From NCBI GenBank assembly GCA_027014125.1, contig JALWEI010000038.1:1-64000 (forward strand): a stretch of DNA of 64,000 nucleotides. Direction: 5' to 3'. Below, piece after piece: positions 1 through 64,000 of this stretch. Made by a program: the position numbers and the translations under genes. Each line of letters opens with the position of its first letter. Position 1 is the first letter of the stretch. A model generated the notes under the pieces. The model was not told the DNA's origin, searched no databases, and saw nothing but the letters and a program-made list of their open reading frames with translations. This DNA comes from Acidilobaceae archaeon. GTDB taxonomy: Archaea > Thermoproteota > Thermoprotei_A > Sulfolobales > Acidilobaceae.

Positions 1-23
1 ATACAGCCGTATAGCGTATATAT

Positions 24-43
24 TCTTATATTATATTTATTAT
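24..43 (+). promoter_or_regulatory. Probable promoter of the CBS-domain gene
   Basis: This AT-rich stretch just upstream of the CBS gene has overlapping TATA-like elements (TTATATTATATTTAT). The GTG start lies about 25-30 nt downstream and is preceded by a GGGGGTG Shine-Dalgarno-like motif at 48-54. The exact box cannot be chosen by eye. Confidence 0.5.
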
Positions 44-61
44 CGTTGGGGGTGCCGTGTA

Positions 62-430
62 GTGGCGCTCGTGAGGGACATAATGAGGACCAGCCTTGTA
101 ACCCTCTCCCCGGGGGAGACGGTTGAGACCGCGGTTAGGATCATGAAGGAGAACAACATAGGCAGCGTTCTTGTGGTCGACGCGGGCAAGCTCGTGGGCA
201 TATTCACGGAGAGGGACCTCCTAGCCATGGTGGCAGGCGGGGCTGGGCTTGACAAGAAGCTGGGGGATGTGATGACCAGGAACGTTGTCACCGTGAAGCC
301 CGAGGACCCGGTGGTTAAGGCTGTATGCAAGATGGTGGAGCATAATATAAGGCACGTGCCCGTCGTGGACGATAGCGGGGCCCCACTGGGCATGGTCAGC
401 GCTAGGGATGTGCTAAGGAACATGCTCTAG
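62..430 (+). CDS. CBS-domain pair protein
   Basis: The 122-residue protein consists of little more than two tandem CBS domains, roughly residues 6-60 and 66-122. Each shows the usual pattern of V-X-P/T followed by a V(V)D...GIFTERDLL or GMVSARDVL ending. Such stand-alone pairs (a Bateman module) bind adenine nucleotides or related ligands and regulate a partner, but no catalytic domain or DNA-binding domain is attached, so its target is unknown. The start is a GTG with GGGGGTG 7 nt upstream. Its 3' end overlaps the convergent ornithine-cyclodeaminase-family gene by 18 nt, so the two are not an operon. Confidence 0.9.
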   Translation: MALVRDIMRTSLVTLSPGETVETAVRIMKENNIGSVLVVDAGKLVGIFTERDLLAMVAGGAGLDKKLGDVMTRNVVTVKPEDPVVKAVCKMVEHNIRHVPVVDDSGAPLGMVSARDVLRNML

Positions 431-1300
431 CCTGTCATGGAGGAGTATAGCGGCTGCCAGGTCGAAGAGGGGGCGACCGACGCTCTTGTAAACCCTCACC
501 CCACCCCCCGGGCATTTCTCCCCACCCTTCAGCAGGCCCCTCAGCTCGGCCAACTTGTGGCTAGGCGCCGTCTCAGGCGTCACATCCCCACTCTCCTCCA
601 GGACCATAGGGGTATCGATGAGGATGCACGAGGCCCTCGATAGAGTCTCCCTATCCAGCTCCCTAACAGGCCTGGGGGCCCCAACACTAGCCACAACCAC
701 GTCGTCGCCAAGCATAGAGCCGTGAACCACGGGCTCGGTGGCAGTTGTAGCTGCTACAATCACATCCGACCCCCTAAGCACCTCGCCCAGGCTGGCAAAG
801 GAGCCGTTGTAGCGGCGTGCAAGGCCCTCAGCCCTAGCCCTACCCCTGGAGTACACGAGGATCCGGGTGTAAGCGTAGAGGCGGGTCAGAACCTCCAGGT
901 GGTACCTAGCCTGCACCCCAGCCCCGATCACGCCAAGCACGCCACGGGTCCCCCCTAGCAGCTCCAACGCCAGGGCGGTGGCTGCCGCCGTCCTCCACCC
1001 TGTAGCGGGGCCAGCGTCGGCGTCAAGAAGCACCTCCCCAGTCCGGGCGTCGACTAGGAGGAGCCTGCCCCTGACCAGGGGTAGGCCCCGGCCCGGGTTG
1101 TCCGGGTATACTCCGACGAGCTTCAGGGAGTAGAAGCCCCTGCCAGCCGCTGGCATTACCCCGAACCACGAGCCCCCGTGCTCCAGCGAGGCCCTAGGAG
1201 CCTCCACGGCGCCCTCGTCTAGGAGGATCCTCCTGATCTCCTCCACCATGAGCCTTGGGTCCACTAGGCTATCTACAAGCTCGGGCCCCAGGATCCTCAT
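413..1300 (-). CDS. Ornithine cyclodeaminase / alanine dehydrogenase family (mu-crystallin) NAD(P)-dependent enzyme
   Basis: This 295-residue protein has the family layout: a substrate-binding N-terminal part, a Rossmann fold with GVIGAGVQARYHLEVL near the middle, and the C-terminal VYKSVGRPLFDLAAA motif. Members include ornithine cyclodeaminase, archaeal alanine dehydrogenase, ketimine reductases and opine-type dehydrogenases; sequence alone does not settle the substrate. The longest frame opens at 1375, but that start lies next to the TTTAAATA promoter box and would fall upstream of the expected transcript start. ATG 1300 has GGGGTGG 6-7 nt upstream and gives the family's usual N-terminus (MRILGPELVDSLV), so I choose it. 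It is divergent from the branched-chain transporter genes and could serve amino-acid breakdown with them. Confidence 0.85.
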   Translation of the reverse strand: MRILGPELVDSLVDPRLMVEEIRRILLDEGAVEAPRASLEHGGSWFGVMPAAGRGFYSLKLVGVYPDNPGRGLPLVRGRLLLVDARTGEVLLDADAGPATGWRTAAATALALELLGGTRGVLGVIGAGVQARYHLEVLTRLYAYTRILVYSRGRARAEGLARRYNGSFASLGEVLRGSDVIVAATTATEPVVHGSMLGDDVVVASVGAPRPVRELDRETLSRASCILIDTPMVLEESGDVTPETAPSHKLAELRGLLKGGEKCPGGGVRVYKSVGRPLFDLAAAILLHDRLEHVP

Positions 1301-1379
1301 AGCGAGCCACCCCGCGGTGGGACCTAGTGGGACTCTTGTACTATTATTCAATAACCTTGATATACCGGACACCATAGAG

Positions 1380-1387
1380 TTTAAATA
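1380..1387. promoter_or_regulatory. Shared divergent promoter box (TTTAAATA)
   Basis: A single TTTAAATA box sits between the ornithine-cyclodeaminase-family gene and the livK-type gene. Read rightwards it predicts a transcript start near 1410 for the gene at 1446. Read leftwards it predicts one near 1355 for the gene starting at 1300. No second box is obvious in the gap, so the two directions may share or compete for TBP binding. Confidence 0.5.
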
Positions 1388-1445
1388 GGCATTCCCATGA
1401 ACCTCTTAATACCAGTAGCCATAGGTAGGAGTTGGGTGGGAAGGC

Positions 1446-2855
1446 ATGGCTGGCCAGTCAACACTCTACGCGATGGCAGTGGTTGCACTCATCATAGGCA
1501 TAGCCATAGGATACTTCGCCGGGGCAGGCAACGTTACTACAACAACCGTCACCCAGACCCAGGTGCAGACAGAGACCCAGATACAGACAGTTACAACCAC
1601 AGTAGTAGCAGGCGAGGGAGAAGTAGTAACCGTCACAAAGACACTCCCAGTAACGACAACCGTCACTCAGACCCAGACAGTCCAGGGCCAGGCCCCAGCC
1701 GCAGGGCTAAGCGGAGAGGTCAAGATAGGAGTACTACTTCCACTAACCGGAGACCTAGCAAGCTACGGCGAGGCGGCCAGGGCGGCAGCCCTACTCGCAG
1801 AGCAGGACATAAACGCCTGGCTCCAGGCGGCAGGAGCACCCTTCACCGTCAAGATGGTCATCGAGGACACCCAGACCGACCCCACAGTGGCACAGCAGAA
1901 GTTCGACACGCTAGCAGCCCAGGGCATAAAGTTCATGCTAGGCCCCATGACCAGCGCAGAGGTCTCAGCCCTAAAGGAGAGGGCTGACACCCAGCAGATA
2001 CTACTCATAAGCCCCTCAAGCACCGCCCCACAGCTGGCCATACCCGACGACTTCGTATTCAGGTTCTGCCCAACAGACCTAATCCAGGGCCCAGCAATAG
2101 CTAAGGTGATGCAGGCTGACGGCGTCGAGGTGGTGGTAGCACTAGTCAGGGCCGACGACTGGGGCAGGGGCCTGATAGAGTCAAGCAAGGAGGCCTTCCT
2201 AGAGATGGTGCCCAACGGCGTAGTCGAGGTTATAGAGTACGACCCCAAGAACCCCAACTTCGCCCAGCAGGTAGCACAGCTAAACGACCTAGTAACCAAG
2301 TACATGGGAGAGGGTAAGAAGGTAGGCGTCCTACTAATCTCATTCAACGAGGCAGTCCAGGTATTCCAGCAGGCAGACCAGTACGACACCCTCAAGCAGG
2401 TAAGGTGGTATGGTAGCGATGGCACCGCACTACTATCAGAGATAGTAAACGACCCCGTAGCCGGGAAGTTCGCAGCCCAGGTCAAGTTCATCAACCCAAT
2501 ATTCGCAGCAGCCAAGAGCAACAAGTACGAGGACGTGAACAAGAGGCTAACAGAGGAGCTAGGCAGGGTACCAGACACCTACGCCTTCGCAGTATACGAT
2601 GCAGCATGGGTAGTAACCCTAGCCCTAATGGCGGTAGGAGACTATGACTCAGTAAAGGTCAAGGAGATACTGCCAACAACAGCCAGGATCTTCTACGGAA
2701 CCACCGGCGAGATAGTCCTAAACGAGGCGGGAGACAGGGCCTTCGCAGACTACGCCCTCTGGGAGGTCGTAGAGACCAGTCCAGGCCAGTACGAGTGGGT
2801 CAACGTCGGAATGTACAAGTACGCGAGCAACTCAATAGAGTGGTACACAGGATAA
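1446..2855 (+). CDS. Branched-chain amino-acid type ABC transporter, substrate-binding protein
   Basis: A 469-residue lipid-independent binding protein. Residues 7-27 form one hydrophobic segment that should anchor it in the membrane. Residues 31-85 are a linker made almost only of Thr, Gln and Val, likely glycosylated and extended. A Peripla_BP_6 (LivJ/LivK-like) domain follows from about residue 90 (VKIGVLLPLTGDLASYGEAA). It would capture branched-chain or other amino acids outside the cell for the permeases LivH/LivM encoded downstream. SD GGTGGG lies 5 nt before the ATG. The codon choice is strongly biased (CTA, ATA, AGG, GCA), as expected for high expression. True ligand unknown: the family also binds amides, urea and aromatic acids. 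Confidence 0.88.
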   Translation: MAGQSTLYAMAVVALIIGIAIGYFAGAGNVTTTTVTQTQVQTETQIQTVTTTVVAGEGEVVTVTKTLPVTTTVTQTQTVQGQAPAAGLSGEVKIGVLLPLTGDLASYGEAARAAALLAEQDINAWLQAAGAPFTVKMVIEDTQTDPTVAQQKFDTLAAQGIKFMLGPMTSAEVSALKERADTQQILLISPSSTAPQLAIPDDFVFRFCPTDLIQGPAIAKVMQADGVEVVVALVRADDWGRGLIESSKEAFLEMVPNGVVEVIEYDPKNPNFAQQVAQLNDLVTKYMGEGKKVGVLLISFNEAVQVFQQADQYDTLKQVRWYGSDGTALLSEIVNDPVAGKFAAQVKFINPIFAAAKSNKYEDVNKRLTEELGRVPDTYAFAVYDAAWVVTLALMAVGDYDSVKVKEILPTTARIFYGTTGEIVLNEAGDRAFADYALWEVVETSPGQYEWVNVGMYKYASNSIEWYTG

Positions 2856-2864
2856 CCCTAACCC

Positions 2865-2898
2865 AGGCCCCTCCACGGGGCCTCACCCCACACTTTCT
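2865..2898 (+). terminator. Hairpin plus T-rich tract after the binding-protein gene
   Basis: AGGCCCC (2865-2871) and GGGGCCT (2877-2883) form a perfect 7-bp stem with a 5-nt loop, followed by the pyrimidine tract ending TTTCTT (to 2898). It lies 10 nt after the stop codon and before a separate promoter for livG. It could terminate or protect the abundant binding-protein mRNA. Archaeal termination relies mostly on T-tracts, so the stem may act in mRNA stability instead. Confidence 0.45.
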
Positions 2899-2949
2899 TA
2901 CCGTAAAGGAGTCAATCGTGCCTATTGGGTTTCAACGGGTATAACTTTC

Positions 2950-2957
2950 TTTAAAAG
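2950..2957 (+). promoter_or_regulatory. Probable promoter of livG (TTTAAAAG)
   Basis: A TTTAAAAG box lies about 50 nt before the ATG at 3007, predicting a transcript start near 2980 and a short leader. It would let the ATPase and permease genes be transcribed apart from the binding-protein gene. Confidence 0.5.
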
Positions 2958-3006
2958 GGGGTACCCACGGCTTATCAACCCAGGAATAACGGGGGGTAAA
3001 AGTGGG

Positions 3007-3771
3007 ATGCAGAGCAACCACATCATAGAGACAAGGGGCATAGTAAAGACCTTCGGCGGCCTACGAGCACTAGACGGGGTAGACATCAAGGTCCAGAGGG
3101 GCAGCCTCACACTCCTCATAGGCCCCAACGGTAGCGGTAAGACAACGCTCATCAACGTTATAGGCGGGGTCTACAAGCCCGACGCAGGCCAGGTGATCTA
3201 CGAGGGCGAGGACATAACAGGCCTCCCCCCACACGAGATATACCATAAGGGCATTGTGAGGACCTTCCAGATACCCAGACTCTTCAAGAACCTAATAGTC
3301 ACAGAGAACCTGGCAACAGCCAAGAGAGGCAACCCCGGGGAGAACGTGTACCTAGCCCCCCTAAAGAGCAGGTGGATAGACTTCGAGACAAAGACTATCA
3401 GGGAGTCAATGATAACAGAGCTAAAACTCAAGATACTCCACATGTGGAACAGGAAGTCAAGCGAGCTCAGCGGCGGCCAGATGAAGCTAGTAGAGATAGG
3501 CAGGAGCCTAATGGCAGGGGCCAGGCTAGTCCTCATGGACGAGCCCGCTGCCGGCGTGAACCCAACCCTAGCCCACCAGATCTTCGCGATGCTCAAGGAG
3601 ATGACCCGGGGCCTCGGGATAACATTCCTCATAGTAGAGCACAGGCTAGAGATCGCGGCGGAGTACGCTGACTACGTGATAGCTATGGCCAGGGGTAAGG
3701 TGATAAGCGAGGGCAAGCCAAACGAGGTGATGACAGACCCGGTAGTGGTGAAGAGCTACCTGGAGGGGTAG
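3007..3771 (+). CDS. livG: Branched-chain amino-acid type ABC transporter ATPase (LivG)
   Basis: This 254-residue ATP-binding subunit energises import through LivH/LivM. Visible motifs are Walker A GPNGSGKTT near residue 38, the signature LSGGQMKLVEIGRSL near 157, Walker B LVLMDEPAAG just after it, and the H-loop in VEHRLEIAAEYAD. The LivG subtype is shown by the DITGLPPHEIYHKGIVRTFQIPRLF segment, which is typical of this subunit, and by its longer middle region compared with LivF. The ATG has a purine-rich GGGGGTAAAAGTGGG ahead of it. The stop is followed after 4 nt by livF, whose SD (GGAGG) lies inside the livG 3' end, so the two are translationally coupled. Confidence 0.93.
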   Translation: MQSNHIIETRGIVKTFGGLRALDGVDIKVQRGSLTLLIGPNGSGKTTLINVIGGVYKPDAGQVIYEGEDITGLPPHEIYHKGIVRTFQIPRLFKNLIVTENLATAKRGNPGENVYLAPLKSRWIDFETKTIRESMITELKLKILHMWNRKSSELSGGQMKLVEIGRSLMAGARLVLMDEPAAGVNPTLAHQIFAMLKEMTRGLGITFLIVEHRLEIAAEYADYVIAMARGKVISEGKPNEVMTDPVVVKSYLEG

Positions 3772-3775
3772 CAAC

Positions 3776-4495
3776 ATGGCGCCCATACTAGAGGTGAAGG
3801 GGGTAGACGCAGGGTACGGCAAGCTACAGATACTCTTCAACGTATCCATGGAGGTAGAGCCCAAGGACATATTCGTCATAGTAGGCCCCAACGGTAGCGG
3901 CAAGAGCACCCTGCTCAAGACGATCTTCGGCCTAACAAGGATATACAAGGGGAGCATAAGGTTCAACGGTGAGGAGATAACGGGGAAGCCCCCACACGAC
4001 ATAGCAAAGACAGGTATAGCATACCTACCCCAGACAGACAACGTCTTCGCCCAGTTAACAGTAGCTGAGAACCTCAAGATGGCGGCATACACGCTCCCAC
4101 CAGACCTAGCCCAGGAGAGGATAAGCGAGGTCCTAGAGAGATTCCCACTCCTAAAGGCCAGGCTAAAGGACAAGGCAATGACCCTCAGCGGGGGCCAGAG
4201 GCAGATACTAGCCATGGCAATGTCACTCATAAGGAAGCCAAAGCTAATGCTATTCGACGAGCCGACAGCGGCATTGGCGCCGAAGCTAGCTGCCGAGATA
4301 CTGGACGAGATAATCAAGCTCAGGGACGAGCTCGGGATAACGATTATACTGGTGGAGCAGAATGCGAAGAAGGCCCTACAGATGGGTGACAAGGCCCTGC
4401 TCCTAGTAGGAGGCAGGGTCATGTATAGGGGCGGCGCGAAGGAGTTGCTCGAGCACCCAGAGCTGGGTGCCCTATACCTGGGCTTGAAGAAGTAG
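3776..4495 (+). CDS. livF: Branched-chain amino-acid type ABC transporter ATPase (LivF)
   Basis: This 239-residue second ATPase would pair with LivG. It has Walker A GPNGSGKST near residue 38, the signature TLSGGQRQILAMAMSL, Walker B LMLFDEPTAAL and the D/H-loop region IILVEQNAKKAL. The shorter length, the AYLPQTDNVFAQLTVAENLKM Q-loop region and the C-terminal GGRVMYRGGAKELLEHPEL tail are standard for LivF. It lies within the liv operon: 4 nt after livG and 13 nt before livH. Confidence 0.93.
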   Translation: MAPILEVKGVDAGYGKLQILFNVSMEVEPKDIFVIVGPNGSGKSTLLKTIFGLTRIYKGSIRFNGEEITGKPPHDIAKTGIAYLPQTDNVFAQLTVAENLKMAAYTLPPDLAQERISEVLERFPLLKARLKDKAMTLSGGQRQILAMAMSLIRKPKLMLFDEPTAALAPKLAAEILDEIIKLRDELGITIILVEQNAKKALQMGDKALLLVGGRVMYRGGAKELLEHPELGALYLGLKK

Positions 4496-4508
4496 GGGGT
4501 GGCCGGGG

Positions 4509-5516
4509 ATGGTGTTGAACGTACAGTTATTCCTGGACACGATGGCCTACGCCAGCGTGCTAGGCCTCCTGAGTATGAGCCTAACCCTAACTTACATAGT
4601 TAGCAGGGTACCAAACTTCGCCCATGCAACATTCGCAGCCATAGGCTCATACATGGTACTCATAGTAGTATGGCTCTTGGGCATCTATAAGACTGGGCCC
4701 TCATGGGGCGTCTACTACGCATCCCTACCCCTATCCTTCATAGTAGTAGGAGCCGTGGCCCTACTACAATACCTTATAGTCCTTAGGCCCCTAGCCAAGA
4801 AGGGTATAAGCATAGATGGGCTGATGATCGCCACTCTAGGCATAGACATAATACTAGTCGGGCTCCTAAACATATCAGCAGACTTTCTAGAGGAGATATT
4901 CCAGCAGTCACCAGACAAGGATCTCAGGAAACTAGTGACGTACCCAAGGTCAGGATACCTATCCAGCTACGAGCCGACAATAATGGGGGTAACAGCATCA
5001 TCAATACTAGGCCCCCTACTACTAGTAGTCTCAACAGTAGGCTTCTACCTATTCCTGACAAGGACAAAGTTCGGCACCGCCATGAGGGCAGCGATAGAGA
5101 ACCCGCAGCTAGCCGAAACCCTAGGAATAAACGTCAACCTCGTCTATTCAATCTCATGGTTCATAGCAGGGGGGCTGGCAGGCATAGCAGGGGTAATAAT
5201 GGTGATGACTACGAAGCTGAACCCCACCATGGGATGGCTCCTGATCGTGAGCGTATTCGCCGGGAGCATAGTAGGAGGCCTAGGTAGCCTGTTCTGGGGC
5301 GCCGTTGGAGGCCTTCTAATAGGCTTCCTAGAGCAATTCGGAGTCTACTACACGCAGATAATACTAGGCGCATTAACCGGGGAGACGGTTAGCCTGGGCA
5401 ACTACAGGCAGGTCTTCTCACTAGGCGCGATAGTAGTCATGCTTCTAGTCGCTCCTCAGGGGCTCGCATCCCTGAACTGGGGTAAGATACTATCCAGGCT
5501 GGGCCTCAGGAGGTGA
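4509..5516 (+). CDS. livH: Branched-chain amino-acid type ABC transporter permease (LivH)
   Basis: This 335-residue integral membrane protein has about eight hydrophobic segments. The family-typical N-terminal pattern MAYASVLGLLSMSLTLTY and NFAHATFAAIGSY are present, as is the ATPase-contact loop near TKFGTAMRAAIENPQLAETL. The C-terminal region (AGSIVGGLGSLFWGAVGGLLIGFLEQ) is also as in LivH. It forms the membrane channel with LivM. ATG 4509 follows a purine-rich GGGGGTGGCCGGGG. The 3' end carries a strong AGGAGGTGAT at 5508-5517 that serves as the SD of livM, with only 3 nt between the genes. Confidence 0.93.
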   Translation: MVLNVQLFLDTMAYASVLGLLSMSLTLTYIVSRVPNFAHATFAAIGSYMVLIVVWLLGIYKTGPSWGVYYASLPLSFIVVGAVALLQYLIVLRPLAKKGISIDGLMIATLGIDIILVGLLNISADFLEEIFQQSPDKDLRKLVTYPRSGYLSSYEPTIMGVTASSILGPLLLVVSTVGFYLFLTRTKFGTAMRAAIENPQLAETLGINVNLVYSISWFIAGGLAGIAGVIMVMTTKLNPTMGWLLIVSVFAGSIVGGLGSLFWGAVGGLLIGFLEQFGVYYTQIILGALTGETVSLGNYRQVFSLGAIVVMLLVAPQGLASLNWGKILSRLGLRR

Positions 5517-5519
5517 TGA

Positions 5520-6713
5520 ATGGTGCCCATAGAGCTGGATATAGGAACCCTGGCCCAAAGCCTCGCATACTTCATAGCCGCGTATACAATAGTAACCCTG
5601 AGCCTCAACCTAGAGGCAGGCTTCACGGGGATCCCCAACTTCGGTAAACACCTCTTCGTCGCAGCCGGGGCGTTCGTAGTAGCCAGTATAGGTAACAGGC
5701 TCAGCGCCTACATAGTATCAGTCCTCTACAAGGACGAGATACTAAAGCTAATACAAGAGGACCCCCTGCTATCCAAGAGGATCACGGAGGCAGATATAGG
5801 CAGTCTGTGGAGCATGTACGCAGACCCCCTGGGCAACAGGGACCTGGACAGGATAATGGACAAGTTCTTCGCCCAGCACCCCGAGCTGGGCATACTCCTA
5901 TTCATACTGATACTAATACTCGCAGTCGCGATAGGAGGGCTACTAGGCCTGCTAATATCATACCCAGCCCTAAGGCTCAGGGGAGAATACCTGGCAATAC
6001 TACTACTAGCGGCAGCCGAGATGGTTGTAATGGCTATAGGATACTACTGGAAGCCTCTGGTAGGAGGCACCACCGGCCTCTTCCTGCCAAGGTACCTAGC
6101 AGTATTTGGGCAGAAAGTGATCCTAGGAGTCACGGTGCTCCTCATACTGGCGGCGGTGGCGATGTACCTCTACGCCCAGAGGATAGCAAACTCCCCAGCG
6201 GGCAGGATGATGAGAGCGGTCAGGGATGACGAGCTGGCTGCCGCAAGCCTAGGCAAGGACATAGCAAAGGTGAGGAGGGACGTGATCATAATCAGCTCCG
6301 CCATGGCAGCACTAGCAGGGGCACTAATAGCAATACACACGGGCTCAGTGGTATCAACACACTACCAGAGGTTCTCATGGACATTCATCCCTTGGGCCAT
6401 GATGATCGTTGGGGGCGTGGCTAACAACTCCGGGGTGGTGGTAGGCGTGGCGATAATAATGATTCTACAGAAGTTTGTGGATATAGTGAAGCCCATGCTA
6501 GCCCCCGTTGTGCCCTTCGACCCGGTATGGCTCTACCAGATAGGCCTAGGCCTAGTGATTATACTGATGCTCTACATGAGGCCTCAGGGCATCATACCGG
6601 AGAAGCCCTCAAGGACCGTAAACTTCGAGGAGATATTCGAGGATGTGCTAGAGGATAAGGTGGAGGACGAGCAGGCAAAGAAGATGATCAGGGAGGGCAG
6701 GGCAACGCCCTAG
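5520..6713 (+). CDS. livM: Branched-chain amino-acid type ABC transporter permease (LivM)
   Basis: This 397-residue membrane protein is the second permease. It shows LSLNLEAGFTGIPNFGKHLF near the N-terminus (family: LSLNL..GYTGLLNFGHAAF), several transmembrane segments and the ATPase-contact loop SPAGRMMRAVRDDELAAASLG. A charged loop of about 60 residues (YKDEILKLIQ to ELGI, roughly 65-120) is longer than in bacterial LivM. The C-terminal tail is long and acidic (FEEIFEDVLEDKVEDEQ). It ends the operon and converges on asd with 17 nt between the stops. Confidence 0.92.
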   Translation: MVPIELDIGTLAQSLAYFIAAYTIVTLSLNLEAGFTGIPNFGKHLFVAAGAFVVASIGNRLSAYIVSVLYKDEILKLIQEDPLLSKRITEADIGSLWSMYADPLGNRDLDRIMDKFFAQHPELGILLFILILILAVAIGGLLGLLISYPALRLRGEYLAILLLAAAEMVVMAIGYYWKPLVGGTTGLFLPRYLAVFGQKVILGVTVLLILAAVAMYLYAQRIANSPAGRMMRAVRDDELAAASLGKDIAKVRRDVIIISSAMAALAGALIAIHTGSVVSTHYQRFSWTFIPWAMMIVGGVANNSGVVVGVAIIMILQKFVDIVKPMLAPVVPFDPVWLYQIGLGLVIILMLYMRPQGIIPEKPSRTVNFEEIFEDVLEDKVEDEQAKKMIREGRATP

Positions 6714-6730
6714 CCCCCAACACCCTTTCT

Positions 6731-7807
6731 CTATAGGAGACCCTTATCCTGATACGCCCTATACACCTCATAGGCTAGTATAGCAGCCCCAGCAGCGCCC
6801 CTGATAGTATTGTGCCCCAGGATCACCGACCTGAGCCAGGGCCCATCCCTAGAGTCGATGAGGCTCAGCCTCCCTACCACAACGCTCATACCATCACCCT
6901 CCAGCCTATCTAGCCTGGGCTGGGGCCTGTCCTCCCCGTCCCTCACCACTAGAGGCTTTTCAGGGGCTGTGGGTAGGCTCCACTCCTGGGGGGCGCTCCT
7001 GAACCCTCCTAGCACCCTTGCCACCTCCCCTATATCCTCTGGCCTGCGTGATAGCTTGGCGTAGACTACCTCCGTGTGGCCATCGATCACGGGCACCCTG
7101 GTGGCGGTAGAGGTTATCTCTAGGTCCAGATGCTCCACCTCGTCCCCGGCTAGGCTGCCTAGTATCTTCCTAGACTCGTTCTCTATCTTCCACTCCTCCC
7201 CGGATATGTAGGGAACCAGGTTATCCACCATATACATTGCCGGCAGGCCCCGCAGGCCTGCGCCGCTTATAGCCTGGAGGGTAGTGACCATAACCCTCTC
7301 AAGGCCATACTCGTCCAGGAGTGGTTTGAGGTAGAGTGTGAGAATGGCGGTGCTACAGTTCGGGTTCTTCAGTATAACACCCTTCCAACCCCTAGTCTCC
7401 CGCTGGAGTTTCACGAGCTTAACATGGCTATGATTGACCTCCCCGTTAAGGAGGGGAACATCGGGGTCCATCCTCATCGGCCTAGCGTTGGACGCTACAT
7501 CTATCCCCCTCTTGGCGAGCCCAACCTCTATATCAGCCGCTATGGATGCAGGAAGGGCGCTGAACGCCACCTCGACACCCTCCCTGGCTAGCAGCTCCGG
7601 GTCGCTTGGGGAGACCTTAATCTCCCTGGCCCACTCCGGTATGCTAACCTCCACCCTCCAGTCAACAGCCTCCCCGTAGAGCCTGCCCACACTGCTCCTA
7701 CCAGTTATGTGGGTAACCTCTATGAAGGGGTGCCCGTCCAGGAGCTGGATAAACCTCTGGCCCACAAGACCGGTCCCCCCGAGAACCGCGGCCCTAACCC
7801 TATCCAC
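6731..7807 (-). CDS. asd: Aspartate-semialdehyde dehydrogenase
   Basis: This 358-residue enzyme reduces aspartyl phosphate to aspartate semialdehyde with NADPH, the branch point to threonine, methionine and lysine. It has the N-terminal nucleotide-binding motif VLGGTGLVGQRF, the active-site cysteine in KNPNCSTAILTLYL and the family's TTLQAISGAG segment. The longest frame opens at 7840, but GTG 7807 has GAGGTGG 6 nt upstream and starts just before the conserved AAVLGGTG. This start overlaps the aspartokinase stop by 8 nt (GTGGATAG), so the two genes are translationally coupled. The archaeal/fungal subtype fits best. Confidence 0.93.
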   Translation of the reverse strand: MDRVRAAVLGGTGLVGQRFIQLLDGHPFIEVTHITGRSSVGRLYGEAVDWRVEVSIPEWAREIKVSPSDPELLAREGVEVAFSALPASIAADIEVGLAKRGIDVASNARPMRMDPDVPLLNGEVNHSHVKLVKLQRETRGWKGVILKNPNCSTAILTLYLKPLLDEYGLERVMVTTLQAISGAGLRGLPAMYMVDNLVPYISGEEWKIENESRKILGSLAGDEVEHLDLEITSTATRVPVIDGHTEVVYAKLSRRPEDIGEVARVLGGFRSAPQEWSLPTAPEKPLVVRDGEDRPQPRLDRLEGDGMSVVVGRLSLIDSRDGPWLRSVILGHNTIRGAAGAAILAYEVYRAYQDKGLL

Positions 7808-9146
7808 CCAGAACCACCTCATCATGGAGCAGGTTAGCAACCTTCCAGGTCAGCCTGGGCTCCACAAGGACAGATATAGAGGGGCTGGCCGGGCTCCACA
7901 CGACCACCTTAGCCCCCTCCCCAAGGGCTATCTCATGCACCCTCGACATCATGCCCGGGCTTATAACGCCCTCCCCCACAACACTCACAGAGGAGACGTG
8001 GCCCTCCTTGTACACGTTGCTAGCGTAGCCCTCCCTCCTGAGGCCCTCAAGGGCTTCCAGCGCCTCCTCGGCCTGGCCAGACTCAACCACGAACACCATA
8101 CTAGTCTCGCTGGGCGGCTGGACTATCGAGACAATGTTCACGCCCCTACCAGCCAGGAGGCCGGCAGCCTTGGCTAGCGCCCCTATCCTCCCAGGCAGGG
8201 TTTTACCCTCAACCACAACCATGGCAAGGTCCTCGTATACGGTTACGGCCTTCACAGGGGGAGGCCCGCCAACCCCGTCTATAACAGTCTCTGAGCCGCC
8301 GCCTACACGGGTGATCCTAACCCTAACACCACTCCCTATCAGGGGCTCGAATGTCCTAGGATGGAACTTCCTCAGCCCCAGCCTAGCCACCTCGGCCGCC
8401 TCGGAGAAGTTCATCCTATCCACCGGCCTGGCATACGGGATCTTCCTAGGATCCCCGCTCATAACCGCCCCGGTAACCGTGTAGATGAGGACCTCTCCGG
8501 CATCGAGGTACGAGGCTAGGAGGGTGGCAGAGAAGTCGCTACCACCCCGGCCCAGCAGTGTCACAGCCCCATCGAGGGTGCCGCCGATAAAGCCTGTAAC
8601 CACAGGTACTACACCATCCCCTAGGAGGGGGAGGAGGGTCTTCCTAGTAAGGTCCCTAGAGACCCTGTATATGGGATTAGCCTCCCCAAACCTGTCATCA
8701 GTAACTATACCAGCCTCCCTACCGGTCAGGCTAACCGCCTTGAGGCCCAGGGACTCCAGGGCTGCGGCCATGACTATGCTGCTAAACCTCTCGCCGAACG
8801 ACACTATATAGTCCCTAGCCCTGGGGGACACCTCACCCAGTACCCTCACAGCCCACAGGGCTGACGCCAGGTTGGTATACTCCCTGTAAAGGTCCTCGCT
8901 GAACCTAGGAGCTCCGCCCACCTCCTCGAGGGCCCGGCTATAGGATTCATAAACCTCCTCTATGATCCTCTCAGCTGAGCCGGGGCTGGAGGCAGCCTCG
9001 ATAAGCTTATCCGTGACCCCCTTCATGGCGGAGACGACTACGATAACCCCCCCATGCTCGTGGAGCTTCCTAACCTCCTCGGCGGCCCTGAGATAGTCGC
9101 CCCCGCTAGTCAGTATGCTGCCCCCGAACTTGGCTACCCGTATCAC
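7800..9146 (-). CDS. Aspartokinase
   Basis: This 448-residue enzyme phosphorylates aspartate, the first step of the aspartate family of amino acids. The amino-acid-kinase domain starts with AKFGGSILTSGGDYLRAAEEV, and carries SFGERFSSIVMAAAL and the GRGGSDFSATLLA motif near residue 200. Two ACT domains follow (from about residue 300; LPGRIGALAKAAGLLAGRGVNIVSI), which normally sense end-product amino acids such as threonine or lysine. It is immediately upstream of asd, giving the first two pathway steps as one unit. No homoserine dehydrogenase domain is fused. Confidence 0.93.
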   Translation of the reverse strand: MIRVAKFGGSILTSGGDYLRAAEEVRKLHEHGGVIVVVSAMKGVTDKLIEAASSPGSAERIIEEVYESYSRALEEVGGAPRFSEDLYREYTNLASALWAVRVLGEVSPRARDYIVSFGERFSSIVMAAALESLGLKAVSLTGREAGIVTDDRFGEANPIYRVSRDLTRKTLLPLLGDGVVPVVTGFIGGTLDGAVTLLGRGGSDFSATLLASYLDAGEVLIYTVTGAVMSGDPRKIPYARPVDRMNFSEAAEVARLGLRKFHPRTFEPLIGSGVRVRITRVGGGSETVIDGVGGPPPVKAVTVYEDLAMVVVEGKTLPGRIGALAKAAGLLAGRGVNIVSIVQPPSETSMVFVVESGQAEEALEALEGLRREGYASNVYKEGHVSSVSVVGEGVISPGMMSRVHEIALGEGAKVVVWSPASPSISVLVEPRLTWKVANLLHDEVVLGG

Positions 9147-9211
9147 CCGCCAGCCCCTAGGAGGGGGCGCAAGACGGGTTCAGGCTTATTAGAGTTACAT
9201 GAACTATTAGC

Positions 9212-9853
9212 TCAGCCCAGAGCCCTATCCCCCGCATCGCCCAGCCCGGGGACTATGAAGAACCTGTCATCGAGGCTGGGATCCAGGCCAAGGGTGTAGA
9301 CGTGCGCCTCGAGGCCCAGCCTAGAGGCGGTGTCCCCCACAGTTTCAATCCCCTTATTGGAGGCTATGACAGTTCCTAGGATCACCCTCTCCGCGCCCCG
9401 CCGGGCCAGCATCTCCATGGCTATGCTCATGGTGGACCCGGTAGCCAGCATGGGGTCGAGTATAACGTTATTCAGCCTAGGAGCCCTCGAGGGGAGCCTG
9501 TCATAGTAGACCTCAACCCTCACGCTACCAGGAGCCTCAACCCGCCTAGCAGCTACAAACCCGATCCTAGCCTCAGGCAGGAGCCTGGTGAAGCCCTCAA
9601 CAAGGGGCACCGCCGCCCCCAGTATGCCGACAACCAGAGGCTCCTCGCTAGACCAAAGCTCAACCGCCACACCCAGGGGCGTCTCGACCCTCCTCTCCAC
9701 CCACTCCATAGACCTGGAGACGTGAGGGGCCAACAGGGACCCGGCAGCCTCCATCACGGCCCTAAACCTGTAGCGGGGAGTCGACTTGTCGCGGAGGAGA
9801 GCAAGGATCCACCTAGCAAGCGGCGACTCCTCTCCAACCACCGTTACCCGCAT
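9212..9853 (-). CDS. upp: Uracil phosphoribosyltransferase
   Basis: A 213-residue pyrimidine salvage enzyme that makes UMP from uracil and PRPP. The PRPP-binding loop is VILDPMLATGSTMSIAMEML, and the C-terminal uracil-binding region includes IVPGLGDAGDR. The early region (SPLARWILALLRDKSTPRYRFR) matches the family's (LR...T..FR) segment. The frame stays open far upstream (to 10177), but that extension runs through the divergent Pus10 gene and the promoter. ATG 9853 has TAGGGG close upstream and sits about 18 nt from the predicted transcript start, so it is the likely start. Confidence 0.9.
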   Translation of the reverse strand: MRVTVVGEESPLARWILALLRDKSTPRYRFRAVMEAAGSLLAPHVSRSMEWVERRVETPLGVAVELWSSEEPLVVGILGAAVPLVEGFTRLLPEARIGFVAARRVEAPGSVRVEVYYDRLPSRAPRLNNVILDPMLATGSTMSIAMEMLARRGAERVILGTVIASNKGIETVGDTASRLGLEAHVYTLGLDPSLDDRFFIVPGLGDAGDRALG

Positions 9854-9894
9854 AACCCCTACCCTAGGCATGGAATAGCGGGCATCAAGCCCGG

Positions 9895-9901
9895 TTATAT
9901 A
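9895..9901. promoter_or_regulatory. Shared divergent promoter box (TTATATA)
   Basis: A TTATATA element lies in the 91-nt gap between upp (minus) and the Pus10 gene (plus). It is spaced suitably for both: predicted starts near 9870 leftwards and 9925 rightwards. Confidence 0.5.
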
Positions 9902-9944
9902 GTGTAGCAGCACCACCCACCAGGCCCCCGGGTGGGCAGGGGGA

Positions 9945-11255
9945 GTGCTTGAAGAAGCGGCTAAGCTGCTAGAGGAGCAACCCCTATGCGATAGGTGCCT
10001 AGGCAGGCTATACGCCAGGCTGGGTAGGGGCTGGAACAACAAGGACAGGGGTAGGGCCCTGAAGATGTCGGTTATAATGTGGCTCCACAGGGAGGCGGCT
10101 GAGGGTAGCGTGGATGCAAAGAAGAGGTTTAGGATAGTGGCTAGCAACGCGGGAGAGGTTGGTAGGGAGCTATACAAGCACCTCTACGGCGAGGACCCCG
10201 GGGAGGCCAGGTGCAGGATCTGCGGGTCCATGCTAGACAAGGCTATAGGAGAGCTGGCCGAGGAGGCTGCTAAGGTACTCAGGCTCTATGACGCTAGGAA
10301 GATTGTAGTGGGGGCCAGGGTTAGCCAGGAGATACTAGAAGCCGAGGACGAGGTCAAGGCTAGGTATGGGATCAAGTATGGGGAATCGATCAAGGCCGAG
10401 ATAAGGAGAGAGGTAGGCAAGCTGCTCAGGGACAAGCACGGCTACACAATAGACTTCGACGAGCCAGACGCCATGGTGATAGTAGGCTTCCCAAGCCTAA
10501 CCGTAGAGATCCAGAACAACAGCCTCCTACTCAGGGGTAGATACTGGAAGAGGGGAAGGATGATCAGCCAGGCATACTGGCCCACACCCTCAGGCCCCAA
10601 ATACTACAGCATAGAACAGGCAGCCTGGAGCCTCCTCCAGCTAACCGGGGGAGAGACGGTAATCCTACACGCAGCCGGCAGGGAGGACGTGGATGCAAGG
10701 ATGCTAGGCACGGGGAGGCCCATGATACTGGAGATAAAGAACCCGAGGAGAAGATACATCAGCCTAGGGGAGCTGGAGGAGGCGGCCAACAAGGGGGCCC
10801 CAGGCCTGGTAGAGTTCCGCTTCACCGGGAGAGCGTCGAGGAGGGACATCCAGATCTACAAGGAGGAGGCACAGGGCAAGGCCAAGGTCTACAAGGCGCT
10901 AGTACTCCTAGAGGAGCCTGTGGACAGGGATAGGCTGAAGGCCGCGGTAGACACGCTCAAGGGTGCAACGATAAGCCAGTGGACCCCCAGGAGGGTGCTA
11001 CATAGGAGGAGGAACCTGCTAAGGAGGAAGAAGGTCCTAGACATGGACTGCACACTACTACACAGTAACCTTGCCGAGTGCATTATCAGGACAGAGGGAG
11101 GACTATACGTGAAGGAGCTGATATCCGGGGATGAGGGCAGGACGAGCCCAAGCCTATCAGAGGCCCTAGGAGTAGGGGCCACATGCGTAGAGCTGGACGT
11201 GCTAGGAGTGGAGGCCCCAGATATAGAGCTGCTGGAGGAGCGCGGATCAAAATAA
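9945..11255 (+). CDS. pus10: tRNA pseudouridine synthase Pus10
   Basis: This 436-residue archaeal Pus10 makes pseudouridine at tRNA positions 54 and 55. The N-terminus has the zinc-binding pair CDRCLGR (about residue 15) and CRICG (about 85) followed by a THUMP-like region. The catalytic domain holds GREDVDARMLGTGRP (about 245), in which the Asp after RE is the nucleophile region, and ends with HSNLAECIIRTEGGLYVKELISGDEGRT, typical of the family. The start is a GTG behind GGCAGGGGGA. It precedes rpl21e, whose promoter overlaps its stop codon. Confidence 0.93.
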   Translation: MLEEAAKLLEEQPLCDRCLGRLYARLGRGWNNKDRGRALKMSVIMWLHREAAEGSVDAKKRFRIVASNAGEVGRELYKHLYGEDPGEARCRICGSMLDKAIGELAEEAAKVLRLYDARKIVVGARVSQEILEAEDEVKARYGIKYGESIKAEIRREVGKLLRDKHGYTIDFDEPDAMVIVGFPSLTVEIQNNSLLLRGRYWKRGRMISQAYWPTPSGPKYYSIEQAAWSLLQLTGGETVILHAAGREDVDARMLGTGRPMILEIKNPRRRYISLGELEEAANKGAPGLVEFRFTGRASRRDIQIYKEEAQGKAKVYKALVLLEEPVDRDRLKAAVDTLKGATISQWTPRRVLHRRRNLLRRKKVLDMDCTLLHSNLAECIIRTEGGLYVKELISGDEGRTSPSLSEALGVGATCVELDVLGVEAPDIELLEERGSK

Positions 11256-11260
11256 ATAAT
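11248..11260 (+). promoter_or_regulatory. Probable promoter of rpl21e, overlapping the pus10 stop
   Basis: CAAAATAAATAAT spans the TAA stop of pus10 (11253-11255). It is 38-50 nt ahead of the L21e ATG, which fits a TATA box and a short leader. Confidence 0.45.
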
Positions 11261-11297
11261 CCACATAGAGGCACAGGGGCCTGGAGGGGTAGCAGGG

Positions 11298-11597
11298 ATG
11301 GTAAAGGCTCCAAGGGGCTACAGGCACAGGACCAGGAAGCTACTCAGGAAGAAGGTACGGGAGAAGGGAGGCGTGCCCAGGCTAAGCGTAGTCCTCAGGA
11401 AGTACAGCGTCGGGGAGAAGGTTGTGATCAAGATAGACCCATCATTCCACTACGCCATGCCCCACAGGAGGTTCCACGGGCTAACTGGAACGGTAGTAGG
11501 AACAAGGGGCAGAGCCTACATAGTAAAGGTCAACCTGGGCAGGAAGGAGAAGACGCTCTTCGTGACGCCAGAGCACCTAAGGCCGCTAAACGGGTAG
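11298..11597 (+). CDS. rpl21e: Large-subunit ribosomal protein L21e
   Basis: A 99-residue basic ribosomal protein of the archaeal/eukaryotic L21e (eL21) family. It is recognised by GYRHRTRKLLRKKVREKG at the N-terminus, VVIKIDPSFHYAMPHRRFHG in the middle and the SH3-like TGTVVGTRGRAYIVKV segment. The ATG has GGGGTAGCAGGG upstream. It is followed after 21 nt by the Rpb4-type RNA polymerase subunit, a common archaeal pairing, so both are probably on one transcript. Confidence 0.96.
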   Translation: MVKAPRGYRHRTRKLLRKKVREKGGVPRLSVVLRKYSVGEKVVIKIDPSFHYAMPHRRFHGLTGTVVGTRGRAYIVKVNLGRKEKTLFVTPEHLRPLNG

Positions 11598-11618
11598 CCC
11601 AGGTGAGGGGGCTCGTAG

Positions 11619-11963
11619 TTGAAGAGGAGAGTTATCAGCAAGCAACTAGTCTCATGGTCAGAGGCAAGGAGTATAATGGAGTCCAGGATAAAGGATACAG
11701 AGCCGCCTATACTACCAGAGCAGGAGAGGACATGGGAGTACCTCAAGCTAGTGGGTGACAAGGACCCGGAGAAGGAGAGGGTGGCAATAGAAAAGCTATC
11801 CGAGCTAGGCCTGCGCCAGGAGATAGCGGTTAACCTAGTCAACATATGCCCCAAGACCCCGGGCGAGGTTAGGCTAGTCCTAGGCATGGACAAGGAGATC
11901 GTCTACGACGAGGAGCTGGTATCTAGAATACTAGAGATAATAAGAGAGTGTAGGGAGCATTAG
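11619..11963 (+). CDS. rpoF: DNA-directed RNA polymerase subunit F (Rpb4-like)
   Basis: The 114-residue Rpb4 homologue forms the stalk of archaeal RNA polymerase with subunit E (Rpb7). It shows the N-terminal KRRVISKQLVSWSEARSIM beta/alpha segment and the HRDC-like C-terminal helices, including LVNICPKTPGEVRLVLGMD, which is diagnostic for the archaeal subunit. The start is TTG 11619, supported by AGGTGAGGGG ending 8 nt upstream. No subunit E gene is nearby. Confidence 0.93.
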   Translation: MKRRVISKQLVSWSEARSIMESRIKDTEPPILPEQERTWEYLKLVGDKDPEKERVAIEKLSELGLRQEIAVNLVNICPKTPGEVRLVLGMDKEIVYDEELVSRILEIIRECREH

Positions 11964-11980
11964 AACCCAGGCAACGGTAA

Positions 11981-11991
11981 TTAATAATATA
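11981..11991 (+). promoter_or_regulatory. Probable promoter of the DUF655 gene
   Basis: TTAATAATATA sits in the 82-nt gap after rpoF, about 60 nt before the ATG at 12046. A transcript would begin near 12013 and cover the DUF655-ksgA-prmC-trmJ run. Confidence 0.5.
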
Positions 11992-12045
11992 CCTAAGTAT
12001 CCTTATACCCAGTGGCACCCTAGGAATGGGTAGAGTTGGTTAGAC

Positions 12046-12924
12046 ATGCAGGGGCCGCGGCACAGGAGAGGACAACAGGACAGGGCCCAGCCCCACCCAG
12101 CAGCGGTAGAGGTAGAGGCCCTAGTCCTAGACGTGATCCCGCACGGGCTATACAATGACCCCCACAGGGAGCACAGAGACGGCCCCGTAGCCCAGGCAAT
12201 AGGGGTCAAGAGATTCACACTCCTAGACGGCACACCCGTGGGGGACATAGACCTATTCGACAGGGTCACACTGGCTAGGGAGATAGGGAAGACAATACCA
12301 GTACCAACGCCACGCGGCGTAAGGAGGATGACCATAACCCTAGGCTGCCTGCCAGGCCCCGAGAGCATAATCTACTGCGCACCCCTTAAGCACCTCCAAG
12401 ACGATGTCCACCAGGCCCTAGTAGAGGCTATAGAGTCAGACACCCCAAGGGTGAGGGTCGTAGGCCTGGAGGACCTCGCAAAGGCGGCGGAGGCCAAGGG
12501 GCTATCACCAAAGATCCTAGTAGTACCCAGAACACCCATAACATACGAGAACCTGACGAACCTTGCAAGGAGCAACCTAGTGGAGGCGATCAAGAGGATA
12601 ATAGCCTCAAACGAGGAGTTCTTCGTAAGGTTCTTCAACGTGGCAGGCCTGATCAGTATAAGGCAACACGCCCTAGAGCTCCTGAAAGGGGTAGGGAAGA
12701 GGACTGTCAAGCAGGCAATAAAGCAGAGGGAGAAGAAGCCATTCACAAGCTTCGAGGAGGTAAAGAAGGTACTCAAGATCGACCCCGTAGAGGCGTTAGC
12801 GGAGAAGATAGCAGAGGAGATCAGGGGAGAGGCGAAATACTACCTCTTCATACCACCCCCAGACCCCAAGTACCCATTCTTCGACTACCTACCCCAGATG
12901 AGGGGGGAGAAGAGGCAGCGGTGA
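12046..12924 (+). CDS. DUF655 family protein with a large internal insertion
   Basis: DUF655 proteins are archaeal, usually near 200 residues, with an OB-like N-terminal part and a helix-hairpin-helix region; their function is unknown, but they sit beside Dim1/KsgA in many archaea. Here (292 residues) the N-terminal DVIPHGL...AQAIGVKRFTLL part is at 29-60. The conserved ITYENLTNLARSNLVEAI begins at about 165, RFFNVAGLISIRQHALELL at 195-213, and the HhH GVGKRTVKQAI at 215. Residues about 82-163, between the two conserved parts, are an extra segment with no motif I recognise (GCLPGPESIIYCAPLKHL). It overlaps ksgA by 4 nt (GTGA), suggesting a ribosome-related role. Confidence 0.82.
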   Translation: MQGPRHRRGQQDRAQPHPAAVEVEALVLDVIPHGLYNDPHREHRDGPVAQAIGVKRFTLLDGTPVGDIDLFDRVTLAREIGKTIPVPTPRGVRRMTITLGCLPGPESIIYCAPLKHLQDDVHQALVEAIESDTPRVRVVGLEDLAKAAEAKGLSPKILVVPRTPITYENLTNLARSNLVEAIKRIIASNEEFFVRFFNVAGLISIRQHALELLKGVGKRTVKQAIKQREKKPFTSFEEVKKVLKIDPVEALAEKIAEEIRGEAKYYLFIPPPDPKYPFFDYLPQMRGEKRQR

Positions 12925-13754
12925 ATACGCAGCCATGCCCACCAGTAGGCCTAGGCAAGAGCGCACTCCTCTCCTGGCTCAAGGGCCTCCTCAGTAGCCA
13001 CGGGCTCAAGGCCCTAGATAGGCTAGGCCAAAACTTCCTAGTAGACCCGCGGGGGGTAGAAGCATTCGCTAGGCAGGCAGAAGAGCTGGCCATGAGCCCC
13101 TTACTAGAAGTAGGCCCCGGCGCGTGTATACTAACCTACAGGCTCTACAGGGTCACCCCAAGGCTAGCCGCCGTGGAGATAGACCACGGCCTAGCCTGGG
13201 CATGCTCAGCCGTAGCAGCAGAGTGCATGCCAGCAGCTACAATACTCAGGGGAGACGGGGTCCAGGCGGCCCAGGCATGGAGAGCGCCCCTAATAGTGTC
13301 GAACACGCCATACAACATAACCACCAGGCTAATAGCAGGAGCCGCGAGGAACAACAGCGTCAAGGCGATGATCCTAGGCATGCAACTCGAAGTTGCAAGG
13401 AGGATACTTGCAGAGCCCGGTACCGCTGACTACGGCAGGATAACGATCCTAGCCAGGAGATACTTCAGGGCAAGGATGGTAGCGGTACTACCCAGGAGCT
13501 ACTACTACCCCCAACCACGTGTTAACGGGGCAATAGTCACGCTAGAAAGAACCAGGAAATGGTCCAGCGGGGACGAGGTACTAGAGGAGGTAGCCAAATG
13601 CCTATTCACAGGGAGAAGAAGGCTAGCATCAAAAATGGCCAGGGAGTGCAGCAGGAGGCTGGGGATAGAACTATGCTCCAGAGGGCTAGGGGATAAGAGA
13701 GTCTACCAGCTATACCCCGAGGATGTAGAGGAGATGGTCAAATGTGGAAACTAG
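12921..13754 (+). CDS. ksgA: rRNA dimethyladenosine transferase (KsgA/Dim1)
   Basis: This 277-residue enzyme dimethylates two adjacent adenosines at the 3' end of 16S rRNA using S-adenosylmethionine (SAM). It shows LGQNFLVDP (motif X), LEVGPGACILTYRL (SAM-binding motif I), AAVEIDHGLA (motif II) and the catalytic SNTPYNITTRL (motif IV, N-x-P-Y). YYPQPRVNGAIVTLER marks the C-terminal domain start. It starts at a GTG that overlaps the DUF655 stop (GTGA) and runs 11 nt into the next gene, so translation is coupled across three genes. Confidence 0.95.
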   Translation: MNTQPCPPVGLGKSALLSWLKGLLSSHGLKALDRLGQNFLVDPRGVEAFARQAEELAMSPLLEVGPGACILTYRLYRVTPRLAAVEIDHGLAWACSAVAAECMPAATILRGDGVQAAQAWRAPLIVSNTPYNITTRLIAGAARNNSVKAMILGMQLEVARRILAEPGTADYGRITILARRYFRARMVAVLPRSYYYPQPRVNGAIVTLERTRKWSSGDEVLEEVAKCLFTGRRRLASKMARECSRRLGIELCSRGLGDKRVYQLYPEDVEEMVKCGN

Positions 13755-14376
13755 AATAGTCGAGGCCGGGGGCCTAAAGCTCAGGGTATGCACACACCCA
13801 TGCGTCTACCAACCCTCAGACGACACACTAGCAGCGGTAGAAGCGCTAGCCAGAGCCGCAAGCCTAGGGCTCAGGGCTGAGAGCGTGGTAGACCTAGGCA
13901 CCGGCACGGGTATACTAGCCCTAGCCGCCCATAAGATCCTAGAGCCTGCTAGGATACTAGCCGTCGACCATAGCCCCTACGCAGTAAAGACTGCCAGGTG
14001 CACCCTATCAACAATACCCCAGGCATTGGTGGCGAGGTGCAGCGGGGCCTCATGTATAACGGGAAGCTTCGACTTGGCTATATCCAACCCGCCCTATCTG
14101 GAGGTCGACGACAGGGAGCTAGCCCAGGACGATTGTGAGGAGTGGCTCTACACCAGCTGGGGCCCCAGTAGCCTCCTCGAGGATATAGTGGCAGCTGCAC
14201 CCGGCCTAGCCAGGGCCGTACTCATAGTGTACTCGACCCTATCACCGATAGATCCCGAGAGGGAGCTTACACGGCACGGCTACAAGCCCCTAGTCAGGGT
14301 GGAGAAGAGGTTCTTTATGGAGACGATCAAGGCAGTAGTCCTAGTGGGGAGGGGGCTAACGGCTTGGACAGGCTAA
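13744..14376 (+). CDS. HemK/Mtq2-type protein (glutamine-N5) methyltransferase
   Basis: This 210-residue SAM methyltransferase has motif I VVDLGTGTGILALAAHKI at about residue 45 and the NPPYLEV motif at about 110, which is the HemK/PrmC/Mtq2 signature for methylating the GGQ glutamine of release factors. The short length, without the N-terminal helical domain of bacterial PrmC, matches the archaeal/eukaryal Mtq2 form. It starts at GTG 13744 inside the end of ksgA and overlaps trmJ by 13 nt. In eukaryotes a partner (Trm112) is needed; none is visible here. Confidence 0.88.
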   Translation: METRIVEAGGLKLRVCTHPCVYQPSDDTLAAVEALARAASLGLRAESVVDLGTGTGILALAAHKILEPARILAVDHSPYAVKTARCTLSTIPQALVARCSGASCITGSFDLAISNPPYLEVDDRELAQDDCEEWLYTSWGPSSLLEDIVAAAPGLARAVLIVYSTLSPIDPERELTRHGYKPLVRVEKRFFMETIKAVVLVGRGLTAWTG

Positions 14377-15074
14377 GACTAGTACTTGTTGGCACAGAGG
14401 GCGCGATGAACCTGGGAGTAGCAGCAAGGCTAGCCAGAAACTTCGAGGTGGACGAGCTATACATAGTCTCGCCGAAGACCAGCGTGGAGGAGGCAATGGA
14501 GTACAGCGCCCGTGGGGCAGAGGTCCTGGCAAGGGCCAGGATCGTGGAGACCCTAGAGGAGGCACTAGAGGGGGCATCACTGTCAATATGCACAACAGCG
14601 ATAGCAAGGGAGAGGGATGTACTCCGCAACCCCGTGCCGCCCGAGAGGGCGGCGGAGATAGCAGTATCATCCCAGGGCACCGTAGCCCTCGTCTTCGGGA
14701 GGGAGAGCGTCGGCCTAACAAGGAGCGAGATAGAGCAGTGCAGCCTTCTATCCACCATACCAGCAAACCCGGAGTACCCAACGCTCAACCTGGCAACATC
14801 GATAGCGATATACCTCTACGAGATCTACAAGGGTAGAGGCAAGAAGATACAGCTAGACCCGCCAGACGAGAGGCTACTAGGCCTCATAGAAAAGTACACC
14901 AGGGCACTAGTATCGGCGGTAGTAGAGGATACTAAGAGGAGGAACGATATAGTGACAGCCGTCAAGAGGATAGCAGCCAAGTCAGGGTCAAGAAGGGAAG
15001 TAGAACACCTACTCTACCTACTATCAAAAGCCTGTAGAAGAATACCGGGATGCAGCCAGGATAAACCCGGTTAA
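14364..15074 (+). CDS. trmJ: SPOUT-class tRNA 2'-O-methyltransferase (TrmJ-like)
   Basis: This 236-residue SpoU/TrmH-fold enzyme fits archaeal TrmJ, which makes Cm32 in tRNA. Motif 1 is LVGTEGAMNLGVAARLARNF, motif 2 ALVFGRESVGLTRSEIEQC and motif 3 IPANPEYPTLNLATSIAIYLYE. A C-terminal helical region (to about 236) replaces the N-terminal RNA-binding domain of other SpoU enzymes. The start is TTG 14364 with GGGAGGGGG about 10 nt upstream. It ends the DUF655-ksgA-prmC-trmJ run. Confidence 0.88.
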   Translation: MDRLRLVLVGTEGAMNLGVAARLARNFEVDELYIVSPKTSVEEAMEYSARGAEVLARARIVETLEEALEGASLSICTTAIARERDVLRNPVPPERAAEIAVSSQGTVALVFGRESVGLTRSEIEQCSLLSTIPANPEYPTLNLATSIAIYLYEIYKGRGKKIQLDPPDERLLGLIEKYTRALVSAVVEDTKRRNDIVTAVKRIAAKSGSRREVEHLLYLLSKACRRIPGCSQDKPG

Positions 15075-15079
15075 TTATA
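15071..15079 (+). promoter_or_regulatory. Probable promoter of the THUMP methyltransferase gene
   Basis: TTAATTATA lies directly at the trmJ stop codon and about 35-40 nt before GTG 15112, the right distance for a TATA box with a short leader. Confidence 0.5.
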
Positions 15080-15111
15080 GCACCCCGGGCCCCAGGGGCC
15101 AGCTGGAGAGG

Positions 15112-16185
15112 GTGAAGCGCAGGGTGAGGCTACTACTCAAGGTAAACCCAGGCCTAGAGGACGTGGCGCTAGAGGAGTGCACATGGGAGGCCAGGTGTAA
15201 CCCAGTAGAGGTCAGGACCGGCAGGGGCCGGATCATAGCGGAGGCCCAAGGAAGCCTAGAGTGGATCTACTCAAGGACCTCATCCATGAGGTCCCTCCAC
15301 GCAGCCATACTACTCCTAGCAAGCACCAGGGTCCCGAAAACCAGGGACGCACTGGAAGAGGTCTACAGGGTGGCGCTATCCTCGGGCGCAGTCAGCTACA
15401 TACCAGAGGGGTCTAACTTCGCGGTGGAGAGTATGAGGATAGGCGAAGGACACGAGTACACAAGCATGGACCTATCTAGAGTGGTCGGCCAGGCGGTGAT
15501 CGACGCGGCGAGGTCCTCGGGCAAGAGTATAGGGGTCAGGCTGAACAGTCCAACCATCATAGTATACTCGGAGGTCGACGAGGACCTATTCAGCATGGGG
15601 ATACTACTCACGGGAGAGAGATCCCTCCACAGGAGGGGGTACAGGGTCTACGACCACCCAGCAGCGCTCAAGCCCTCCATAGCATACTCGATGCTAAGGC
15701 TGGCAGGGGCCAGGGATGGAGACACCATCATGGACCCCATGTGCGGTGGCGGCACAGTAGCGATAGAGGCGGCAACACTCCTCGAAGACTCCAGGATACT
15801 ATGCATAGACAAGAACCCCTCGTATATAAGGGGCGCGATCGAGAATGCCCTAGCGGCCCGGGTATACGAGAGGATAACATTCATAACAGGAGACTCCACT
15901 AGGCTGGAGGAGCTAGTGGACCCGGATAGCGTAGATGTAGTGGCGAGCAACCCGCCCTACGGGATCAGGATGGGGGACCCCAGGATGGTTAGGCGCGTAT
16001 ACAAGGGCCTAGCACGGGGCCTAGCATACGCTCTCACCCCCGGAGGCAGGGCAGCGATCATAACCACAGAGTCAAGCTACATGGAGAAAGTAGCAAGGGC
16101 GGAGGGGCTTAGGCTCGCCCACGCCAGGAAGGTCAGGCACGGCGACCTCTGGGCCTCGATACTAGTCCTCGAGAAGCGGGGATAG
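15112..16185 (+). CDS. THUMP-domain tRNA (guanine-N2) methyltransferase (Trm14/TrmN-like)
   Basis: This 357-residue protein has an N-terminal THUMP-like region (about 1-165) and a Rossmann methyltransferase domain from about 180. It shows DPMCGGGTVAIEAATLL (SAM motif I), IDKNPSYIRGAIENA and the catalytic SNPPYGIRMGD. The HRRGYRVYDHPAALKPSIAYSM linker is typical of the Trm14/TrmN group that forms m2G6 in tRNA. Trm-G10 enzymes have a related layout, so position 6 versus 10 is not certain. The start is a GTG with GGAGAGG 1-2 nt further upstream. Confidence 0.87.
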   Translation: MKRRVRLLLKVNPGLEDVALEECTWEARCNPVEVRTGRGRIIAEAQGSLEWIYSRTSSMRSLHAAILLLASTRVPKTRDALEEVYRVALSSGAVSYIPEGSNFAVESMRIGEGHEYTSMDLSRVVGQAVIDAARSSGKSIGVRLNSPTIIVYSEVDEDLFSMGILLTGERSLHRRGYRVYDHPAALKPSIAYSMLRLAGARDGDTIMDPMCGGGTVAIEAATLLEDSRILCIDKNPSYIRGAIENALAARVYERITFITGDSTRLEELVDPDSVDVVASNPPYGIRMGDPRMVRRVYKGLARGLAYALTPGGRAAIITTESSYMEKVARAEGLRLAHARKVRHGDLWASILVLEKRG

Positions 16186-16190
16186 CACAC

Positions 16191-16198
16191 TATAAATA
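16191..16198 (+). promoter_or_regulatory. Promoter of rpl10e (TATAAATA)
   Basis: A textbook archaeal TATAAATA box preceded by A/C-rich bases sits 45 nt before the L10e ATG, just after the Trm14 stop. Confidence 0.7.
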
Positions 16199-16235
16199 CC
16201 CAGCCCGCTCCAGGAGGGCAAGGTGGGGGTAGGCT

Positions 16236-16748
16236 ATGCCACTCAGGCCAGCCAGGTGCTACACCAAGTTCAGCGGCCCGCCCTACACTAGGAGGGAGTA
16301 CATACACGGCGTCCCACAGCCAAAGATAACAAAGTTCGAGATGGGAAACCACAAGGTCATGGAGAACTACGTGCTCAAGGGTGAGCTGATAGCGATCGAG
16401 GCTGGGCAGATAAGGCACAACGCCCTGGAAGCCGCACGTATAGCCGTTAACAAGTACCTCGCAGGCACGATAGGCGACCAGTACTTCTACTTCAGGATAA
16501 GGGTCTACCCGCACCACGTCCTCAGGGAGAACAAGCTAATGGCATTCGCCGGTGCAGACAGGCTTCAGGACGGTATGAGGCAGGCCTTCGGCAAGCCCAT
16601 AGGCACAGCAGCAAGGGTCTACCCGGGCCACGTGATACTAGAGGTCTGGACGAGTAAGAACAATGTAGAGGAGCATGTGAAAGAGGCCCTGAGGAGGGGC
16701 GGCGACAAGTTCCCGATACCGACAAGGATAGTAATAAGGAGGAAGTAG
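16236..16748 (+). CDS. rpl10e: Large-subunit ribosomal protein L10e (uL16)
   Basis: This 170-residue protein is the archaeal counterpart of bacterial L16. It is recognised from [20 protein letters not shown] at the start, [19 protein letters not shown] and the [36 protein letters not shown] region that reaches the peptidyl-transferase centre (split by me from two adjacent conserved blocks). The ATG follows GGTGGGGGTAGGCT. It is convergent with the ABCE1 gene, with 8 nt between the stops. Confidence 0.96.
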
Positions 16749-16756
16749 GCGGGGGG

Positions 16757-18574
16757 CTACTCCACGTAGTAGTACTGGCCCCTGGCCTTCTGCATCCTAT
16801 CCAGGTAGCTCCCCTCCTTGTTTACCCTAGGCCTGCCACTCTGCTTATCCCTCCTAAAGGTCACGCCAAGCTCCCTGAGGAAGATGTTCATACCCTCCCT
16901 CAGGCTCATCGGCCTGTAAGCGTGGCCCCTGAACCCCGGCTCGCCTAGGACGACGATCAGCCTATCACTTATGAAGTCCTGTAGCATGACGTCGTGCTCG
17001 ACCACGAACGCGGCGGCTCCACGGGTCTCGGTCAGCCTCCTAATTATCCTCGCGACGCCAAGCCTCTCCTCAACGTCTAGGTATGCCGAGGGCTCGTCCA
17101 GAAGATAGACATCAGCCTCCCTGGAGAGGGCAACGGCTATAGCCAGCTTCTGCATCTCGCCGCCGCTAAGCTTCCTAGCGCTCCTATCCCACAGCCTGTC
17201 AAGCCTCATCTTCTTCACAAGCTCCTGGTACAGCCACGAGCCAGGGACGACGGCCTCGGGGTTCGCCATCCTGAGCACGTCTCCCACGGTGGCGTCGGGG
17301 AACATCTCCGGGCTAATGTACTGCGGCTTATAGCTTATCGACACCTCCCCCTCTGTATACACAACGCCGCTACGGGGCTTCACCTGGCCGGCTATAGTCC
17401 TGATCAGAGTAGTCTTACCTATACCATTAGGGCCAACTATACCTATGACCTCCCCGCTCCACACCTCGCCCTCCTCGACCGTTAGCGTGAAATCGCCCAC
17501 AGCAACCTCTAGGCTCGTCCAGGCCAGGTAGCGGCTCCTAGATGCCTGGCCCTCAACCGCCTCCCCTGCCTCGTAGGCCTTCCTGAAGATTATGGGCTCC
17601 TTCCTCAGCCTCATATTCTCGGCGGGTAGGTACCCGTCTAGGAAGGCGTTTATCCCGGTCCTGACGCCGTATGGCTTGGAGACGATCCCATACACCCCGG
17701 GGTCTCCGTATATTATGTGGACTATGTCGCTAAGGTAGTCTAGAACAGCCAGGTCGTGCTCGACCACCAGGAAGTACTTGTCCCCCTTAACCTCGGAGCG
17801 TATGAGCCTAGCAACCCTCATCCTCTCCCTGACATCGAGGTAGCTACTAGGCTCGTCGAATATGTATATGTCGGCCTCCTTGCTGAGGGTGGCAGCTATA
17901 AGGAGCTTCTGTAGCTCTCCCCCGCTGAGGTGCCTTATATCCCTATCCCAGAGCTTGTCAAGGCCGAGCTCCCCGGCCAGGTCCCTAGCGACCCCCCTCT
18001 CATCAGCCCTTGAGAGGAGTTCTCCCACGGTGCCCTTAACATACCTCGGCACCAGGTCTACGTACTGTATCTTATGAGCCGGCCTAAGGGACTTCGAGGA
18101 GAGCTTCTGGAAATAGGTTTGGAGCTCGCTTCCACGGAACCTCCTAATGATCTCGCTCCAGTCCGGGTCAGCCCCGGGATCGCCTAGGTTAGGCTTAAGC
18201 TCCCCCGCCAGGATCCTTATAGCAGTGGTCTTGCCAGTACCATTTCTACCTATAATACCGACAACCTGGCCAGGCTTGGGCACTGGAAGCCTATAGAGCT
18301 TGAACGAGTTGACCCCATACCTGTGCACAGCATCCTCCTCAAGCTCGGTGGGCAGGTTAACTATGAAGACAGCGTCGAAGGGGCAGGCCTTAACGCATAG
18401 GGCGCAGCCTATGCAGGCGTCCTCATATATAACCGGCTGCCCCTTAAGCTCGGGCCTCGCCTCTATAGCTATAGCCTTACCCGTCTTATTCACGGGGCAC
18501 ACGTTGATGCACTCGTAGCTACACTTCCTGGGCTTACAAGTCTCATAGTCTATTACAGCTAGCCTAACCTTCAA
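16757..18574 (-). CDS. Ribosome-recycling ATPase ABCE1 (Rli1)
   Basis: This 605-residue soluble ABC protein splits the 70S ribosome after termination, with archaeal Pelota or RF1. The N-terminal iron-sulphur domain has CKPRKCSYECINVCP and CIGCALCVKACPFDA. Two ABC domains follow: Walker A GRNGTGKTT (about 110) with LSGGELQKLLIA, and GPNGIGKTT (about 380) with LSGGEMQKLAIA. The Walker B motifs are IYIFDEPSSYLD and VYLLDEPSAYLD. The hinge-bearing C-terminus is intact. The start is TTG 18574, behind GGTGGCTGGGG. Confidence 0.96.
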   Translation of the reverse strand: MKVRLAVIDYETCKPRKCSYECINVCPVNKTGKAIAIEARPELKGQPVIYEDACIGCALCVKACPFDAVFIVNLPTELEEDAVHRYGVNSFKLYRLPVPKPGQVVGIIGRNGTGKTTAIRILAGELKPNLGDPGADPDWSEIIRRFRGSELQTYFQKLSSKSLRPAHKIQYVDLVPRYVKGTVGELLSRADERGVARDLAGELGLDKLWDRDIRHLSGGELQKLLIAATLSKEADIYIFDEPSSYLDVRERMRVARLIRSEVKGDKYFLVVEHDLAVLDYLSDIVHIIYGDPGVYGIVSKPYGVRTGINAFLDGYLPAENMRLRKEPIIFRKAYEAGEAVEGQASRSRYLAWTSLEVAVGDFTLTVEEGEVWSGEVIGIVGPNGIGKTTLIRTIAGQVKPRSGVVYTEGEVSISYKPQYISPEMFPDATVGDVLRMANPEAVVPGSWLYQELVKKMRLDRLWDRSARKLSGGEMQKLAIAVALSREADVYLLDEPSAYLDVEERLGVARIIRRLTETRGAAAFVVEHDVMLQDFISDRLIVVLGEPGFRGHAYRPMSLREGMNIFLRELGVTFRRDKQSGRPRVNKEGSYLDRMQKARGQYYYVE

Positions 18575-18637
18575 ACCCCAGCCACCAGGAGATGGTGGGC
18601 CTCGGGGGAGAGGTTAAAAGATGGAGGCCGGATAGCG

Positions 18638-19333
18638 CTACTTCTTGAAGCTGAACTCGTAGGACTCCCCGGGATTGAGGACCTTAACCTCCGTCGGCAG
18701 GCACTTCGAGTCGACGAGTCTCTTGAACTCGTCGGGCTTCCCGTAGAGGAGGGGGAAGGTGGCGTAGTGCATCGGTATCGCAACCCTGGGCCTAATTAGC
18801 TCCACCGCCTTAGCAGCCTCCACCGGGTCCATTGTGAAGTGGCCTCCTATCGGGAGCAGGGCGACGTGGGGCTTGTAAATCTCCCCTATGAGCCTCATAT
18901 CCGTGAATACGCCGGTGTCCCCAGCGTGGTATACCGTGGCCTCCTTGCCCCTGATAACGACGCCAGTGGCCACCCCAATCCCGCTGCTACTGTGCGTGGC
19001 GGGGGTGAGGGCTATGTCGAGGCCGTCAACCTTCATGGGGCCCCCTATATTGCCTCCTACCACCCTGTCATCCCCGATCCCAGCCTCCTTGGCGATGTGG
19101 CTGGCGAGCTCGTAGACGGCTACAACCTTAGCCTGGGGGTTGTTCTTCAGTATCTTTGGTGCGTCGCCTATGTGGTCGAAGTGACCATGGGTTACCACGA
19201 CCAGGTCTATCTCCTTGGCCTCCTCCGGCTTCATCGGGGAGAGCGGGTTGGACAGCCACGGGTCTATCAGTATCCTCTTCCCGTCAAGCTCGAGCATGAA
19301 TGCGGCATGGCCTAGGTATGTGAGCTTGGCCAC
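18638..19333 (-). CDS. Metallo-beta-lactamase-fold hydrolase (UPF0173 / UlaG-like)
   Basis: This 231-residue protein begins KLTYLGHAAFMLELDGKRIL and has the metal-binding HGHFDHIGD motif at about residue 55, a later HAGDTGVF and a C-terminal HYATFPLL. This pattern belongs to the UPF0173 metal-dependent hydrolases, whose natural substrate is mostly unknown. The longest frame opens at 19513, inside the divergent methionine aminopeptidase gene; GTG 19333 with GGGTGGT close upstream starts right at the conserved fold, so I choose it. Its promoter is shared with map. Confidence 0.87.
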   Translation of the reverse strand: MAKLTYLGHAAFMLELDGKRILIDPWLSNPLSPMKPEEAKEIDLVVVTHGHFDHIGDAPKILKNNPQAKVVAVYELASHIAKEAGIGDDRVVGGNIGGPMKVDGLDIALTPATHSSSGIGVATGVVIRGKEATVYHAGDTGVFTDMRLIGEIYKPHVALLPIGGHFTMDPVEAAKAVELIRPRVAIPMHYATFPLLYGKPDEFKRLVDSKCLPTEVKVLNPGESYEFSFKK

Positions 19334-19366
19334 CAGGACCACCCATGGATATCGTCGTCGGGTCAG

Positions 19367-19380
19367 TATAAAATAATTTA
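19367..19380. promoter_or_regulatory. Divergent promoter region (TATAAAATAATTTA)
   Basis: Two overlapping TATA-like elements in opposite orientation fill this 14-nt stretch. It lies about 35 nt from the GTG of the hydrolase (left) and about 27-40 nt from the GTG of map (right). Confidence 0.55.
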
Positions 19381-19406
19381 GCCACGCCCTCAACGGGGAT
19401 GGCAAG

Positions 19407-20351
19407 GTGCAGGAGGTGCCACAGCCACCGATTGATGACGAGGCTCTGGAGAAGCTCGTCAGGGCAGGGGATATAGCTAGGAGGACGCTAGAGTATGGGA
19501 GGAGCCTCATCAAACCCGGCGCGACGGCCCGGGAAGTATGCGAGGAGGTGGAGGACTATATAAGGGGCCAGGGAGGCTCCCCAGCATTCCCCTGCAACCT
19601 ATCAGTAGACCACGTCGCTGCGCACTACACCCCCGGGATAAGCGATGATGTGAAGCTAACACCCACATCGGTGGTCAAGCTGGATATAGGGGTCTCGGTA
19701 GACGGCTACATAGCTGACACCGCGCTCACAGTAGACCTATCTGGTAGGCACCAGGATCTCCTAGATGCATCCCGGGAGGCGCTGGAGGCGGTGATAGAGA
19801 GGCTACGTCCCGGTATTAGCCTCTACGAGATAGGTAAGACAGTCGAGTCTAGGATAAGGAGGAGGGGCTTCAAGGTAGTCAGGAACCTGACGGGGCACAC
19901 AATAGCCAGGCACATGATCCACGCAGGCCTCAGCATACCAAACTACCCCGATAGGACAGTGTTCTACAAGAGGCTCCAACCCGGCACCCAGGCCGCAATA
20001 GAGCCATTCGCAACCAACGGAAGGGGCATGGTTGTCGAGGGCGGGGTCACGAACATCTACGCGTACACGGGCAGGAGGCCTAGGAGAGGACTAAACGAGG
20101 AGGAGAAGAGGCTTCTAGACACTATAATAGATAGGTTCCTAACCCTACCATTCACGCCACGCTGGCTAGTAGACGTGATGGAGCCGAGCAGGCTAGAGCA
20201 GACAGTCAAGTCGCTAGTAGCCAAAGGGGTGCTACACGACTACCCCATACTAGTCGAGGCGGGGAAAGGGCTAGTCTCACAGCACGAGCACACGATTGTA
20301 GTGCTCAAGGACAGGGTGCTAGTCACCACGTGCAAGGGCTGCCAGGGCTAG
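19407..20351 (+). CDS. map: Methionine aminopeptidase, type II
   Basis: This 314-residue metalloenzyme removes N-terminal methionine from new proteins. The pita-bread fold is shown by PAFPCNLSVDHVAAHYTP (the conserved His region), VVKLDIGVSVDGYIADTALTVDL (two metal-binding Asp), NLTGHTIARHMIH (metal His), IEPFAT (metal Glu) and SQHEHTIVVL near the end (metal Glu). The insertion of about 60 residues after IEPFAT (YTGRRPRRGLNEEEKRLLDTI) marks type II. The start is GTG 19407 with GGGGATGGCAAG upstream. Confidence 0.95.
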   Translation: MQEVPQPPIDDEALEKLVRAGDIARRTLEYGRSLIKPGATAREVCEEVEDYIRGQGGSPAFPCNLSVDHVAAHYTPGISDDVKLTPTSVVKLDIGVSVDGYIADTALTVDLSGRHQDLLDASREALEAVIERLRPGISLYEIGKTVESRIRRRGFKVVRNLTGHTIARHMIHAGLSIPNYPDRTVFYKRLQPGTQAAIEPFATNGRGMVVEGGVTNIYAYTGRRPRRGLNEEEKRLLDTIIDRFLTLPFTPRWLVDVMEPSRLEQTVKSLVAKGVLHDYPILVEAGKGLVSQHEHTIVVLKDRVLVTTCKGCQG

Positions 20352-20359
20352 AGCGCAGG

Positions 20360-20367
20360 AATATAAC
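20360..20367 (+). promoter_or_regulatory. Probable promoter of the DUF1512 gene
   Basis: AATATAAC in the 64-nt gap lies about 50 nt before ATG 20416; SD-like GGAGGGTG is at 20398-20405. Confidence 0.45.
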
Positions 20368-20415
20368 TCGCATCCACGCCAACGTCATGGCGGAATAGGA
20401 GGGTGCATGTAGGGT

Positions 20416-21528
20416 ATGGCGCAGGCAAGCCTGCCAGACTGGATATCGGCGATAAGCCAGCTGGCCTTCCTACTGATCTTCCTAATGCTATTCCTCGGGG
20501 TAAACCAGAGGTTCCAGATATACATGTGGAGCAGGGACATCAAGGCCAAGCTGCTCGTGCTAGAGAACATGGCTAAGGAGTCGGAGACCAAGGCGGTAGA
20601 GTACATGCTGAGGCACAACGCCAGGGACCCCAAGGGGATACTAGCAAAGGTGAAGGACTTCTTCCTAATAGAACCCGTATCCATAGAGCCAATAGACATA
20701 ATAAAGAGGATGGACCACCTCTTCACCATAAGGAGGGCCGTCTTCAGGCGCGAGTTCGAGAAAGCCATGCCCGAGGCAGACGAGGTCGCTAGGAGCAGGG
20801 CAGAGACGGCCGCGGAGATAGCATCGGCACTCAACTGGATATACAAGGTGGTAAGACACCTCCTCCTAACAGGGGAGAAGACCAAGAACTGGATACTCAT
20901 AATGCAGCTCCAACTAATAATGCCACAGATCCTAAAAATCGCCGAGGCCTACAAGAAGGCTCTAAACGACTTCATAAAGGGAACCCCAATAGGAGACTCG
21001 GCAGGACCCATAGTAGCCCTAAGACTGGCAGGACAGGGAAGCGAGTGGAGGGAAATAGAGGAAGAAACCGTTGCAACGAGCACGGTGATAGAGGGGAGGA
21101 AAGTATACATAGTCAAGGCACGCGGACCCGGATCCAGCGTGGGCAAGCCAGGAGCCGCCACAGAGAAGCTAATAGAAGAGCTCGTCGCACGTGGAGAGAA
21201 GCCCAGCCTCATGATCACGGTGGACGCAGCCCTCAAGCTAGAGGGAGAGGAAACCGGGTCGGTCGCAGAGGGAGTCGGGGCAGCCATAGGAGACCCAGGC
21301 CCGGAGAAGATAAGGTTCGAGAGGATAGCAGTCAAGCACGGCATACCCCTGAAGGCCGTGATCATAAAGATGGGGCTAGAAGAGGCGATCCAGGCAATGG
21401 CCAAGAGCATATACGAGGGTTCACTCAAGGCCGAGGAGAGGGTGAGACAGCTTATACGAGAGGAGACAAGGGAGGGAGACACGGTCGTCGTTATAGGGGT
21501 AGGAAACACCATAGGAGTAGGCCAGTAG
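20416..21528 (+). CDS. DUF1512 family membrane-anchored protein
   Basis: The 370-residue protein has a single N-terminal transmembrane helix (LAFLLIFLMLFLGV, residues 16-30), then a helical region (to about 195), and a C-terminal alpha/beta domain. That domain contains SSVGKPGAATEKLIEELV, SLMITVDAALKLEGE and ends in GDTVVVIGVGNTIGVGQ. Length and content match the archaeal DUF1512 family, of unknown function. The glycine-rich VIGVGNTIGVG and GSSVGKPG stretches could bind a nucleotide or phosphate, but I see no classic P-loop. It is followed after 11 nt by a small membrane protein that is probably its partner. Confidence 0.85.
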   Translation: MAQASLPDWISAISQLAFLLIFLMLFLGVNQRFQIYMWSRDIKAKLLVLENMAKESETKAVEYMLRHNARDPKGILAKVKDFFLIEPVSIEPIDIIKRMDHLFTIRRAVFRREFEKAMPEADEVARSRAETAAEIASALNWIYKVVRHLLLTGEKTKNWILIMQLQLIMPQILKIAEAYKKALNDFIKGTPIGDSAGPIVALRLAGQGSEWREIEEETVATSTVIEGRKVYIVKARGPGSSVGKPGAATEKLIEELVARGEKPSLMITVDAALKLEGEETGSVAEGVGAAIGDPGPEKIRFERIAVKHGIPLKAVIIKMGLEEAIQAMAKSIYEGSLKAEERVRQLIREETREGDTVVVIGVGNTIGVGQ

Positions 21529-21539
21529 GGGGAGACGTA

Positions 21540-21839
21540 GTGGCGGAGGATGTAACCTGGATCCAGCCCCTACTCCTAATGATAGCCCTAGGAACCGTGA
21601 TAATGCTAACACTAAAACAGGCAAGAGACCTCAAGAAGCTCCAGGAAGGTACGGGCTCTAAGGAGAGGATCATAACCCTGATAGACTGCGGCGAGGATAG
21701 GAAGGAGAGGGACTTCAAGGAGGGCGACTATATAGGCAAGCAGGTAGACGAGTGCCTCAACGGGGTAATAGTCGGGATATACGCGGTGAAGGAGGAGAAG
21801 GGCAAGACAAAGGCTAAGCCTCGCCGAGCAGCTCCCTAA
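21540..21839 (+). CDS. Small single-pass membrane protein next to DUF1512
   Basis: I do not recognise a named family. The 99-residue protein starts at GTG 21540 (GGGGGAGAC upstream), has one transmembrane helix (IQPLLLMIALGTVIML) followed by a charged heptad-like stretch (KQARDLKKLQ). A cytoplasmic domain of about 65 residues follows (IITLIDCGEDRKERDFKEGDY; one Cys before and one after, the second in DECLNG). The frame is open upstream into the DUF1512 gene, but that part is an out-of-frame shadow. Close spacing on the same strand and a like membrane topology suggest it works with the DUF1512 protein. Confidence 0.75.
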   Translation: MAEDVTWIQPLLLMIALGTVIMLTLKQARDLKKLQEGTGSKERIITLIDCGEDRKERDFKEGDYIGKQVDECLNGVIVGIYAVKEEKGKTKAKPRRAAP

Positions 21840-22332
21840 CACCGGGCTCCAGGCGGGCCAGCCCCCTAAGCCTCTTCCACGTTACCCCACTCCTCCTATA
21901 ATTAATATAGGAGGGCCTGGACCACTCCACCTCCACGCTAAGGTCCTCCCCAAAGATATGCTCACACAGCATAAGGGCATTCCTAGCCTCAGTATACAGG
22001 ACCTCCTCCTCCCGGGGAGCCCTCATAAGGGCCAGCTCCCGTACCTGGGGCCTCGCATACCCCGCCAGCTCCTCGACCAGGCGCCTAGCCTTCCTGCACC
22101 CCTCCAGCATGCGCTCCAGAACCTCCTCCAGCCTGGGCCCCTCCAGCTTCCTAGGAGACTCAGCGGAGGCGGAGCACACCTCTGGAGGGTATACCAGGAG
22201 CACCGTCCTATAATCCTCGCCTATCATAGGTGCTAGGCCCGTCTCAATGCACAGACTCCCCTCCCTCCCCCTGAACCTCACTAGCCAGCCGGAGCTGCTG
22301 AAGAGTGGCTCCCTCCTCTTCCTGAAGAGCAA
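21814..22332 (-). CDS. Hypothetical protein, 172 residues
   Basis: No family is recognised. The start is TTG 22332, with GTGGTG about 8-10 nt upstream. The N-terminal 60 residues look like a small beta-rich domain (GWLVRFRGREGSLCIETG, TVLLVYPPEV). The middle is helical with many Glu/Arg (RLEEVLERMLEGCRKARRLVEEL) and contains ALMLCEHIFGEDLSVEVEW near the end. There is no signal peptide or membrane segment. It lies 39 nt downstream of the membrane protein at 22372-22869 and may share its transcript. Its 3' end overlaps the small membrane-protein gene by 26 nt (convergent). Confidence 0.65.
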   Translation of the reverse strand: MLFRKRREPLFSSSGWLVRFRGREGSLCIETGLAPMIGEDYRTVLLVYPPEVCSASAESPRKLEGPRLEEVLERMLEGCRKARRLVEELAGYARPQVRELALMRAPREEEVLYTEARNALMLCEHIFGEDLSVEVEWSRPSYINYRRSGVTWKRLRGLARLEPGVRELLGEA

Positions 22333-22371
22333 TATACCGGCACCACGCCTAGATGATGCATGCTGGCCTAA

Positions 22372-22869
22372 TCAGGGCTTCCCTCCCCTCTCCATATGGT
22401 AGAGTATGTACGTCACCACGCCGAGGGTAGACGCTATGCTGCCAGCCGCGAAGAGGACCAGGGTGAGTATTATCGGTGCGACTCCCGGCTGCTTCTCGAT
22501 CCACCCCCTAAACTCCACCTCGACAACTGTGTCCCCATCCCTACCATGGAGGGATATACTGTAGCCGGGCCCAACATCGAGGCTCGTCGAAGAGCCGGTT
22601 GGTATCTCAACCACCACTGGCTCGGCCAGCGTGCCCACGAGTGCTATGGCGGTGGCGTTGCCCAGGTTCCTGAGCACTATGCTCCCATTCACGATATAGT
22701 AGCCCCGAGGAATCCCTACTATGGACTCGAGGGTGAGGACCTCGCCGCTATACACGACGCCTCTGCCCCCTGCCTCCTCAACACTACTCCTAGTAGCGGC
22801 TAGGGACGATACTAGGCCTAGGACTAGTAGGATCGCCCCCACTAGCATCAGAGTCTTCGGCCCGGCCAA
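22372..22869 (-). CDS. Hypothetical protein with two terminal membrane segments and a beta-rich exterior domain
   Basis: No family is recognised. From TTG 22869 (AGGGA 8 nt upstream) it has 165 residues: a hydrophobic N-terminal segment (LMLVGAILLVLGLVSSLAA), an exterior domain of about 95 residues rich in beta-type sequence, a second hydrophobic segment (APIILTLVLFAAGSIASTLGVVTYIL) and a short HMERGGKP tail. The longest frame opens at GTG 22929, but the extra 20 codons use codons rare in this window (CTT, CGG, CGC) and leave almost no room for a promoter. A CTTAAG at 22908 would suit the TTG start. It is divergent from a protein of similar layout at 22949. Confidence 0.65.
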   Translation of the reverse strand: MAGPKTLMLVGAILLVLGLVSSLAATRSSVEEAGGRGVVYSGEVLTLESIVGIPRGYYIVNGSIVLRNLGNATAIALVGTLAEPVVVEIPTGSSTSLDVGPGYSISLHGRDGDTVVEVEFRGWIEKQPGVAPIILTLVLFAAGSIASTLGVVTYILYHMERGGKP

Positions 22870-22948
22870 GCTGCGGTCCCTACAGTAGCCATAGGGGTCA
22901 AGTGCCCGCTTAAGTAGATGCCCATACACTATTCAACGCGGCGGCGGA

Positions 22949-23650
22949 GTGATGAAACATAGAGGCATGAGGCGCCTAGCCCCAGTAATAGCCCTCATCC
23001 TAGGACTAGCATTGTCAGCGGTGATGCTCCTAGGCCCCACGGGGGCTACGGTGCAACTAGTCAACTACACTAAGCCGGTAGTAGAGGGGGTAGACGTGGA
23101 AATCGACTACACGATCCAATATGTCATACTAGACGCCAGGCCAGATGGGACAAAAATCGTCTTGGATATAGCGATGGATTGCAACCAAACAGGCAGAGAG
23201 GTAATACTAGGCCCGGGCAGGACGGGCCAAGTAGACCTAGAACCCGGAGAGAGTGTATGCCGGATCTACGCAGCCAACCAGGAGCTACTAGTAGACTACC
23301 TACCACCCACAAGGCTTGAAGCAAAGAAGCCTGGGGTCCTCGAAGTAGCATTCACATACCCAACAATCACCGGGCTAGCTAGACTAGAATTCGGAATACA
23401 AAAAGCCCAGATAGAGGTCTACAACACCAGCCTGGCGGGGAAACTGAGGCTGGAGTGGATCACAGAGACAGGCAACAAATACGAGGACCACTCATGCAAG
23501 CCACCCTGTAGCGTGGAGGCAAGCCCGCCCTCATACGCTACATCACTCAACGTATACCTAGCCAAGAGTAGGGCCCCAACAGCCTTGATACCAGGGCTAC
23601 TAGGGGCACTATCCGCGGCGTACATCTACATGAGGCAGCGCCGGGGCTAG
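22949..23650 (+). CDS. Hypothetical exported type-I membrane protein, 233 residues
   Basis: No family is recognised. The N-terminus is a signal-type hydrophobic segment (VIALILGLALSAVMLLG). The exterior domain, about 45-205, is beta-rich (VDVEIDYTIQYVILDARPDG) and contains four Cys (in MDCNQ, SVCRIY, HSCKP, PPCSVE), enough for two disulphides. The C-terminus is a hydrophobic segment (ALIPGLLGALSAAYIYM) with a basic RQRRG tail, as in surface proteins anchored at the C-terminus. The start is GTG 22949 or the adjacent ATG 22952. Its layout mirrors that of the divergent neighbour, which suggests a shared surface function, but no sequence similarity is obvious by eye. Confidence 0.7.
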   Translation: MMKHRGMRRLAPVIALILGLALSAVMLLGPTGATVQLVNYTKPVVEGVDVEIDYTIQYVILDARPDGTKIVLDIAMDCNQTGREVILGPGRTGQVDLEPGESVCRIYAANQELLVDYLPPTRLEAKKPGVLEVAFTYPTITGLARLEFGIQKAQIEVYNTSLAGKLRLEWITETGNKYEDHSCKPPCSVEASPPSYATSLNVYLAKSRAPTALIPGLLGALSAAYIYMRQRRG

Positions 23651-23843
23651 AAGGGCCCGCCTCACCAGGACGCAATATTTTATACAGTGGATGGTGATCG
23701 TGTATAAGTAATAGTATATATGTATAATTCGTATAGTTAAAATATGTGGTGCACGCAACTGTGAATCCGTCATTTTTAAATACCTTAACACCATACATCT
23801 AATCAAAACGAGGCTCACTTTAGTGGGAAGGGTGAGCGGATCA
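23651..23843 (+). promoter_or_regulatory. AT-rich upstream region of the stalked binding-protein gene
   Basis: This 193-nt gap is much richer in A+T than its surroundings. It has an early TATTTTATA (23686-23694), four GTATA words at 23702, 23714, 23722 and 23731, and a strong TTTAAATA box at 23775-23782. The last predicts a transcript start near 23806 and a 38-nt leader to ATG 23844. The spaced GTATA words could be an operator, but AT-rich sequence can produce them by chance. Confidence 0.55.
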
Positions 23844-26800
23844 ATGGATAGAAAGGTCCTAATCGCGGCAATAATGATCGTGCTAATGACGCTCCCCATG
23901 GGAGCAGCAGTAACGAGCGCACAGCAGACGGGCCCCGCGACCGACAAGATCGTGTGGACCAGGTTCACCCTGGACGAGATAACCGATGCATTCAAGACGG
24001 ACAAGGTAGACGTGTACCTCTTCGGGCTAGGCCCCGACCAGGCCCAGGAGCTATCACAGACGCCAGGAGTCAAGCTCTACACAGCACCAGCAGGCCTAAA
24101 CGACTTCGGCCTCAACCCAGCGCCAGTCCAGATAGTGACTGTAAACCAAGTGTTCAACAGTAAGGAGGAGGCAGCCAACTTCTTCGGCGTAGACCCAGTA
24201 GTGATAAGGTACATTGAGCCAAACGAGGAAGCAGGGACCACCCAGGTAGAGTTCTGCGCCGTCCAAGACAACCTACCCGCAGGCACCACAGTCGACTTCG
24301 TAAGCGACAAGCTCAACCTGAACCCGTTCTGCTTCAGGGACATAAGGTTCGCTATGAACTACCTAATCGACAGGGAGGCCATAGTCAAGGAGGTCTTCAA
24401 GGGCTACGCGATACCAAAGTACACCTTCTACGGCCCCGACGACCCGGTATACACCGAGCTAGTTGACGTAATAGCCAAGTACAAGTTCACCTACCAGCCA
24501 CAGATGGTCCAGAACATAGTCAACGACATAATGACCAGGGTAGGCGCGGTCAAGGAGGGAGGCGTCTGGACCTACAAGGGCAAGCCAGTCACAATAATAG
24601 GCATAGTTAGGGTCGAGGACCAGAGGTTCCAGCTAGGCCACATATTCGCTAGGGAGCTAAAGAACCTAGGCTTCAACGTCCAGGTCCAGGAGCTAACCTT
24701 CTTCGAGGCGATACTGAAGGTATACTTCACCAACCCCATAGACTTCGAGTGGAGCTTCTACACAGAGGGCTGGGGCAAGGGAGCCATAGACAAGTGGGAC
24801 CCATGGAACCTAGCACAGTTCGGAGCAACCTGGCTAGGCTGGGCCCCAGGATGGGGTGAGACTGACTACTGGAACTACAAGCCCGAGGTAGTTGACGAGG
24901 AGGGCAAGACCGTGGACGACTACAGCATGGCAACCGCGCTAATGGAGGGCATAAGCAGCAAGGAGCAGTGGATCGAGATGCTAAGGAAGGGCACCGAGCT
25001 AGGAACACTAGAGGCAATAAGGATCTGGGTAGTGGCAACACTAGACGCCTTCCCAGCAAAGGAGGCGGTACAGGGCATAACAGTAGACCAGGGAGCAGGC
25101 CTAAGGAGCCTCTACAACTGTAGGGGCATCTACATACCAGGCGAGGACACAGTAAGGGTAGGCCACCTATGGGTATGGACAACCAGGAGCGTATGGAACA
25201 TAATAGGCGGCTTCGACGACGTCTACAGCGTCGACCCGGCAAGGTGCACCTTCGACCCATTCACATGGTCACACCCATTCAACGGCAGGCCCATACCCTT
25301 CAGGGTTGACTTCACAGTGGAGACAGCCGGGCCAGACGGCACCATACAGGTGCCCGACGACGCAATGTGGTGGGACCCCGCCGCTGACCAGTGGAAGTAC
25401 GTGACAGAGTTCGACGGTAGGAGTACTGCGACCAGCAAGGTAGTGCTAGACCTGTCAAAGCTGGTAGGCTCCAAGTGGCACGACGGCCAGACCATAACAA
25501 TGGCCGACGTAATAGGCTACTGGGCACAGCTACTAGACCTAGTATACGACCAGGAGAAGAGCAGCCTAGAGTCCTCCGTAGCCGAGCCGCTAAGGCCACA
25601 GTACGATCAGTACGTGGCCTTCAGGGTAGTAGATGACACCACGCTAGAGGTGTACCTCAACTACTGGCACTTCGACCCCAACTACATAGGCCAGCAGGCA
25701 GTACTAGGCACCGTACAGCTGCCAGTAGAGCTAGCACTATTCCACGACTACGTTGCCTTCGTGACCAAGGAGAGGGCCCTCTCAGACACCAGGAGCAAGG
25801 ACGAGGGTATACCACAGCTAAGCCTAGTACTAGCAGATGACGCACAGCTAGTAAAGACCCACTTCCAGGGCGACTTCCAGAACGCCTATGACATGTACAA
25901 GAGCTACTTCACTCTGCCAGACGGCACCGTCCTCATGACCCAGGACGAGTGGAACGCCAGGCTACAGGCAGTAGTAGACTGGATAGACGAGTACGGCATA
26001 GCATGGATAAGCGATGGACCATTCAAACTAGTATTCTTCGATAAGGACGCCCAGAAGCTAGAGCTAGAGGCATTCAGGGACCCAACATACCCATTCGGCC
26101 CCACAGACTGGGTATTCGGAGAGCCTAGGCCAACAACAATAACCCAGGTATACGCTCCACTAGTAGCCCCAGGCAAGGACACCACCATAGTAGTCCAGGT
26201 AACCGGAGTGCCACCACTACACGTCAAGTACCTACTAAGGGATCCACTGACAGGCCAGATAGTGACAACCGGTGAGGCCGAGCCCGCAGGCGCTGGCTTC
26301 CAGATAATACTACCAGCCGAGGTGACATCACAGCTACAGCCATACTCAGTCTATGAGCTGACAGTGATAGCATACTCAGAGGAGATAGCCCTACCAGCAG
26401 AGAAGGTAGTACCACTACAGACAATAGAGGCTGCGGGCGAGATAATCAAGAACGTCACCGCAGGGCTACAGGAGCAGATAAACCAGCTAACAGAGCAGAC
26501 CCAGGAGCAGCTACAGCAGATACAGGAGCAGTTCACAGGCCAGCTACAGCAGGTACAGGAGCAGTTCCAGCAGCAGCTAGAGCAGCTACAGCAGGCCCTA
26601 GGAGGCCAGCTGAGCCAGGCACTACAGGGCCTAAGCGACTCAATAGCAACACTAGGCACCAACCTAAACGAGGCCCTAACGCAGTCAATCAACACCCTAT
26701 CGGACACACTGACAACATCAATACAGCAGCTAGGAGACAACCTAGGCAAGACCGTGGGTGACCTGAACACCCAGGTCAACACCCTAGCACAGACCGTGGA

Positions 26801-26978
26801 CAACCTAAACAACCAGGTAACACAGCTCAACCAGCAGGTCAACGCCCTGAGCCAGTCAGTAAGCGACGCCAAGGCAGCGGCTGAGGCCGCACAGTCAACA
26901 GCAAGGACCACAATGATAATATCAGTCATAAACCTGATAATACTACTAGCAGTAGCCGCACTAATACTAAGGAGGTAA
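23844..26978 (+). CDS. Dipeptide/oligopeptide-type ABC binding protein on a C-terminal coiled-coil stalk
   Basis: From ATG 23844 (GGTGAGC 8 nt upstream; an in-frame GTG at 23823 is less likely) this is 1044 residues, about twice a usual SBP_bac_5 protein. A signal peptide (VLIAAIMIVLMTLPMGAA, cut near TSAQQ) is followed by the binding domain to about residue 860. Conserved elements include FRDIRFAMNYLIDREAIVKEVF, which is typical of the family. Residues about 865-1020 are Gln-rich heptads (QEQLQQIQEQFTGQLQQVQEQF, then NTLAQTVDNLNNQVTQLNQQ). A final transmembrane helix (MIISVINLIILLAVAALIL) with RR ends it. It should hold the receptor above the membrane for the permeases downstream. Biased codons suggest high expression. 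Confidence 0.88.
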   Translation: MDRKVLIAAIMIVLMTLPMGAAVTSAQQTGPATDKIVWTRFTLDEITDAFKTDKVDVYLFGLGPDQAQELSQTPGVKLYTAPAGLNDFGLNPAPVQIVTVNQVFNSKEEAANFFGVDPVVIRYIEPNEEAGTTQVEFCAVQDNLPAGTTVDFVSDKLNLNPFCFRDIRFAMNYLIDREAIVKEVFKGYAIPKYTFYGPDDPVYTELVDVIAKYKFTYQPQMVQNIVNDIMTRVGAVKEGGVWTYKGKPVTIIGIVRVEDQRFQLGHIFARELKNLGFNVQVQELTFFEAILKVYFTNPIDFEWSFYTEGWGKGAIDKWDPWNLAQFGATWLGWAPGWGETDYWNYKPEVVDEEGKTVDDYSMATALMEGISSKEQWIEMLRKGTELGTLEAIRIWVVATLDAFPAKEAVQGITVDQGAGLRSLYNCRGIYIPGEDTVRVGHLWVWTTRSVWNIIGGFDDVYSVDPARCTFDPFTWSHPFNGRPIPFRVDFTVETAGPDGTIQVPDDAMWWDPAADQWKYVTEFDGRSTATSKVVLDLSKLVGSKWHDGQTITMADVIGYWAQLLDLVYDQEKSSLESSVAEPLRPQYDQYVAFRVVDDTTLEVYLNYWHFDPNYIGQQAVLGTVQLPVELALFHDYVAFVTKERALSDTRSKDEGIPQLSLVLADDAQLVKTHFQGDFQNAYDMYKSYFTLPDGTVLMTQDEWNARLQAVVDWIDEYGIAWISDGPFKLVFFDKDAQKLELEAFRDPTYPFGPTDWVFGEPRPTTITQVYAPLVAPGKDTTIVVQVTGVPPLHVKYLLRDPLTGQIVTTGEAEPAGAGFQIILPAEVTSQLQPYSVYELTVIAYSEEIALPAEKVVPLQTIEAAGEIIKNVTAGLQEQINQLTEQTQEQLQQIQEQFTGQLQQVQEQFQQQLEQLQQALGGQLSQALQGLSDSIATLGTNLNEALTQSINTLSDTLTTSIQQLGDNLGKTVGDLNTQVNTLAQTVDNLNNQVTQLNQQVNALSQSVSDAKAAAEAAQSTARTTMIISVINLIILLAVAALILRR

Positions 26979-27013
26979 CCCCAAGGCCAACAATAGATTA
27001 ACACTTCCAAACA

Positions 27014-27028
27014 TTCTTTTATATTTTT
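27014..27028 (+). terminator. T-rich terminator after the binding-protein gene
   Basis: TTCTTTTATATTTTT lies 36 nt after the stop codon. T-tracts of this kind terminate archaeal RNA polymerase. It separates the binding-protein transcript from the permease genes, which have their own promoter at 27209. Confidence 0.6.
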
Positions 27029-27208
27029 GATATCTTATATACTATCCATCAACTCGCACACAATAATTTTACTAGGCCAGTTTAGCTGCCTAGCCAGTAG
27101 CAGGCCAGGATGAAGCTATACATACTCAAGTAGATGATATCCTAATCCTCTAGGGCAGGGTATAAGGCTAGATGGGCTAGGGCCCTCCCACTTGCTGTAT
27201 GATAAAGG

Positions 27209-27215
27209 TATAAAT
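27209..27215 (+). promoter_or_regulatory. Promoter of the dipeptide permease genes (TATAAAT)
   Basis: TATAAAT lies about 60 nt before ATG 27271, predicting a transcript start near 27238. It falls inside the first codons of the longest open frame (from 27214), which argues for the downstream start. The rest of the 26979-27270 gap, the longest in the window, holds the T-tract terminator and no other feature I can support. Confidence 0.55.
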
Positions 27216-27270
27216 GGTATGTGTGCTATCCATTAATCTGGCTTGGCTGGCGTGTGCTTGGTGGACTTTC

Positions 27271-28362
27271 ATGCCAGTGGATCGTAGGATACTCAACGTC
27301 GCGTTCAAGCGTGGAATCACCCTAGGAGGATCCCTCATCATAATAGTATTCATGACAGCGGTTATAATAGGTGCCACCGGTTATGATACTAAGATACTGA
27401 ATGCACTTATAGAGCAGAGGCTTCAGGCGTTGAAGCAATCCCTCCAGCAGAGGGAGGGTATAACAGCTGAGCAAATTCAACAGATCATCGAGAATGAGAG
27501 GCAGAGACTCCGGGAGATATATGGGTTGGACAAGCCATGGTATCAACGATTAATTCCCATGACTATCAGGACCTTCAAGCTTGACCTAAATGTGACCTCC
27601 GACGACGTGGCAAACGTGGCTGGCCTAAGGATCCCGGTCTCGGTAGGTGACGCTATAAGGGCGGCCCTACCGAGAACCATTATCATGATCACGGTGGCAG
27701 AGATCATAGCCATGGCAATAGCATTACCATTGGCTCCCTACATAGCGTATAAGCGCGGTAGCCTCCTGGACAAGGGTGTTGTCACCTACGCTGCAATAAC
27801 CAACGCCGCCCCCCTATGGTGGCTCGCCATGATCGCCATATACCTCTTCGGCTTCAAGGCAGGGATAGCACCCACACAATACAGGCAGATACTATCATAC
27901 CTGAAGTGGGACCAGTTCACCGCCGCCCCCCTAGAAACGCTATACCACGTCCTATACTTCGCCTACCTACCAATACTAGTCACGGTGTTCGCCTTCCTGG
28001 GAGGATGGCTATACTCGGTCAGGGCCGTAGCCATAAGAGTCGTAGCGGAGGACTACGTGGTCGTAGCCAAGGCCAAGGGATTGCCTGAGAGGATGGTTGT
28101 CAGAAAGTACATACTCAGGGTGATAGCAGGCCCAGTAGTAACATTCATCATCCTAGGACTTGCAAGCAGTATACAAGGGTTCATTATAACGGAGACTGTC
28201 TTCGACTGGCCTGGCATGGGATCCCTATACTACCAGGCCATACTATCCGGCGACGCACCCACGATCCTCGGGCTCATATACGTGACAACCCTTGTATACG
28301 TCCTGGGCAGGTACATCCTAGAGATACTATATGTAATACTAGACCCGAGGGTGAAGATGTGA
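27271..28362 (+). CDS. dppB: Dipeptide-type ABC transporter permease (DppB/OppB)
   Basis: This 363-residue membrane protein has the BPD_transp_1 fold. It shows an N-terminal helix (LIIIVFMTAVIIGATGY), an extended loop that includes a Gln/Glu/Arg-rich stretch (LKQSLQQREGITAEQIQQII), then five more helices. The ATPase-contact EAA loop is EDYVVVAKAKGLPERMVVRKY. The family's FDWPGMGSLYYQAIL and the C-terminal DPRVKM are present. The start is ATG 27271, with GGTGG 7-9 nt upstream. The TGA stop overlaps the ATG of dppC. The first 500 nt use less biased codons than the flanking genes. Confidence 0.92.
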   Translation: MPVDRRILNVAFKRGITLGGSLIIIVFMTAVIIGATGYDTKILNALIEQRLQALKQSLQQREGITAEQIQQIIENERQRLREIYGLDKPWYQRLIPMTIRTFKLDLNVTSDDVANVAGLRIPVSVGDAIRAALPRTIIMITVAEIIAMAIALPLAPYIAYKRGSLLDKGVVTYAAITNAAPLWWLAMIAIYLFGFKAGIAPTQYRQILSYLKWDQFTAAPLETLYHVLYFAYLPILVTVFAFLGGWLYSVRAVAIRVVAEDYVVVAKAKGLPERMVVRKYILRVIAGPVVTFIILGLASSIQGFIITETVFDWPGMGSLYYQAILSGDAPTILGLIYVTTLVYVLGRYILEILYVILDPRVKM

Positions 28363-29948
28363 TGTCTGGGAAGAAGCAGGTTAGGGAAAGCCTGGCCTCA
28401 AAGATAGCCTCATCCCTCAAGGCGGGAGTAGGAGAGGTATGGAGGAATAACATGGGCAAGGCAGGGCTAATAATTATAGTGTTCATAGTAATAATATCTA
28501 TATACGCCCTGGCAACCCTGCCCCCGGGTCTACCGGACAAGTGGAAGAACAGGCTGGCATGGAGCGAGTACCCAACCTCGGTCCCGCCGGAATGGGTGAG
28601 ATACTTCGGGGTCCCGGTCGCGGAGCACAAGATCTATATAAACCCCCAGACCAGTTATAGCGGCATTGTAACCCCCCAGAACATACAAGGGGCATTACCC
28701 TACTATGCAAACGCGTTGGGCCTAAAGCAGACCATAGTTGGGTACGTGCAAGTCTATAGCGTGGAATACAGGCTCAACGACCCGGCGTTCCCCACCGGGA
28801 TCCTAACGCTCTTCACCCCAATAAACAACTCCGTAGTCATCGTCAACGGTGTAGAGAGGCAAGTCCAGGTTCTACCCATACTCGTGGTTCAGAGGCCCGA
28901 CGGGTTGAGCATAGTAGTGGCCCAGGAGTCGTCAGCGCTGAAGATCACCGACCTGGCGTTCAAGAACATGAGTGTAACTGCCGACCTCTTCTGGAGGCAG
29001 TACATAGACTACTTCGCCCAGCAGGGTGTAACTATAAACATGACCGAGACAGATGCAAGGGGATTCGCCACCCAGATGATCTTCGGCAAGCCCCTCGGCG
29101 GCAAAGAGTTCGAGCCCCTAACCGGGACCTACAGGCTACACCTAATCATAGTATACGCAGGGGCCCACCCCAACGCTATACAGCAAGCCATAACAGCCGG
29201 CCAGCTAGGATTCGAGAAGATAAAGATAGTGGTCAAGGGTAACGCCTACGGGATATCTGGCACGGATAACATGGGCAGGGACCTCTGGCTAGCCATACTC
29301 TACGGCTTCCCCGTCGCCCTAGCTGTAGGCCTATTCGCAGCGGTAGCCTCGGTAATAATAGGCCTAGTTATAGGCGTAATCAGCGGTTACTATGGAGGCC
29401 TGGTGGACGAGGTCATACAGAGGTTTATCGACGTCCTATCAAACATACCAATACTCCCAATACTAATCCTCATAGGTGTGATCCTACAGGAGAAGCCGGG
29501 AGTAGGCCCCTGGGAGAAGCTCTTCATAATAATAGGATTCCTAGTAATCCTGGGATGGGGAGGCACCGCCATAATAGTCAGGAGCATGACGCTAAGCATA
29601 AAGGCCGAGCCATACATAGACGCAGCCAAGGCAATAGGAGCTTCCAACGCCAGGATAATATTCAGGCACATAATACCACAGATCCTCCCCTACGCAATGG
29701 CAAGTCTAGTATTCAGCGTGCCAGGAGCGATAATAACAGAGGCAGGCCTCAGCGTGCTCGGCATAGAGCACGGCCTGCCAACATGGGGTAAGATCCTGGC
29801 AGACGCACAGGCCAACAGGGGCATAGCCTACAAGATGTGGTGGTGGATCCTCCCGCCAGGCCTAATGCTAGCCATAACAGGCCTGGCATTCGTCCTCCTC
29901 GGACTGGCCATTGAGACCATAGTAGAGCCCAGGCTCAGGAGGAGGTGA
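28362..29948 (+). CDS. dppC: Dipeptide-type ABC transporter permease (DppC/OppC) with large exterior insertion
   Basis: This 528-residue protein is far longer than a usual DppC of about 300. The first helix (AGLIIIVFIVIISIYALATL) is followed by about 240 residues outside the membrane (about 55-295), where normal DppC has roughly 60. That region contains WRQYIDYFAQQGVTINMTE and an acid/aromatic composition suggestive of a folded domain. The permease core then runs GTDNMGRDLWLAILYGFPVAL, the EAA loop EPYIDAAKAIGASNARIIFRH and TEAGLSVLGIEHGLPTWGKIL, all classic. GTG 28359 directly precedes ATG 28362; either could start. It overlaps dppB by one base triplet (TGATG). Confidence 0.9.
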   Translation: MSGKKQVRESLASKIASSLKAGVGEVWRNNMGKAGLIIIVFIVIISIYALATLPPGLPDKWKNRLAWSEYPTSVPPEWVRYFGVPVAEHKIYINPQTSYSGIVTPQNIQGALPYYANALGLKQTIVGYVQVYSVEYRLNDPAFPTGILTLFTPINNSVVIVNGVERQVQVLPILVVQRPDGLSIVVAQESSALKITDLAFKNMSVTADLFWRQYIDYFAQQGVTINMTETDARGFATQMIFGKPLGGKEFEPLTGTYRLHLIIVYAGAHPNAIQQAITAGQLGFEKIKIVVKGNAYGISGTDNMGRDLWLAILYGFPVALAVGLFAAVASVIIGLVIGVISGYYGGLVDEVIQRFIDVLSNIPILPILILIGVILQEKPGVGPWEKLFIIIGFLVILGWGGTAIIVRSMTLSIKAEPYIDAAKAIGASNARIIFRHIIPQILPYAMASLVFSVPGAIITEAGLSVLGIEHGLPTWGKILADAQANRGIAYKMWWWILPPGLMLAITGLAFVLLGLAIETIVEPRLRRR

Positions 29949-29953
29949 TCAGG

Positions 29954-31051
29954 ATGAAGGGAGAGGCGCTGATAAGGGTTGAGGACCTCAAGGTCTGGTT
30001 CCCAGTAAGGAGGAGCATAGTAGACCTCCTAGCAAGGAGGCCCCAACTCTACGTCCACGCAGTAGACGGGGTCACATTCGAGATCTATAGGGGAGAGACG
30101 CTCTGCCTCGTAGGAGAGTCTGGGTGCGGCAAGACAACCACCGCCAGGGCGATAGTAAGGCTAATAGACAAGGAGAACATAGCGGGGGGCAGGATCCTCC
30201 TAAAACCCAGCGAGGACGTACTGGAGGAAGTAAAGAAGATCCAACCAGACGCGGTGGCAGAGGAAGGCTACGTTGACATGTACAAGCTCAAGGGCAAAGC
30301 CCTCCTAGGAGTAAGGAGAGAGACCCAGATGATCTTCCAAGACCCCTTCGCCAGCCTAAACCCAAGATTCAGAATACTAGACATACTAGAGGAGCCACTC
30401 ATAGTACACAAGATAGGGGACAAGGAAGAGAGGCTAGAAATAGTATCAAAGGTGCTAGAGACAGTAAAGCTAACACCCCCCGAAGAATTCCTACCCAGGT
30501 TCCCCCACCAGCTCAGCGGGGGCCAAAGGCAGAGGGTAGCTATAGCAAGGGCACTAGTCCTAAACCCAAAGATACTAGCAGCAGACGAGCCCGTGTCGAT
30601 GCTAGACGTCTCCATAAGAGCAGAGGTCCTAGAGGTCCTCAACGAGCTCAGGGACAAGATGAAGATGGCCATACTATTCATAACCCACGACCTAGCCCTC
30701 GCTAGGTATGTATGCGACAGGATAGCAGTCATGTACCTAGGCAAGATAGTAGAGCTGGGAGGCGCAGACGATATAATACAGAACCCACTCCACCCCTACA
30801 CCCAGGCACTGATAAACGCAATACCAGAGCCAGAACCAGAGAACAGGAAGAAGATAAGGAAACTCAGAATAAAGGGAGAGGTCACAAGCGCAGTAAACCT
30901 GCCAAAAGGGTGCAGGTTCAGGCCTAGATGTGTAGCCTACGATGAGAACCCCCACATCCAGCCCAGGTGCGAGGCCGAGGAGCCCGGCCTCATAGAGGAA
31001 AGACCCGGCCACTACGCTGCGTGCTGGCTGTACGAGAAGAGGAGCCCATAA
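29954..31051 (+). CDS. dppF: Dipeptide-type ABC transporter ATPase (DppF/OppF-like)
   Basis: This 365-residue ATPase has Walker A GESGCGKTT (near 50), signature LSGGQRQRVAIARAL, Walker B ILAADEPVSMLD and the oligopeptide-type C-terminal extension. The extension holds GCRFRPRC, a later PRCEAEEPG and HYAACWL; these cysteines resemble those reported to hold an Fe-S cluster in some DppD/F proteins. A 55-residue insertion after Walker A (PSEDVLEEVKKIQPDAVAEE) precedes the Q-loop. ATG 29954 is preferred over GTG 29945 because AGGAGGTGA is 6 nt ahead of it. No DppD partner is encoded beside it. Confidence 0.92.
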   Translation: MKGEALIRVEDLKVWFPVRRSIVDLLARRPQLYVHAVDGVTFEIYRGETLCLVGESGCGKTTTARAIVRLIDKENIAGGRILLKPSEDVLEEVKKIQPDAVAEEGYVDMYKLKGKALLGVRRETQMIFQDPFASLNPRFRILDILEEPLIVHKIGDKEERLEIVSKVLETVKLTPPEEFLPRFPHQLSGGQRQRVAIARALVLNPKILAADEPVSMLDVSIRAEVLEVLNELRDKMKMAILFITHDLALARYVCDRIAVMYLGKIVELGGADDIIQNPLHPYTQALINAIPEPEPENRKKIRKLRIKGEVTSAVNLPKGCRFRPRCVAYDENPHIQPRCEAEEPGLIEERPGHYAACWLYEKRSP

Positions 31052-31056
31052 CCCCC

Positions 31057-31064
31057 GTTTTTAT
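31057..31064 (+). terminator. T-run after the dipeptide operon
   Basis: GTTTTTAT, 6 nt after the dppF stop codon, is a plausible T-tract terminator. Confidence 0.5.
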
Positions 31065-31121
31065 AGAGACAATACTAGAATCCACATTGGAATTACAATA
31101 TTAATAATTATAGAGAACGGT

Positions 31122-31167
31122 CTAGGCTAGGCCTAGAGCCTAGCTTGTATGGGAGGGCTAGCCCTCC
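31122..31167. repeat. Two adjacent palindromes between convergent genes
   Basis: CTAGGCT (31122-31128) and AGCCTAG (31137-31143) form a 7-bp hairpin. Next to it GGAGGGCTAGCCCTCC (31152-31167) is a perfect 16-bp palindrome that spans the stop codon of the minus-strand gene at 31158. A TATA-like ATTAATAATTATAG (31100-31113) lies just upstream on the plus strand. They may end transcription from the minus strand or shape a small RNA; the function is not known. Confidence 0.5.
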
Positions 31168-31427
31168 TTCTTGGGGGCTAGCTCCGCCTCGAGGACGTTG
31201 AAGACCACCTGGGCGAGGTGCTCCGGCTTCGTATACCACTTGTCATACATGTACTTCTTGCCCTTGAACGAGATCTCCACGTTGTCTCCGGTATCCCTTA
31301 TAGTCATGAATATCTCCGAACCCTTCATTATGCTAAAGCTGCTCTTACCCCTGGGTAGGATCTTTAGGCCGTACTTAGCAAGCTCGGGCTTGACTAGGCT
31401 CTTCACCTGATCCATATAGTCGGACAT
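31158..31427 (-). CDS. Small hypothetical protein, 89 residues
   Basis: Not recognised as a named family, but it looks like a real gene: a strong promoter (TTATATTTAAAA, RC of 31466-31477) lies 39-50 nt upstream and the codon choice matches the neighbours. The sequence is soluble, with alternating helical (DQVKSLVKPELAKYG) and beta-type segments (SFSIMKGSEIFMTIRDTG, VEISFKGKKYMYDKWY) and a closing helix (PEHLAQVVFNVLEAEL). There is no Cys and no signal peptide. Its neighbours on both sides are transcribed from other promoters, giving no functional hint. Confidence 0.75.
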   Translation of the reverse strand: MSDYMDQVKSLVKPELAKYGLKILPRGKSSFSIMKGSEIFMTIRDTGDNVEISFKGKKYMYDKWYTKPEHLAQVVFNVLEAELAPKKEG

Positions 31428-31465
31428 CCCTTATCCACCAAGGCTAGGGTGCGCCCCGGGCGTCC

Positions 31466-31477
31466 TTTTAAATATAA
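31466..31477 (-). promoter_or_regulatory. Promoter of the 89-residue protein gene
   Basis: On the minus strand this reads TTATATTTAAAA and predicts a transcript start near 31445, 18 nt before the ATG at 31427. Confidence 0.6.
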
Positions 31478-31513
31478 CCCCGGGGTGCTGGTATAGTACG
31501 TGAAGTGTACAAC

Positions 31514-31521
31514 GTTTAAAC
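31514..31521 (+). promoter_or_regulatory. Promoter of the hydroxyacyl-CoA dehydrogenase/hydratase gene (GTTTAAAC)
   Basis: The palindromic GTTTAAAC includes TTTAAA and lies about 40 nt before ATG 31560, predicting a start near 31544. Confidence 0.55.
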
Positions 31522-31559
31522 CCCAGGGAGGCGCCCCCACTATTATGGTGTAGAGCGGG

Positions 31560-33581
31560 ATGGCGCCAGTGGATAGTATAAGAACCATAACCGTGGTAGG
31601 AGCCGGGACCATGGGCCACGGCATAGCGGAGGTCGCGGCAATAGCAGGGTACAAGGTATACCTTGCAGACATCAAGAAGGAGTTCCTAGACAATGCGTTG
31701 CAGAAGATCGAGTGGAGCCTCAAGAAGCTCTACGAGAAGGGCATGCTCAGGGAGACGGTTGAGACGGTGCTCTCAAGGATAACCCCAGTAGTCAACCTAG
31801 CAGAGGACGGTGGCTACACCGAGGAGTTCGGCCGCGCACTAGAGGAGACCGACTTCATGATAGAGGCAATACCCGAGAAGCTGGAGCTAAAGCAGAAGCT
31901 ATTCAAGTACGCAGATGAGAAGACGCCAAGCCACGCTATACTAGCCACAAACACCAGCAGCCTGCCAATAACCGAGATAGCAGCAGCCACGAGCAGGCCG
32001 GAGAGAGTAGTAGGGATGCACTTCTTCAACCCGCCAGTCCTAATGCCACTAGTCGAGGTCATCAAGGGGGAGAAGACCAGCGACGCAACAGTGGAGACAA
32101 CCGTGGCCCTGGCAAAGAGGTTCGGCAAGCAGACCGTGGTAGTAAAGAAGGATGTGCCAGGCTTCATAGTAAACAGGATACTAGGAAGGTTCATGAACAC
32201 GGCATGCCTAGTGGTGGAGAAGGGCCTAGCGTCGAAGGAGGAGGTTGATGCAACAGCAAAGTACATACTAGGCCTCCCGATGGGAGTCTTCGAGCTCGCA
32301 GACTATAGCGGGATCGACGTCTTCTACCTAGTATTCACAGCCATGAAGGAGAGGGGGATGAAGACAACGCCATGCAACCTAATAAAGGAGAAGTACGAGG
32401 CCGGCCATTACGGGGTAAAGGCTGGCAAGGGCTTCTACGACTACCCAGCCCCAGGCAAGTACCAGAGGCCCAACATACCCAAGGACCTGGCAGGCAAGTT
32501 CGACCCAGTTAAGCTAGTAGCCCCCGCAGTCAACGAGGCAGCATGGCTGCTCAGGAACGAGGTGGCCACAAAGGAGGACATAGACAAGGCGGTGAAGCTA
32601 GGCCTAAACTGGCCCAAGGGTGTGCTGGAGTACGCCGACGAGTATGGAATCGACGCCATAGTGGAGGCGCTCAAGAAGCTAAAGGAGGAGACGGGGGCAG
32701 AGGAGCTAGAGCCAGACCCACTACTCCTAAAGATGGTAGAGGAGGGCAAACTAGGCAGGAAGACGGGCAAGGGGTTCTACGAGTACCAGGAGGTCAAGGA
32801 GATAGAGAAGGAGACGATACTAATCAGGATAGAGAAGCCGATAGCATGGATAATACTAAACAGGCCCAAGAAGCTCAACGCACTAAGCCCCAAGCTACTC
32901 AAGGAGCTAGGCGAGGCGCTAGACGAGCTAGAGGAGAACGAGGAGGTAAGAGTAATAATACTCAAGGGAGCCGGTAGGGCCTTCAGCGCTGGCGCCGACG
33001 TCACGGCGTTCGCGGGAGTCACACCAATGGACATACTAAGATTCTCCCGCCGCTTCCAAGAGCTAACCCTCAAAATGCAGTTCCTGACAAAGCCCATCAT
33101 AGTGGCAATACACGGCTACGCACTAGGAGGCGGCCTAGAGATAGCGATGAGCGGAGACATAAGGATCGCTAGCGAGGACGCAATGCTAGGCCAGCCAGAG
33201 ATCAACCTAGGCTTCATACCAGGAGCCGGGGGGACACAGAGGCTACCAAGGCTAGCCGGCAGGAGCAGGGCCAAAGAGCTGATATTCACCGGCGACATGA
33301 TACCAGCAGGAGAGGCCCACAGGCTAGGAATAGTAGACAGGGTTGTGCCCCCGGAGAGGCTAGACCAGGAGGCAAGGGCCCTAGCACTGAAGCTAGCAGA
33401 GAAGCCCCCGCTAGCACTGGCAGCGGCTAAGTACGCTATAGAGATGGGCATGGAGACAAACATATGGACAGGGCTAGAGCTGGAGGCCAGCCTATTCGCA
33501 CTACTATTCTCAACCGAGGACGTCATAGAGGGCGTAACAGCCTTCCTAGAGAAGAGAAAGCCAAAGTTCAAGGGCAGGTAG
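31560..33581 (+). CDS. Bifunctional 3-hydroxyacyl-CoA dehydrogenase / enoyl-CoA hydratase
   Basis: This 673-residue fusion has the dehydrogenase first: NAD site VVGAGTMGHGIAEVAAIAGY (residues 11-31), then MHFFNPPVLMPLVEVIKG and the C-terminal helical domains with CNLIKEKYEAGHYGVKAGKG. The hydratase/crotonase domain begins near 420: NRPKKLNALS, KGAGRAFSAGADV (oxyanion loop) and ALGGGLEIAMSGDIRIAS with GQPEINLGFIPGAGGTQRLPR. The catalytic Glu pair lies in these last stretches. Crenarchaeal proteins of this order act as crotonyl-CoA hydratase/(S)-3-hydroxybutyryl-CoA dehydrogenase in CO2-fixing cycles. The alternative is fatty-acid or amino-acid breakdown. No other cycle enzyme is in the window. 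Confidence 0.93.
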   Translation: MAPVDSIRTITVVGAGTMGHGIAEVAAIAGYKVYLADIKKEFLDNALQKIEWSLKKLYEKGMLRETVETVLSRITPVVNLAEDGGYTEEFGRALEETDFMIEAIPEKLELKQKLFKYADEKTPSHAILATNTSSLPITEIAAATSRPERVVGMHFFNPPVLMPLVEVIKGEKTSDATVETTVALAKRFGKQTVVVKKDVPGFIVNRILGRFMNTACLVVEKGLASKEEVDATAKYILGLPMGVFELADYSGIDVFYLVFTAMKERGMKTTPCNLIKEKYEAGHYGVKAGKGFYDYPAPGKYQRPNIPKDLAGKFDPVKLVAPAVNEAAWLLRNEVATKEDIDKAVKLGLNWPKGVLEYADEYGIDAIVEALKKLKEETGAEELEPDPLLLKMVEEGKLGRKTGKGFYEYQEVKEIEKETILIRIEKPIAWIILNRPKKLNALSPKLLKELGEALDELEENEEVRVIILKGAGRAFSAGADVTAFAGVTPMDILRFSRRFQELTLKMQFLTKPIIVAIHGYALGGGLEIAMSGDIRIASEDAMLGQPEINLGFIPGAGGTQRLPRLAGRSRAKELIFTGDMIPAGEAHRLGIVDRVVPPERLDQEARALALKLAEKPPLALAAAKYAIEMGMETNIWTGLELEASLFALLFSTEDVIEGVTAFLEKRKPKFKGR

Positions 33582-33590
33582 GGGAAAAAC

Positions 33591-34829
33591 CTAGCACCCC
33601 ACCCTCCTCTTTACCACGACACCACCCACAACAACAGCCTCAACGAGGTTAAGCCCCCACACATACCCTATCTCACGAGGATCCTCCACACTCCACAATG
33701 CCAGGTCTCCCCTCATCCCGGGCCTAATCCTACCCCTATCACCTAGCCCCAGGCTCCTGGCGGCGACATACGTGGCCCCAGCCAGAGCCTCAAGCTGGGT
33801 CAGGCCTAGAATATAGGGAGCCACCTGCACACTGGTCTGGACCAGAGGCGTCATATTGTTAGCATTATAATCGCTACCCAGCGCTATGGGCACACCCGCA
33901 CTACGAAGAGCGTCAACCGGGGGCCTCTCCTTCTGCATCATAGCCATGATGCTAGTAGGGAGCAACCCAGCCACGCTTCCGGCCCTAGCCAGCACGCCAG
34001 CGTTGCTGGGAGGCATGTTCTCCAGGTGCTCCACCGAGTCTATGGATAACTCCCCCGCTAGGAGGCTGCACCCGATATACGATAACTGGTCTGCATGCAG
34101 CCTAGCCCTCAGCCCAGCCCTCAAGCCAGCTAGGAGTATGGCCCTGGACTCCTCCACAGTGAAGGCACCCTTATCGCAGAAGACATCAATATACTCGGCG
34201 GCACCCTCAGCCCCGGCCCTAGAAGCGAGCCTAGCCATCTCCTCCACATACACGCCCCTATCCCCATCCCTGGGAGGGACATGGGCCAGCAGGGTCCTAA
34301 CCAGGCCTATCCTAGTCCTAGAGGCCGCCTCGCCCAGCAGCCTAAGGTGCCTCCACTCCTCCCCGGGATCCAGGCCATAACCAGTCTTAACCTCCACCGT
34401 AGTCGTGCCCCCCTCAAGCATCACATCGAAGGTACTGAGCAGCCTATCGAGGAGCTCCCTGTCACTAGCCCTCCTAGTCGCCTCAACGGTCCTATAGATG
34501 CCGCCGCCCCGAGCCAGTATCTCACCGTAGCTATAGCCTAGCAGCTTCATCTCCAGCTCGTCAGCCCTTGACCCGTAGAAGAGTGGATGGGTGTGTATGT
34601 CTATCAAGCCGGGTGTAACAAGCCTGCCACTAGCGTCTATAGCATCACGGGCATCATATCTAGACCTGATCCAGGCGCTGGACCCGACCTCAACTATGAC
34701 TCCATCCCTAACAGCAACCCCGGCATCGGAGAGTATCACAGCCCTATTCCAATTAACCCTCCCCAGAGGCGTATCGCTAAACGTGAGGAGCCTCCCTATA
34801 TTATATACTATGAGATCCGCCCTAGGCAT
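33591..34829 (-). CDS. hutI: Imidazolonepropionase
   Basis: This 412-residue amidohydrolase opens imidazolone propionate to formiminoglutamate, the third step in histidine breakdown. It shows GLIDIHTHPLFYGSRADELEM (HxH metal site), GGGIYRTVEATRRASDREL, GTTTVEVKTGYGLDPGEEWR, LHADQLSYIGCSLLA and ALGSDYNANNMTP (metal Asp), each matching HutI rather than other amidohydrolases. ATG 34829 is used, since it has GGAGG 7-11 nt upstream and starts just before LIVYNIGRLLTF; the longer frame from 34904 would overlap hutG fully out of phase. It overlaps the hutG stop by 8 nt. Confidence 0.9.
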   Translation of the reverse strand: MPRADLIVYNIGRLLTFSDTPLGRVNWNRAVILSDAGVAVRDGVIVEVGSSAWIRSRYDARDAIDASGRLVTPGLIDIHTHPLFYGSRADELEMKLLGYSYGEILARGGGIYRTVEATRRASDRELLDRLLSTFDVMLEGGTTTVEVKTGYGLDPGEEWRHLRLLGEAASRTRIGLVRTLLAHVPPRDGDRGVYVEEMARLASRAGAEGAAEYIDVFCDKGAFTVEESRAILLAGLRAGLRARLHADQLSYIGCSLLAGELSIDSVEHLENMPPSNAGVLARAGSVAGLLPTSIMAMMQKERPPVDALRSAGVPIALGSDYNANNMTPLVQTSVQVAPYILGLTQLEALAGATYVAARSLGLGDRGRIRPGMRGDLALWSVEDPREIGYVWGLNLVEAVVVGGVVVKRRVGC

Positions 34830-35742
34830 CCCCGCCAGCCTCCAACAAGTTGAACAGGTAAGCCAGGATCTTGGCGGCCAGCCTGGAAGTAGAGTCGGCA
34901 ACATCCACCAGAGGGTTAACCTCCACGAGGTCCACCACCCTCACCCTCCTACCCGATAGGCTACGGAGGATCAGAAGCGTCTCCCGGGGATCCATGCCCA
35001 TAACCCCAGGGGCGTTGACGCCGGGCGCATACGCCTGGTCTAGGTGATCCATATCTATACTAAGGTAGATGGGCTCCTCTAGGGAGTCAATGATACTCCT
35101 AACAGCGTCTAGGCCCTCGCCCTTGAGTAGGGAAAGCCTGGGTATAACCTTGACACCTAGCCTCTTAGCCCTCTCAGCGAGGTAAGAGGGATTAGAGTAA
35201 TCACCCACACCAACAACAAGTGCATCAACCCTGCCAGGAGCCTTGGAGAGGACCTCATAGAGCCAAGAGCCGCTCGTCAGCCCCTCACTCGTACTCCTGA
35301 GATCGTAATGGTGATCCAGCATGACCAGCGAGGCTCTACCCTCCACACTTGCCAGGGCCTCGAGGGCCGGCCCAGCTATAGAATGATCGCCACCTACAAG
35401 GTATACCCTCTCATAGCCGCCTAGGAGGATCCTGGAGGCCGAGGCTATCCTAGCCCGCGTCGTGCCCCACTCTCCCGGGGCAACCCTGATATCCCCCAGA
35501 TCCCGGGGTCTGCACTTTATAGGGCCATGGGTAGGGCTGAATGGGGTAAGCCCGTAGAGGTAGCTCCGTATCTTCTGTGGAGCAAGCCGGGGCCCAGGCC
35601 TGCCAGTGACGCTCCAGTCCCATGGAACCCCTACGAGGGCTGAACCAGCACACTCGCCTAGGCCACCGATTCTCTCATCCCCGGGATCTCTGAGGAGCGG
35701 GGCGCCGGGAGCTGAGAGTAGGTCCTCTATACCCATGTCCAA
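34822..35742 (-). CDS. hutG: Arginase-family hydrolase, probable formiminoglutamase
   Basis: This 306-residue ureohydrolase has the metal-binding motifs VGGDHSIAG (about 118), LDHHYDLR (about 142; usual form DAHxD) and YLSIDMDHLDQAYAPGV (about 226). The Asp and His ligands are all kept, but A is replaced by H in the second motif and P by Q in the third. The adjacent hutI supports formiminoglutamase (glutamate plus formamide). Agmatinase or arginase activity is the alternative. The start is TTG 35742 or ATG 35736; GGGGGTG lies 11 nt before the TTG. HutH and HutU are not in the window. Confidence 0.8.
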   Translation of the reverse strand: MDMGIEDLLSAPGAPLLRDPGDERIGGLGECAGSALVGVPWDWSVTGRPGPRLAPQKIRSYLYGLTPFSPTHGPIKCRPRDLGDIRVAPGEWGTTRARIASASRILLGGYERVYLVGGDHSIAGPALEALASVEGRASLVMLDHHYDLRSTSEGLTSGSWLYEVLSKAPGRVDALVVGVGDYSNPSYLAERAKRLGVKVIPRLSLLKGEGLDAVRSIIDSLEEPIYLSIDMDHLDQAYAPGVNAPGVMGMDPRETLLILRSLSGRRVRVVDLVEVNPLVDVADSTSRLAAKILAYLFNLLEAGGDA

Positions 35743-35811
35743 GGCTAGTAGTGCACCCCCTCATCACTGGGTGGGATGTGAGGGGCTATAACCGCTATAA
35801 TACCGGTCCCC

Positions 35812-36894
35812 GTGGACCTGTACACGGTGTCCAGCGTGGCGTTGTCGATAGTCAGGGGGAACCCCCGGCTGGACAGGATCCAGGTCGTAGCTGTAGTGGG
35901 AGGATCCACAAAGACCTCCACCATACCCGGTATAAGCATAGCAGGCCCCAGCCCCGAGGGCACACTATACACGCCCACGCTAGACCTCGAATACCTAGTC
36001 ACAGGCAGGCCGATAACACTCCCCGTAGTCCCAGTGTCACCAGAGGGCCTACCAACACCGGCCCTAATATCAAGGGCCCTAGTAGACCTAACAAGGGCAT
36101 CACTCCTAGCAGTAGACTCCGGAACAGCCCATGGCATCAAGGCCCCACACATAGCCATACCCTCGGCAGTGGTGGGAGGAAGGATAGACGAGGAGCCCGG
36201 CCTCCCCAGGGGAGCAGCAGAGAGGATCATAGATGAAGCCAAGATACTCGGCAGGAACCTGGCCCGCGGCGTAATCGGGATAATGATAGGCGAGACGATA
36301 CCCGGGGGCACAACCACGGCGGCCGCCATAATGGAGGCACTAGCCGGGCGCGGAGTAGAGGTTGTCAGCAGCAGCTCTAACAGGAACCCAAAGGACCTCA
36401 AGAGGAGAGTCGTGGAGAAGGCCGTAGAGAGGGCTAGAAGATGTAGCAGCACCTACTGCATTATAGAGGAGGTAGGTGACCCAGTACACACTGCTATAGC
36501 GGGGATAGCAGCTGGCGCCATGGAGGCCGGGGCAGAGGTCGCTCTAGCCGGCGGCACCCAGATGGGGGCAGTCCTAGCAATACTAAACGCTCTAGGCTAC
36601 GACACGTCCAAGGCTACAGTTGTAACCACAAGGTGGATACTAGAGGATAATAGCAGCGACATAGTGGGAATAACGGAGAGGTTCAACTCCGGCCTAGTGG
36701 TCGCCGCCATGAGCTTTAGCGACGCACCCTGGAGCGGGCTAAGGATGTATGAGGAGGGATACGTGAAGGAGGGAGTAGCAGCAGGGGGCATGATGGCCCT
36801 AGCACTAGCCAAGGGGGCCACGCCAGGGGAGGTCAAGGAGGCAATCTACAAGGAGTACAGGAGGCTACTCAGCCTTGTACCCAAGAATAGATGA
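35812..36894 (+). CDS. cobT: Nicotinate-nucleotide:dimethylbenzimidazole phosphoribosyltransferase, archaeal type (CobT)
   Basis: This 360-residue protein belongs to the archaeal CobT-like family, which activates the lower-ligand base to its alpha-riboside phosphate for the cobalamin nucleotide loop. Features seen are VVGGSTKTSTIPGISIAG at the N-terminus, DSGTAHGIKAPHI, a glycine/threonine loop GETIPGGTTTAAAIMEAL and ALAGGTQMGAVLAI. The start is GTG 35812; the only in-frame stop upstream is 33 nt away and no ATG intervenes. A TATAAT-like element lies within the short gap. Its end overlaps cbiS by 20 nt. Confidence 0.88.
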   Translation: MDLYTVSSVALSIVRGNPRLDRIQVVAVVGGSTKTSTIPGISIAGPSPEGTLYTPTLDLEYLVTGRPITLPVVPVSPEGLPTPALISRALVDLTRASLLAVDSGTAHGIKAPHIAIPSAVVGGRIDEEPGLPRGAAERIIDEAKILGRNLARGVIGIMIGETIPGGTTTAAAIMEALAGRGVEVVSSSSNRNPKDLKRRVVEKAVERARRCSSTYCIIEEVGDPVHTAIAGIAAGAMEAGAEVALAGGTQMGAVLAILNALGYDTSKATVVTTRWILEDNSSDIVGITERFNSGLVVAAMSFSDAPWSGLRMYEEGYVKEGVAAGGMMALALAKGATPGEVKEAIYKEYRRLLSLVPKNR

Positions 36895-37960
36895 CAGGGG
36901 AGACATGGTAGTAGTAGACCTCGGAAGAGAGTATAAGGTAGCATCCACAGCCGTCAACGGAGGCCTCAAGTGGGCCCGGTACATACTCGTGAAGACCGTT
37001 GAGAAGGACTTCAACCTAGATGACTATGACGCATACACTAGGAACCTGCTCAAGAGCAGCAACCTGCCAAGCCAAACCATAGTCATGCTAACAGCAGTAG
37101 ATGTGGCTAAGAGGATCGTCGAGGAGGGAGACCACACGTGGGTACTAGCAACAGTAGGCCTAACAAACCCAGCATGCACAGAAATGGAGGAACTATACAA
37201 GGCCCCGCCATCCTCAACGATAAACCTAATAGTAGTATCACTACACCCACTCACAGACCAAGCCCTCCTAGACCTCCTAAGGGTTGCAGCAGAGGCCAAG
37301 GCAGCGGCAGTAAGCGACATACTACCATGGTGCACCAGCAGGCCCATAGGGACTAGCAGCGATGCTATAACAGTAGCCTCACCACCTGGAGGAGGGGGAC
37401 TAGCATGGAGCGGGCTAGCAACAATCCACGGCAACGAGGCGGCCAGGCTGGTCTGGAGGGCTGTAATCAAGGGAGACGATCGTAGTTTAGAGGAGAGGAT
37501 TAAGGGCGTACTAGGGGTGGGTATAGATGAGCTAGTCGAAGACGCGGTAAGACTCTACAAAGAAGCGCCCGTACCAGGCACGTCCCCAGAAGAAGCGGAG
37601 AGAATGCTCAGGAGAGAGCTGGCCAAGGTCCTCAGAGACCCGAACCTATGGACCCTCCTAATAGCAGCCAGGGAGGCGGACCTACACGCTAGGGCTGGGA
37701 GCATACCAGGCCTCAGCAGGGAGGAGTACCTAAGTGACACGAGGGGCCTGATAGCAGACGAGATCCTAGCGGCCGGAGCGGCATTATACCTCCAGGGGTG
37801 GAAGGGGCTAATGGCCACCTACTGGGTCGATAGGACGAAGGACGCGAAGAGGCTCAGCATCGCCAGCCTCCCCGGGCTACTAGACGACATGGCAGCCGCG
37901 CTAATCGGATCCACACTATCCAGGATATACGACAAGCTACTCCAGGGCTGGGAGCATTGA
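36875..37960 (+). CDS. cbiS: Bifunctional CbiS: adenosylcobinamide amidohydrolase (CbiZ) + alpha-ribazole-phosphate phosphatase (CobZ)
   Basis: This 361-residue protein fuses two salvage enzymes. Residues about 20-215 match CbiZ: STAVNGGLKWARYILVKTV, VMLTAVDVAKRIVEE, ATVGLTNPACTEME and the SPPGGGGLAWSGLATIHGN segment. It cuts the aminopropanol arm of incomplete corrinoids to adenosylcobyric acid. Residues about 230-355 match CobZ, a PgpA-like phosphatase: LLIAAREADLHARAGSIPG, GLIADEILAAGAALYLQG, followed by VDRTK. The same fusion (CbiS) is known from Methanopyrus. The start is TTG 36875 (GGAGG 10 nt upstream) or ATG 36905. It overlaps cobT by 20 nt and cobY by 4 nt (TTGA). Confidence 0.85.
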   Translation: MYPRIDDRGDMVVVDLGREYKVASTAVNGGLKWARYILVKTVEKDFNLDDYDAYTRNLLKSSNLPSQTIVMLTAVDVAKRIVEEGDHTWVLATVGLTNPACTEMEELYKAPPSSTINLIVVSLHPLTDQALLDLLRVAAEAKAAAVSDILPWCTSRPIGTSSDAITVASPPGGGGLAWSGLATIHGNEAARLVWRAVIKGDDRSLEERIKGVLGVGIDELVEDAVRLYKEAPVPGTSPEEAERMLRRELAKVLRDPNLWTLLIAAREADLHARAGSIPGLSREEYLSDTRGLIADEILAAGAALYLQGWKGLMATYWVDRTKDAKRLSIASLPGLLDDMAAALIGSTLSRIYDKLLQGWEH

Positions 37961-38487
37961 TAGCAGTCATAATGGCGGGGGGCAGGGCCACCCGCATGGG
38001 AGGTATAGTGAAGCCCCTGCTAGACGTGTGCGGATCCCCACTACTCCTCCACGTAGCCAGGGCGGCCGGAAAGGTAGCGAGGCTCAAGGTCCTAGCCCTA
38101 AGCCCACACACAATCGACCCCTTAAAGATGTACTGCTCCACAATGGAATGCATCAAAACCCCCGGAGCAGGGTACGCAGAGGACCTATCCCTACTACTAA
38201 GAGCAATAACATACAGGCCACTACTAGTCCTCCCAGCAGACCTAGCACACATAGACGGGAAGGTCCTCAAGGACCTAGTAGAGGCGGCCCAAGACATAGA
38301 AGAGGACATAGCAACAATGACATGCAGGGGAGAACCACAGGGAGTATCAATAGTAAAGGGCAACGGCCCCACATGGGCCAACCTAGAGGCACAATGCACG
38401 CACGTCAACGTAAACACGTGGAAGGACCTAGAGGAGGCGAGGAGGAGATGCGTAGACACGGAGGCACGCCTCCACCAGGAACAATAG
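37957..38487 (+). CDS. cobY: Adenosylcobinamide-phosphate guanylyltransferase (CobY)
   Basis: This 176-residue nucleotidyltransferase makes AdoCbi-GDP in archaea, the job of the CobU kinase/transferase in bacteria. It begins AVIMAGGRATRMGGIVKPLL, the nucleotide-binding loop, and has LLVLPADLAHIDGKVL in the middle. Start TTG 37957 overlaps the cbiS stop (TTGA), and the 3' end overlaps the next gene by 40 nt. The lack of a P-loop excludes CobU. Confidence 0.87.
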   Translation: MIAVIMAGGRATRMGGIVKPLLDVCGSPLLLHVARAAGKVARLKVLALSPHTIDPLKMYCSTMECIKTPGAGYAEDLSLLLRAITYRPLLVLPADLAHIDGKVLKDLVEAAQDIEEDIATMTCRGEPQGVSIVKGNGPTWANLEAQCTHVNVNTWKDLEEARRRCVDTEARLHQEQ

Positions 38488-39500
38488 ACTTCAGCAGCCC
38501 CATGAACCCCTTACCCCCGCCATCATGGTTGGGCAAAACTGTTAGAAGCTGCGTTGAGGAGGAAGCATACAGGAGGTACTACGACCCAGAGCTCAGCGAG
38601 CTCAAGGACCTCATAGCCAAGCTGGAAGGGATCAAGGGGGAGATCCACGTAGGGAACGGATCGGCATCGATACTAGCCAACCTCCCAGCAGTACTCAAGC
38701 CAACCACGATGATCGTGGTCGAGCCCAACTTCGGGGATCACCACATACAGGCACCAGCACTACAGATCCCGCTCCACAGGATTAAGGCTAGGATAACGGG
38801 AAACAAGCTAAGGGTAGACACGGGGAGGCTAGAAAGGGCTAGAAACCCCCTCATCATCGTATCGAGGCCAAACAACCCCACGGGAATGGAGATAGATCCA
38901 AGCGACCTAAGAGCGCTGGAGGACTACGCGGAGGAAAACAGTGGAGTGCTGGTCGTCGACGAAGCGTTTCAGCCCCTATCAAGCCTCCAACCATGGAAAC
39001 CCAGAGGGCACAGAACAGTCATACTAAGGAGCCTAACCAAGGCAATGGCAGCCCCTGGCCTCAGGCTAGGCTACATGCACACAAAGGACGAGGACATCCA
39101 CAAGAAGATGGAACAAGCCAGGCAACCATGGCCCCTAGACTCGATAACATACTGCACCTATACAAGGCTACTAAGAGAAATGCCCGGTGAGGTTAGGAGT
39201 TACATAGACCAAGGCAGGAGGGCCGCGCTGGAATGGGGCCAGGACCTAGCCGCTATGTTAACCAGGGCTGGCGCCAGGACCTACCCCACTACTACCGCAT
39301 ACATACTGGTATGGCACAGTATACCCCACCCCAGGCTAGGTATAGAGCTGGCTAGAAGGGGCGTATACGTGAGGGACGCCAGCACGTTCCACGGCCTAGA
39401 CGAGCACCACAGCAGGATCAGTATCAGGAGTCCAGAGGAGAACGATGTCCTAGCTAGGGTAATGGCACAGCTCCTGGGGGGTAAAGATGGGGCTGCGTAG
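38448..39500 (+). CDS. cobD: L-threonine-O-3-phosphate decarboxylase (CobD-type)
   Basis: This 350-residue PLP enzyme resembles histidinol-phosphate aminotransferases. In a cobalamin operon it should decarboxylate threonine phosphate to (R)-1-aminopropan-2-yl phosphate, the linker of the nucleotide loop. It shows DFSSPMNPLPPPSWL, EIHVGNGSASILANL, SRPNNPTGMEID and the PLP lysine in LRSLTKAMAAPGLRLGYM, closing with RISIRSPEEND. ATG 38448, with GAGGAGG upstream, is chosen. The open frame extends to 38028, but that part reads cobY out of frame. The threonine kinase that would supply its substrate is not in the window. Confidence 0.85.
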   Translation: MRRHGGTPPPGTIDFSSPMNPLPPPSWLGKTVRSCVEEEAYRRYYDPELSELKDLIAKLEGIKGEIHVGNGSASILANLPAVLKPTTMIVVEPNFGDHHIQAPALQIPLHRIKARITGNKLRVDTGRLERARNPLIIVSRPNNPTGMEIDPSDLRALEDYAEENSGVLVVDEAFQPLSSLQPWKPRGHRTVILRSLTKAMAAPGLRLGYMHTKDEDIHKKMEQARQPWPLDSITYCTYTRLLREMPGEVRSYIDQGRRAALEWGQDLAAMLTRAGARTYPTTTAYILVWHSIPHPRLGIELARRGVYVRDASTFHGLDEHHSRISIRSPEENDVLARVMAQLLGGKDGAA

Positions 39501-40200
39501 CCTCATAGCATTCCTAACAACCATACCTGTGGGTCGGGGTAGCCTAGAAGAGGCGGCTAGGAGCCTACACCTAGCACCGCTAGTCGGCCTGCTAGAGGGA
39601 CTAGTAATCGCAGGAGCCCTAACGCTCCTGGGATGGGTCTACCAGCCCCCAGCAACCGTGGCCGTAGCCCTGCTACTCCACCTAGTACTAACCGGGGGCC
39701 TCCACATGGACGGCTTCACCGACTACGTGGAGGCAGTGGCAGCCAGAGCTCGTGGGGAGGAAGCGGAGAGGATAATAAAGGATCCGAGGAAGGGAGGGTT
39801 CGCGATAGCATATACGACTGTACTGATCATAGTCAGGTACGCCCTTCTCCTAGAAGCTGTGGATGAGCCATGGTTGGTTGTAGCAGCGTACACCGCTGCG
39901 GCTGAGGCGATGTACATCTACATATACGCCTCCAAGGGCTGGGGTAGTGGGCTAGCTGCTACCTTCAAGGAGTCCACCCTAGAGCGGAGGCCTGTTATTA
40001 ACCTGGTGGTGTATCTGTCCGCTATACTGCCGGGCTTCGTGGCTGGGGTTAGCCCAATAGTGTACCTGGCCCCACTAGTGGGCGTACCGGTTGCGTGGGA
40101 CTCTGCATCTAGGCTGGGGAGGCCCTCTGGTGACGCGGCTGGCTTCAGCTACGAGGTAACGCTGACCCTGGCATTGGCCGTGGGTGTCCCCTTTGCCTAA
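39487..40200 (+). CDS. cobS: Adenosylcobinamide-GDP ribazoletransferase (cobalamin synthase, CobS)
   Basis: This 237-residue integral membrane enzyme joins AdoCbi-GDP to alpha-ribazole (phosphate). The signature HMDGFTDYVEAVAARARGEEAERIIKDPRKG (split: LHMDGFTDYVEA and ERIIKDPRKGGFAIAY) with its Asp residues is clear. Several hydrophobic segments surround it, including the N-terminal IAFLTTIPVGRG motif. Its ATG overlaps the upstream gene by 14 nt and its end overlaps cbiB by 17 nt. It is slightly shorter than bacterial CobS, as is common in archaea. Confidence 0.92.
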   Translation: MGLRSLIAFLTTIPVGRGSLEEAARSLHLAPLVGLLEGLVIAGALTLLGWVYQPPATVAVALLLHLVLTGGLHMDGFTDYVEAVAARARGEEAERIIKDPRKGGFAIAYTTVLIIVRYALLLEAVDEPWLVVAAYTAAAEAMYIYIYASKGWGSGLAATFKESTLERRPVINLVVYLSAILPGFVAGVSPIVYLAPLVGVPVAWDSASRLGRPSGDAAGFSYEVTLTLALAVGVPFA

Positions 40201-41137
40201 CTGGCTCCTTCCCGAGGATCCTGTACTGGCTTGTGGGGCCCTCATCCTAGGGCTTGCCCTAGACCTAGCATACCCGGAGCACAGGGGCATGCTCTTGAGG
40301 CTTCACCCGGTTGTCATAGCATTCAGCCTGGCCAAGAGGCTGGCTCCACCATACTCGTCTAAAGCACGTGGCATAGCCGCCGTGGTACTAGTCATGGCTA
40401 CGATACTAGCGCCAGCAGGCCTCGCGCTCTACATAGCTTCCATGATAGGCCCCATTGCATGGCTCCTAGTAGCGGGGCTGATAGTGAAGCTATCCATCCC
40501 TGTCAGGCTTCTACTAGACACTGTAGCCAGGGTTGGCAGGAGCCTAGAGGAGGGCAAGCTCGACGAGGCGAGGGCCACGGTTCAGGGGATAGTCAGAAGG
40601 CAGACCAACAGCTTGGGGCCGGGCCATGTGGCGTCAGCCGCGATAGAGAGCTTATCGGAGAGCCTGGTAGACGGGGTAACCTCACCCCTACTATGGTACA
40701 CGCTAGCAGGGCCACTAGGAGCCCTGGCACAGAGGATCGCTAATACACTCGATGGTGCCCTAGGCTTCAAGACGCCAGAGTACAGGGATCCAGGGTGGGC
40801 CTCGGCCAAGCTGGACACGATTATGAACCTAATCCCAGCCAGGCTAACCACACTACTAGCCATAGTACTGTCGCCCCTCGCAGGCCTCAGCATGGAGGGC
40901 GCACTCAAGGCATGGGCCAGGTTCCATGGTAAGACGGCGAGCCTGAATGCTGGGCACATCATGTCGGCCTACGCGGGGGCCCTAGGAGTCAGGCTGGAGA
41001 AGCCCGGTAGCTATACACTAGGAGAGGGAAGGCTACCCGGGGCCATGGAGGTCAGGCTGGCGCTAAAGCTAACAGTCCTAGTCATAGTTGCCTCCTACAT
41101 AATAGCGGTGGCCCTATGCATGTATCGGGTACCATAA
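40184..41137 (+). CDS. cbiB: Adenosylcobinamide-phosphate synthase (CbiB/CobD family)
   Basis: This 317-residue membrane protein attaches the aminopropanol (phosphate) arm to adenosylcobyric acid. It has ALILGLALDLAYPEHRGM near the N-terminus, LHPVVIAFSLAKRL, RATVQGIVRRQTNSLGPGHV with AAIESLSESLVDGVTSPLLWY, and GFKTPEYRDPGWASAKLDTIMNLIP (the last in two blocks). These are the hallmarks of CbiB. Start GTG 40184 overlaps cobS. It ends the cobalamin operon; the next gene has its own TATA box at the CbiB stop codon. Confidence 0.92.
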   Translation: MSPLPNWLLPEDPVLACGALILGLALDLAYPEHRGMLLRLHPVVIAFSLAKRLAPPYSSKARGIAAVVLVMATILAPAGLALYIASMIGPIAWLLVAGLIVKLSIPVRLLLDTVARVGRSLEEGKLDEARATVQGIVRRQTNSLGPGHVASAAIESLSESLVDGVTSPLLWYTLAGPLGALAQRIANTLDGALGFKTPEYRDPGWASAKLDTIMNLIPARLTTLLAIVLSPLAGLSMEGALKAWARFHGKTASLNAGHIMSAYAGALGVRLEKPGSYTLGEGRLPGAMEVRLALKLTVLVIVASYIIAVALCMYRVP

Positions 41138-41141
41138 TATA
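41134..41141 (+). promoter_or_regulatory. Probable promoter of the hydroxyacid dehydrogenase gene
   Basis: ATAATATA straddles the cbiB stop codon and lies about 40 nt before ATG 41180. Confidence 0.5.
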
Positions 41142-41179
41142 CCCCCGCACCTCCACAACACCACTGGGGCTGGCAGAGG

Positions 41180-42181
41180 ATGAAAGTGTTAACAACACAT
41201 ACACTACCCAGAGAGGCGCAAGACCTACTCAAGGGCAGAGTTGGGCTCGTAGATGCCCAAGGATCCAGGGAGAGGGTGAGCGAGCTGATCGGGGAAGCCG
41301 AGATCCTCATAGCCGGGTTCATGAGAATAGACTCAAGCCTACTAGACCGGGCCCAGAGGCTAAGACTAATCGTATCCAGGAGTAGCGGGGTCGATCACAT
41401 AGATGTAGAGGAGGCGGAGAAGAGGGGAATATGCGTAGCAAACCAGCCAGAAGCCATAGCAGAGGCGGTATCAGAGCACGTAGTGGGCCTGGTGATAGCA
41501 TCGCTCAGGAGGATAGTAGAGGGCCACAGCTACACCATAACAGGGAGGTGGGCATCGGAGAAGGGCTTCCTGCGTGGAGTAACAGTAAGGGGCAAGACTA
41601 TAGGTATACTGGGCATGGGCAGGATAGGAGTGCTAGCGGCGTGGAAGCTAAGAGCCCTGGGGGCAAGGAGGATATTATACTATAGCAGGAGGAGGAAGAA
41701 GGAAGTAGAGCAGCTCCTCCACGCAGAGCCGGCCAGCCTAGAGAGGATATTCAGGGAGTCAGACGTGATCATAGCAGCACTACCCCACACCAGAGAGACC
41801 GCCGGGCTGGTAGACTACAAGCTACTATCGACAATGAAGGAGGGGGCCTTGCTAGTCAACGTAGGCAGGGGAAGCCTAGTGAACACGGAGGACCTAGCTA
41901 GGATAATAAGAGAGAGGAGCGACGTAAGGGTAGCCCTAGACGTCCACCCAGAGGAGCCCCTACCCCCAGACCACCCCCTAGCCGAGCTGGCCCACACAGG
42001 AAGGATAATCCTAACACCACACCACGCCGGAGGAACGGATAGATCCCTGAGGGAGACGGCGCTTCTAGCAGCTAGGCAAGTCCTGCACTACATAGAGACA
42101 GGGACAGTCTGGAACCCCGTTAACAGGGTATGCAGGGAGGCGAGGGACATACCGGGCCTATGGGGGCCACTAGAGGAGTAG
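41180..42181 (+). CDS. D-2-hydroxyacid dehydrogenase (phosphoglycerate dehydrogenase-like)
   Basis: This 333-residue NAD(P)-dependent enzyme has the Rossmann motif GILGMGRIGVLAAWKL near 140 and the catalytic trio Arg (VNVGRGSLVN), Glu (LDVHPEEPLPPDHPL) and His (LTPHHAGGTDRSL). The N-terminal half is a flavodoxin-like substrate domain (IAGFMRIDSSLLDRAQRLRL). It lacks the ACT domain of long 3-phosphoglycerate dehydrogenases. A role in serine synthesis is possible, but glyoxylate or other 2-oxoacid reduction fits as well. SD GGCAGAGG lies a base before the ATG, after a TATA box at 41134. Confidence 0.87.
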   Translation: MKVLTTHTLPREAQDLLKGRVGLVDAQGSRERVSELIGEAEILIAGFMRIDSSLLDRAQRLRLIVSRSSGVDHIDVEEAEKRGICVANQPEAIAEAVSEHVVGLVIASLRRIVEGHSYTITGRWASEKGFLRGVTVRGKTIGILGMGRIGVLAAWKLRALGARRILYYSRRRKKEVEQLLHAEPASLERIFRESDVIIAALPHTRETAGLVDYKLLSTMKEGALLVNVGRGSLVNTEDLARIIRERSDVRVALDVHPEEPLPPDHPLAELAHTGRIILTPHHAGGTDRSLRETALLAARQVLHYIETGTVWNPVNRVCREARDIPGLWGPLEE

Positions 42182-42197
42182 CAGACCCCCGGAACCC

Positions 42198-42205
42198 GTT
42201 TTAAC
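42198..42205 (+). promoter_or_regulatory. Probable promoter of the 356-residue hypothetical gene
   Basis: GTTTTAAC lies in the 65-nt gap, about 45 nt before ATG 42247. Confidence 0.45.
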
Positions 42206-42246
42206 GAGGCAACCCACAGAGTAGAGCAACCGGGAGCGGGGAAGGT

Positions 42247-43317
42247 ATGGTGAATGGGAAGATAGTAGAGCTAGCCAGGGGCCAGGGCGAGGGGTACGTA
42301 TCATACACTTCAGAGTACTCGGGAGCACAGCTTGGCTCCTCGCCCGGCTCCGTCAGGAGGACCTTCATGTCCCTATTCCTAGCAAGGCCAGAGGGCTCAG
42401 AGCCAAGGAGCGCTCTACTAGCGCTGGGTGTAAGGGCAAGGGAAGCAAGGAGCCCCTTCAGGTGGAAAGTCACGATAGACGGTGCAACGGTGACGAGAGA
42501 GTTCAAGCCGCAATTCCAAGCAGAGATCGACCGGGGAGTATACATGAAGGCAGTGTACGACGTGAAGCCGCTACTAGCTAGGAGGTTAACAGAGAGGACC
42601 AGCCATAGGCTAGTCGCCCTCTACGACTCGTACCAGCCGATAAGCCTAGCCGACGCCTCGCTAATAGCAGCATTCAGCGGAGACGGGAGATACACCTACT
42701 CCTACCACACGGGCGCCGTGTCCCTTGAGCCCGGGGAGCAGGTGAAAGTAGATGCAAACCTAGGAGGGTGGATAGGGCATAGGACTGCAATAGTCACACT
42801 CCACCTGCCATCAGCGTCCAGCGTGGTCAGGATCATAGCAGGAGGCTCAGAGCCGGTAGAGGTTGCAGGCCCAGGATTCAAGAGGGTAAGGGTAAGAATC
42901 CCCTACAAGGGCGGCATGGTACCGGTAGCCGTCAAGTACCTGGACCCCGGTGAGAAGTTCTACCCCAGGATAGCTGTAGTCTCAGACGTACTAGTATACG
43001 ACCAGGTCTACCCAGAGCCCAGGCTACGTGTCAAGGTGACAGGGCTAGAAGAGGAGAACGGCAAAGTCAGGCTAAGCGGGGTTGTCGAGAATACCGGCAT
43101 GGGCCCGGCTTCAAGGCCGATGATCATAGTACTAGGCATGGGCATAAGGCTGGCGTCAAGACAGCTGGAGGACATGATAGCACCGGGCGAGTCCAGGGAA
43201 TTCACGCTAGAGGCTAGCCTAGACAAGGCACCGGTGAGGCCATCAACCCTGACAGTAAGAGTAGTGTGGAGCAGCCTAGGCAGAACAGTGTTTGAGGACG
43301 ACCACGTCAAGGTTTAA
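42247..43317 (+). CDS. Hypothetical beta-rich protein, 356 residues
   Basis: No family is recognised. There is no signal peptide or membrane helix, so it is probably cytosolic. The whole length is rich in beta-type sequence: residues 1-130 include GYVSYTSEYSGAQLGSSPGS and KVTIDGATVTREFKPQFQ. The middle (170-250) has EQVKVDANLGGWIGHRTAIV, and the C-terminal 90 residues look like a CARDB/immunoglobulin-like domain (RLSGVVENTGMGPASRPMII, APGESREFTLEA). It may be an adhesion-like or assembly protein, but that is a guess. The 3' end overlaps the convergent small gene by 11 nt. Confidence 0.75.
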   Translation: MVNGKIVELARGQGEGYVSYTSEYSGAQLGSSPGSVRRTFMSLFLARPEGSEPRSALLALGVRAREARSPFRWKVTIDGATVTREFKPQFQAEIDRGVYMKAVYDVKPLLARRLTERTSHRLVALYDSYQPISLADASLIAAFSGDGRYTYSYHTGAVSLEPGEQVKVDANLGGWIGHRTAIVTLHLPSASSVVRIIAGGSEPVEVAGPGFKRVRVRIPYKGGMVPVAVKYLDPGEKFYPRIAVVSDVLVYDQVYPEPRLRVKVTGLEEENGKVRLSGVVENTGMGPASRPMIIVLGMGIRLASRQLEDMIAPGESREFTLEASLDKAPVRPSTLTVRVVWSSLGRTVFEDDHVKV

Positions 43318-43597
43318 GCCTTATGGGGCCCTTCTCCTCTATAAGACATCTAACCGGCCTAGGCAGGTTAAACACATCCCCCCTCTTCTCGAGAAGGCCA
43401 TCCAAGACCAGGCGGATCATCACCCTCAATGGGTCCTCAACACCCTTCCTCTTAAGCTCCTGGATAGCCCTCAGGTCTCCAACCGATATATTATCTAGAA
43501 AGTATTGGAACACGATCCTAGCCTCGCCCCGGAGCCTCTCAGCCCTGGATAAAATCTTAGAGGCCTCATACATACAATCCTCCACCCTAGAAGCCAC
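43307..43597 (-). CDS. Small hypothetical protein, 96 residues
   Basis: No family is recognised. It is mostly helical (VEDCMYEASKILSRAERLRGE, then FQYFLDNISVGDLRAIQELK), with a C-terminal segment (DVFNLPRPVRCLIEEKGPIRL) that could be the wing of a small winged-helix domain. The ATG at 43597 is 30 nt from CTTTAA (RC of 43628-43633), so its transcript may be nearly leaderless. It is divergent from the Trm5-type gene, whose start region overlaps this promoter. Confidence 0.65.
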   Translation of the reverse strand: MASRVEDCMYEASKILSRAERLRGEARIVFQYFLDNISVGDLRAIQELKRKGVEDPLRVMIRLVLDGLLEKRGDVFNLPRPVRCLIEEKGPIRLKP

Positions 43598-43627
43598 CCA
43601 TGGGGATAACAGCGGGGTGTAGGGCCC

Positions 43628-44482
43628 TTAAAGCTACTGAGGAGGATAGCAGAGGAGACCCTGGGGCCGGAGAAGGCCAGGCTAGCTTGGTCCAGGATAG
43701 ACATAGTCGGGGATATAGCAGTAATCAAGGAGCCTATCCACGGCGGCCTAGATAGGGGGGACCTGGAGAGGCTAGCCAAAGCCCTGCTCAGGGAAGTGCC
43801 GTACATACGCTCGGTGTGGGCAGCCTCAACCCCAGTCAGGGGCGAGTACAAGCTGAGGACCTTCACCCATCTAGCAGGGGAGGAGAGGAGCTGGACGATA
43901 TACAAGGAGCACGGGTGCAGGTTCAAGGTCGACATAACAAAGGTATTCATCACCCCGAGGCTGAACAACGAGCACATAAGGGTAGCTAGACAGGTCAGGC
44001 CAGGAGAGGTCGTAGTCAACATGTTCGCCGGCGCAGGCCTATTCTCGATAATAATAGCATGCAAGTCGAAGCCCCGCAAGGTCTACAGCATCGACATAAA
44101 CGAGCACGCCTACAAGCTTATGATAGAGAACGCGAGGCTAAACAGGGTAGAAGACATAGTAGAACCAATCCACGGCGACGCGGCCAGAGTGGTAGAGGAG
44201 AGGCTACAGCAGGTAGCAGACAGGGTACTAATGCCCCTGCCAGACCTAGCACTACAATACCTACCACACGCGCTCAAAGCCCTAAAACCCCAAGGAGGCG
44301 TGATCCACATCTACCTCCACATACACACCCCAAAGGGGGTAAACCCACTAGAGGAGGCATGGAGGAAGGCAAAGACACGCCTACCCCCAGGCTCTAGGCT
44401 ACTACAAGCCCGCCGGGTCAGGCCAGTGGGCCCCCGCACACTACAGGTAGTCCTAGACGTCGAGGTGAGACATAGTGGCTAG
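43628..44482 (+). CDS. Trm5-type tRNA (guanine-N1) methyltransferase with no canonical start codon
   Basis: Trm5 makes m1G37 and, in archaea, starts the wyosine pathway. Visible motifs are SRIDIVGDIAVIKEP (N-terminal domain), VRGEYKLRTFTHLAGEE, GCRFKVDITKVFITPRLNNE, the SAM motif VVNMFAGAGLFSIIIA, and RVLMPLPDLALQYL (usual MNLP). The frame is open to a TAA at 43607, with no ATG, GTG or TTG before GTG 43796, which would delete the conserved N-terminal domain. TTA 43628 is preceded by GGGGTG with 8-nt spacing and gives LKLLRRIAEETLG; CTG 43637 or 43661 are alternatives. It overlaps taw3 by 8 nt, so an operon is likely. Confidence 0.82.
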   Translation, partial: LKLLRRIAEETLGPEKARLAWSRIDIVGDIAVIKEPIHGGLDRGDLERLAKALLREVPYIRSVWAASTPVRGEYKLRTFTHLAGEERSWTIYKEHGCRFKVDITKVFITPRLNNEHIRVARQVRPGEVVVNMFAGAGLFSIIIACKSKPRKVYSIDINEHAYKLMIENARLNRVEDIVEPIHGDAARVVEERLQQVADRVLMPLPDLALQYLPHALKALKPQGGVIHIYLHIHTPKGVNPLEEAWRKAKTRLPPGSRLLQARRVRPVGPRTLQVVLDVEVRHSG

Positions 44483-45077
44483 AAGGAGGAGCTGGGAAAC
44501 CCTGAAGAGGATGGTGCAACACATGATAATGGAGGACAGGACAATAGGCTACCTAGACCCAGGCATAGCATGGATACTGGAGGAGCTAAACAAGATCCCA
44601 CTCATAGCAACAACGAGTAGCTGTATAGGAAGGATAACACTAATCGCAGGCCCCAGGCCCTGGAGCAGGTCTGAAGCACTGATAGCATACAAAACCCACA
44701 CAAGGCCAGCCAGGGGCAGGATCACGAGAGTAGCCTCCAGGGGCTTCAAGGACCTATGGATAAAGGCTACAGGCCCCATACTCCACGCTAGAACCCCCAG
44801 CCAGGACTGTGCATCACACATGCTAGACACGTTCAGGCCCCACGGCTTCAAGCACAGCGGGATCATATCACTAGACCCCAGGAGAGGCTACACAGTGGAG
44901 GTGATGAGCGGAGTAGACATAACAGCCCCCATACGGATAGGAGGCAAAGACATAATGGAACCCAGCCTAGCGGAGGACCTAGCCCAGAAGCTATACGACT
45001 ACATAGAGGAGGCCAGGACAGGCTTCAAGGAGGCAGTAAGGAAGCTATCAGTCAACCCCGGACCCTGCGCAGGTTAG
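44475..45077 (+). CDS. taw3: tRNA wyosine-derivative methyltransferase Taw3 (TYW3 homologue)
   Basis: This 200-residue SAM-dependent methyltransferase acts late in wyosine synthesis at tRNA-Phe position 37. Recognisable parts are IATTSSCIGRITLI (family: SCSGRI), LWIKATGPILHARTPSQDCA, and the GFKHSGIISLDPRRGYTVEVMSG block with the C-terminal helices. Start GTG 44475 overlaps the Trm5-type gene by 8 nt. The pair supplies two steps of the same nucleotide modification. Taw1 and Taw2 are elsewhere. Confidence 0.88.
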   Translation: MARRRSWETLKRMVQHMIMEDRTIGYLDPGIAWILEELNKIPLIATTSSCIGRITLIAGPRPWSRSEALIAYKTHTRPARGRITRVASRGFKDLWIKATGPILHARTPSQDCASHMLDTFRPHGFKHSGIISLDPRRGYTVEVMSGVDITAPIRIGGKDIMEPSLAEDLAQKLYDYIEEARTGFKEAVRKLSVNPGPCAG

Positions 45078-46020
45078 ATGCATACTCCCCCAGCAGACTC
45101 CCACGACACCTGCATAAACCCATCTTCTCAAGAGCCCTACAATTATAGGGTGAAAACCTCGAAGCCTCCTCATACAGGACGGAAGCCACCAGCGGCGCCA
45201 GCCCCGGAGGCACCAAGCCACTCTTAGACAGAACCTCCTCTAGAACCCTGCTCCCAGCCCCTATCCTAGCCATGAACGTCGACAGCAAGTAGACCTCCTC
45301 ATCCCTAAGCCTCTCGCCTGCCCGGGCCCTAGCAAGCATCGATTTAATACAGCTAGGAAGCGCCTCCTCCACCAGCCCCCTAGGCTCCCTAGCCCCCTCA
45401 GCCAGCGACTTGGCTTCCTCCTCCAGATCCTCCAGGCCCTCCGGGATCAACTCGCGGACCCTACCAGCGAGCTCCAGAAGCCTCCTCCTCGCGGTCCCCG
45501 TGATCATCAGGATCAGCAGCCTCCTATCCAGGTACACCCTGCCTCCCAGCATGAACAAGCTGGATACACTCTCAACCTCTGCATTCTCAAGGACGTCGGT
45601 GAAAGGAGCCGATAGGTCTAGCCTCCTATAATACACCCTGCCCCGGGAGACGAGCCAGGGGATAGAGACAGGGCTCCCCCGCTCTACCCTCAAACCCAGG
45701 CCCCGGGCCACGCTGATAAGGTCCTCGACATCAGCCTCCTCAAGGAGCCTAGAGGCATCATACACCTCAGCCTCAACCAGCCTTGAAAGGGCTAGCTTAG
45801 ACGAGGCTGCACCCGCCAAGGCTAGGAGCAGGGATGCAACCTCGTACTCAAACCCCGGCGCCTCCCCCAGCTCGCCGCCAGCAAGCCTAGCCCTTAGCCT
45901 GGCCTTAGCTAGGCTCCGGGCGTCATCGTCTAATGTAAATATCTTCAGGGGGTTCCCGTAGCCGGTCGCCCTCCTGAGGTACTCTAGAGGATCTGGCACG
46001 AGGGCTGGGTGCCTAACCAC
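45052..46020 (-). CDS. priL: DNA primase large subunit PriL
   Basis: This 322-residue protein is the non-catalytic primase subunit. The four iron-sulphur cysteines are visible in LPSCIKSML, a later FSPYNCRALEKMGLCRC, with the two last close together. The N-terminal region is helical with LSAPFTDVLENAEVESVSSL, typical of the family. The start is GTG 46020, with GGAGG 9 nt upstream; GTG 46026 is an alternative. The frame opens to 46098 inside rpp30. It overlaps rpp30 by 8 nt and the convergent taw3 gene by 26 nt. The catalytic subunit PriS is not in the window. Confidence 0.88.
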   Translation of the reverse strand: MVRHPALVPDPLEYLRRATGYGNPLKIFTLDDDARSLAKARLRARLAGGELGEAPGFEYEVASLLLALAGAASSKLALSRLVEAEVYDASRLLEEADVEDLISVARGLGLRVERGSPVSIPWLVSRGRVYYRRLDLSAPFTDVLENAEVESVSSLFMLGGRVYLDRRLLILMITGTARRRLLELAGRVRELIPEGLEDLEEEAKSLAEGAREPRGLVEEALPSCIKSMLARARAGERLRDEEVYLLSTFMARIGAGSRVLEEVLSKSGLVPPGLAPLVASVLYEEASRFSPYNCRALEKMGLCRCRGSLLGEYASNLRRVRG

Positions 46021-46627
46021 TACCACCAACCTCCATAAGCAGTGAGCGGGGCGTGTTTGATATCCATGATAAGCCCAGCTCGTGGGGTATACCTGCAAGC
46101 GATGCCAGGCCCTCTATGTGGCGAGGGTGCCAGACATCCCACCTAGTCTCGGAGTCGGAGACGAGGACAACGTCTATACCATAGGCAAAGGCCCTCCTCA
46201 GGGACACGGTGAACCACCTCCACGACCCTACCCCGCCCCTGGACAGGCTTGCCAGGCTCAGCTCTATCGCCCCGCCGCCCCTGGAGCGGAGCAGCCTGGC
46301 GGTACTCCGGTCTACTATCCTCTGCATCCCTGGCCTCACCCTTATCACCCGCACGCTCCTCATTATAGCAGCCTTCCTGGCAGCCTCTAGGCTAGTGGGC
46401 TCCACGACGACAAGCCCCCTGCCCCTTATCCTGGCCAGGTCCCGAGCCGTGTCTGCAACCACGTGTACCCTGGGGATAACCTCTATCCCGTACCTTGCCG
46501 CCACACTCTTGAGCCTACCAACCTCTCCCTCGGGGGCCCCCACGGCCTTATAGCCCATCCTCTTGAGGGTCCTGAACGTTGCCTCTTCCTCCCCCCTTAT
46601 GGGGGCTACCGAGAGGTCGACGAACGT
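46013..46627 (-). CDS. rnp3: RNase P protein component 3 (Rpp30) with ACG as probable start
   Basis: This 204-residue TIM-barrel protein supports the RNase P RNA in tRNA 5' processing. The N-terminal FVDLSVAPIRGEEEA and TFRTLKRMGYKAVG match Rpp30, as do RVHVVADTARDLARI, RGGGAIELSLASL (usual EI) and VLVSDSETRWDVWHPRHIEGL near the end. The conserved N-terminus is preceded in frame by ACG 46627 and then by a TGA at 46636. No ATG, GTG or TTG occurs before ATG 46558, which would delete the first beta-strand. AAAGGGTGAT ends 5-6 nt before ACG, so ACG initiation is likely. It overlaps the upstream PF01877 gene by 22 nt. Confidence 0.87.
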   Translation of the reverse strand, partial: TFVDLSVAPIRGEEEATFRTLKRMGYKAVGAPEGEVGRLKSVAARYGIEVIPRVHVVADTARDLARIRGRGLVVVEPTSLEAARKAAIMRSVRVIRVRPGMQRIVDRSTARLLRSRGGGAIELSLASLSRGGVGSWRWFTVSLRRAFAYGIDVVLVSDSETRWDVWHPRHIEGLASLAGIPHELGLSWISNTPRSLLMEVGGSG

Positions 46628-47058
46628 TGTGTATCACCCTTTAGCATCTCCCTGTACTCCTCAACGGCCCTCCTCCTACCACCAGTATATCCTATCTCCA
46701 CTTTTATCACGTCATCAGACTCATAGAGGATCACCCTTCCATGTAGGGCCTCCTGCTTGCTCAACCTTATGTGGAGGGTGCCCGACCTGTCAACCCTCTC
46801 CTCCAGGCTGGAGGCTACCTGGCTCCTATCCAGGCTGCTCATCTTGGATATGATCTCTTGGGCCACCCTCCTAGCAGCTTGGCCCCGTAGCTTGAATGTG
46901 TAAACCTTTATCGGGTTCCCATAGTGGCCCTCGTACTCCTCAACCTCTACCTCAGCCTCTTCGATATGGTCCAGGGGGGCAACGTTCCTCAGGGCCTCCA
47001 AGACCTTAGCCTCATCCTCGGTTGCATGCACGTATACCCTAACCACGAGGCTCTTCAC
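46606..47058 (-). CDS. PF01877 (DUF54) RNA-binding protein
   Basis: This 150-residue protein belongs to the archaeal RNA-binding family once called exosome-associated or DUF54. It is recognised from VVRVYVHATEDEAKVLEAL at the N-terminus, EGHYGNPIKVYTFKLRG in the middle and GTLHIRLSKQEALHGRVIL with ESDDVIKVEI. It is thought to fold like ribosomal L5-type domains; its RNA target is unknown. GTG 47058 is chosen because it opens right at the domain, although the frame is open to 47097. The adjacency with rpp30 and priL is shared with other archaea. Confidence 0.87.
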   Translation of the reverse strand: MKSLVVRVYVHATEDEAKVLEALRNVAPLDHIEEAEVEVEEYEGHYGNPIKVYTFKLRGQAARRVAQEIISKMSSLDRSQVASSLEERVDRSGTLHIRLSKQEALHGRVILYESDDVIKVEIGYTGGRRRAVEEYREMLKGDTQRSSTSR

Positions 47059-47071
47059 GGGCACCCCGGGC

Positions 47072-48556
47072 TCACCTGTAGGGCTCCGCCTCCACACTCT
47101 CTAGCGGGGTGCCGGTATATACTATCCTTGAGGCTAGCAGCCTGCCTGGCGGGTAGGAGAGCAGGGGGCTACCCACCGGGTGATGGCACTCGTGGAAGAC
47201 TCGGGGCCTCTCCAGGTCCTGGTTGACATACACGATCTTGAATCCGGAGCGCGCGGCCTCGTCGGCAACCCTATGCCACGGGTCAGCGTAGATTAGGAGT
47301 GCGTCAACGTGGGGTAGGGCCTTGGCTAGAGCCAGCGCCTCGCCGCAGCTGGAGACCCTGACCACTGGGATCACGGGGACATTGCTCTTCTCCCACAGCA
47401 TCTTGGAGGACTTATCCACGTGGTCAAGGACCACCGGCCTATAGAGGGTCCTGGATACTCTGCCGCCGTAGAGCACCCGCGCCCCCCTGCCGACAGCGTC
47501 CTCGATCATAGCCTCCATGTGGCTCACACGCCTCTTACCATTCATCGGGCCAAGGCTAGTACCAGCCTCCAACGGGTTCCCCGGCCTCAACGTCTCGGCG
47601 TAGCTAATCAGGGCATCCACAAGGTCCCCAGCAATGCTAGCCTCCGCTATAACCGCCTTGGTGGCCAGGCATCCCCGGCCAGCGGCCTGCACCCTCGACT
47701 CTATTATGCTCCTAGCAGCCACGGCGATATTGGCCCCGCTACAAACTATAGCCACGGAGTTATCGGCTGCAAGGCTCACATGGTAAGCCATAGGCGCCCT
47801 TGATATGATCGAGGCTACAGTCGACCTGGAGCCCGCGGAGGCCACAGCGTCTAGGAGGCCAGCCTTGCTAGCCTGATCCAGTACAGAGGGGCCGCTACCG
47901 GCGACCAGCGCCACACTATCACCCAGCCCAGCCTCCTCGGCAGCCGCTACTAGGAGCGCCGCGGGGAGCATCGATGCCAGCGGGGGCTTCACTATAGCGG
48001 GCATCCCGAGCACTATGGAGTGTGTAAGCCCGTGGGCCGCCGTATAGAGGGGGGCTGGGGCAGCCCCGTAGATAAGCATGGGAGCCCTCCTCCAGGGCCA
48101 CCTTATAGCACCGTCCCCCCTCCAGGAGTAGGCTAGGTCACGGGAGTAGAGATCGTAGACCGACGCCGCTGAGTTGAGGATCTCTACGGCATCCTCCACC
48201 TCTGCCTCCGCCTCTTTTAGGGGCTTCCCAGTGACCATGGCTACGATACTGGTTACCTGCTGCGACTTCTCCTCGATCACCTCCCCCACAGACCTCAGGG
48301 CCTCGATCCTATCCTGAATATTCATGTAGGGGACCTTCGACGACTCGGCCAGCCTGGAGGCGGCCTCCTTTACACTAGCCCCCTCATGGCGGGGGATGTA
48401 GTAGAGCCTCTCGCCAGTATAGGGCTCCTTGAAGGCGTGCGCGGGCTCGCCGGGAACCCAGCCTCCAGAGTAGAGGCGTAGTACTATATCGTCCCCACGC
48501 TCCTCCACAGCCCTCGACATCCACCCGTCGAGGATCCTCTTGAGCTTATCCTGCAT
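47072..48556 (-). CDS. Divergent aldehyde dehydrogenase superfamily protein
   Basis: This 494-residue protein aligns with the whole ALDH fold, from EPYTGERLYYIPRHE to the C-terminal KIVYVNQDLERPRVFHECHHPVG. The catalytic cysteine seems kept in AAGRGCLATKAVI (usual GQxC). The oxyanion Asn (usual PWNFP/PFNFP) is replaced in AAPAPLYTAAHGL, and the general-base Glu (usual LELGG) is missing in HVSLAADNSVAIV. Loss of the Glu is seen in CoA-acylating members, but loss of the Asn is unusual, so an altered reaction or a non-enzymatic role is possible. A TTTATATA box (RC) at 48574-48581 puts the transcript start almost at the ATG. It lies beside a PduO-type gene. Confidence 0.8.
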   Translation of the reverse strand: MQDKLKRILDGWMSRAVEERGDDIVLRLYSGGWVPGEPAHAFKEPYTGERLYYIPRHEGASVKEAASRLAESSKVPYMNIQDRIEALRSVGEVIEEKSQQVTSIVAMVTGKPLKEAEAEVEDAVEILNSAASVYDLYSRDLAYSWRGDGAIRWPWRRAPMLIYGAAPAPLYTAAHGLTHSIVLGMPAIVKPPLASMLPAALLVAAAEEAGLGDSVALVAGSGPSVLDQASKAGLLDAVASAGSRSTVASIISRAPMAYHVSLAADNSVAIVCSGANIAVAARSIIESRVQAAGRGCLATKAVIAEASIAGDLVDALISYAETLRPGNPLEAGTSLGPMNGKRRVSHMEAMIEDAVGRGARVLYGGRVSRTLYRPVVLDHVDKSSKMLWEKSNVPVIPVVRVSSCGEALALAKALPHVDALLIYADPWHRVADEAARSGFKIVYVNQDLERPRVFHECHHPVGSPLLSYPPGRLLASRIVYTGTPLESVEAEPYR

Positions 48557-48573
48557 GAACCCTGCTACCCCTG

Positions 48574-48581
48574 TTTATATA
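48574..48581 (-). promoter_or_regulatory. Promoter of the aldehyde-dehydrogenase-like gene, inside the 3' end of the PduO-type gene
   Basis: On the minus strand this reads TATATAAA. It overlaps the stop codon of the upstream gene (48575-48577) and predicts a start about 20-25 nt downstream, at or just beside ATG 48556, so a leaderless transcript is possible. Confidence 0.5.
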
Positions 48582-49132
48582 CTAACATATTCGAGGCCGA
48601 CGGTTTTAACCGTTACATGGGCCGCCATAGCGAAGAGAGCGTCACTCATCCTATTCACGACCCTGAGTATAGCCTCCCTATCAGGAACCTCCTGGCCCTC
48701 CGGCGTTGAGAAAGCCCTTATGATAGCCCTCTCAGCCCTCCTAACCACGCTCCTCGCAACGTGCAGCGATGCCGAGGTCCTAGTCCCCGAGGGCAGTATG
48801 AAGAGCCTGAGGTCTACCCCCTCCATGTAGGAGTCCGCCATCTCCTCAAGCCTAGCCACGTCATCCTCCCCCACGAGCCCACTCTTCCCGGAGAAGGTGA
48901 ACCCAACCCTGAATAGGAGCCGCTGTAGGTACTCCAGGTCACTCACAAGCCTCTCAGCCAGGCCCTTCTCCAGCTCCTCCCTAGCAGTGGCCCTAGCTAG
49001 GCCTATGAAGCTGTTGGCCTCATCTATCGTACCAAGGGCCTCTATGAGGGGGTGATCCTTCCTTATCCTACGGCGGAGTAGCATGCACGTGGTCTCCCCG
49101 GAGTCCCCGGCACGTGTGTATAGCCTCACCAT
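48575..49132 (-). CDS. ATP:cob(I)alamin adenosyltransferase, PduO type
   Basis: This 185-residue trimeric enzyme makes adenosylcobalamin from cob(I)alamin. It has the N-terminal ATP-binding TRAGDSGETT, the IEALGTIDEANSFIGLARA helix, and the RTSASLHVARSVVRRAERA and NRMSDALFAMAAHV motifs (family: RTxCRRAER, NRLSDxLF). The missing Cys in the first (ASLHVARS) is normal for some members. ATG 49132 follows GGGTGGTTTAG. It fits the cobalamin-salvage genes at 35812-41137, though it has its own promoter-like TGTATTATC (RC) near 49175. Confidence 0.92.
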   Translation of the reverse strand: MVRLYTRAGDSGETTCMLLRRRIRKDHPLIEALGTIDEANSFIGLARATAREELEKGLAERLVSDLEYLQRLLFRVGFTFSGKSGLVGEDDVARLEEMADSYMEGVDLRLFILPSGTRTSASLHVARSVVRRAERAIIRAFSTPEGQEVPDREAILRVVNRMSDALFAMAAHVTVKTVGLEYVSI

Positions 49133-49186
49133 CTAAACCACCCTTGACGCTATAGCCCGCTCTGGAGGTAGGATAATACACCCTCC

Positions 49187-49195
49187 TATATATTA
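49187..49195 (+). promoter_or_regulatory. Promoter of the S9 peptidase gene (TATATATTA)
   Basis: TATATATTA is about 40 nt before ATG 49229, with a predicted transcript start near 49216. Confidence 0.6.
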
Positions 49196-49228
49196 CTGCA
49201 CCCAACGCTCTAAACGCGGGTGCACAGT

Positions 49229-51139
49229 ATGAGGAGCATGACAATAGACGACGTTGTAAGGATAGCCAGGATATATGGGGTGAGGGTATCACCCAAGGGG
49301 GAGGTAGGATACATAGTAGCAAGGCCCGACCTAGAGGCTAACAAGTATAGAAGCTACCTAACCATATGGAGGCCCAGCGGCGACGAGTACTACCTTGAGG
49401 CAGAATCCATATCATCGATAGCATGGAGCCCAACGGGGTCAAGCCTGGCCTTCCTAGGCAGGAAGACCAGGGAGGACAGGAAGGAGGGGGTGGGCCTGTA
49501 CATATGGACAGGCAAGGGAGAACCGAGACTACTTACCTGGTTCAAGCATGGGGCCTCCCAGCTTTCGTGGCCCCTAGAGGACAGGATCCTAGTACTCGCC
49601 TACACAGAGGTAGAGGGGGACTATGATAAGGATGGGGACTACGTCGCCACGAGCAGCATACCACTATGGAGGGACGGAGAGGGGCTAGTAGCGGGTCTCA
49701 AGAGGGTGATACTCTCCATAGACCCAGGCTCGGGCTACACCGCGGAGGTGGCCGCTGAGAATACAGACATACTCGGCTACGAGTACCACAAGGGCTCCCT
49801 CTACTACTACCACGCCCCCGACCCCAGGGACCCGCTCAGCCACAGGCTAGTAAAGATAGAGGCTGGCAGGAAGGAGGAGGTGCTCGAGGGCTATACTATA
49901 GGACAGCTAAGCTCCAGCGACGATAAGCTATACATGCTAGCACACACGAGGCCAATCGGGATATCAAGCCATTACAGGCTCTACACGCTGGAGGAGGGGG
50001 AAGCCTCGTGCACCTCCTGCGGCTTCAAGTGGAACATAGCATCCATAGCAGGGTTCCGCGACGGGGAGCCGGTCATAGTGTACCTACAAAGGGGAGCAAG
50101 CATACTGGCCCAGATGAGCGGAGCCGATGCTAGGCCTATAACAGGCGAGAGGGAATATGTGCATGCAGCCCACGTATACAAGGGGATAGCAGCGTACATC
50201 CTATCCACGACAACATCCCCACCTGAAGTATACGCAGACATGGCGGGCTCCCGGGCTAGGATAAGCAGAGTAAACCAGTGGCTAGCGAGGGAGGTTGCCC
50301 TCGTCGAGCCCATCCACTTCACAGTAGAGGCGGAGGGAGACACGGTAGACGCCTGGGTGATGCTCCCGCCCAGCGGGGAGCCACCGTACCCGGCCATACT
50401 ATACATCCACGGCGGCCCGAAGGGAATGTATGGCTACAGGTTCCACCCGGAGATGCAGCTAGCCGCCTCCAGGGGCTACGCGGTGGTATACTCCAACCCC
50501 CGGGGTAGTGACGGCTATAGCGAGGAATTCGCCGATGTGAGGGGTAGATACGGAGAGGAGGATTACAGGCAGCTCATGAAGGTCCTCGATGTTGCACTGG
50601 AGAGGTTCAGCCTCGACCCGGAGAGGCTGGGGGTTACTGGTATAAGCTACGGGGGCTACATGACCAACTGGATAGTAACCAGGACATCCAGGTTCAAGGC
50701 GGCTGTCAGCGAGAACGGGATAGCAGACTGGATCTCCGACTACTGGGCTAGCGACATAGGATACTGGTTCGACCCAGACCAGATAGGAGGCACACCACAG
50801 ACAAGCCTAGAGACATACATATCCAGGAGCCCAGCATTCCACGTAGACAACGTTGAGACGCCACTCCTACTAATACACTCAATGGAGGACTACAGGTGCT
50901 TTATAGACCAGGCACTAGCAATGCACGTCTCCCTCAGGGTTAGAGGGAAGAAGTCGAGGCTCATAGTCTTCAAGAAGGGTGGGCATGGACACAGTATACT
51001 AGGGGAGCCGAGGCATAGGAGGAAGAGGCTGGAGGCCATATGGAGCTGGTTCGACGAGCACCTACGAGGAGCCATTAACGGGGGGAGGCAGGGTGGTGGT
51101 GACCCTTCCACCAGCCCCAAGCCTGCCGGTAAACCTTGA
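49229..51139 (+). CDS. Prolyl-oligopeptidase-family (S9C) acylaminoacyl-peptidase
   Basis: This 636-residue serine peptidase has an N-terminal beta-propeller (to about 340) and a C-terminal alpha/beta-hydrolase domain. The propeller has repeats such as SSIAWSPTGSSLAFLGRK. The hydrolase domain starts with YPAILYIHGGPKGMYGYRFH; the catalytic Ser is in TGISYGGYMTNW (about 473), Asp in IHSMEDYRCFIDQA (about 554) and His in KKGGHGHSILG (about 586). It releases acylated or unmodified residues from peptides. ATG 49229 is preferred to GTG 49220 (GGGTGC 7 nt upstream). Its last 26 codons overlap the convergent transporter gene by 78 nt. Confidence 0.92.
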   Translation: MRSMTIDDVVRIARIYGVRVSPKGEVGYIVARPDLEANKYRSYLTIWRPSGDEYYLEAESISSIAWSPTGSSLAFLGRKTREDRKEGVGLYIWTGKGEPRLLTWFKHGASQLSWPLEDRILVLAYTEVEGDYDKDGDYVATSSIPLWRDGEGLVAGLKRVILSIDPGSGYTAEVAAENTDILGYEYHKGSLYYYHAPDPRDPLSHRLVKIEAGRKEEVLEGYTIGQLSSSDDKLYMLAHTRPIGISSHYRLYTLEEGEASCTSCGFKWNIASIAGFRDGEPVIVYLQRGASILAQMSGADARPITGEREYVHAAHVYKGIAAYILSTTTSPPEVYADMAGSRARISRVNQWLAREVALVEPIHFTVEAEGDTVDAWVMLPPSGEPPYPAILYIHGGPKGMYGYRFHPEMQLAASRGYAVVYSNPRGSDGYSEEFADVRGRYGEEDYRQLMKVLDVALERFSLDPERLGVTGISYGGYMTNWIVTRTSRFKAAVSENGIADWISDYWASDIGYWFDPDQIGGTPQTSLETYISRSPAFHVDNVETPLLLIHSMEDYRCFIDQALAMHVSLRVRGKKSRLIVFKKGGHGHSILGEPRHRRKRLEAIWSWFDEHLRGAINGGRQGGGDPSTSPKPAGKP

Positions 51140-51769
51140 GACCAGGCTCACCCCCGCGTAGACTAGTGGAGTATCGAGGGCAGCTATGAGGACCTTGGCA
51201 AGCCACATGCTCACTATCATATTAACGGTCGCCCCTATCGCGTCTAGGCTGCCGAAGGCTAGGGTTATGAAGATCGCAGAGTCAATGAGCTGGCTTACTA
51301 TCGTGGATGCATTATTCCTTATCCACAGGTGCCTGCCCCCCGTGAGCTCCTTCAGCTTTAGGAAGGCCCACACGTCGTGGTGCTGGCTGACTAGGTAGGC
51401 TATGATGCTGGCCGCCACGATCCTGAACTGTGGGGTGAATACCTGGTCGTATAGGCTCGGCGGAGGCGCGTTGGGTATAGCCGCTGGGGGTAGGAGCTTG
51501 TCGACTCCGATTAGCAGGAGCATCACCAGCTCAGCTGCCAGGCCGCCCCATACTATGAAGAGCGCGCCCTTCCTACCATAGATCTCGTCCACCACGTCGG
51601 TTATCGTGAATGTTATGGCATACGCTATAGTGCCAGCCGGTACAACGAACCATAGGATCTGGATAAACTTGATCCCAGCCGATATGTTAGCGTAGACGAG
51701 CGCAGCGCCGAACATGCCCGAGAGTATGAGGAGCACCATCAGGTCCCTATCGCTGAGCCTATCCACCAC
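51062..51769 (-). CDS. YhhQ/VUT-type transporter (queuosine/archaeosine precursor or vitamin uptake)
   Basis: This 235-residue membrane protein has about six hydrophobic segments. It matches the YhhQ/DUF165 family by TIAYAITFTITDVVDEIYGRKGA, QFRIVAASIIAYLVSQHHDVW, HLWIRNNASTIVSQLIDSAIFI and the following TVNMIVSMWLAKVLIAALDTP. In bacteria members import queuosine precursors; archaea use a related base for archaeosine. GTG 51769 or GTG 51766 is the start. The hydrophilic tail after SRFTG (RLGAGGRVTTTLPPPVNG) falls in the overlap with the S9 peptidase gene and may be incidental. Confidence 0.85.
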   Translation of the reverse strand: MVDRLSDRDLMVLLILSGMFGAALVYANISAGIKFIQILWFVVPAGTIAYAITFTITDVVDEIYGRKGALFIVWGGLAAELVMLLLIGVDKLLPPAAIPNAPPPSLYDQVFTPQFRIVAASIIAYLVSQHHDVWAFLKLKELTGGRHLWIRNNASTIVSQLIDSAIFITLAFGSLDAIGATVNMIVSMWLAKVLIAALDTPLVYAGVSLVSRFTGRLGAGGRVTTTLPPPVNGSS

Positions 51770-51851
51770 GACCCCCCGCTAGGGGGTTCAACTGTAGGAG
51801 GGATAAATCTTGCATCATGTAGGCTTGTGAGAAAGTTGTGGGCCCGGGGGG

Positions 51852-52139
51852 CTAGAGCTCGAAGCCCCTGGGCTTCCTCTGCTCCTCCGGCCTTATCTTG
51901 ACTATACCATAGTGGATCGCGCACGATACACAATAGCACTTGGTGACCGGGTACCTCATTATTATTGCGCCCTTCTTCTCCAGCTCCTCGGCTAGGCCGG
52001 GATCCACGGGGCTGTACATCCTGGTGACGCATATGGCCTTATCCGCTGGAACTAGCCTTCCACAGTTGTCACACTGTATAGTGCCTGTCTTGCCCTTGGC
52101 GCCCTTGCGCCTGCCCCTGCTCTCCCTCTTCTTGGGCAT
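51852..52139 (-). CDS. rps26e: Small-subunit ribosomal protein S26e
   Basis: This 95-residue zinc-binding ribosomal protein is found in eukaryotes and Crenarchaeota. It starts MPKKRESRGRRKGAKGK and has two Cys pairs, IQCDNCGRLVPADKAICVTR and VTKCYCVSCAIHYGIVKIR. It lies 68 nt downstream of proS on the same strand and may be co-transcribed. An 82-nt gap separates it from the YhhQ-type gene. Confidence 0.93.
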   Translation of the reverse strand: MPKKRESRGRRKGAKGKTGTIQCDNCGRLVPADKAICVTRMYSPVDPGLAEELEKKGAIIMRYPVTKCYCVSCAIHYGIVKIRPEEQRKPRGFEL

Positions 52140-52207
52140 CCCTACCTTCCTCCCCAGCCAGTGGAGGGCGTTGGTGGACTATAATAATATTACATGGCGG
52201 CCGGGGG

Positions 52208-53653
52208 CTAATAGGTCTTGGCATACCTGATCCAGGTCACGGCATCCCTGCCGCATATGGGGCACCTGGAGCCGGTGGCGTCCTCCCTGGGCCACGGTGT
52301 GCCTAGGCTCTTGGCCTCGAGCTCGTCCTCCATCCTGGCGGCGCACTCATCATTCCCGCACCAGGGCACCTCCGCTACCCCCCTCCTCTGCGAGACCCAC
52401 TCCTTGGCCTCTCCCAGGTTCTCGGTCCTCTTGACCCTGCTCCTCATATAGCTCCAGGCCCTCTCCTTCAGGTTCTCGTAGATCTCCTCGAACACCCTCT
52501 TGATCGTTGAGGCTAGCTCCCCAACGGGGACTACGCTCTTCTCAAGGGTGTCCCTCCTGACCAGGGTAACCGTGTCCTCCCTGGCCTCTCTGGGCCCGAT
52601 CTCCAGCCTAACGGGGACCCCGCGGGCCTCCCAGTAGTAGAACTTGGCCCCGGGCCTCACCTCCTCCCTATCGTCCACCCTCACCCTGAGCCCGGCCCCC
52701 TCTAGGACCTCTACGACCCTGGCCACGTGCCTCGTCACTGCACTCCTATCCTCCTCGCCCCCGGCTGGTATGGGCACTATGACCACCTGGATGGGGGCTA
52801 TGCTGGGGATCATCACGGTGCCCCTATCATCTCCATGCACGCTTATGAGAGTCGCTACTATCCTATCGCTTATACCGTAGCTGGTCTGCCAGGGGTAGTC
52901 GTGGCTCTCATCGGATAGCTGTATCTTGAAGTCGAATACCTTAGTGAAGTTCTGGCCCAGATTGTGTACAGTACCTATCTGGAGCACCCTACCGTCGGGC
53001 ATTATCGTGTCGAACGCTATAGTGTACAGTGCCCCGGGGAACTTGTCCCACTCCGGCCTCTTCGATATAAGGTAGGGGATGCCCAGGCTATCGTAGATCT
53101 CCTTGTAAGCCTCAATAGCCTCCAGGACCTGCCTCTCGCTGTCCTCAAACGAGTCGTGGACGGTATGGGCCTCCTTGAACGTCGTCACCTCCCTCAGCCT
53201 TATCATGGGCCTAGTAGCCTTGGTCTCGTACCTGAATATGCTGACGATCTGGTAATACTTCTTGGGGAGCTGCCTATAGCTCTTGATCCAGTAGTTCTCC
53301 ATAAAGGTTATACTCGTCTCGCTAGTAGGCCTGAGGGCTAGCTTTATATCCAGGGGCTCCAGGCCGCCGTGGGTGACCCAGTACACCTCGTCCTCGAAGC
53401 CCTTGATATGCTCCTTCTCAACCCTGAGCAGGGTCTCGGGTATGAGGAGGGGGAACAGGACCTCCTCGTGGCCCCTCCTATCAAGGGCGTCCCGGATAAG
53501 CTCCACCACGCGCCTCCTAATCTGGAACCCGTAGGGCATCCAAACGCCCATACCCTTGACAGGGTAGCGTCCATAATCGTAGATCTCAGCCTCCTCCAGC
53601 ACCCAGTCGAACCATCGGGGGTAGTTGGACTCCCACCGCTCCCTTGACACCAT
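52208..53653 (-). CDS. proS: Prolyl-tRNA synthetase
   Basis: This 481-residue class II synthetase is of the archaeal/eukaryotic type (ProS-3), with a C-terminal zinc-binding extension. Motif 1 ([20 protein letters not shown]) is followed by motif 2 with [16 protein letters not shown] and [25 protein letters not shown] (these two in separate blocks). Motif 3 is near [21 protein letters not shown]. The C-terminal Cys are in [13 protein letters not shown] and [15 protein letters not shown] 53653 is preferred because GGGTG lies 7 nt upstream; GTG 53660-53662 is an alternative. Its promoter ATATTTATT (RC of 53692-53700) is close. Confidence 0.95.
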
Positions 53654-53691
53654 GAGGGGCACCCGATTATGGAGGATCCGGGCGTACGTGC

Positions 53692-53700
53692 AATAAATAT
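53692..53700 (-). promoter_or_regulatory. Promoter of proS (ATATTTATT on the minus strand)
   Basis: It lies about 40-47 nt before the start at 53653, predicting a transcript start near 53670. Confidence 0.55.
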
Positions 53701-53733
53701 GCCTGGGGGGCTTGGACTGGGGCGGCGGCCCTG

Positions 53734-54096
53734 TTATATGACGAAGAGTATTATCAGGGCCACCAGTAGGCCGTAGATGGCGATACCCTCTCCCAGGACG
53801 ACGAACAGTAGGCTGGCTCCCATAAGCTCCCTCTTCTCGGCCACCGCGCTTATAGCGGCGGAGCCGGCCACTCCTACAGCGTAGCCGCCCCCTATGCCAG
53901 CCAGGCCTACAGCTATGCTGGCCCCAATAGCCTTAAGCCCGACTCCCGAGGCTGCGGCGCCCTGCTGCGCCTCCTCCTGGGCCGCTGCTATTACCACCCC
54001 GGTGCCTATGGCCATCATCATGGCTAGGAGTGCGGTCATGAGTAGGAGGGCCCTGCCCTTCCTATCCGATAGTAGAGCCTTTAGCGCCCTTATCAC
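53734..54096 (-). CDS. atpK: V/A-type ATP synthase subunit K (membrane rotor ring)
   Basis: This 120-residue protein has an N-terminal hydrophobic segment ([24 protein letters not shown], which may be a signal) and the two-helix hairpin of the c/K-type ring subunit ([21 protein letters not shown] ... [20 protein letters not shown]). The ion-binding carboxylate is the Glu in LGEGIAIYG. Length fits the crenarchaeal single-hairpin form. It is alone here; other ATPase subunits are not in the window. Start is GTG 54096. Confidence 0.92.
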
Positions 54097-54136
54097 TGGT
54101 CAATCACCTGGTTCTGGTGGCGTAGGGCTATCCGGG

Positions 54137-54143
54137 TTATATA
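54137..54143. promoter_or_regulatory. Promoter box between atpK and dcd (TTATATA)
   Basis: TTATATA suits atpK (predicted start near 54114). Read rightwards it could also give dcd a long leader of about 125 nt that contains two hairpins. Confidence 0.5.
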
Positions 54144-54177
54144 GGTATCCTCCGGTGGCTGGGCCGCACACCGCCTC

Positions 54178-54234
54178 TTACCACTAGCCGGTGGTAACAG
54201 GGGCATACGGGGTTCATACTAGGCCTCAAACCCC
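54178..54234. repeat. Two tandem hairpins upstream of dcd
   Basis: TTACCAC (54178-54184) pairs perfectly with GTGGTAA (54191-54197), with a 6-nt loop. GGGGTT (54209-54214) pairs with AACCCC (54229-54234), with a 14-nt loop. They lie in the 194-nt divergent gap. The second looks a little like a tRNA T-arm, but no tRNA surrounds it. They may fold in the dcd leader or be incidental. Confidence 0.4.
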
Positions 54235-54290
54235 AACCACCGTCGAGGGCATAGAACCTATACAGGAGGCTGGCTCAAGGGTGGAGCCTA

Positions 54291-54839
54291 TTGATCCTGG
54301 GTGACTGGGACATACAGAGACTGATACGCTCCGGCGACCTCAAGGTGGAGCCCCTAGACCCGGAGATAGTGAGGGAGAACGGCCTTGACCTCAGGCTCGG
54401 CAGGGGCTACTGTAGGTTCAAGGCCACCGGGAAGGTGTTCGACCCCAAGAGCCCCGGCGACCCAAGCGACTATTACGAGTGTGGCGAGGGGGATGAGATA
54501 ATAGTCCCACCAAGGGAGCACATGCTACTCCACACGATCGAGTACATACGCCTACCCCCAGACATAGCCGGCCTGGTGAACCTCCGCAGCACCTGGGCGA
54601 GGACCGGGATCTACATCCCCGCCACAGTCGTGGACGCCGGGTTCGAGGGTCAGCTGACAATAGAGGTCATAGGCTCTGCATTCCCCGTCAAGCTCTACCC
54701 TGGCGACCGCTTCCTGCACCTCGTACTAGTCAAGCTCCAGACCCCGGCCAGGAGGCCATACACTGGTAAGTATAAGGGCCAGAGAGGGGTAAGGCTGCCC
54801 AAGTTCTTCCCCGCAATCAACAGCCAAGCCCAGGCTTAG
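54291..54839 (+). CDS. dcd: dCTP deaminase
   Basis: This 182-residue trimer deaminates dCTP to dUTP for thymidylate synthesis. It has the VRENGLDLRLGRGY N-terminal segment (usual SVDLRLG), LVNLRSTWARTGI with the phosphate-binding RST, and VDAGFEGQLTIEV with the catalytic Glu in LTIE. TTG 54291 with GGGTGG about 6 nt upstream is the start. Whether it also hydrolyses dUTP, as the bifunctional Methanocaldococcus enzyme does, cannot be told by eye. Confidence 0.92.
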   Translation: MILGDWDIQRLIRSGDLKVEPLDPEIVRENGLDLRLGRGYCRFKATGKVFDPKSPGDPSDYYECGEGDEIIVPPREHMLLHTIEYIRLPPDIAGLVNLRSTWARTGIYIPATVVDAGFEGQLTIEVIGSAFPVKLYPGDRFLHLVLVKLQTPARRPYTGKYKGQRGVRLPKFFPAINSQAQA

Positions 54840-54916
54840 AACGGTGAATCCCAGGAGGGCGGTAATGGCCAACCGATAAATCGCCTCAGATATGCACGAC
54901 TACCAGGAGGAGGGGC

Positions 54917-55966
54917 ATGCACGTAGTAATAGCAGGGGGAGGAGTCGCAGGCTCCTCCCTAGCCCTACACCTTGCATCCGGAGGAGCAAAGGTTGAGCTA
55001 TACGACAGGATGAAGAGTTACGGTAAAGCCTGCGGTGACGCCCTCACGATACGCCCAGGCATAGAGAGGCTAGTAGAGGAGACGGGCAGCTACCGGGGCG
55101 AGGTGAGCAGGTACACGGTAAAGGTGGAGGGCAGGGAGGTAGCACACGTAGACCTGGGTAGGAGGAACTGGGTGATCATAGACAAGAGGAGGCTAGTCGA
55201 CGGGCTACGTAGCATGGCAGAGGCTGAGGGGGCCAAAATCCACTACAGGCCCTGGAGGGGCGAGAAGGGCGAGGTAACAGTAGACGCCCGGGGCCCCTAC
55301 GCCTGGCACCTAAAGGGCAGTGTAATGGTCTACAGGATCATAGCAAGGACTAGGTGGGATAGGGACCACGCACTACTAGACTTCAGGGTTGCAAGCAAGG
55401 GCTTCTACTGGATCTTCCCAGCGGACCCCGAGGGGAGGACGGTAAATATAGGAGGCGGGTTCGAGGAGCATCCCAAGCTAGGCGAGGTCAAGGCCAGCGT
55501 CTTTAGGTACGCCCGCCAGATTCTAGATAGCTTCGAGGTACTAGACGAGAGAGGGGCCCCCGTCACAGTGAAGGGCCCCATACTACTCCACGACGGGGAG
55601 GCCTACAGGGTGGGAGAGGCAGCCGGCCTCGTTATCTCAACAGCAGGCGAGGGGAACAGGCCTGCCCTAATGTCTGCGGAGGCCCTGGCAGGGGCTATAC
55701 TATCTAGGTGGCCTAACGGGGTTCTGGGCGAGTACAAGAGGAGGATCTCAGGGCTGATCGCGGAGGTAAAAGCCTCGAGAATGCTGCTCTCCTTCGTAGA
55801 GTCCAGGCCCAGGGAGGGGGCGAGGGTTATGGCAAGCCTGCCCCCGGATTTCTGGAGGGACTACTTCCAGTCTAGAGTCACCATATCCAGGCTTGCCTTG
55901 CTCGGGCTTAAGAGCCCCCGGCTCCTGGGCGTGCTGCCTAGAGTTCTCTTAGCTTCTCGATCCTAG
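54917..55966 (+). CDS. Geranylgeranyl-reductase-family flavoprotein
   Basis: This 349-residue FAD enzyme has the dinucleotide-binding MHVVIAGGGVAGSSLALHLA, followed by GKACGDALTIRPGIERLV (usual CGDG). A middle region reads RTVNIGGGFEEHPKLGE, and the second FAD motif is YRVGEAAGLVISTAGEGNRPALMS, in two blocks. These belong to the family that saturates the isoprenoid chains of archaeal lipids, or to related flavoprotein dehydrogenases. The ATG follows GGAGGAGGGGC. Its 3' end overlaps the convergent gene by 29 nt. Confidence 0.86.
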   Translation: MHVVIAGGGVAGSSLALHLASGGAKVELYDRMKSYGKACGDALTIRPGIERLVEETGSYRGEVSRYTVKVEGREVAHVDLGRRNWVIIDKRRLVDGLRSMAEAEGAKIHYRPWRGEKGEVTVDARGPYAWHLKGSVMVYRIIARTRWDRDHALLDFRVASKGFYWIFPADPEGRTVNIGGGFEEHPKLGEVKASVFRYARQILDSFEVLDERGAPVTVKGPILLHDGEAYRVGEAAGLVISTAGEGNRPALMSAEALAGAILSRWPNGVLGEYKRRISGLIAEVKASRMLLSFVESRPREGARVMASLPPDFWRDYFQSRVTISRLALLGLKSPRLLGVLPRVLLASRS

Positions 55967-56504
55967 TCAGCACTGCATCCAGCGTTGTCGCGGTGCCGTC
56001 CTTGCATATCGTGTAGTGTATCTTGCCGTTCGCCACCTCTATCCGGGCCTTGATGTTGGTCTCAGCGACCTCTATGCTCCCATCCTTGGCAAGCTCGACC
56101 CTGTACCCTGCATACTTGAGGCTCCTATACACTGTATCCCTATCCAGCTTCCTCTCCTCGCCCCGCGACTCGAGCTTGGATATAGCCTCCAGCGCCTTTG
56201 ACGCCACCTGGGGGCATGCCTGCTTGTACTCCTCTGCTAGCTTCTCCAGGATAGCCTTGAGGATCCACTCCATGTGGAGGTTCCTCAGGTACTCTGCAAG
56301 GTCGCTCCACTCCTCGCTGTCCAGGTAGTCTACTATCCTCCTAGGGTCACCGCCAAATATTGTGAACCTGTACTTATCCTCCGCCCTACCTATATACTTC
56401 CTAACATCATCTATCACGTTAGAGGGAACCTTCTCAGCGTAGTCGGCCAACACCCTGTTGACTATATGCCTAAGGAAGTCCTTGTCGGGGCTACACTGCT
56501 CCAC
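55938..56504 (-). CDS. Hypothetical protein, 188 residues
   Basis: Not recognised as a named family. It is soluble and mostly helical at the N-terminus (SPDKDFLRHIVNRVLADYAEK; DDVRKYIGRAEDKYRFTIFG), with LHMEWILKAILEKLAEEYKQ in the middle. The C-terminal 60 residues look like a small beta domain (GYRVELAKDGSIEVAETN, then KARIEVANGKIHYTICKDG). Three Cys are scattered, none in a metal motif. A strong TATA (GATTATAATTAAAC on the minus strand, RC of 56541-56554) supports it. Confidence 0.7.
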   Translation of the reverse strand: MEQCSPDKDFLRHIVNRVLADYAEKVPSNVIDDVRKYIGRAEDKYRFTIFGGDPRRIVDYLDSEEWSDLAEYLRNLHMEWILKAILEKLAEEYKQACPQVASKALEAISKLESRGEERKLDRDTVYRSLKYAGYRVELAKDGSIEVAETNIKARIEVANGKIHYTICKDGTATTLDAVLTRIEKLREL

Positions 56505-56541
56505 CAGCGCCCACCCAAGGGATCCTATCCCTCCGGAGCGG

Positions 56542-56552
56542 TTTAATTATAA
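56542..56552. promoter_or_regulatory. Divergent promoter (TTTAATTATAA)
   Basis: This box lies in the 102-nt gap between the 188-residue protein gene (minus, start 56504) and trkH (plus, start 56607) and is spaced suitably for both. Confidence 0.55.
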
Positions 56553-56606
56553 TCAGTGGCATAGGCATAGGCTACCGGGGGAGCCCCGGGCCCCACTGGC
56601 TACCGG

Positions 56607-58088
56607 GTGCAGGGCTTGCTTAGGAAGATCGTGTCATACGCAGGGCTGGCGGTGGGTACATCGAGCTTCTCGCTGATAGGGGCGGGCCTATACGGTGTAA
56701 GCTTTACCATGGAGCATGAGGTAGCCCTAGTGTTCCTCAGCCTGGGGGTGGCCTACCTCCTAGTCGGCCTAGCTCTATCCAGGGTGGAGGCCCGGGGCCT
56801 GAGCGTGGGCGAGGGAGTGTTACTGACAATACTAGTCTGGCTCACAGTCCCAGCTTTAACCAGTGTGGCCCTCGTCATCACCCTCGGTATACCATTCATA
56901 GACGCCTACTTCGAGAGTGTTGGGGGCTGGACGACTACAGGCCTCACCATAATGAGCGGGGAGCCGAGTAGCTGGGATGGTAGCTACGTGCCTAGCGTGG
57001 GGGAGCTGCCTGAGACCGTGAAGATGTGGAGGAGTATAATGCAGTGGCTGGGAGGTTTGGGGATAATAGTGTTCACGATAGCCCTCCTAGCAAGACCCGG
57101 CATATCGGCAGCAGTCCTATACGTCGCGGAGGGCAGGTACGAGAGGTTGGAGGCTAGCCTGAAGAGGAGCGCGTACAGGCTCGGCATACTATATACTATA
57201 CTAACACTGATCGGCGTTGCATTGATATACGCCGCTGGTGCCACCCTAGTCGACTCGATACACTTCTCCATGACGGCCATATCAACGGCAGGCTTCACGC
57301 CGTATACAGAGAGCATAGCCCGCTACCTAGACTATGACTGGGTCCTAGTAACGACTCTACTCGTATCCTTCATGGGGGCCATGAGCTTCTCGGACCACGA
57401 TAGTATACTAACCCTGAGGCTGTCGAGGCTGAGGCATAGCGTGGAGCTCAAGGCACAACTCCTGATACTCGTACTGGCAGTAGCGGCCACCTGGCTCCTC
57501 TACGAGAGGGATGCACTGCTAAGGGAGGTCTACACGCTCCGCCAGGCCCTCTACGATGCTGTATCAGCGTATACGACGGTTGGATTCCAATCCGGGCCCC
57601 TAGGCGAGGCGTCGGGAGACTATAAGATATGGCTCATAGTACTATCAGCTATAGGAGGAAGCGCGTTCTCCACCGCTGGCGGGATCAAGGTCCTCAGGAT
57701 AGCAGTTGCCCTCAAGGTCCTGGTAATGGAGGCGGAGACGATAGTGAAGCCCCAGGGATACGCTCCAAGGAGGAGGATGGGCAGGTACTATGTCGATGAG
57801 AGGCTGGTCAGGAGGGTCATGGCAGGCATCGCGGCCTTCGTATTCGCTTATATAATACTAGTAGTCACAGCGATACTGCTCTACCCTAACATGTACAAGG
57901 CTGATGACATCCTATTCGAAATGGCAAGCGCCGTATTCAACATAGGATTGAGTACGGGTATAACCGCGGCCTCAGCGCCCACCGGGATAAAGATCCTATT
58001 GTCGGTAGGCATGCTACTAGGTAGGTTAGAGGTTATACCTTTCATAGTAGCGGCGAGGCAGGTAATCTATATGGCTAGGAGGAGCTAG
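56607..58088 (+). CDS. trkH: Potassium uptake protein TrkH
   Basis: This 493-residue membrane protein is the K+-translocating subunit of a Trk/Ktr system. The selectivity-filter segments are visible: ESVGGWTTTGLTIM (P1), HFSMTAISTAGFTPY (P2), DAVSAYTTVGFQSG (P3) and NIGLSTGITAA (P4), with conserved Gly in each. QWLGGLGIIVFTIALLARPG matches the family's WLGGMG. The start is GTG 56607; TTG 56616, with GGGTG 6 nt upstream, is also possible. No TrkA gene is nearby. It overlaps the convergent TRAM gene by 4 nt. Confidence 0.92.
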   Translation: MQGLLRKIVSYAGLAVGTSSFSLIGAGLYGVSFTMEHEVALVFLSLGVAYLLVGLALSRVEARGLSVGEGVLLTILVWLTVPALTSVALVITLGIPFIDAYFESVGGWTTTGLTIMSGEPSSWDGSYVPSVGELPETVKMWRSIMQWLGGLGIIVFTIALLARPGISAAVLYVAEGRYERLEASLKRSAYRLGILYTILTLIGVALIYAAGATLVDSIHFSMTAISTAGFTPYTESIARYLDYDWVLVTTLLVSFMGAMSFSDHDSILTLRLSRLRHSVELKAQLLILVLAVAATWLLYERDALLREVYTLRQALYDAVSAYTTVGFQSGPLGEASGDYKIWLIVLSAIGGSAFSTAGGIKVLRIAVALKVLVMEAETIVKPQGYAPRRRMGRYYVDERLVRRVMAGIAAFVFAYIILVVTAILLYPNMYKADDILFEMASAVFNIGLSTGITAASAPTGIKILLSVGMLLGRLEVIPFIVAARQVIYMARRS

Positions 58089-58360
58089 CCCTCGACAGGC
58101 CTGCCCCATATCCGGGAGCCCTGGACCCTCTCAACCCTAACCCTAACCACATCCCCCGGCATCGCGTCACCCAGGATGACGACGGTGTAACCCTTATAGC
58201 TGCCCAGCGGGTCCCCGTTCTCATCCGTCTTGGAGACGCGAACCTCGATCACGCTACCAATCTCTATGTGCTCCCTCTGCTGGGGCTTCTTGTAGGAGGG
58301 GTATACGCTTATCCTATTATAATCGGTATTGTAGATGTTGTGCCTCCTCTTCCTCCTCAC
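58085..58360 (-). CDS. TRAM-domain protein
   Basis: This 91-residue protein has a basic N-terminus (MRRKRRHNIYNTDYN) and a TRAM domain (EIGSVIEVRVSKTDENGDPL to GDVVRVRVERVQGSRIWGRP), a small beta-barrel that binds RNA. Stand-alone TRAM proteins in archaea have been proposed as RNA chaperones. The GTG start at 58360 follows GGTGG about 6-10 nt away. It shares its promoter region with the divergent mannosyltransferase-like gene. Confidence 0.85.
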   Translation of the reverse strand: MRRKRRHNIYNTDYNRISVYPSYKKPQQREHIEIGSVIEVRVSKTDENGDPLGSYKGYTVVILGDAMPGDVVRVRVERVQGSRIWGRPVEG

Positions 58361-58400
58361 ATAAGTCCACCACTACCCAGGCATGCTGGAGCCTGCAATG

Positions 58401-58408
58401 CTTATATC
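58401..58408. promoter_or_regulatory. Shared divergent promoter box (CTTATATC)
   Basis: It is about 40 nt from the TRAM-gene start (left) and about 65 nt from the mannosyltransferase-like gene (right), with predicted starts near 58380 and 58430. Confidence 0.45.
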
Positions 58409-58473
58409 CCTTCCGGGGCCATCTTGGTAGGCGGCGGGATGAGGAAAGGCAGGGCTGACTGTCTAGGGTGAGG

Positions 58474-59730
58474 ATGCTGAGCTACGCTGACCGTTCATGG
58501 CTCCCATGGCTCCTAATACTACTCCTAGCAGTCTCCTCATCGGCAGTATTCGTATACCACTCAGCCAGTAGCCTCGCCCGCCTCTACACGGAGCTCGGGA
58601 AGGAGTATGTCAGCGACGAGATATACTATGTCGATACCGCCAGGAGGATGCTCCAGAACGTATTCAAGGTGGAGATGGAGTATTGGAGTTACTCGGGTAA
58701 GACTAATGAGGACTACTACAACCTAGAGCATCCCCCGCTGGGCAAGTACATCATAGCGCTGTCGATGGTTGTATGCGGGGATAAGCCACTATGCTGGAGG
58801 CTCCCCGGCATCATAGAGGCCAGCCTCATACCCGTGATAGTGGCCCTCGCCTACACCGGCAGGAGGCCGCCCATGATCCTGGCAGCCGCCTCGGCAGCCA
58901 TGGCTGCTGGCAGCGACTATATACTGAGGACAGCCGGGGCCGTGGCAATGTTAGACATACACCTTGCCTTCTTCACCGCGCTCACAATACTAGCCGCAGC
59001 CAGGGGCAGGCTAGCGATAGCAGGCATAATGGCTGGGGCAGCGGCATCCGTTAAGATTAGCGGGGTAGCGGCGGTGCTAGCCCTGATAGTGTACATAGCA
59101 TACGCGGGCTGGATGGGCAGGAGGGAGAGGGTTAGGTGGGTACTCAAGGTAATCCTCCTATCCGCGGCGGTATACATTATAATGTATGTGCCATTGGCCT
59201 CCTACTTCGGCCCGGTGGAGCTAGTCAAGGAGAATATAAACGCGTTGAAGTGGCACACAACCTCTAGGCCAGCCAACGGGCCCCCAACCTCCACCCCCAC
59301 AGGGTGGATATTCAACGTGAACCCCTTCTACTACAGTGTCTCGGGGGCACTAGTCGCTGCCAGGCTGAACACGCTGGTACACCTGCCAGCACTAGTAGCG
59401 GCGCTGGTGGTAACAATGTACCACCTTGACAGGGGTAGGGAGAGGATGGTCTTCTCCTCCATACTATACATGAGCGTAATACTAACCTACTACCTAGTCT
59501 TCGCCCTAGGCAACAGGACGCTCTACAGCTTCTACGCAGTCCAGCTAACCCCCGCGGCGGCAGGAGTCCTAGCCGAGGTGTCCCTCCTAGTCTCGGGGAG
59601 AAGTGGTACACCTAAAACCCTAGAAGGGGATCCCCACCGCGATGGTGACGGCGGTGGAGGGCCTATACGAGAAGCTGGAGCCCAGGACCCCGGGGCAGGA
59701 GAGGCTGAAGGAGGCCCTGGAGTCGGGTAG
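58474..59730 (+). CDS. GT39/PMT-like membrane glycosyltransferase
   Basis: The protein of about 418 residues has some eight hydrophobic segments and the PMT (dolichyl-phosphate-mannose:protein mannosyltransferase) hallmarks: YVSDEIYYVDTARRMLQ (the Asp-Glu of loop 1), YYNLEHPPLGKYIIALS and AASVKISGVAAVLALIVY. It probably moves a sugar from a lipid carrier to an exported protein or glycan. ATG 58474 or GTG 58468 starts it. The last about 30 residues, rich in Gly, Asp and Pro, are encoded out of frame inside the next gene (89-nt overlap). The functional protein may not need them. Confidence 0.82.
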   Translation: MLSYADRSWLPWLLILLLAVSSSAVFVYHSASSLARLYTELGKEYVSDEIYYVDTARRMLQNVFKVEMEYWSYSGKTNEDYYNLEHPPLGKYIIALSMVVCGDKPLCWRLPGIIEASLIPVIVALAYTGRRPPMILAAASAAMAAGSDYILRTAGAVAMLDIHLAFFTALTILAAARGRLAIAGIMAGAAASVKISGVAAVLALIVYIAYAGWMGRRERVRWVLKVILLSAAVYIIMYVPLASYFGPVELVKENINALKWHTTSRPANGPPTSTPTGWIFNVNPFYYSVSGALVAARLNTLVHLPALVAALVVTMYHLDRGRERMVFSSILYMSVILTYYLVFALGNRTLYSFYAVQLTPAAAGVLAEVSLLVSGRSGTPKTLEGDPHRDGDGGGGPIREAGAQDPGAGEAEGGPGVG

Positions 59731-60793
59731 CGACATAGTAGGGGTCTTCGGGCCCACCGGGACGGGTAAGAGCCTATTCTCCATATCCTACGGGGTATCA
59801 TCGGCTCTACAGGGAAGGTATGACAGGTTCATACTAGCAAGGCCAGTGATAGACATAGCCACGGGTAGGGAGGTAACGATAACCAGCGACCCAGAGATGT
59901 ACAGGAGCATAGCATCAGAATACATAGAAGATATACTGAAGACAGGGTCAGCGGGCCTCGAGAAGCTATACGAGTCGGGTAAGATCGTCCTAGTAGACCC
60001 ACACTTCCTCCGGGGCCGGACCTTCGACAACTCCATAATAGTCCTGGACGACGCCCAGAGCGTGCCCCCGGAGACCATAGTAGAGGTTATAACCAGGCTC
60101 GGAGAGGGTAGCAGGCTCATCATAGCAGGGGATCCGGTATTCCAGAGGACCACAGAGCCGGGCAAGGACGGGGCCAGCCTGGCTAGGGAGATACTACTAG
60201 GAGAGGAGAACGCGGTGGTAGTGGACCTAGGCGTGAAGGACATAGTAAGGCCCGGGGCCAGGAGGGGCATAAGGCTACTCCTCGAGCTGAACATGAGGAA
60301 GAGGAGCCTCGATGAGGTTGAGAAGAGCGTCTACGAGGCTGCAAGGATAAGGGCACCAGACGCCGATATAATCACCGTGGTCAACCTCCTAGACCCCAAG
60401 AGGAGATGGGGGATAGAGAGCGACCACACGCCCGACGCACTGATAATAGTGAAGGAGAAGCACATGGGCAGACTCATAGGACAGAGGGGAGAAAGGATAG
60501 CACAGGTGGAGGAGGATACAGGCCTAAGCGTAAGGGGCATACCACTAACCCTAGACTTCAGGGAGCTAGTCAGAGCCATACACCCGGTGGCATGGATACA
60601 CAAGCACATAATAGACACGGACTTCGCGGGGCCACTGCTGAAACTTGAGGTGGCCAGGGGCAACATGGGCCCACTGATGGGGCAACGGGGCATATACATA
60701 CGGTTCCTAGACGAGATAGTCCAGAAACTACTAGGGGTCAGGGTTCACGTGGTCGAAGCAGAGGAGAGGCCTAGGAAGAGGAGGAGAAGGTAG
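59642..60793 (+). CDS. PhoH-like ATPase with two KH domains
   Basis: This 383-residue protein has a PhoH-type ATPase domain: Walker A GVFGPTGTGKSLFS (about 37), Walker B SIIVLDDAQSVPPETI (usual DEAQ; here DDAQ), and RLIIAGDPVF with the sensor Asp. The C-terminal half carries two KH modules with GxxG loops, LIGQRGERIAQVEED and MGQRGIYIRFLDEI, which bind RNA. The basic RPRKRRRR tail fits this. It could be an RNA helicase or translation-linked ATPase. ATG 59642 has AGGGGAT about 11 nt upstream. Confidence 0.88.
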   Translation: MVTAVEGLYEKLEPRTPGQERLKEALESGSDIVGVFGPTGTGKSLFSISYGVSSALQGRYDRFILARPVIDIATGREVTITSDPEMYRSIASEYIEDILKTGSAGLEKLYESGKIVLVDPHFLRGRTFDNSIIVLDDAQSVPPETIVEVITRLGEGSRLIIAGDPVFQRTTEPGKDGASLAREILLGEENAVVVDLGVKDIVRPGARRGIRLLLELNMRKRSLDEVEKSVYEAARIRAPDADIITVVNLLDPKRRWGIESDHTPDALIIVKEKHMGRLIGQRGERIAQVEEDTGLSVRGIPLTLDFRELVRAIHPVAWIHKHIIDTDFAGPLLKLEVARGNMGPLMGQRGIYIRFLDEIVQKLLGVRVHVVEAEERPRKRRRR

Positions 60794-60794
60794 A

Positions 60795-61130
60795 CTACTC
60801 CTCCTCATACAGCTCAACAACTATACGGGCCTTCACCTTCTCCTTGGAGAAGGGGGGCATCTCCTCCCCAAGGTCTATAGCTATAACAACGTTGTTCCCA
60901 AGGTCATCGGTGAACCGGACCTCGGCGATATACCTAGCCCTGGGGCCACCCTCCTCCATCATCTTCAGTACACTCTCATATATCCTAGATATAGCCATCT
61001 GTAGCGCCACGGGGCTACTGAAGTCCTCGGGCTTGAAGGTTATTGTGGCAAGATTCCTCAGGACCTTGCCGACCCGGGCCTCCCCGTCGAACCCCCTCAG
61101 AAACTTGGCCTCCTCAGACACCCTACACAC
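60795..61130 (-). CDS. Small hypothetical protein, about 110 residues
   Basis: No named family is recognised. The sequence is compact and probably folded: LRGFDGEARVGKVLRNLATI, TFKPEDFSSPVALQMAISRI, then ARYIAEVRFTDDLGNNVVIA and KARIVVELYEEE, a mix of helices and strands with no Cys. GTG 61130 or GTG 61121 is the start. A TTAATAA box (RC) near 61165 gives a reasonable promoter. It is convergent with the PhoH-KH gene, 1 nt apart, and divergent from leuS. Confidence 0.65.
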   Translation of the reverse strand: MCRVSEEAKFLRGFDGEARVGKVLRNLATITFKPEDFSSPVALQMAISRIYESVLKMMEEGGPRARYIAEVRFTDDLGNNVVIAIDLGEEMPPFSKEKVKARIVVELYEEE

Positions 61131-61208
61131 CCTTGCCAGGTTGGTGGAGGGCTAGGGAGCGTTATTAAGCTAGCACCACTCCAAACCCACCAGCCGGAGC
61201 CTGGAAGG

Positions 61209-64000
61209 GTGAATACGTTGGGGGAGCACACCGAGCCAGTGGATGCTATGAAGGCTATAGAGGAGAAGTGGCAGGAGCGCTGGAGGAGGGACAGGGTATT
61301 CGAGGCGGACCCAGACCCGGGCAGGCCCAAGTTCTTCATAACATTCCCCTACCCCTACGTGAACGCCTACCCCCACCTAGGGAGCGCATTCACAATACTG
61401 AGGGTGGACATTACCGCCAGGTACAAGAGGATGAGGGGCTATAACGTTCTATTCCCCCAGGGCTGGCACGCGACCGGTGGCCCCATAGTAGCTGCCTCCC
61501 TGAAGGTCAGGGAGGGTAATGAGAAGCAGATCAAGACGCTGAGAGACATGGGTATACCAGAGGAGGAGATACCCAAATTCCAGGACCCAGTCTACTGGGT
61601 CAAATTCTTCACACGAGGCTGGAGGAGGGACCTAGAGAGGTACGGGATGAGCATAGACTGGAGGAGGGAGTTCCACACAACCAGCCTAAACCCGTACTAT
61701 AGCAAGTTCATAGAGTGGCAGTACCTAAAACTGAGGGAGAAGGGGCTGGTAGGCAAGGGGGAACACCCAGTAGTATGGTGCCCCAAAGAGCAGAAGGTCG
61801 TGGGAGACCACGACAGGCCTGACGAGTACGCGGGGATAAGCCCACAGGAGGCCGTCATAATAAAGTTCCGGGGCGACGACGGCCTAGTCTACCCGGCACT
61901 AACCTACAGGCCCGAGACAGTGTTCGGCGTGACCAACATATGGGTGAACCCTAGGGCTACGTACCTGATCGCAGAGGTAGACGGGGAGGACTGGGTCATA
62001 AGCGACTACATGGCCAGAGAGCTGGCAGACCAGAGGCACGAGGTCAAGGTGAAGGGTAGCATAGAGGGCAGGGAGCTGATAGGCAGGATCGCAGTGAACC
62101 CAGCCACAGGAGCCAGGGTCCCCGTGCTGCCCGCTAGCTTCGTGGAGCCCGATATAGGCACCGGCGTGGTGATGAGCGTCCCCGCCCACGCCCCCTACGA
62201 CTACATAGCCCTAGAGGAGCTAAAGGCCCGGGGAGAGGTGCTGAGAGAGTACGGGGTAGACCCATCAATACTCGAGGGGATAGAGCCCATACCCCTGATA
62301 AGGCTAGAGGGATACTCCCGGATACCAGCCAAGGACGCCGTGGAGAGGCTAGGAGTAAAGAGCCAGGAAGACAGGGAGCTCCTAGACAAGGCAACCAAGG
62401 AGATCTACTCCAAGGAGTACCACTCCGGCGTGCTACTAGAGGTGACGGGAAGGTGGGCAGGCAGGAAGGTCAGCGACGCCAAGGAGGAGATAATAGAGTG
62501 GCTGGCATCCCGCGGGGACGCAGTCAGAGTATACACCCTACCCACAAGGGTATACTGCCGCTGCGGTGCGAGGACTCATGTGAAGCTCGTCTCGGACCAG
62601 TGGTTCCTACTATACAGTAAGAAGGATTGGAAGGAGAAGGCCCACGAGGCCGTCGAGAGGATGAGGTTCCTCCCGGAGCAGGTCAGGAAGGTCTTCCACG
62701 AGTACATAGACTGGTACAAGGACTGGGCCTTCACCCACAAGGGCGAGCTCGGCACAAGGCTACCCTGGGACCCGGACTGGGTGATAGAGAGCCTGAGCGA
62801 CTCCACCATCTACATGGCGTACTACACGGTTGCAAAGTACCTGCAACACCCGGAGAAGTATGGTATAAAAGCAGAGCAGCTCAAGCCCGAGGTATTCGAC
62901 TACATATTCCTAGGCAAGGGCAGCGCGGAGGAGGTCTCCAAGTCCACTAGCATACCGGCCAGCCTGCTGGAGGAGATGAGGAGAGAGTTCGAGTACTGGT
63001 ACCCGGTAGACATGAGGATCAGCGGCAAGGACCTAATACCAAACCACCTAGTCTTCTACATATTCCACCACGTAGCGATCTTCCCCAGGGAGAAGTGGCC
63101 CCGGGGCATAGGAGTCAACGGGTGGATCATGGTAGAGGGCAAGAAGATGTCGAAGACGCTGGGTAACTTCATACTGCTAAGACAGGCCATAGACAGGTGG
63201 GGGGCAGACGCGACCAGGTGGGCCGAGGTCCTAGGAGGCGCAGACCCTGGCCTAGAGGATGCCAACTTCGAGCCCAGCGTGGCCGAGAGGGCTGCGGAGG
63301 AGCTATACTCCTGGATAAAGTTCGCAGAGGAGAAGTACGGCACCGGGAGGAGCGAGAGGGTCAGGGTCGACGACTGGTTCGAGAGCGTCCTAAACAGGAC
63401 TATAAAGAGGGTCACCAGCCTAATGGAGGAGACAATGTACAAGACCGCGCTGGTGGAGGGCTACTACAACCTACAATCAGCCTACAAGTGGTACATCAAG
63501 AGGGCAGGCACGCCCCAGAGGGACCTGCTGAAGAGGTTCATAGAGGTCCAGACCCTGCTCATAGCCCCAATAGTGCCACACACCGCGGAGGAGGCGTGGG
63601 AGAGGATAGGCAAGAGCGGCTACGCATCCCTACAACCCTGGCCCGAGCCAGAGGAGGATAAGATAAGGGACGACGTGGAGACCGCTGAGAGGATACTAAG
63701 GGAGCTAATAGAGGATGCAAAGAAGGTCCTACGCCTAGTCAAGAAGGCCGACAGGATAAGGGTAATAATAGCCGCCGAGTGGAAGTACGAGATGCTGAAG
63801 CACGTCAAGGAGGCCAGAGATAGGGGGCTAAACCTGAGGGACTCGATAAGGGAGGCAATAGCAAGGATGCCAGACAAGAAGAAGGCAGGAGAGGCGGCTA
63901 AGCTCATAACAAGGAACCCAGAGGTCCTCTCCCTACTAGTAGACAGGAGCCTCGAGCTGGAGACGCTCAAGGAGGCGGCAGGCTTCCTGGCAAGAGAGCT
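61209..64000 (+). CDS. leuS: Leucyl-tRNA synthetase (partial, runs off the window)
   Basis: At least 930 residues are visible without a stop, just short of the usual archaeal length. The class I HIGH motif is FPYPYVNAYPHLGS; the KMSKS loop is MVEGKKMSKTLGNF. The editing domain lies in the insertion containing TYRPETVFGVTNIWVNP and GTGVVMSVPAHAPYDY, which matches archaeal LeuRS. Zn-type Cys are present in VYCRCGARTH. Start GTG 61209 (GGAAGG upstream) is possible, but TTG 61218, with GGGTGA 6 nt upstream, is as good. The gene is cut by the end of the window. Confidence 0.95.
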   Translation, partial: MNTLGEHTEPVDAMKAIEEKWQERWRRDRVFEADPDPGRPKFFITFPYPYVNAYPHLGSAFTILRVDITARYKRMRGYNVLFPQGWHATGGPIVAASLKVREGNEKQIKTLRDMGIPEEEIPKFQDPVYWVKFFTRGWRRDLERYGMSIDWRREFHTTSLNPYYSKFIEWQYLKLREKGLVGKGEHPVVWCPKEQKVVGDHDRPDEYAGISPQEAVIIKFRGDDGLVYPALTYRPETVFGVTNIWVNPRATYLIAEVDGEDWVISDYMARELADQRHEVKVKGSIEGRELIGRIAVNPATGARVPVLPASFVEPDIGTGVVMSVPAHAPYDYIALEELKARGEVLREYGVDPSILEGIEPIPLIRLEGYSRIPAKDAVERLGVKSQEDRELLDKATKEIYSKEYHSGVLLEVTGRWAGRKVSDAKEEIIEWLASRGDAVRVYTLPTRVYCRCGARTHVKLVSDQWFLLYSKKDWKEKAHEAVERMRFLPEQVRKVFHEYIDWYKDWAFTHKGELGTRLPWDPDWVIESLSDSTIYMAYYTVAKYLQHPEKYGIKAEQLKPEVFDYIFLGKGSAEEVSKSTSIPASLLEEMRREFEYWYPVDMRISGKDLIPNHLVFYIFHHVAIFPREKWPRGIGVNGWIMVEGKKMSKTLGNFILLRQAIDRWGADATRWAEVLGGADPGLEDANFEPSVAERAAEELYSWIKFAEEKYGTGRSERVRVDDWFESVLNRTIKRVTSLMEETMYKTALVEGYYNLQSAYKWYIKRAGTPQRDLLKRFIEVQTLLIAPIVPHTAEEAWERIGKSGYASLQPWPEPEEDKIRDDVETAERILRELIEDAKKVLRLVKKADRIRVIIAAEWKYEMLKHVKEARDRGLNLRDSIREAIARMPDKKKAGEAAKLITRNPEVLSLLVDRSLELETLKEAAGFLARE

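Follow-up and report, generated by a model that had tools for sequence, protein, structure and literature searches.

Where does translation of the essential gene for the RNase P subunit p30 (Rpp30) begin, when its reading frame offers no canonical start codon ahead of the expected first strand of the protein? The question is raised by a locus of a heat-loving Acidilobaceae archaeon (NCBI GenBank assembly GCA_027014125.1, contig JALWEI010000038.1), of which we analyzed a stretch of 64,000 nucleotides, positions 1 to 64,000, referred to here as the window. Taken from a candidate ACG start, the gene occupies positions 46013..46627 of the minus strand (204 codons plus the stop) and is the only Rpp30 copy in the genome. 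Its product matched PF01876 at 35.4 bits, with a cut-off of 35, and had no match in NCBIfam. Three genes follow one another on the minus strand, each overlapping the next: an RNA-binding protein of family PF01877 (46606..47064), the last 22 nt or so of which overlap the Rpp30 start; Rpp30 itself; and a DNA primase large subunit-like protein (PF04104; 45052..46020), which overlaps the Rpp30 end. The PF01877 gene presumably starts at GTG 47064, a place where the related genome G002 has ATG.

Read on the minus strand, the frame of Rpp30 is TGA(46636-46634) TAC ACA ACG(46627-46625) TTC GTC GAC CTC TCG GTA GCC CCC ATA AGG..., and the peptide from ACG onward is FVDLSVAPIRGEEEA. Any start farther upstream is barred because the TGA (46634..46636) is in frame, and between TGA 46636 and ATG 46558 the frame holds no ATG, GTG, or TTG; that ATG (46556..46558, minus strand), the first canonical codon, falls at residue 24. 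A preliminary description of the sequence had given the positions of the TGA, the ACG, and the ATG, had noted the absence of the three canonical codons, and had seen in ACG 46627 the only candidate start. A second reading of the frame found every coordinate that it checked to be correct and agreed on both points.

A hexamer and codon-pair coding model, trained on ~730 kb of the window's genome (G000; the window and 40 other stretches), placed the beginning of Rpp30 coding sequence at 46624, the codon directly after ACG, and found 13-14 bits of coding signal between ACG 46627 and ATG 46558. The proposed start codon (46625..46627, minus strand) lies exactly 5 nt downstream of a Shine-Dalgarno core, GGTGAT (46633..46638, minus strand), a 6-nt match with a duplex energy of -10.0 kcal/mol; the preliminary description had estimated the spacing at about 5 nt. 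This core pairs with GGATCACCTC, the 16S 3' end of the family genomes G022, G015, and G023, which served as the anti-Shine-Dalgarno in place of the window's own; the 16S of G000 was looked for and not found. Among 260-262 genes of G000 with unambiguous starts (ATG 97-98, GTG 93-95, TTG 69-70), Shine-Dalgarno matches of at least 5 nt peak at spacings of 5 and 6 nt. Because only 0.075% of interior codons in G000 have a match of at least 6 nt at 5-6 nt, because the coding model gives 46624, and because GGTGATACACAACGTTC, the site around the ACG, is identical in three species, the arrangement of ACG and Shine-Dalgarno at this locus is beyond chance.

The protein that would result from an ACG start is predicted to be structurally complete. 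An AlphaFold2 model, built from an alignment of nine sequences, reached a pLDDT of 92.8 and shows the full Rpp30 barrel, in which residues 2-4 form strand 1 and residues 14-24 form helix 1. All of its best seven matches in the PDB come from archaeal Rpp30 or RNase P, with E values from 7e-9 to 9e-8, and the archaeal Rpp30 structures that it matches include 3wyz, 2czv, 1v77, and 6k0b. With ACG counted as residue 1, Asp 4 is invariant in all 14 aligned Rpp30 members, and relatives start the protein a few codons before this residue, as with TTG TAC GCC GAC in G012. Asp 4 is present in the protein only if translation begins before 46558. The earlier proposal that the sequence preceding the ATG encodes the expected first strand of Rpp30 agrees with the model, and the alignment of N-termini that it had called for puts an invariant residue upstream of ATG 46558.

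We compared four members of the genus, G000, G001, G002, and G003. Rpp30 was found in the first three, and the ACG is kept in all of them. The whole of GGTGATACACAACGTTC, including the ACG, the Shine-Dalgarno core, and the in-frame TGA, is the same in these three species, the genomes of which were separately assembled; Rpp30 protein identity to the window's sequence is 91% for G001 (56 residues compared) and 78% for G002. Between G000 and G002, 22/24 nt are identical at the site, compared with 117/156 (75%) just downstream and 110/132 just upstream, and the overlap with the PF01877 gene adds constraint on the site.

Over the family as a whole, 9 of the 43 genomes with an examinable Rpp30 N-terminus have no ATG, GTG, or TTG in the stretch from the upstream stop to the first strand. 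Besides the ACG of G000, G001, and G002, the apparent starts are ATT in G008 (6 nt after GAGGTGCT), ATC in G034 and G066 (in G034, 6 nt after GAGGTGGC), and TTA or ATA in G068, the sisters of which have ATG; G011 and G029 have no obvious start. As a control, the neighboring RNA-binding gene was examined at the same loci, and a canonical codon stood at the expected place in 34/35 of them, being absent in 1/35. The nine cases represent perhaps five separate events, and the contrast with the neighbor gene is suggestive. In G029 (L004) and G011 (L005) the Rpp30 gene reads GTG AGC GGC TTT C TAC ATA GAC, with the GTG one base out of frame and TTC standing 5 nt after a Shine-Dalgarno, and the sister genome G065 reads TTG AGC GGC GGC TAC in frame. 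In these two genomes the gene may start at TTC or ATA, or a +1 frameshift may take place at TTT C; the frameshift idea is stronger here than elsewhere, since the corresponding TTG of the sister is an in-frame start and the extra base falls in TTT C.

Sequence comparison within the genus indicates that the ACG of Rpp30 is not isolated and belongs to a conserved set of apparent non-canonical starts. In the ~730 kb of G000, 16 of 692 genes have at least 8 bits of coding signal before their first canonical codon, and most of the strongest of these carry a Shine-Dalgarno 5-6 nt before a non-canonical codon. About 9 of the 692 genes apparently start at a CTG, ATA, TTA, or ACG that follows a Shine-Dalgarno by 5-6 nt, and 6 of these, Rpp30 included, have a non-canonical start in congeners too. 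A second example lies in the window itself: a tRNA methyltransferase of the Trm5/Taw21 kind (43628..44482, plus strand) apparently starts at TTA, 6 nt after the Shine-Dalgarno-like GGGGTGTA (43614..43621, plus strand), and has 48 bits of coding signal ahead of its first GTG at 43796. The same codon is TTA in G000, G001, and G002 and TTG in G015 and G011; code table 11, which applies to bacteria and archaea, does not list TTA among its starts.

The remaining members of the set are mostly CTG starts. An aminotransferase begins CTG TTT AAC AT[AC] TAC GAG in 4/4 genus members, with ATG in G007 and GTG in G038 at that position. A 154-aa protein, for which a search of Pfam returned no match, likewise has CTG in 4/4, directly preceded by TAG in G003. 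The two genes with CTG kept in 4/4 (L102:18819-19862, minus strand, and L102:13246-13707, plus strand) share the leader GAGGTGGAGAAGG in G000. For Trm56 the start is CTG in G000 and G002, with an ATG nearby in G003, and for an MZB-type helicase it is ATA in G000, ATA in G002, and TTA in G003. CTG for an Fe-S protein, CTG for a TmcA-like protein (L097), and ATA for an M50 peptidase were seen without confirmation from a congener, none having an intact 5' end in the TmcA-like case. Where the Shine-Dalgarno was weak or another start was available, the candidate was left out of the count; examples are a TTA in L113, an ACG at L103 18506, and position 15058 of the window. The L103 candidate (minus strand), in a Cas4-like gene (GGAGGTGGATGAGGG ACG), is a possible second ACG start, with an alternative GTG 11 codons later.

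A frame test considered Shine-Dalgarno sites of at least 5 nt that lie near the beginning of coding and have no canonical codon in the vicinity, and asked in which frame CTG, ACG, or ATA/ATC/ATT followed. Such codons occurred in the gene's own frame at 10/37 sites in G000, against 3/58 out of frame (Fisher p 0.0035), and at 6/21 against 1/28 in G034 (p 0.019); the test was not significant in G011 (p 0.40) or G015 (p 0.067), and 400 kb of G015 scanned for such starts held no convincing CTG or ACG start. Several single genes of G034 were also noted. A RadA-like gene, so identified by reading its protein (C22, ~215536, plus strand), apparently lacks ATG, GTG, and TTG and has ATC 5 nt after CGGTGAG, and CTG is a candidate start at 139255 (plus strand) and before a HAD-like protein (LKVRLVTFDVDGVLV). 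A look-elsewhere cost attaches to the coding model and also to picking the best Shine-Dalgarno, so we place weight mainly on conservation between species.

The main, and only serious, rival to an ACG start is initiation at GTG 46637 (46635..46637, minus strand), which lies within the Shine-Dalgarno motif in another frame (GTG ATA CAC AAC G TTC...), followed by a programmed +1 frameshift before TTC. The GTG and the next 12 nt are invariant in the three species, and the out-of-frame GTG of G011 and G029, with its in-frame counterpart in the sister genome and a plausible slip site at TTT C, is a point in its favor. However, TTT C is plausible only in those two genomes, and the corresponding AAC G and GTT C would be poor slip sites in the genus. 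GTG 46637 also has a mere 3-nt Shine-Dalgarno match and so falls short of a Shine-Dalgarno of its own. Moreover, Trm56, the aminotransferase, and the 154-aa gene all have an out-of-frame GTG at -10 from their CTG starts. The GTG is a by-product of the Shine-Dalgarno, since any GGTG at a spacing of 5 nt puts a GTG at this distance. We consider the frameshift improbable.

Far less room is left for the other explanations. A start at ATG 46558, leaving out the first 23 residues, would use a canonical codon that is kept in G001 and G002, but that codon has no Shine-Dalgarno match at a usable distance, and the lost stretch includes the invariant Asp along with its 13-14 bits of coding signal; in the model, the barrel would be deprived of strand 1 and essentially the whole of helix 1, which makes such a start very unlikely. 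Chloroplast-like C-to-U editing of the mRNA would turn ACG into AUG and CTG into UUG, making ordinary starts of both, but the TTA and ATA starts elsewhere would need another change, and we know of no mRNA editing of this kind in archaea; we hold its probability to be very low. Much the same holds for another non-canonical start in the frame, at ACA 46630 or TAC 46633 upstream or at the later ATA: being in frame is all that speaks for these codons, neither ACA nor TAC is a near-cognate, both stand too close to the Shine-Dalgarno, and the ATA comes only after the first strand, with AGA in its place in G002. A sequencing or assembly error that hides an ATG or drops a base, the main objection foreseen in the preliminary description, might be suspected in a 47-contig draft assembly, but over GGTGATACACAACGTTC the sequence is the same at every base in genomes from three different species, each assembled separately, and as one error shared by all three is not credible, its probability is close to negligible. 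We rejected a frameshift that would fuse Rpp30 to the upstream gene: in G000 the slippery-looking A AAG GGT would lead straight into TGA 46636, and G002 does not keep it.

The preferred reading, that ACG 46627 is the translation start of Rpp30 in a genus-wide setting of near-cognate starts, is a prediction from sequence and a structural model to which we assign a probability of roughly 0.8. The coding model, the Shine-Dalgarno register, and conservation in three species make the ACG the best-supported start, as first suggested in the preliminary description. Under this model the small ribosomal subunit would be positioned by GGTGAT, a Shine-Dalgarno lying within the last part of the upstream gene, and the initiator Met-tRNA would accept ACG, one mismatch from AUG, in the P site, giving (M)FVDLSVAP.... 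Genus-wide, the near-cognate starts CTG, ACG, ATA, and TTA would be tolerated, and kept, where a good Shine-Dalgarno lies at 5-6 nt. The decoding of ACG as a start with insertion of Met, with low-level or coupled expression as its effect, is putative, and relaxed, Shine-Dalgarno-driven start selection is the likeliest reading of the non-canonical starts. The initiation factor aIF1 has been described as favoring discrimination against non-canonical starts (PMC6237735). Its loss was considered as a cause of relaxed fidelity and rejected: G000 does encode the factor, whose SUI1 core looks ordinary and revealed no cause. An unusual initiator tRNA was another candidate cause, and the DNA stretches examined contained no CAU tRNA.

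An isopropylmalate-synthase-like gene (L106:7138-8289, minus strand, with L202 and L203) has GTC, GCC, and GTT in G000, G002, and G009 exactly 6 nt after a perfect GAGGTGAT, and a TTG or ATG stands two bases upstream, out of frame. These codons, and the TTC of the G011 and G029 Rpp30 genes, are the grounds for a broader and rather doubtful idea, that in a branch of Acidilobaceae the start may be set by nothing more than a strong Shine-Dalgarno 5-6 nt away, whatever the codon, even one that is not a near-cognate.

Have comparable starts been described in other systems? Near-cognate starts in Escherichia coli include the AUU of infC and pcnB; ACG starts are known in chloroplasts, where they are usually edited to AUG, and in eukaryotes, where they are reached by scanning and not by a Shine-Dalgarno. 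The Rpp30 start resembles infC and pcnB in that a housekeeping gene would begin at a non-AUG codon one mismatch from AUG, and differs in that ACG, CTG, ATA, and TTA recur in this genus and are kept across species behind a Shine-Dalgarno, in contrast to the AUU of E. coli. It shares the use of ACG as a protein start with the plant chloroplast and eukaryotic cases; unlike those, which depend on editing and scanning, it would be placed by the Shine-Dalgarno. In measurements of all 64 codons as starts in E. coli, AUU is quoted at ~0.3% of AUG activity (Hecht 2017, via PMC10666635).

For archaea, a review gives the start codons as AUG, GUG, and UUG (PMC7531240), and a reconstruction of ancestral starts in 36 genome groups of bacteria and archaea, which makes no mention of ACG, counts 2 changes to CUG and 1 to AUU from 61,358 AUG (PMC5622118). 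Aeropyrum pernix, of the same family, shares the weak preference for AUG and the Shine-Dalgarno register of the window's genome; its mapped proteins, as quoted from the original study, start at TTG in 52%, ATG in 28%, and GTG in 20% (Yamazaki 2006, via PMC5911459), and in those figures only the three canonical codons are reported, unlike here. Ribosome profiling (Ribo-seq) of Methanosarcina mazei found CTG at 5% of unannotated small open reading frames, with ACG unmentioned (PMC11456600). That is likewise a case of non-canonical starts in an archaeon, but one of short unannotated frames, whereas the genes considered here encode conserved housekeeping proteins. The literature that we searched, with most subscription papers lying outside the search, contained no archaeal housekeeping gene said to begin at ACG.

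Archaeal starts are treated as AUG, GUG, or UUG, and gene finders depend on that rule. In one genus of the Acidilobaceae, ~1% of the genes appear to begin at CTG, ATA, TTA, or ACG, and several of these starts are retained from species to species. Should this hold, the annotated N-termini of several housekeeping proteins in the family would be wrong, and the genus would be a natural system for understanding how aIF1, initiator tRNA, and the Shine-Dalgarno share the selection of the start.
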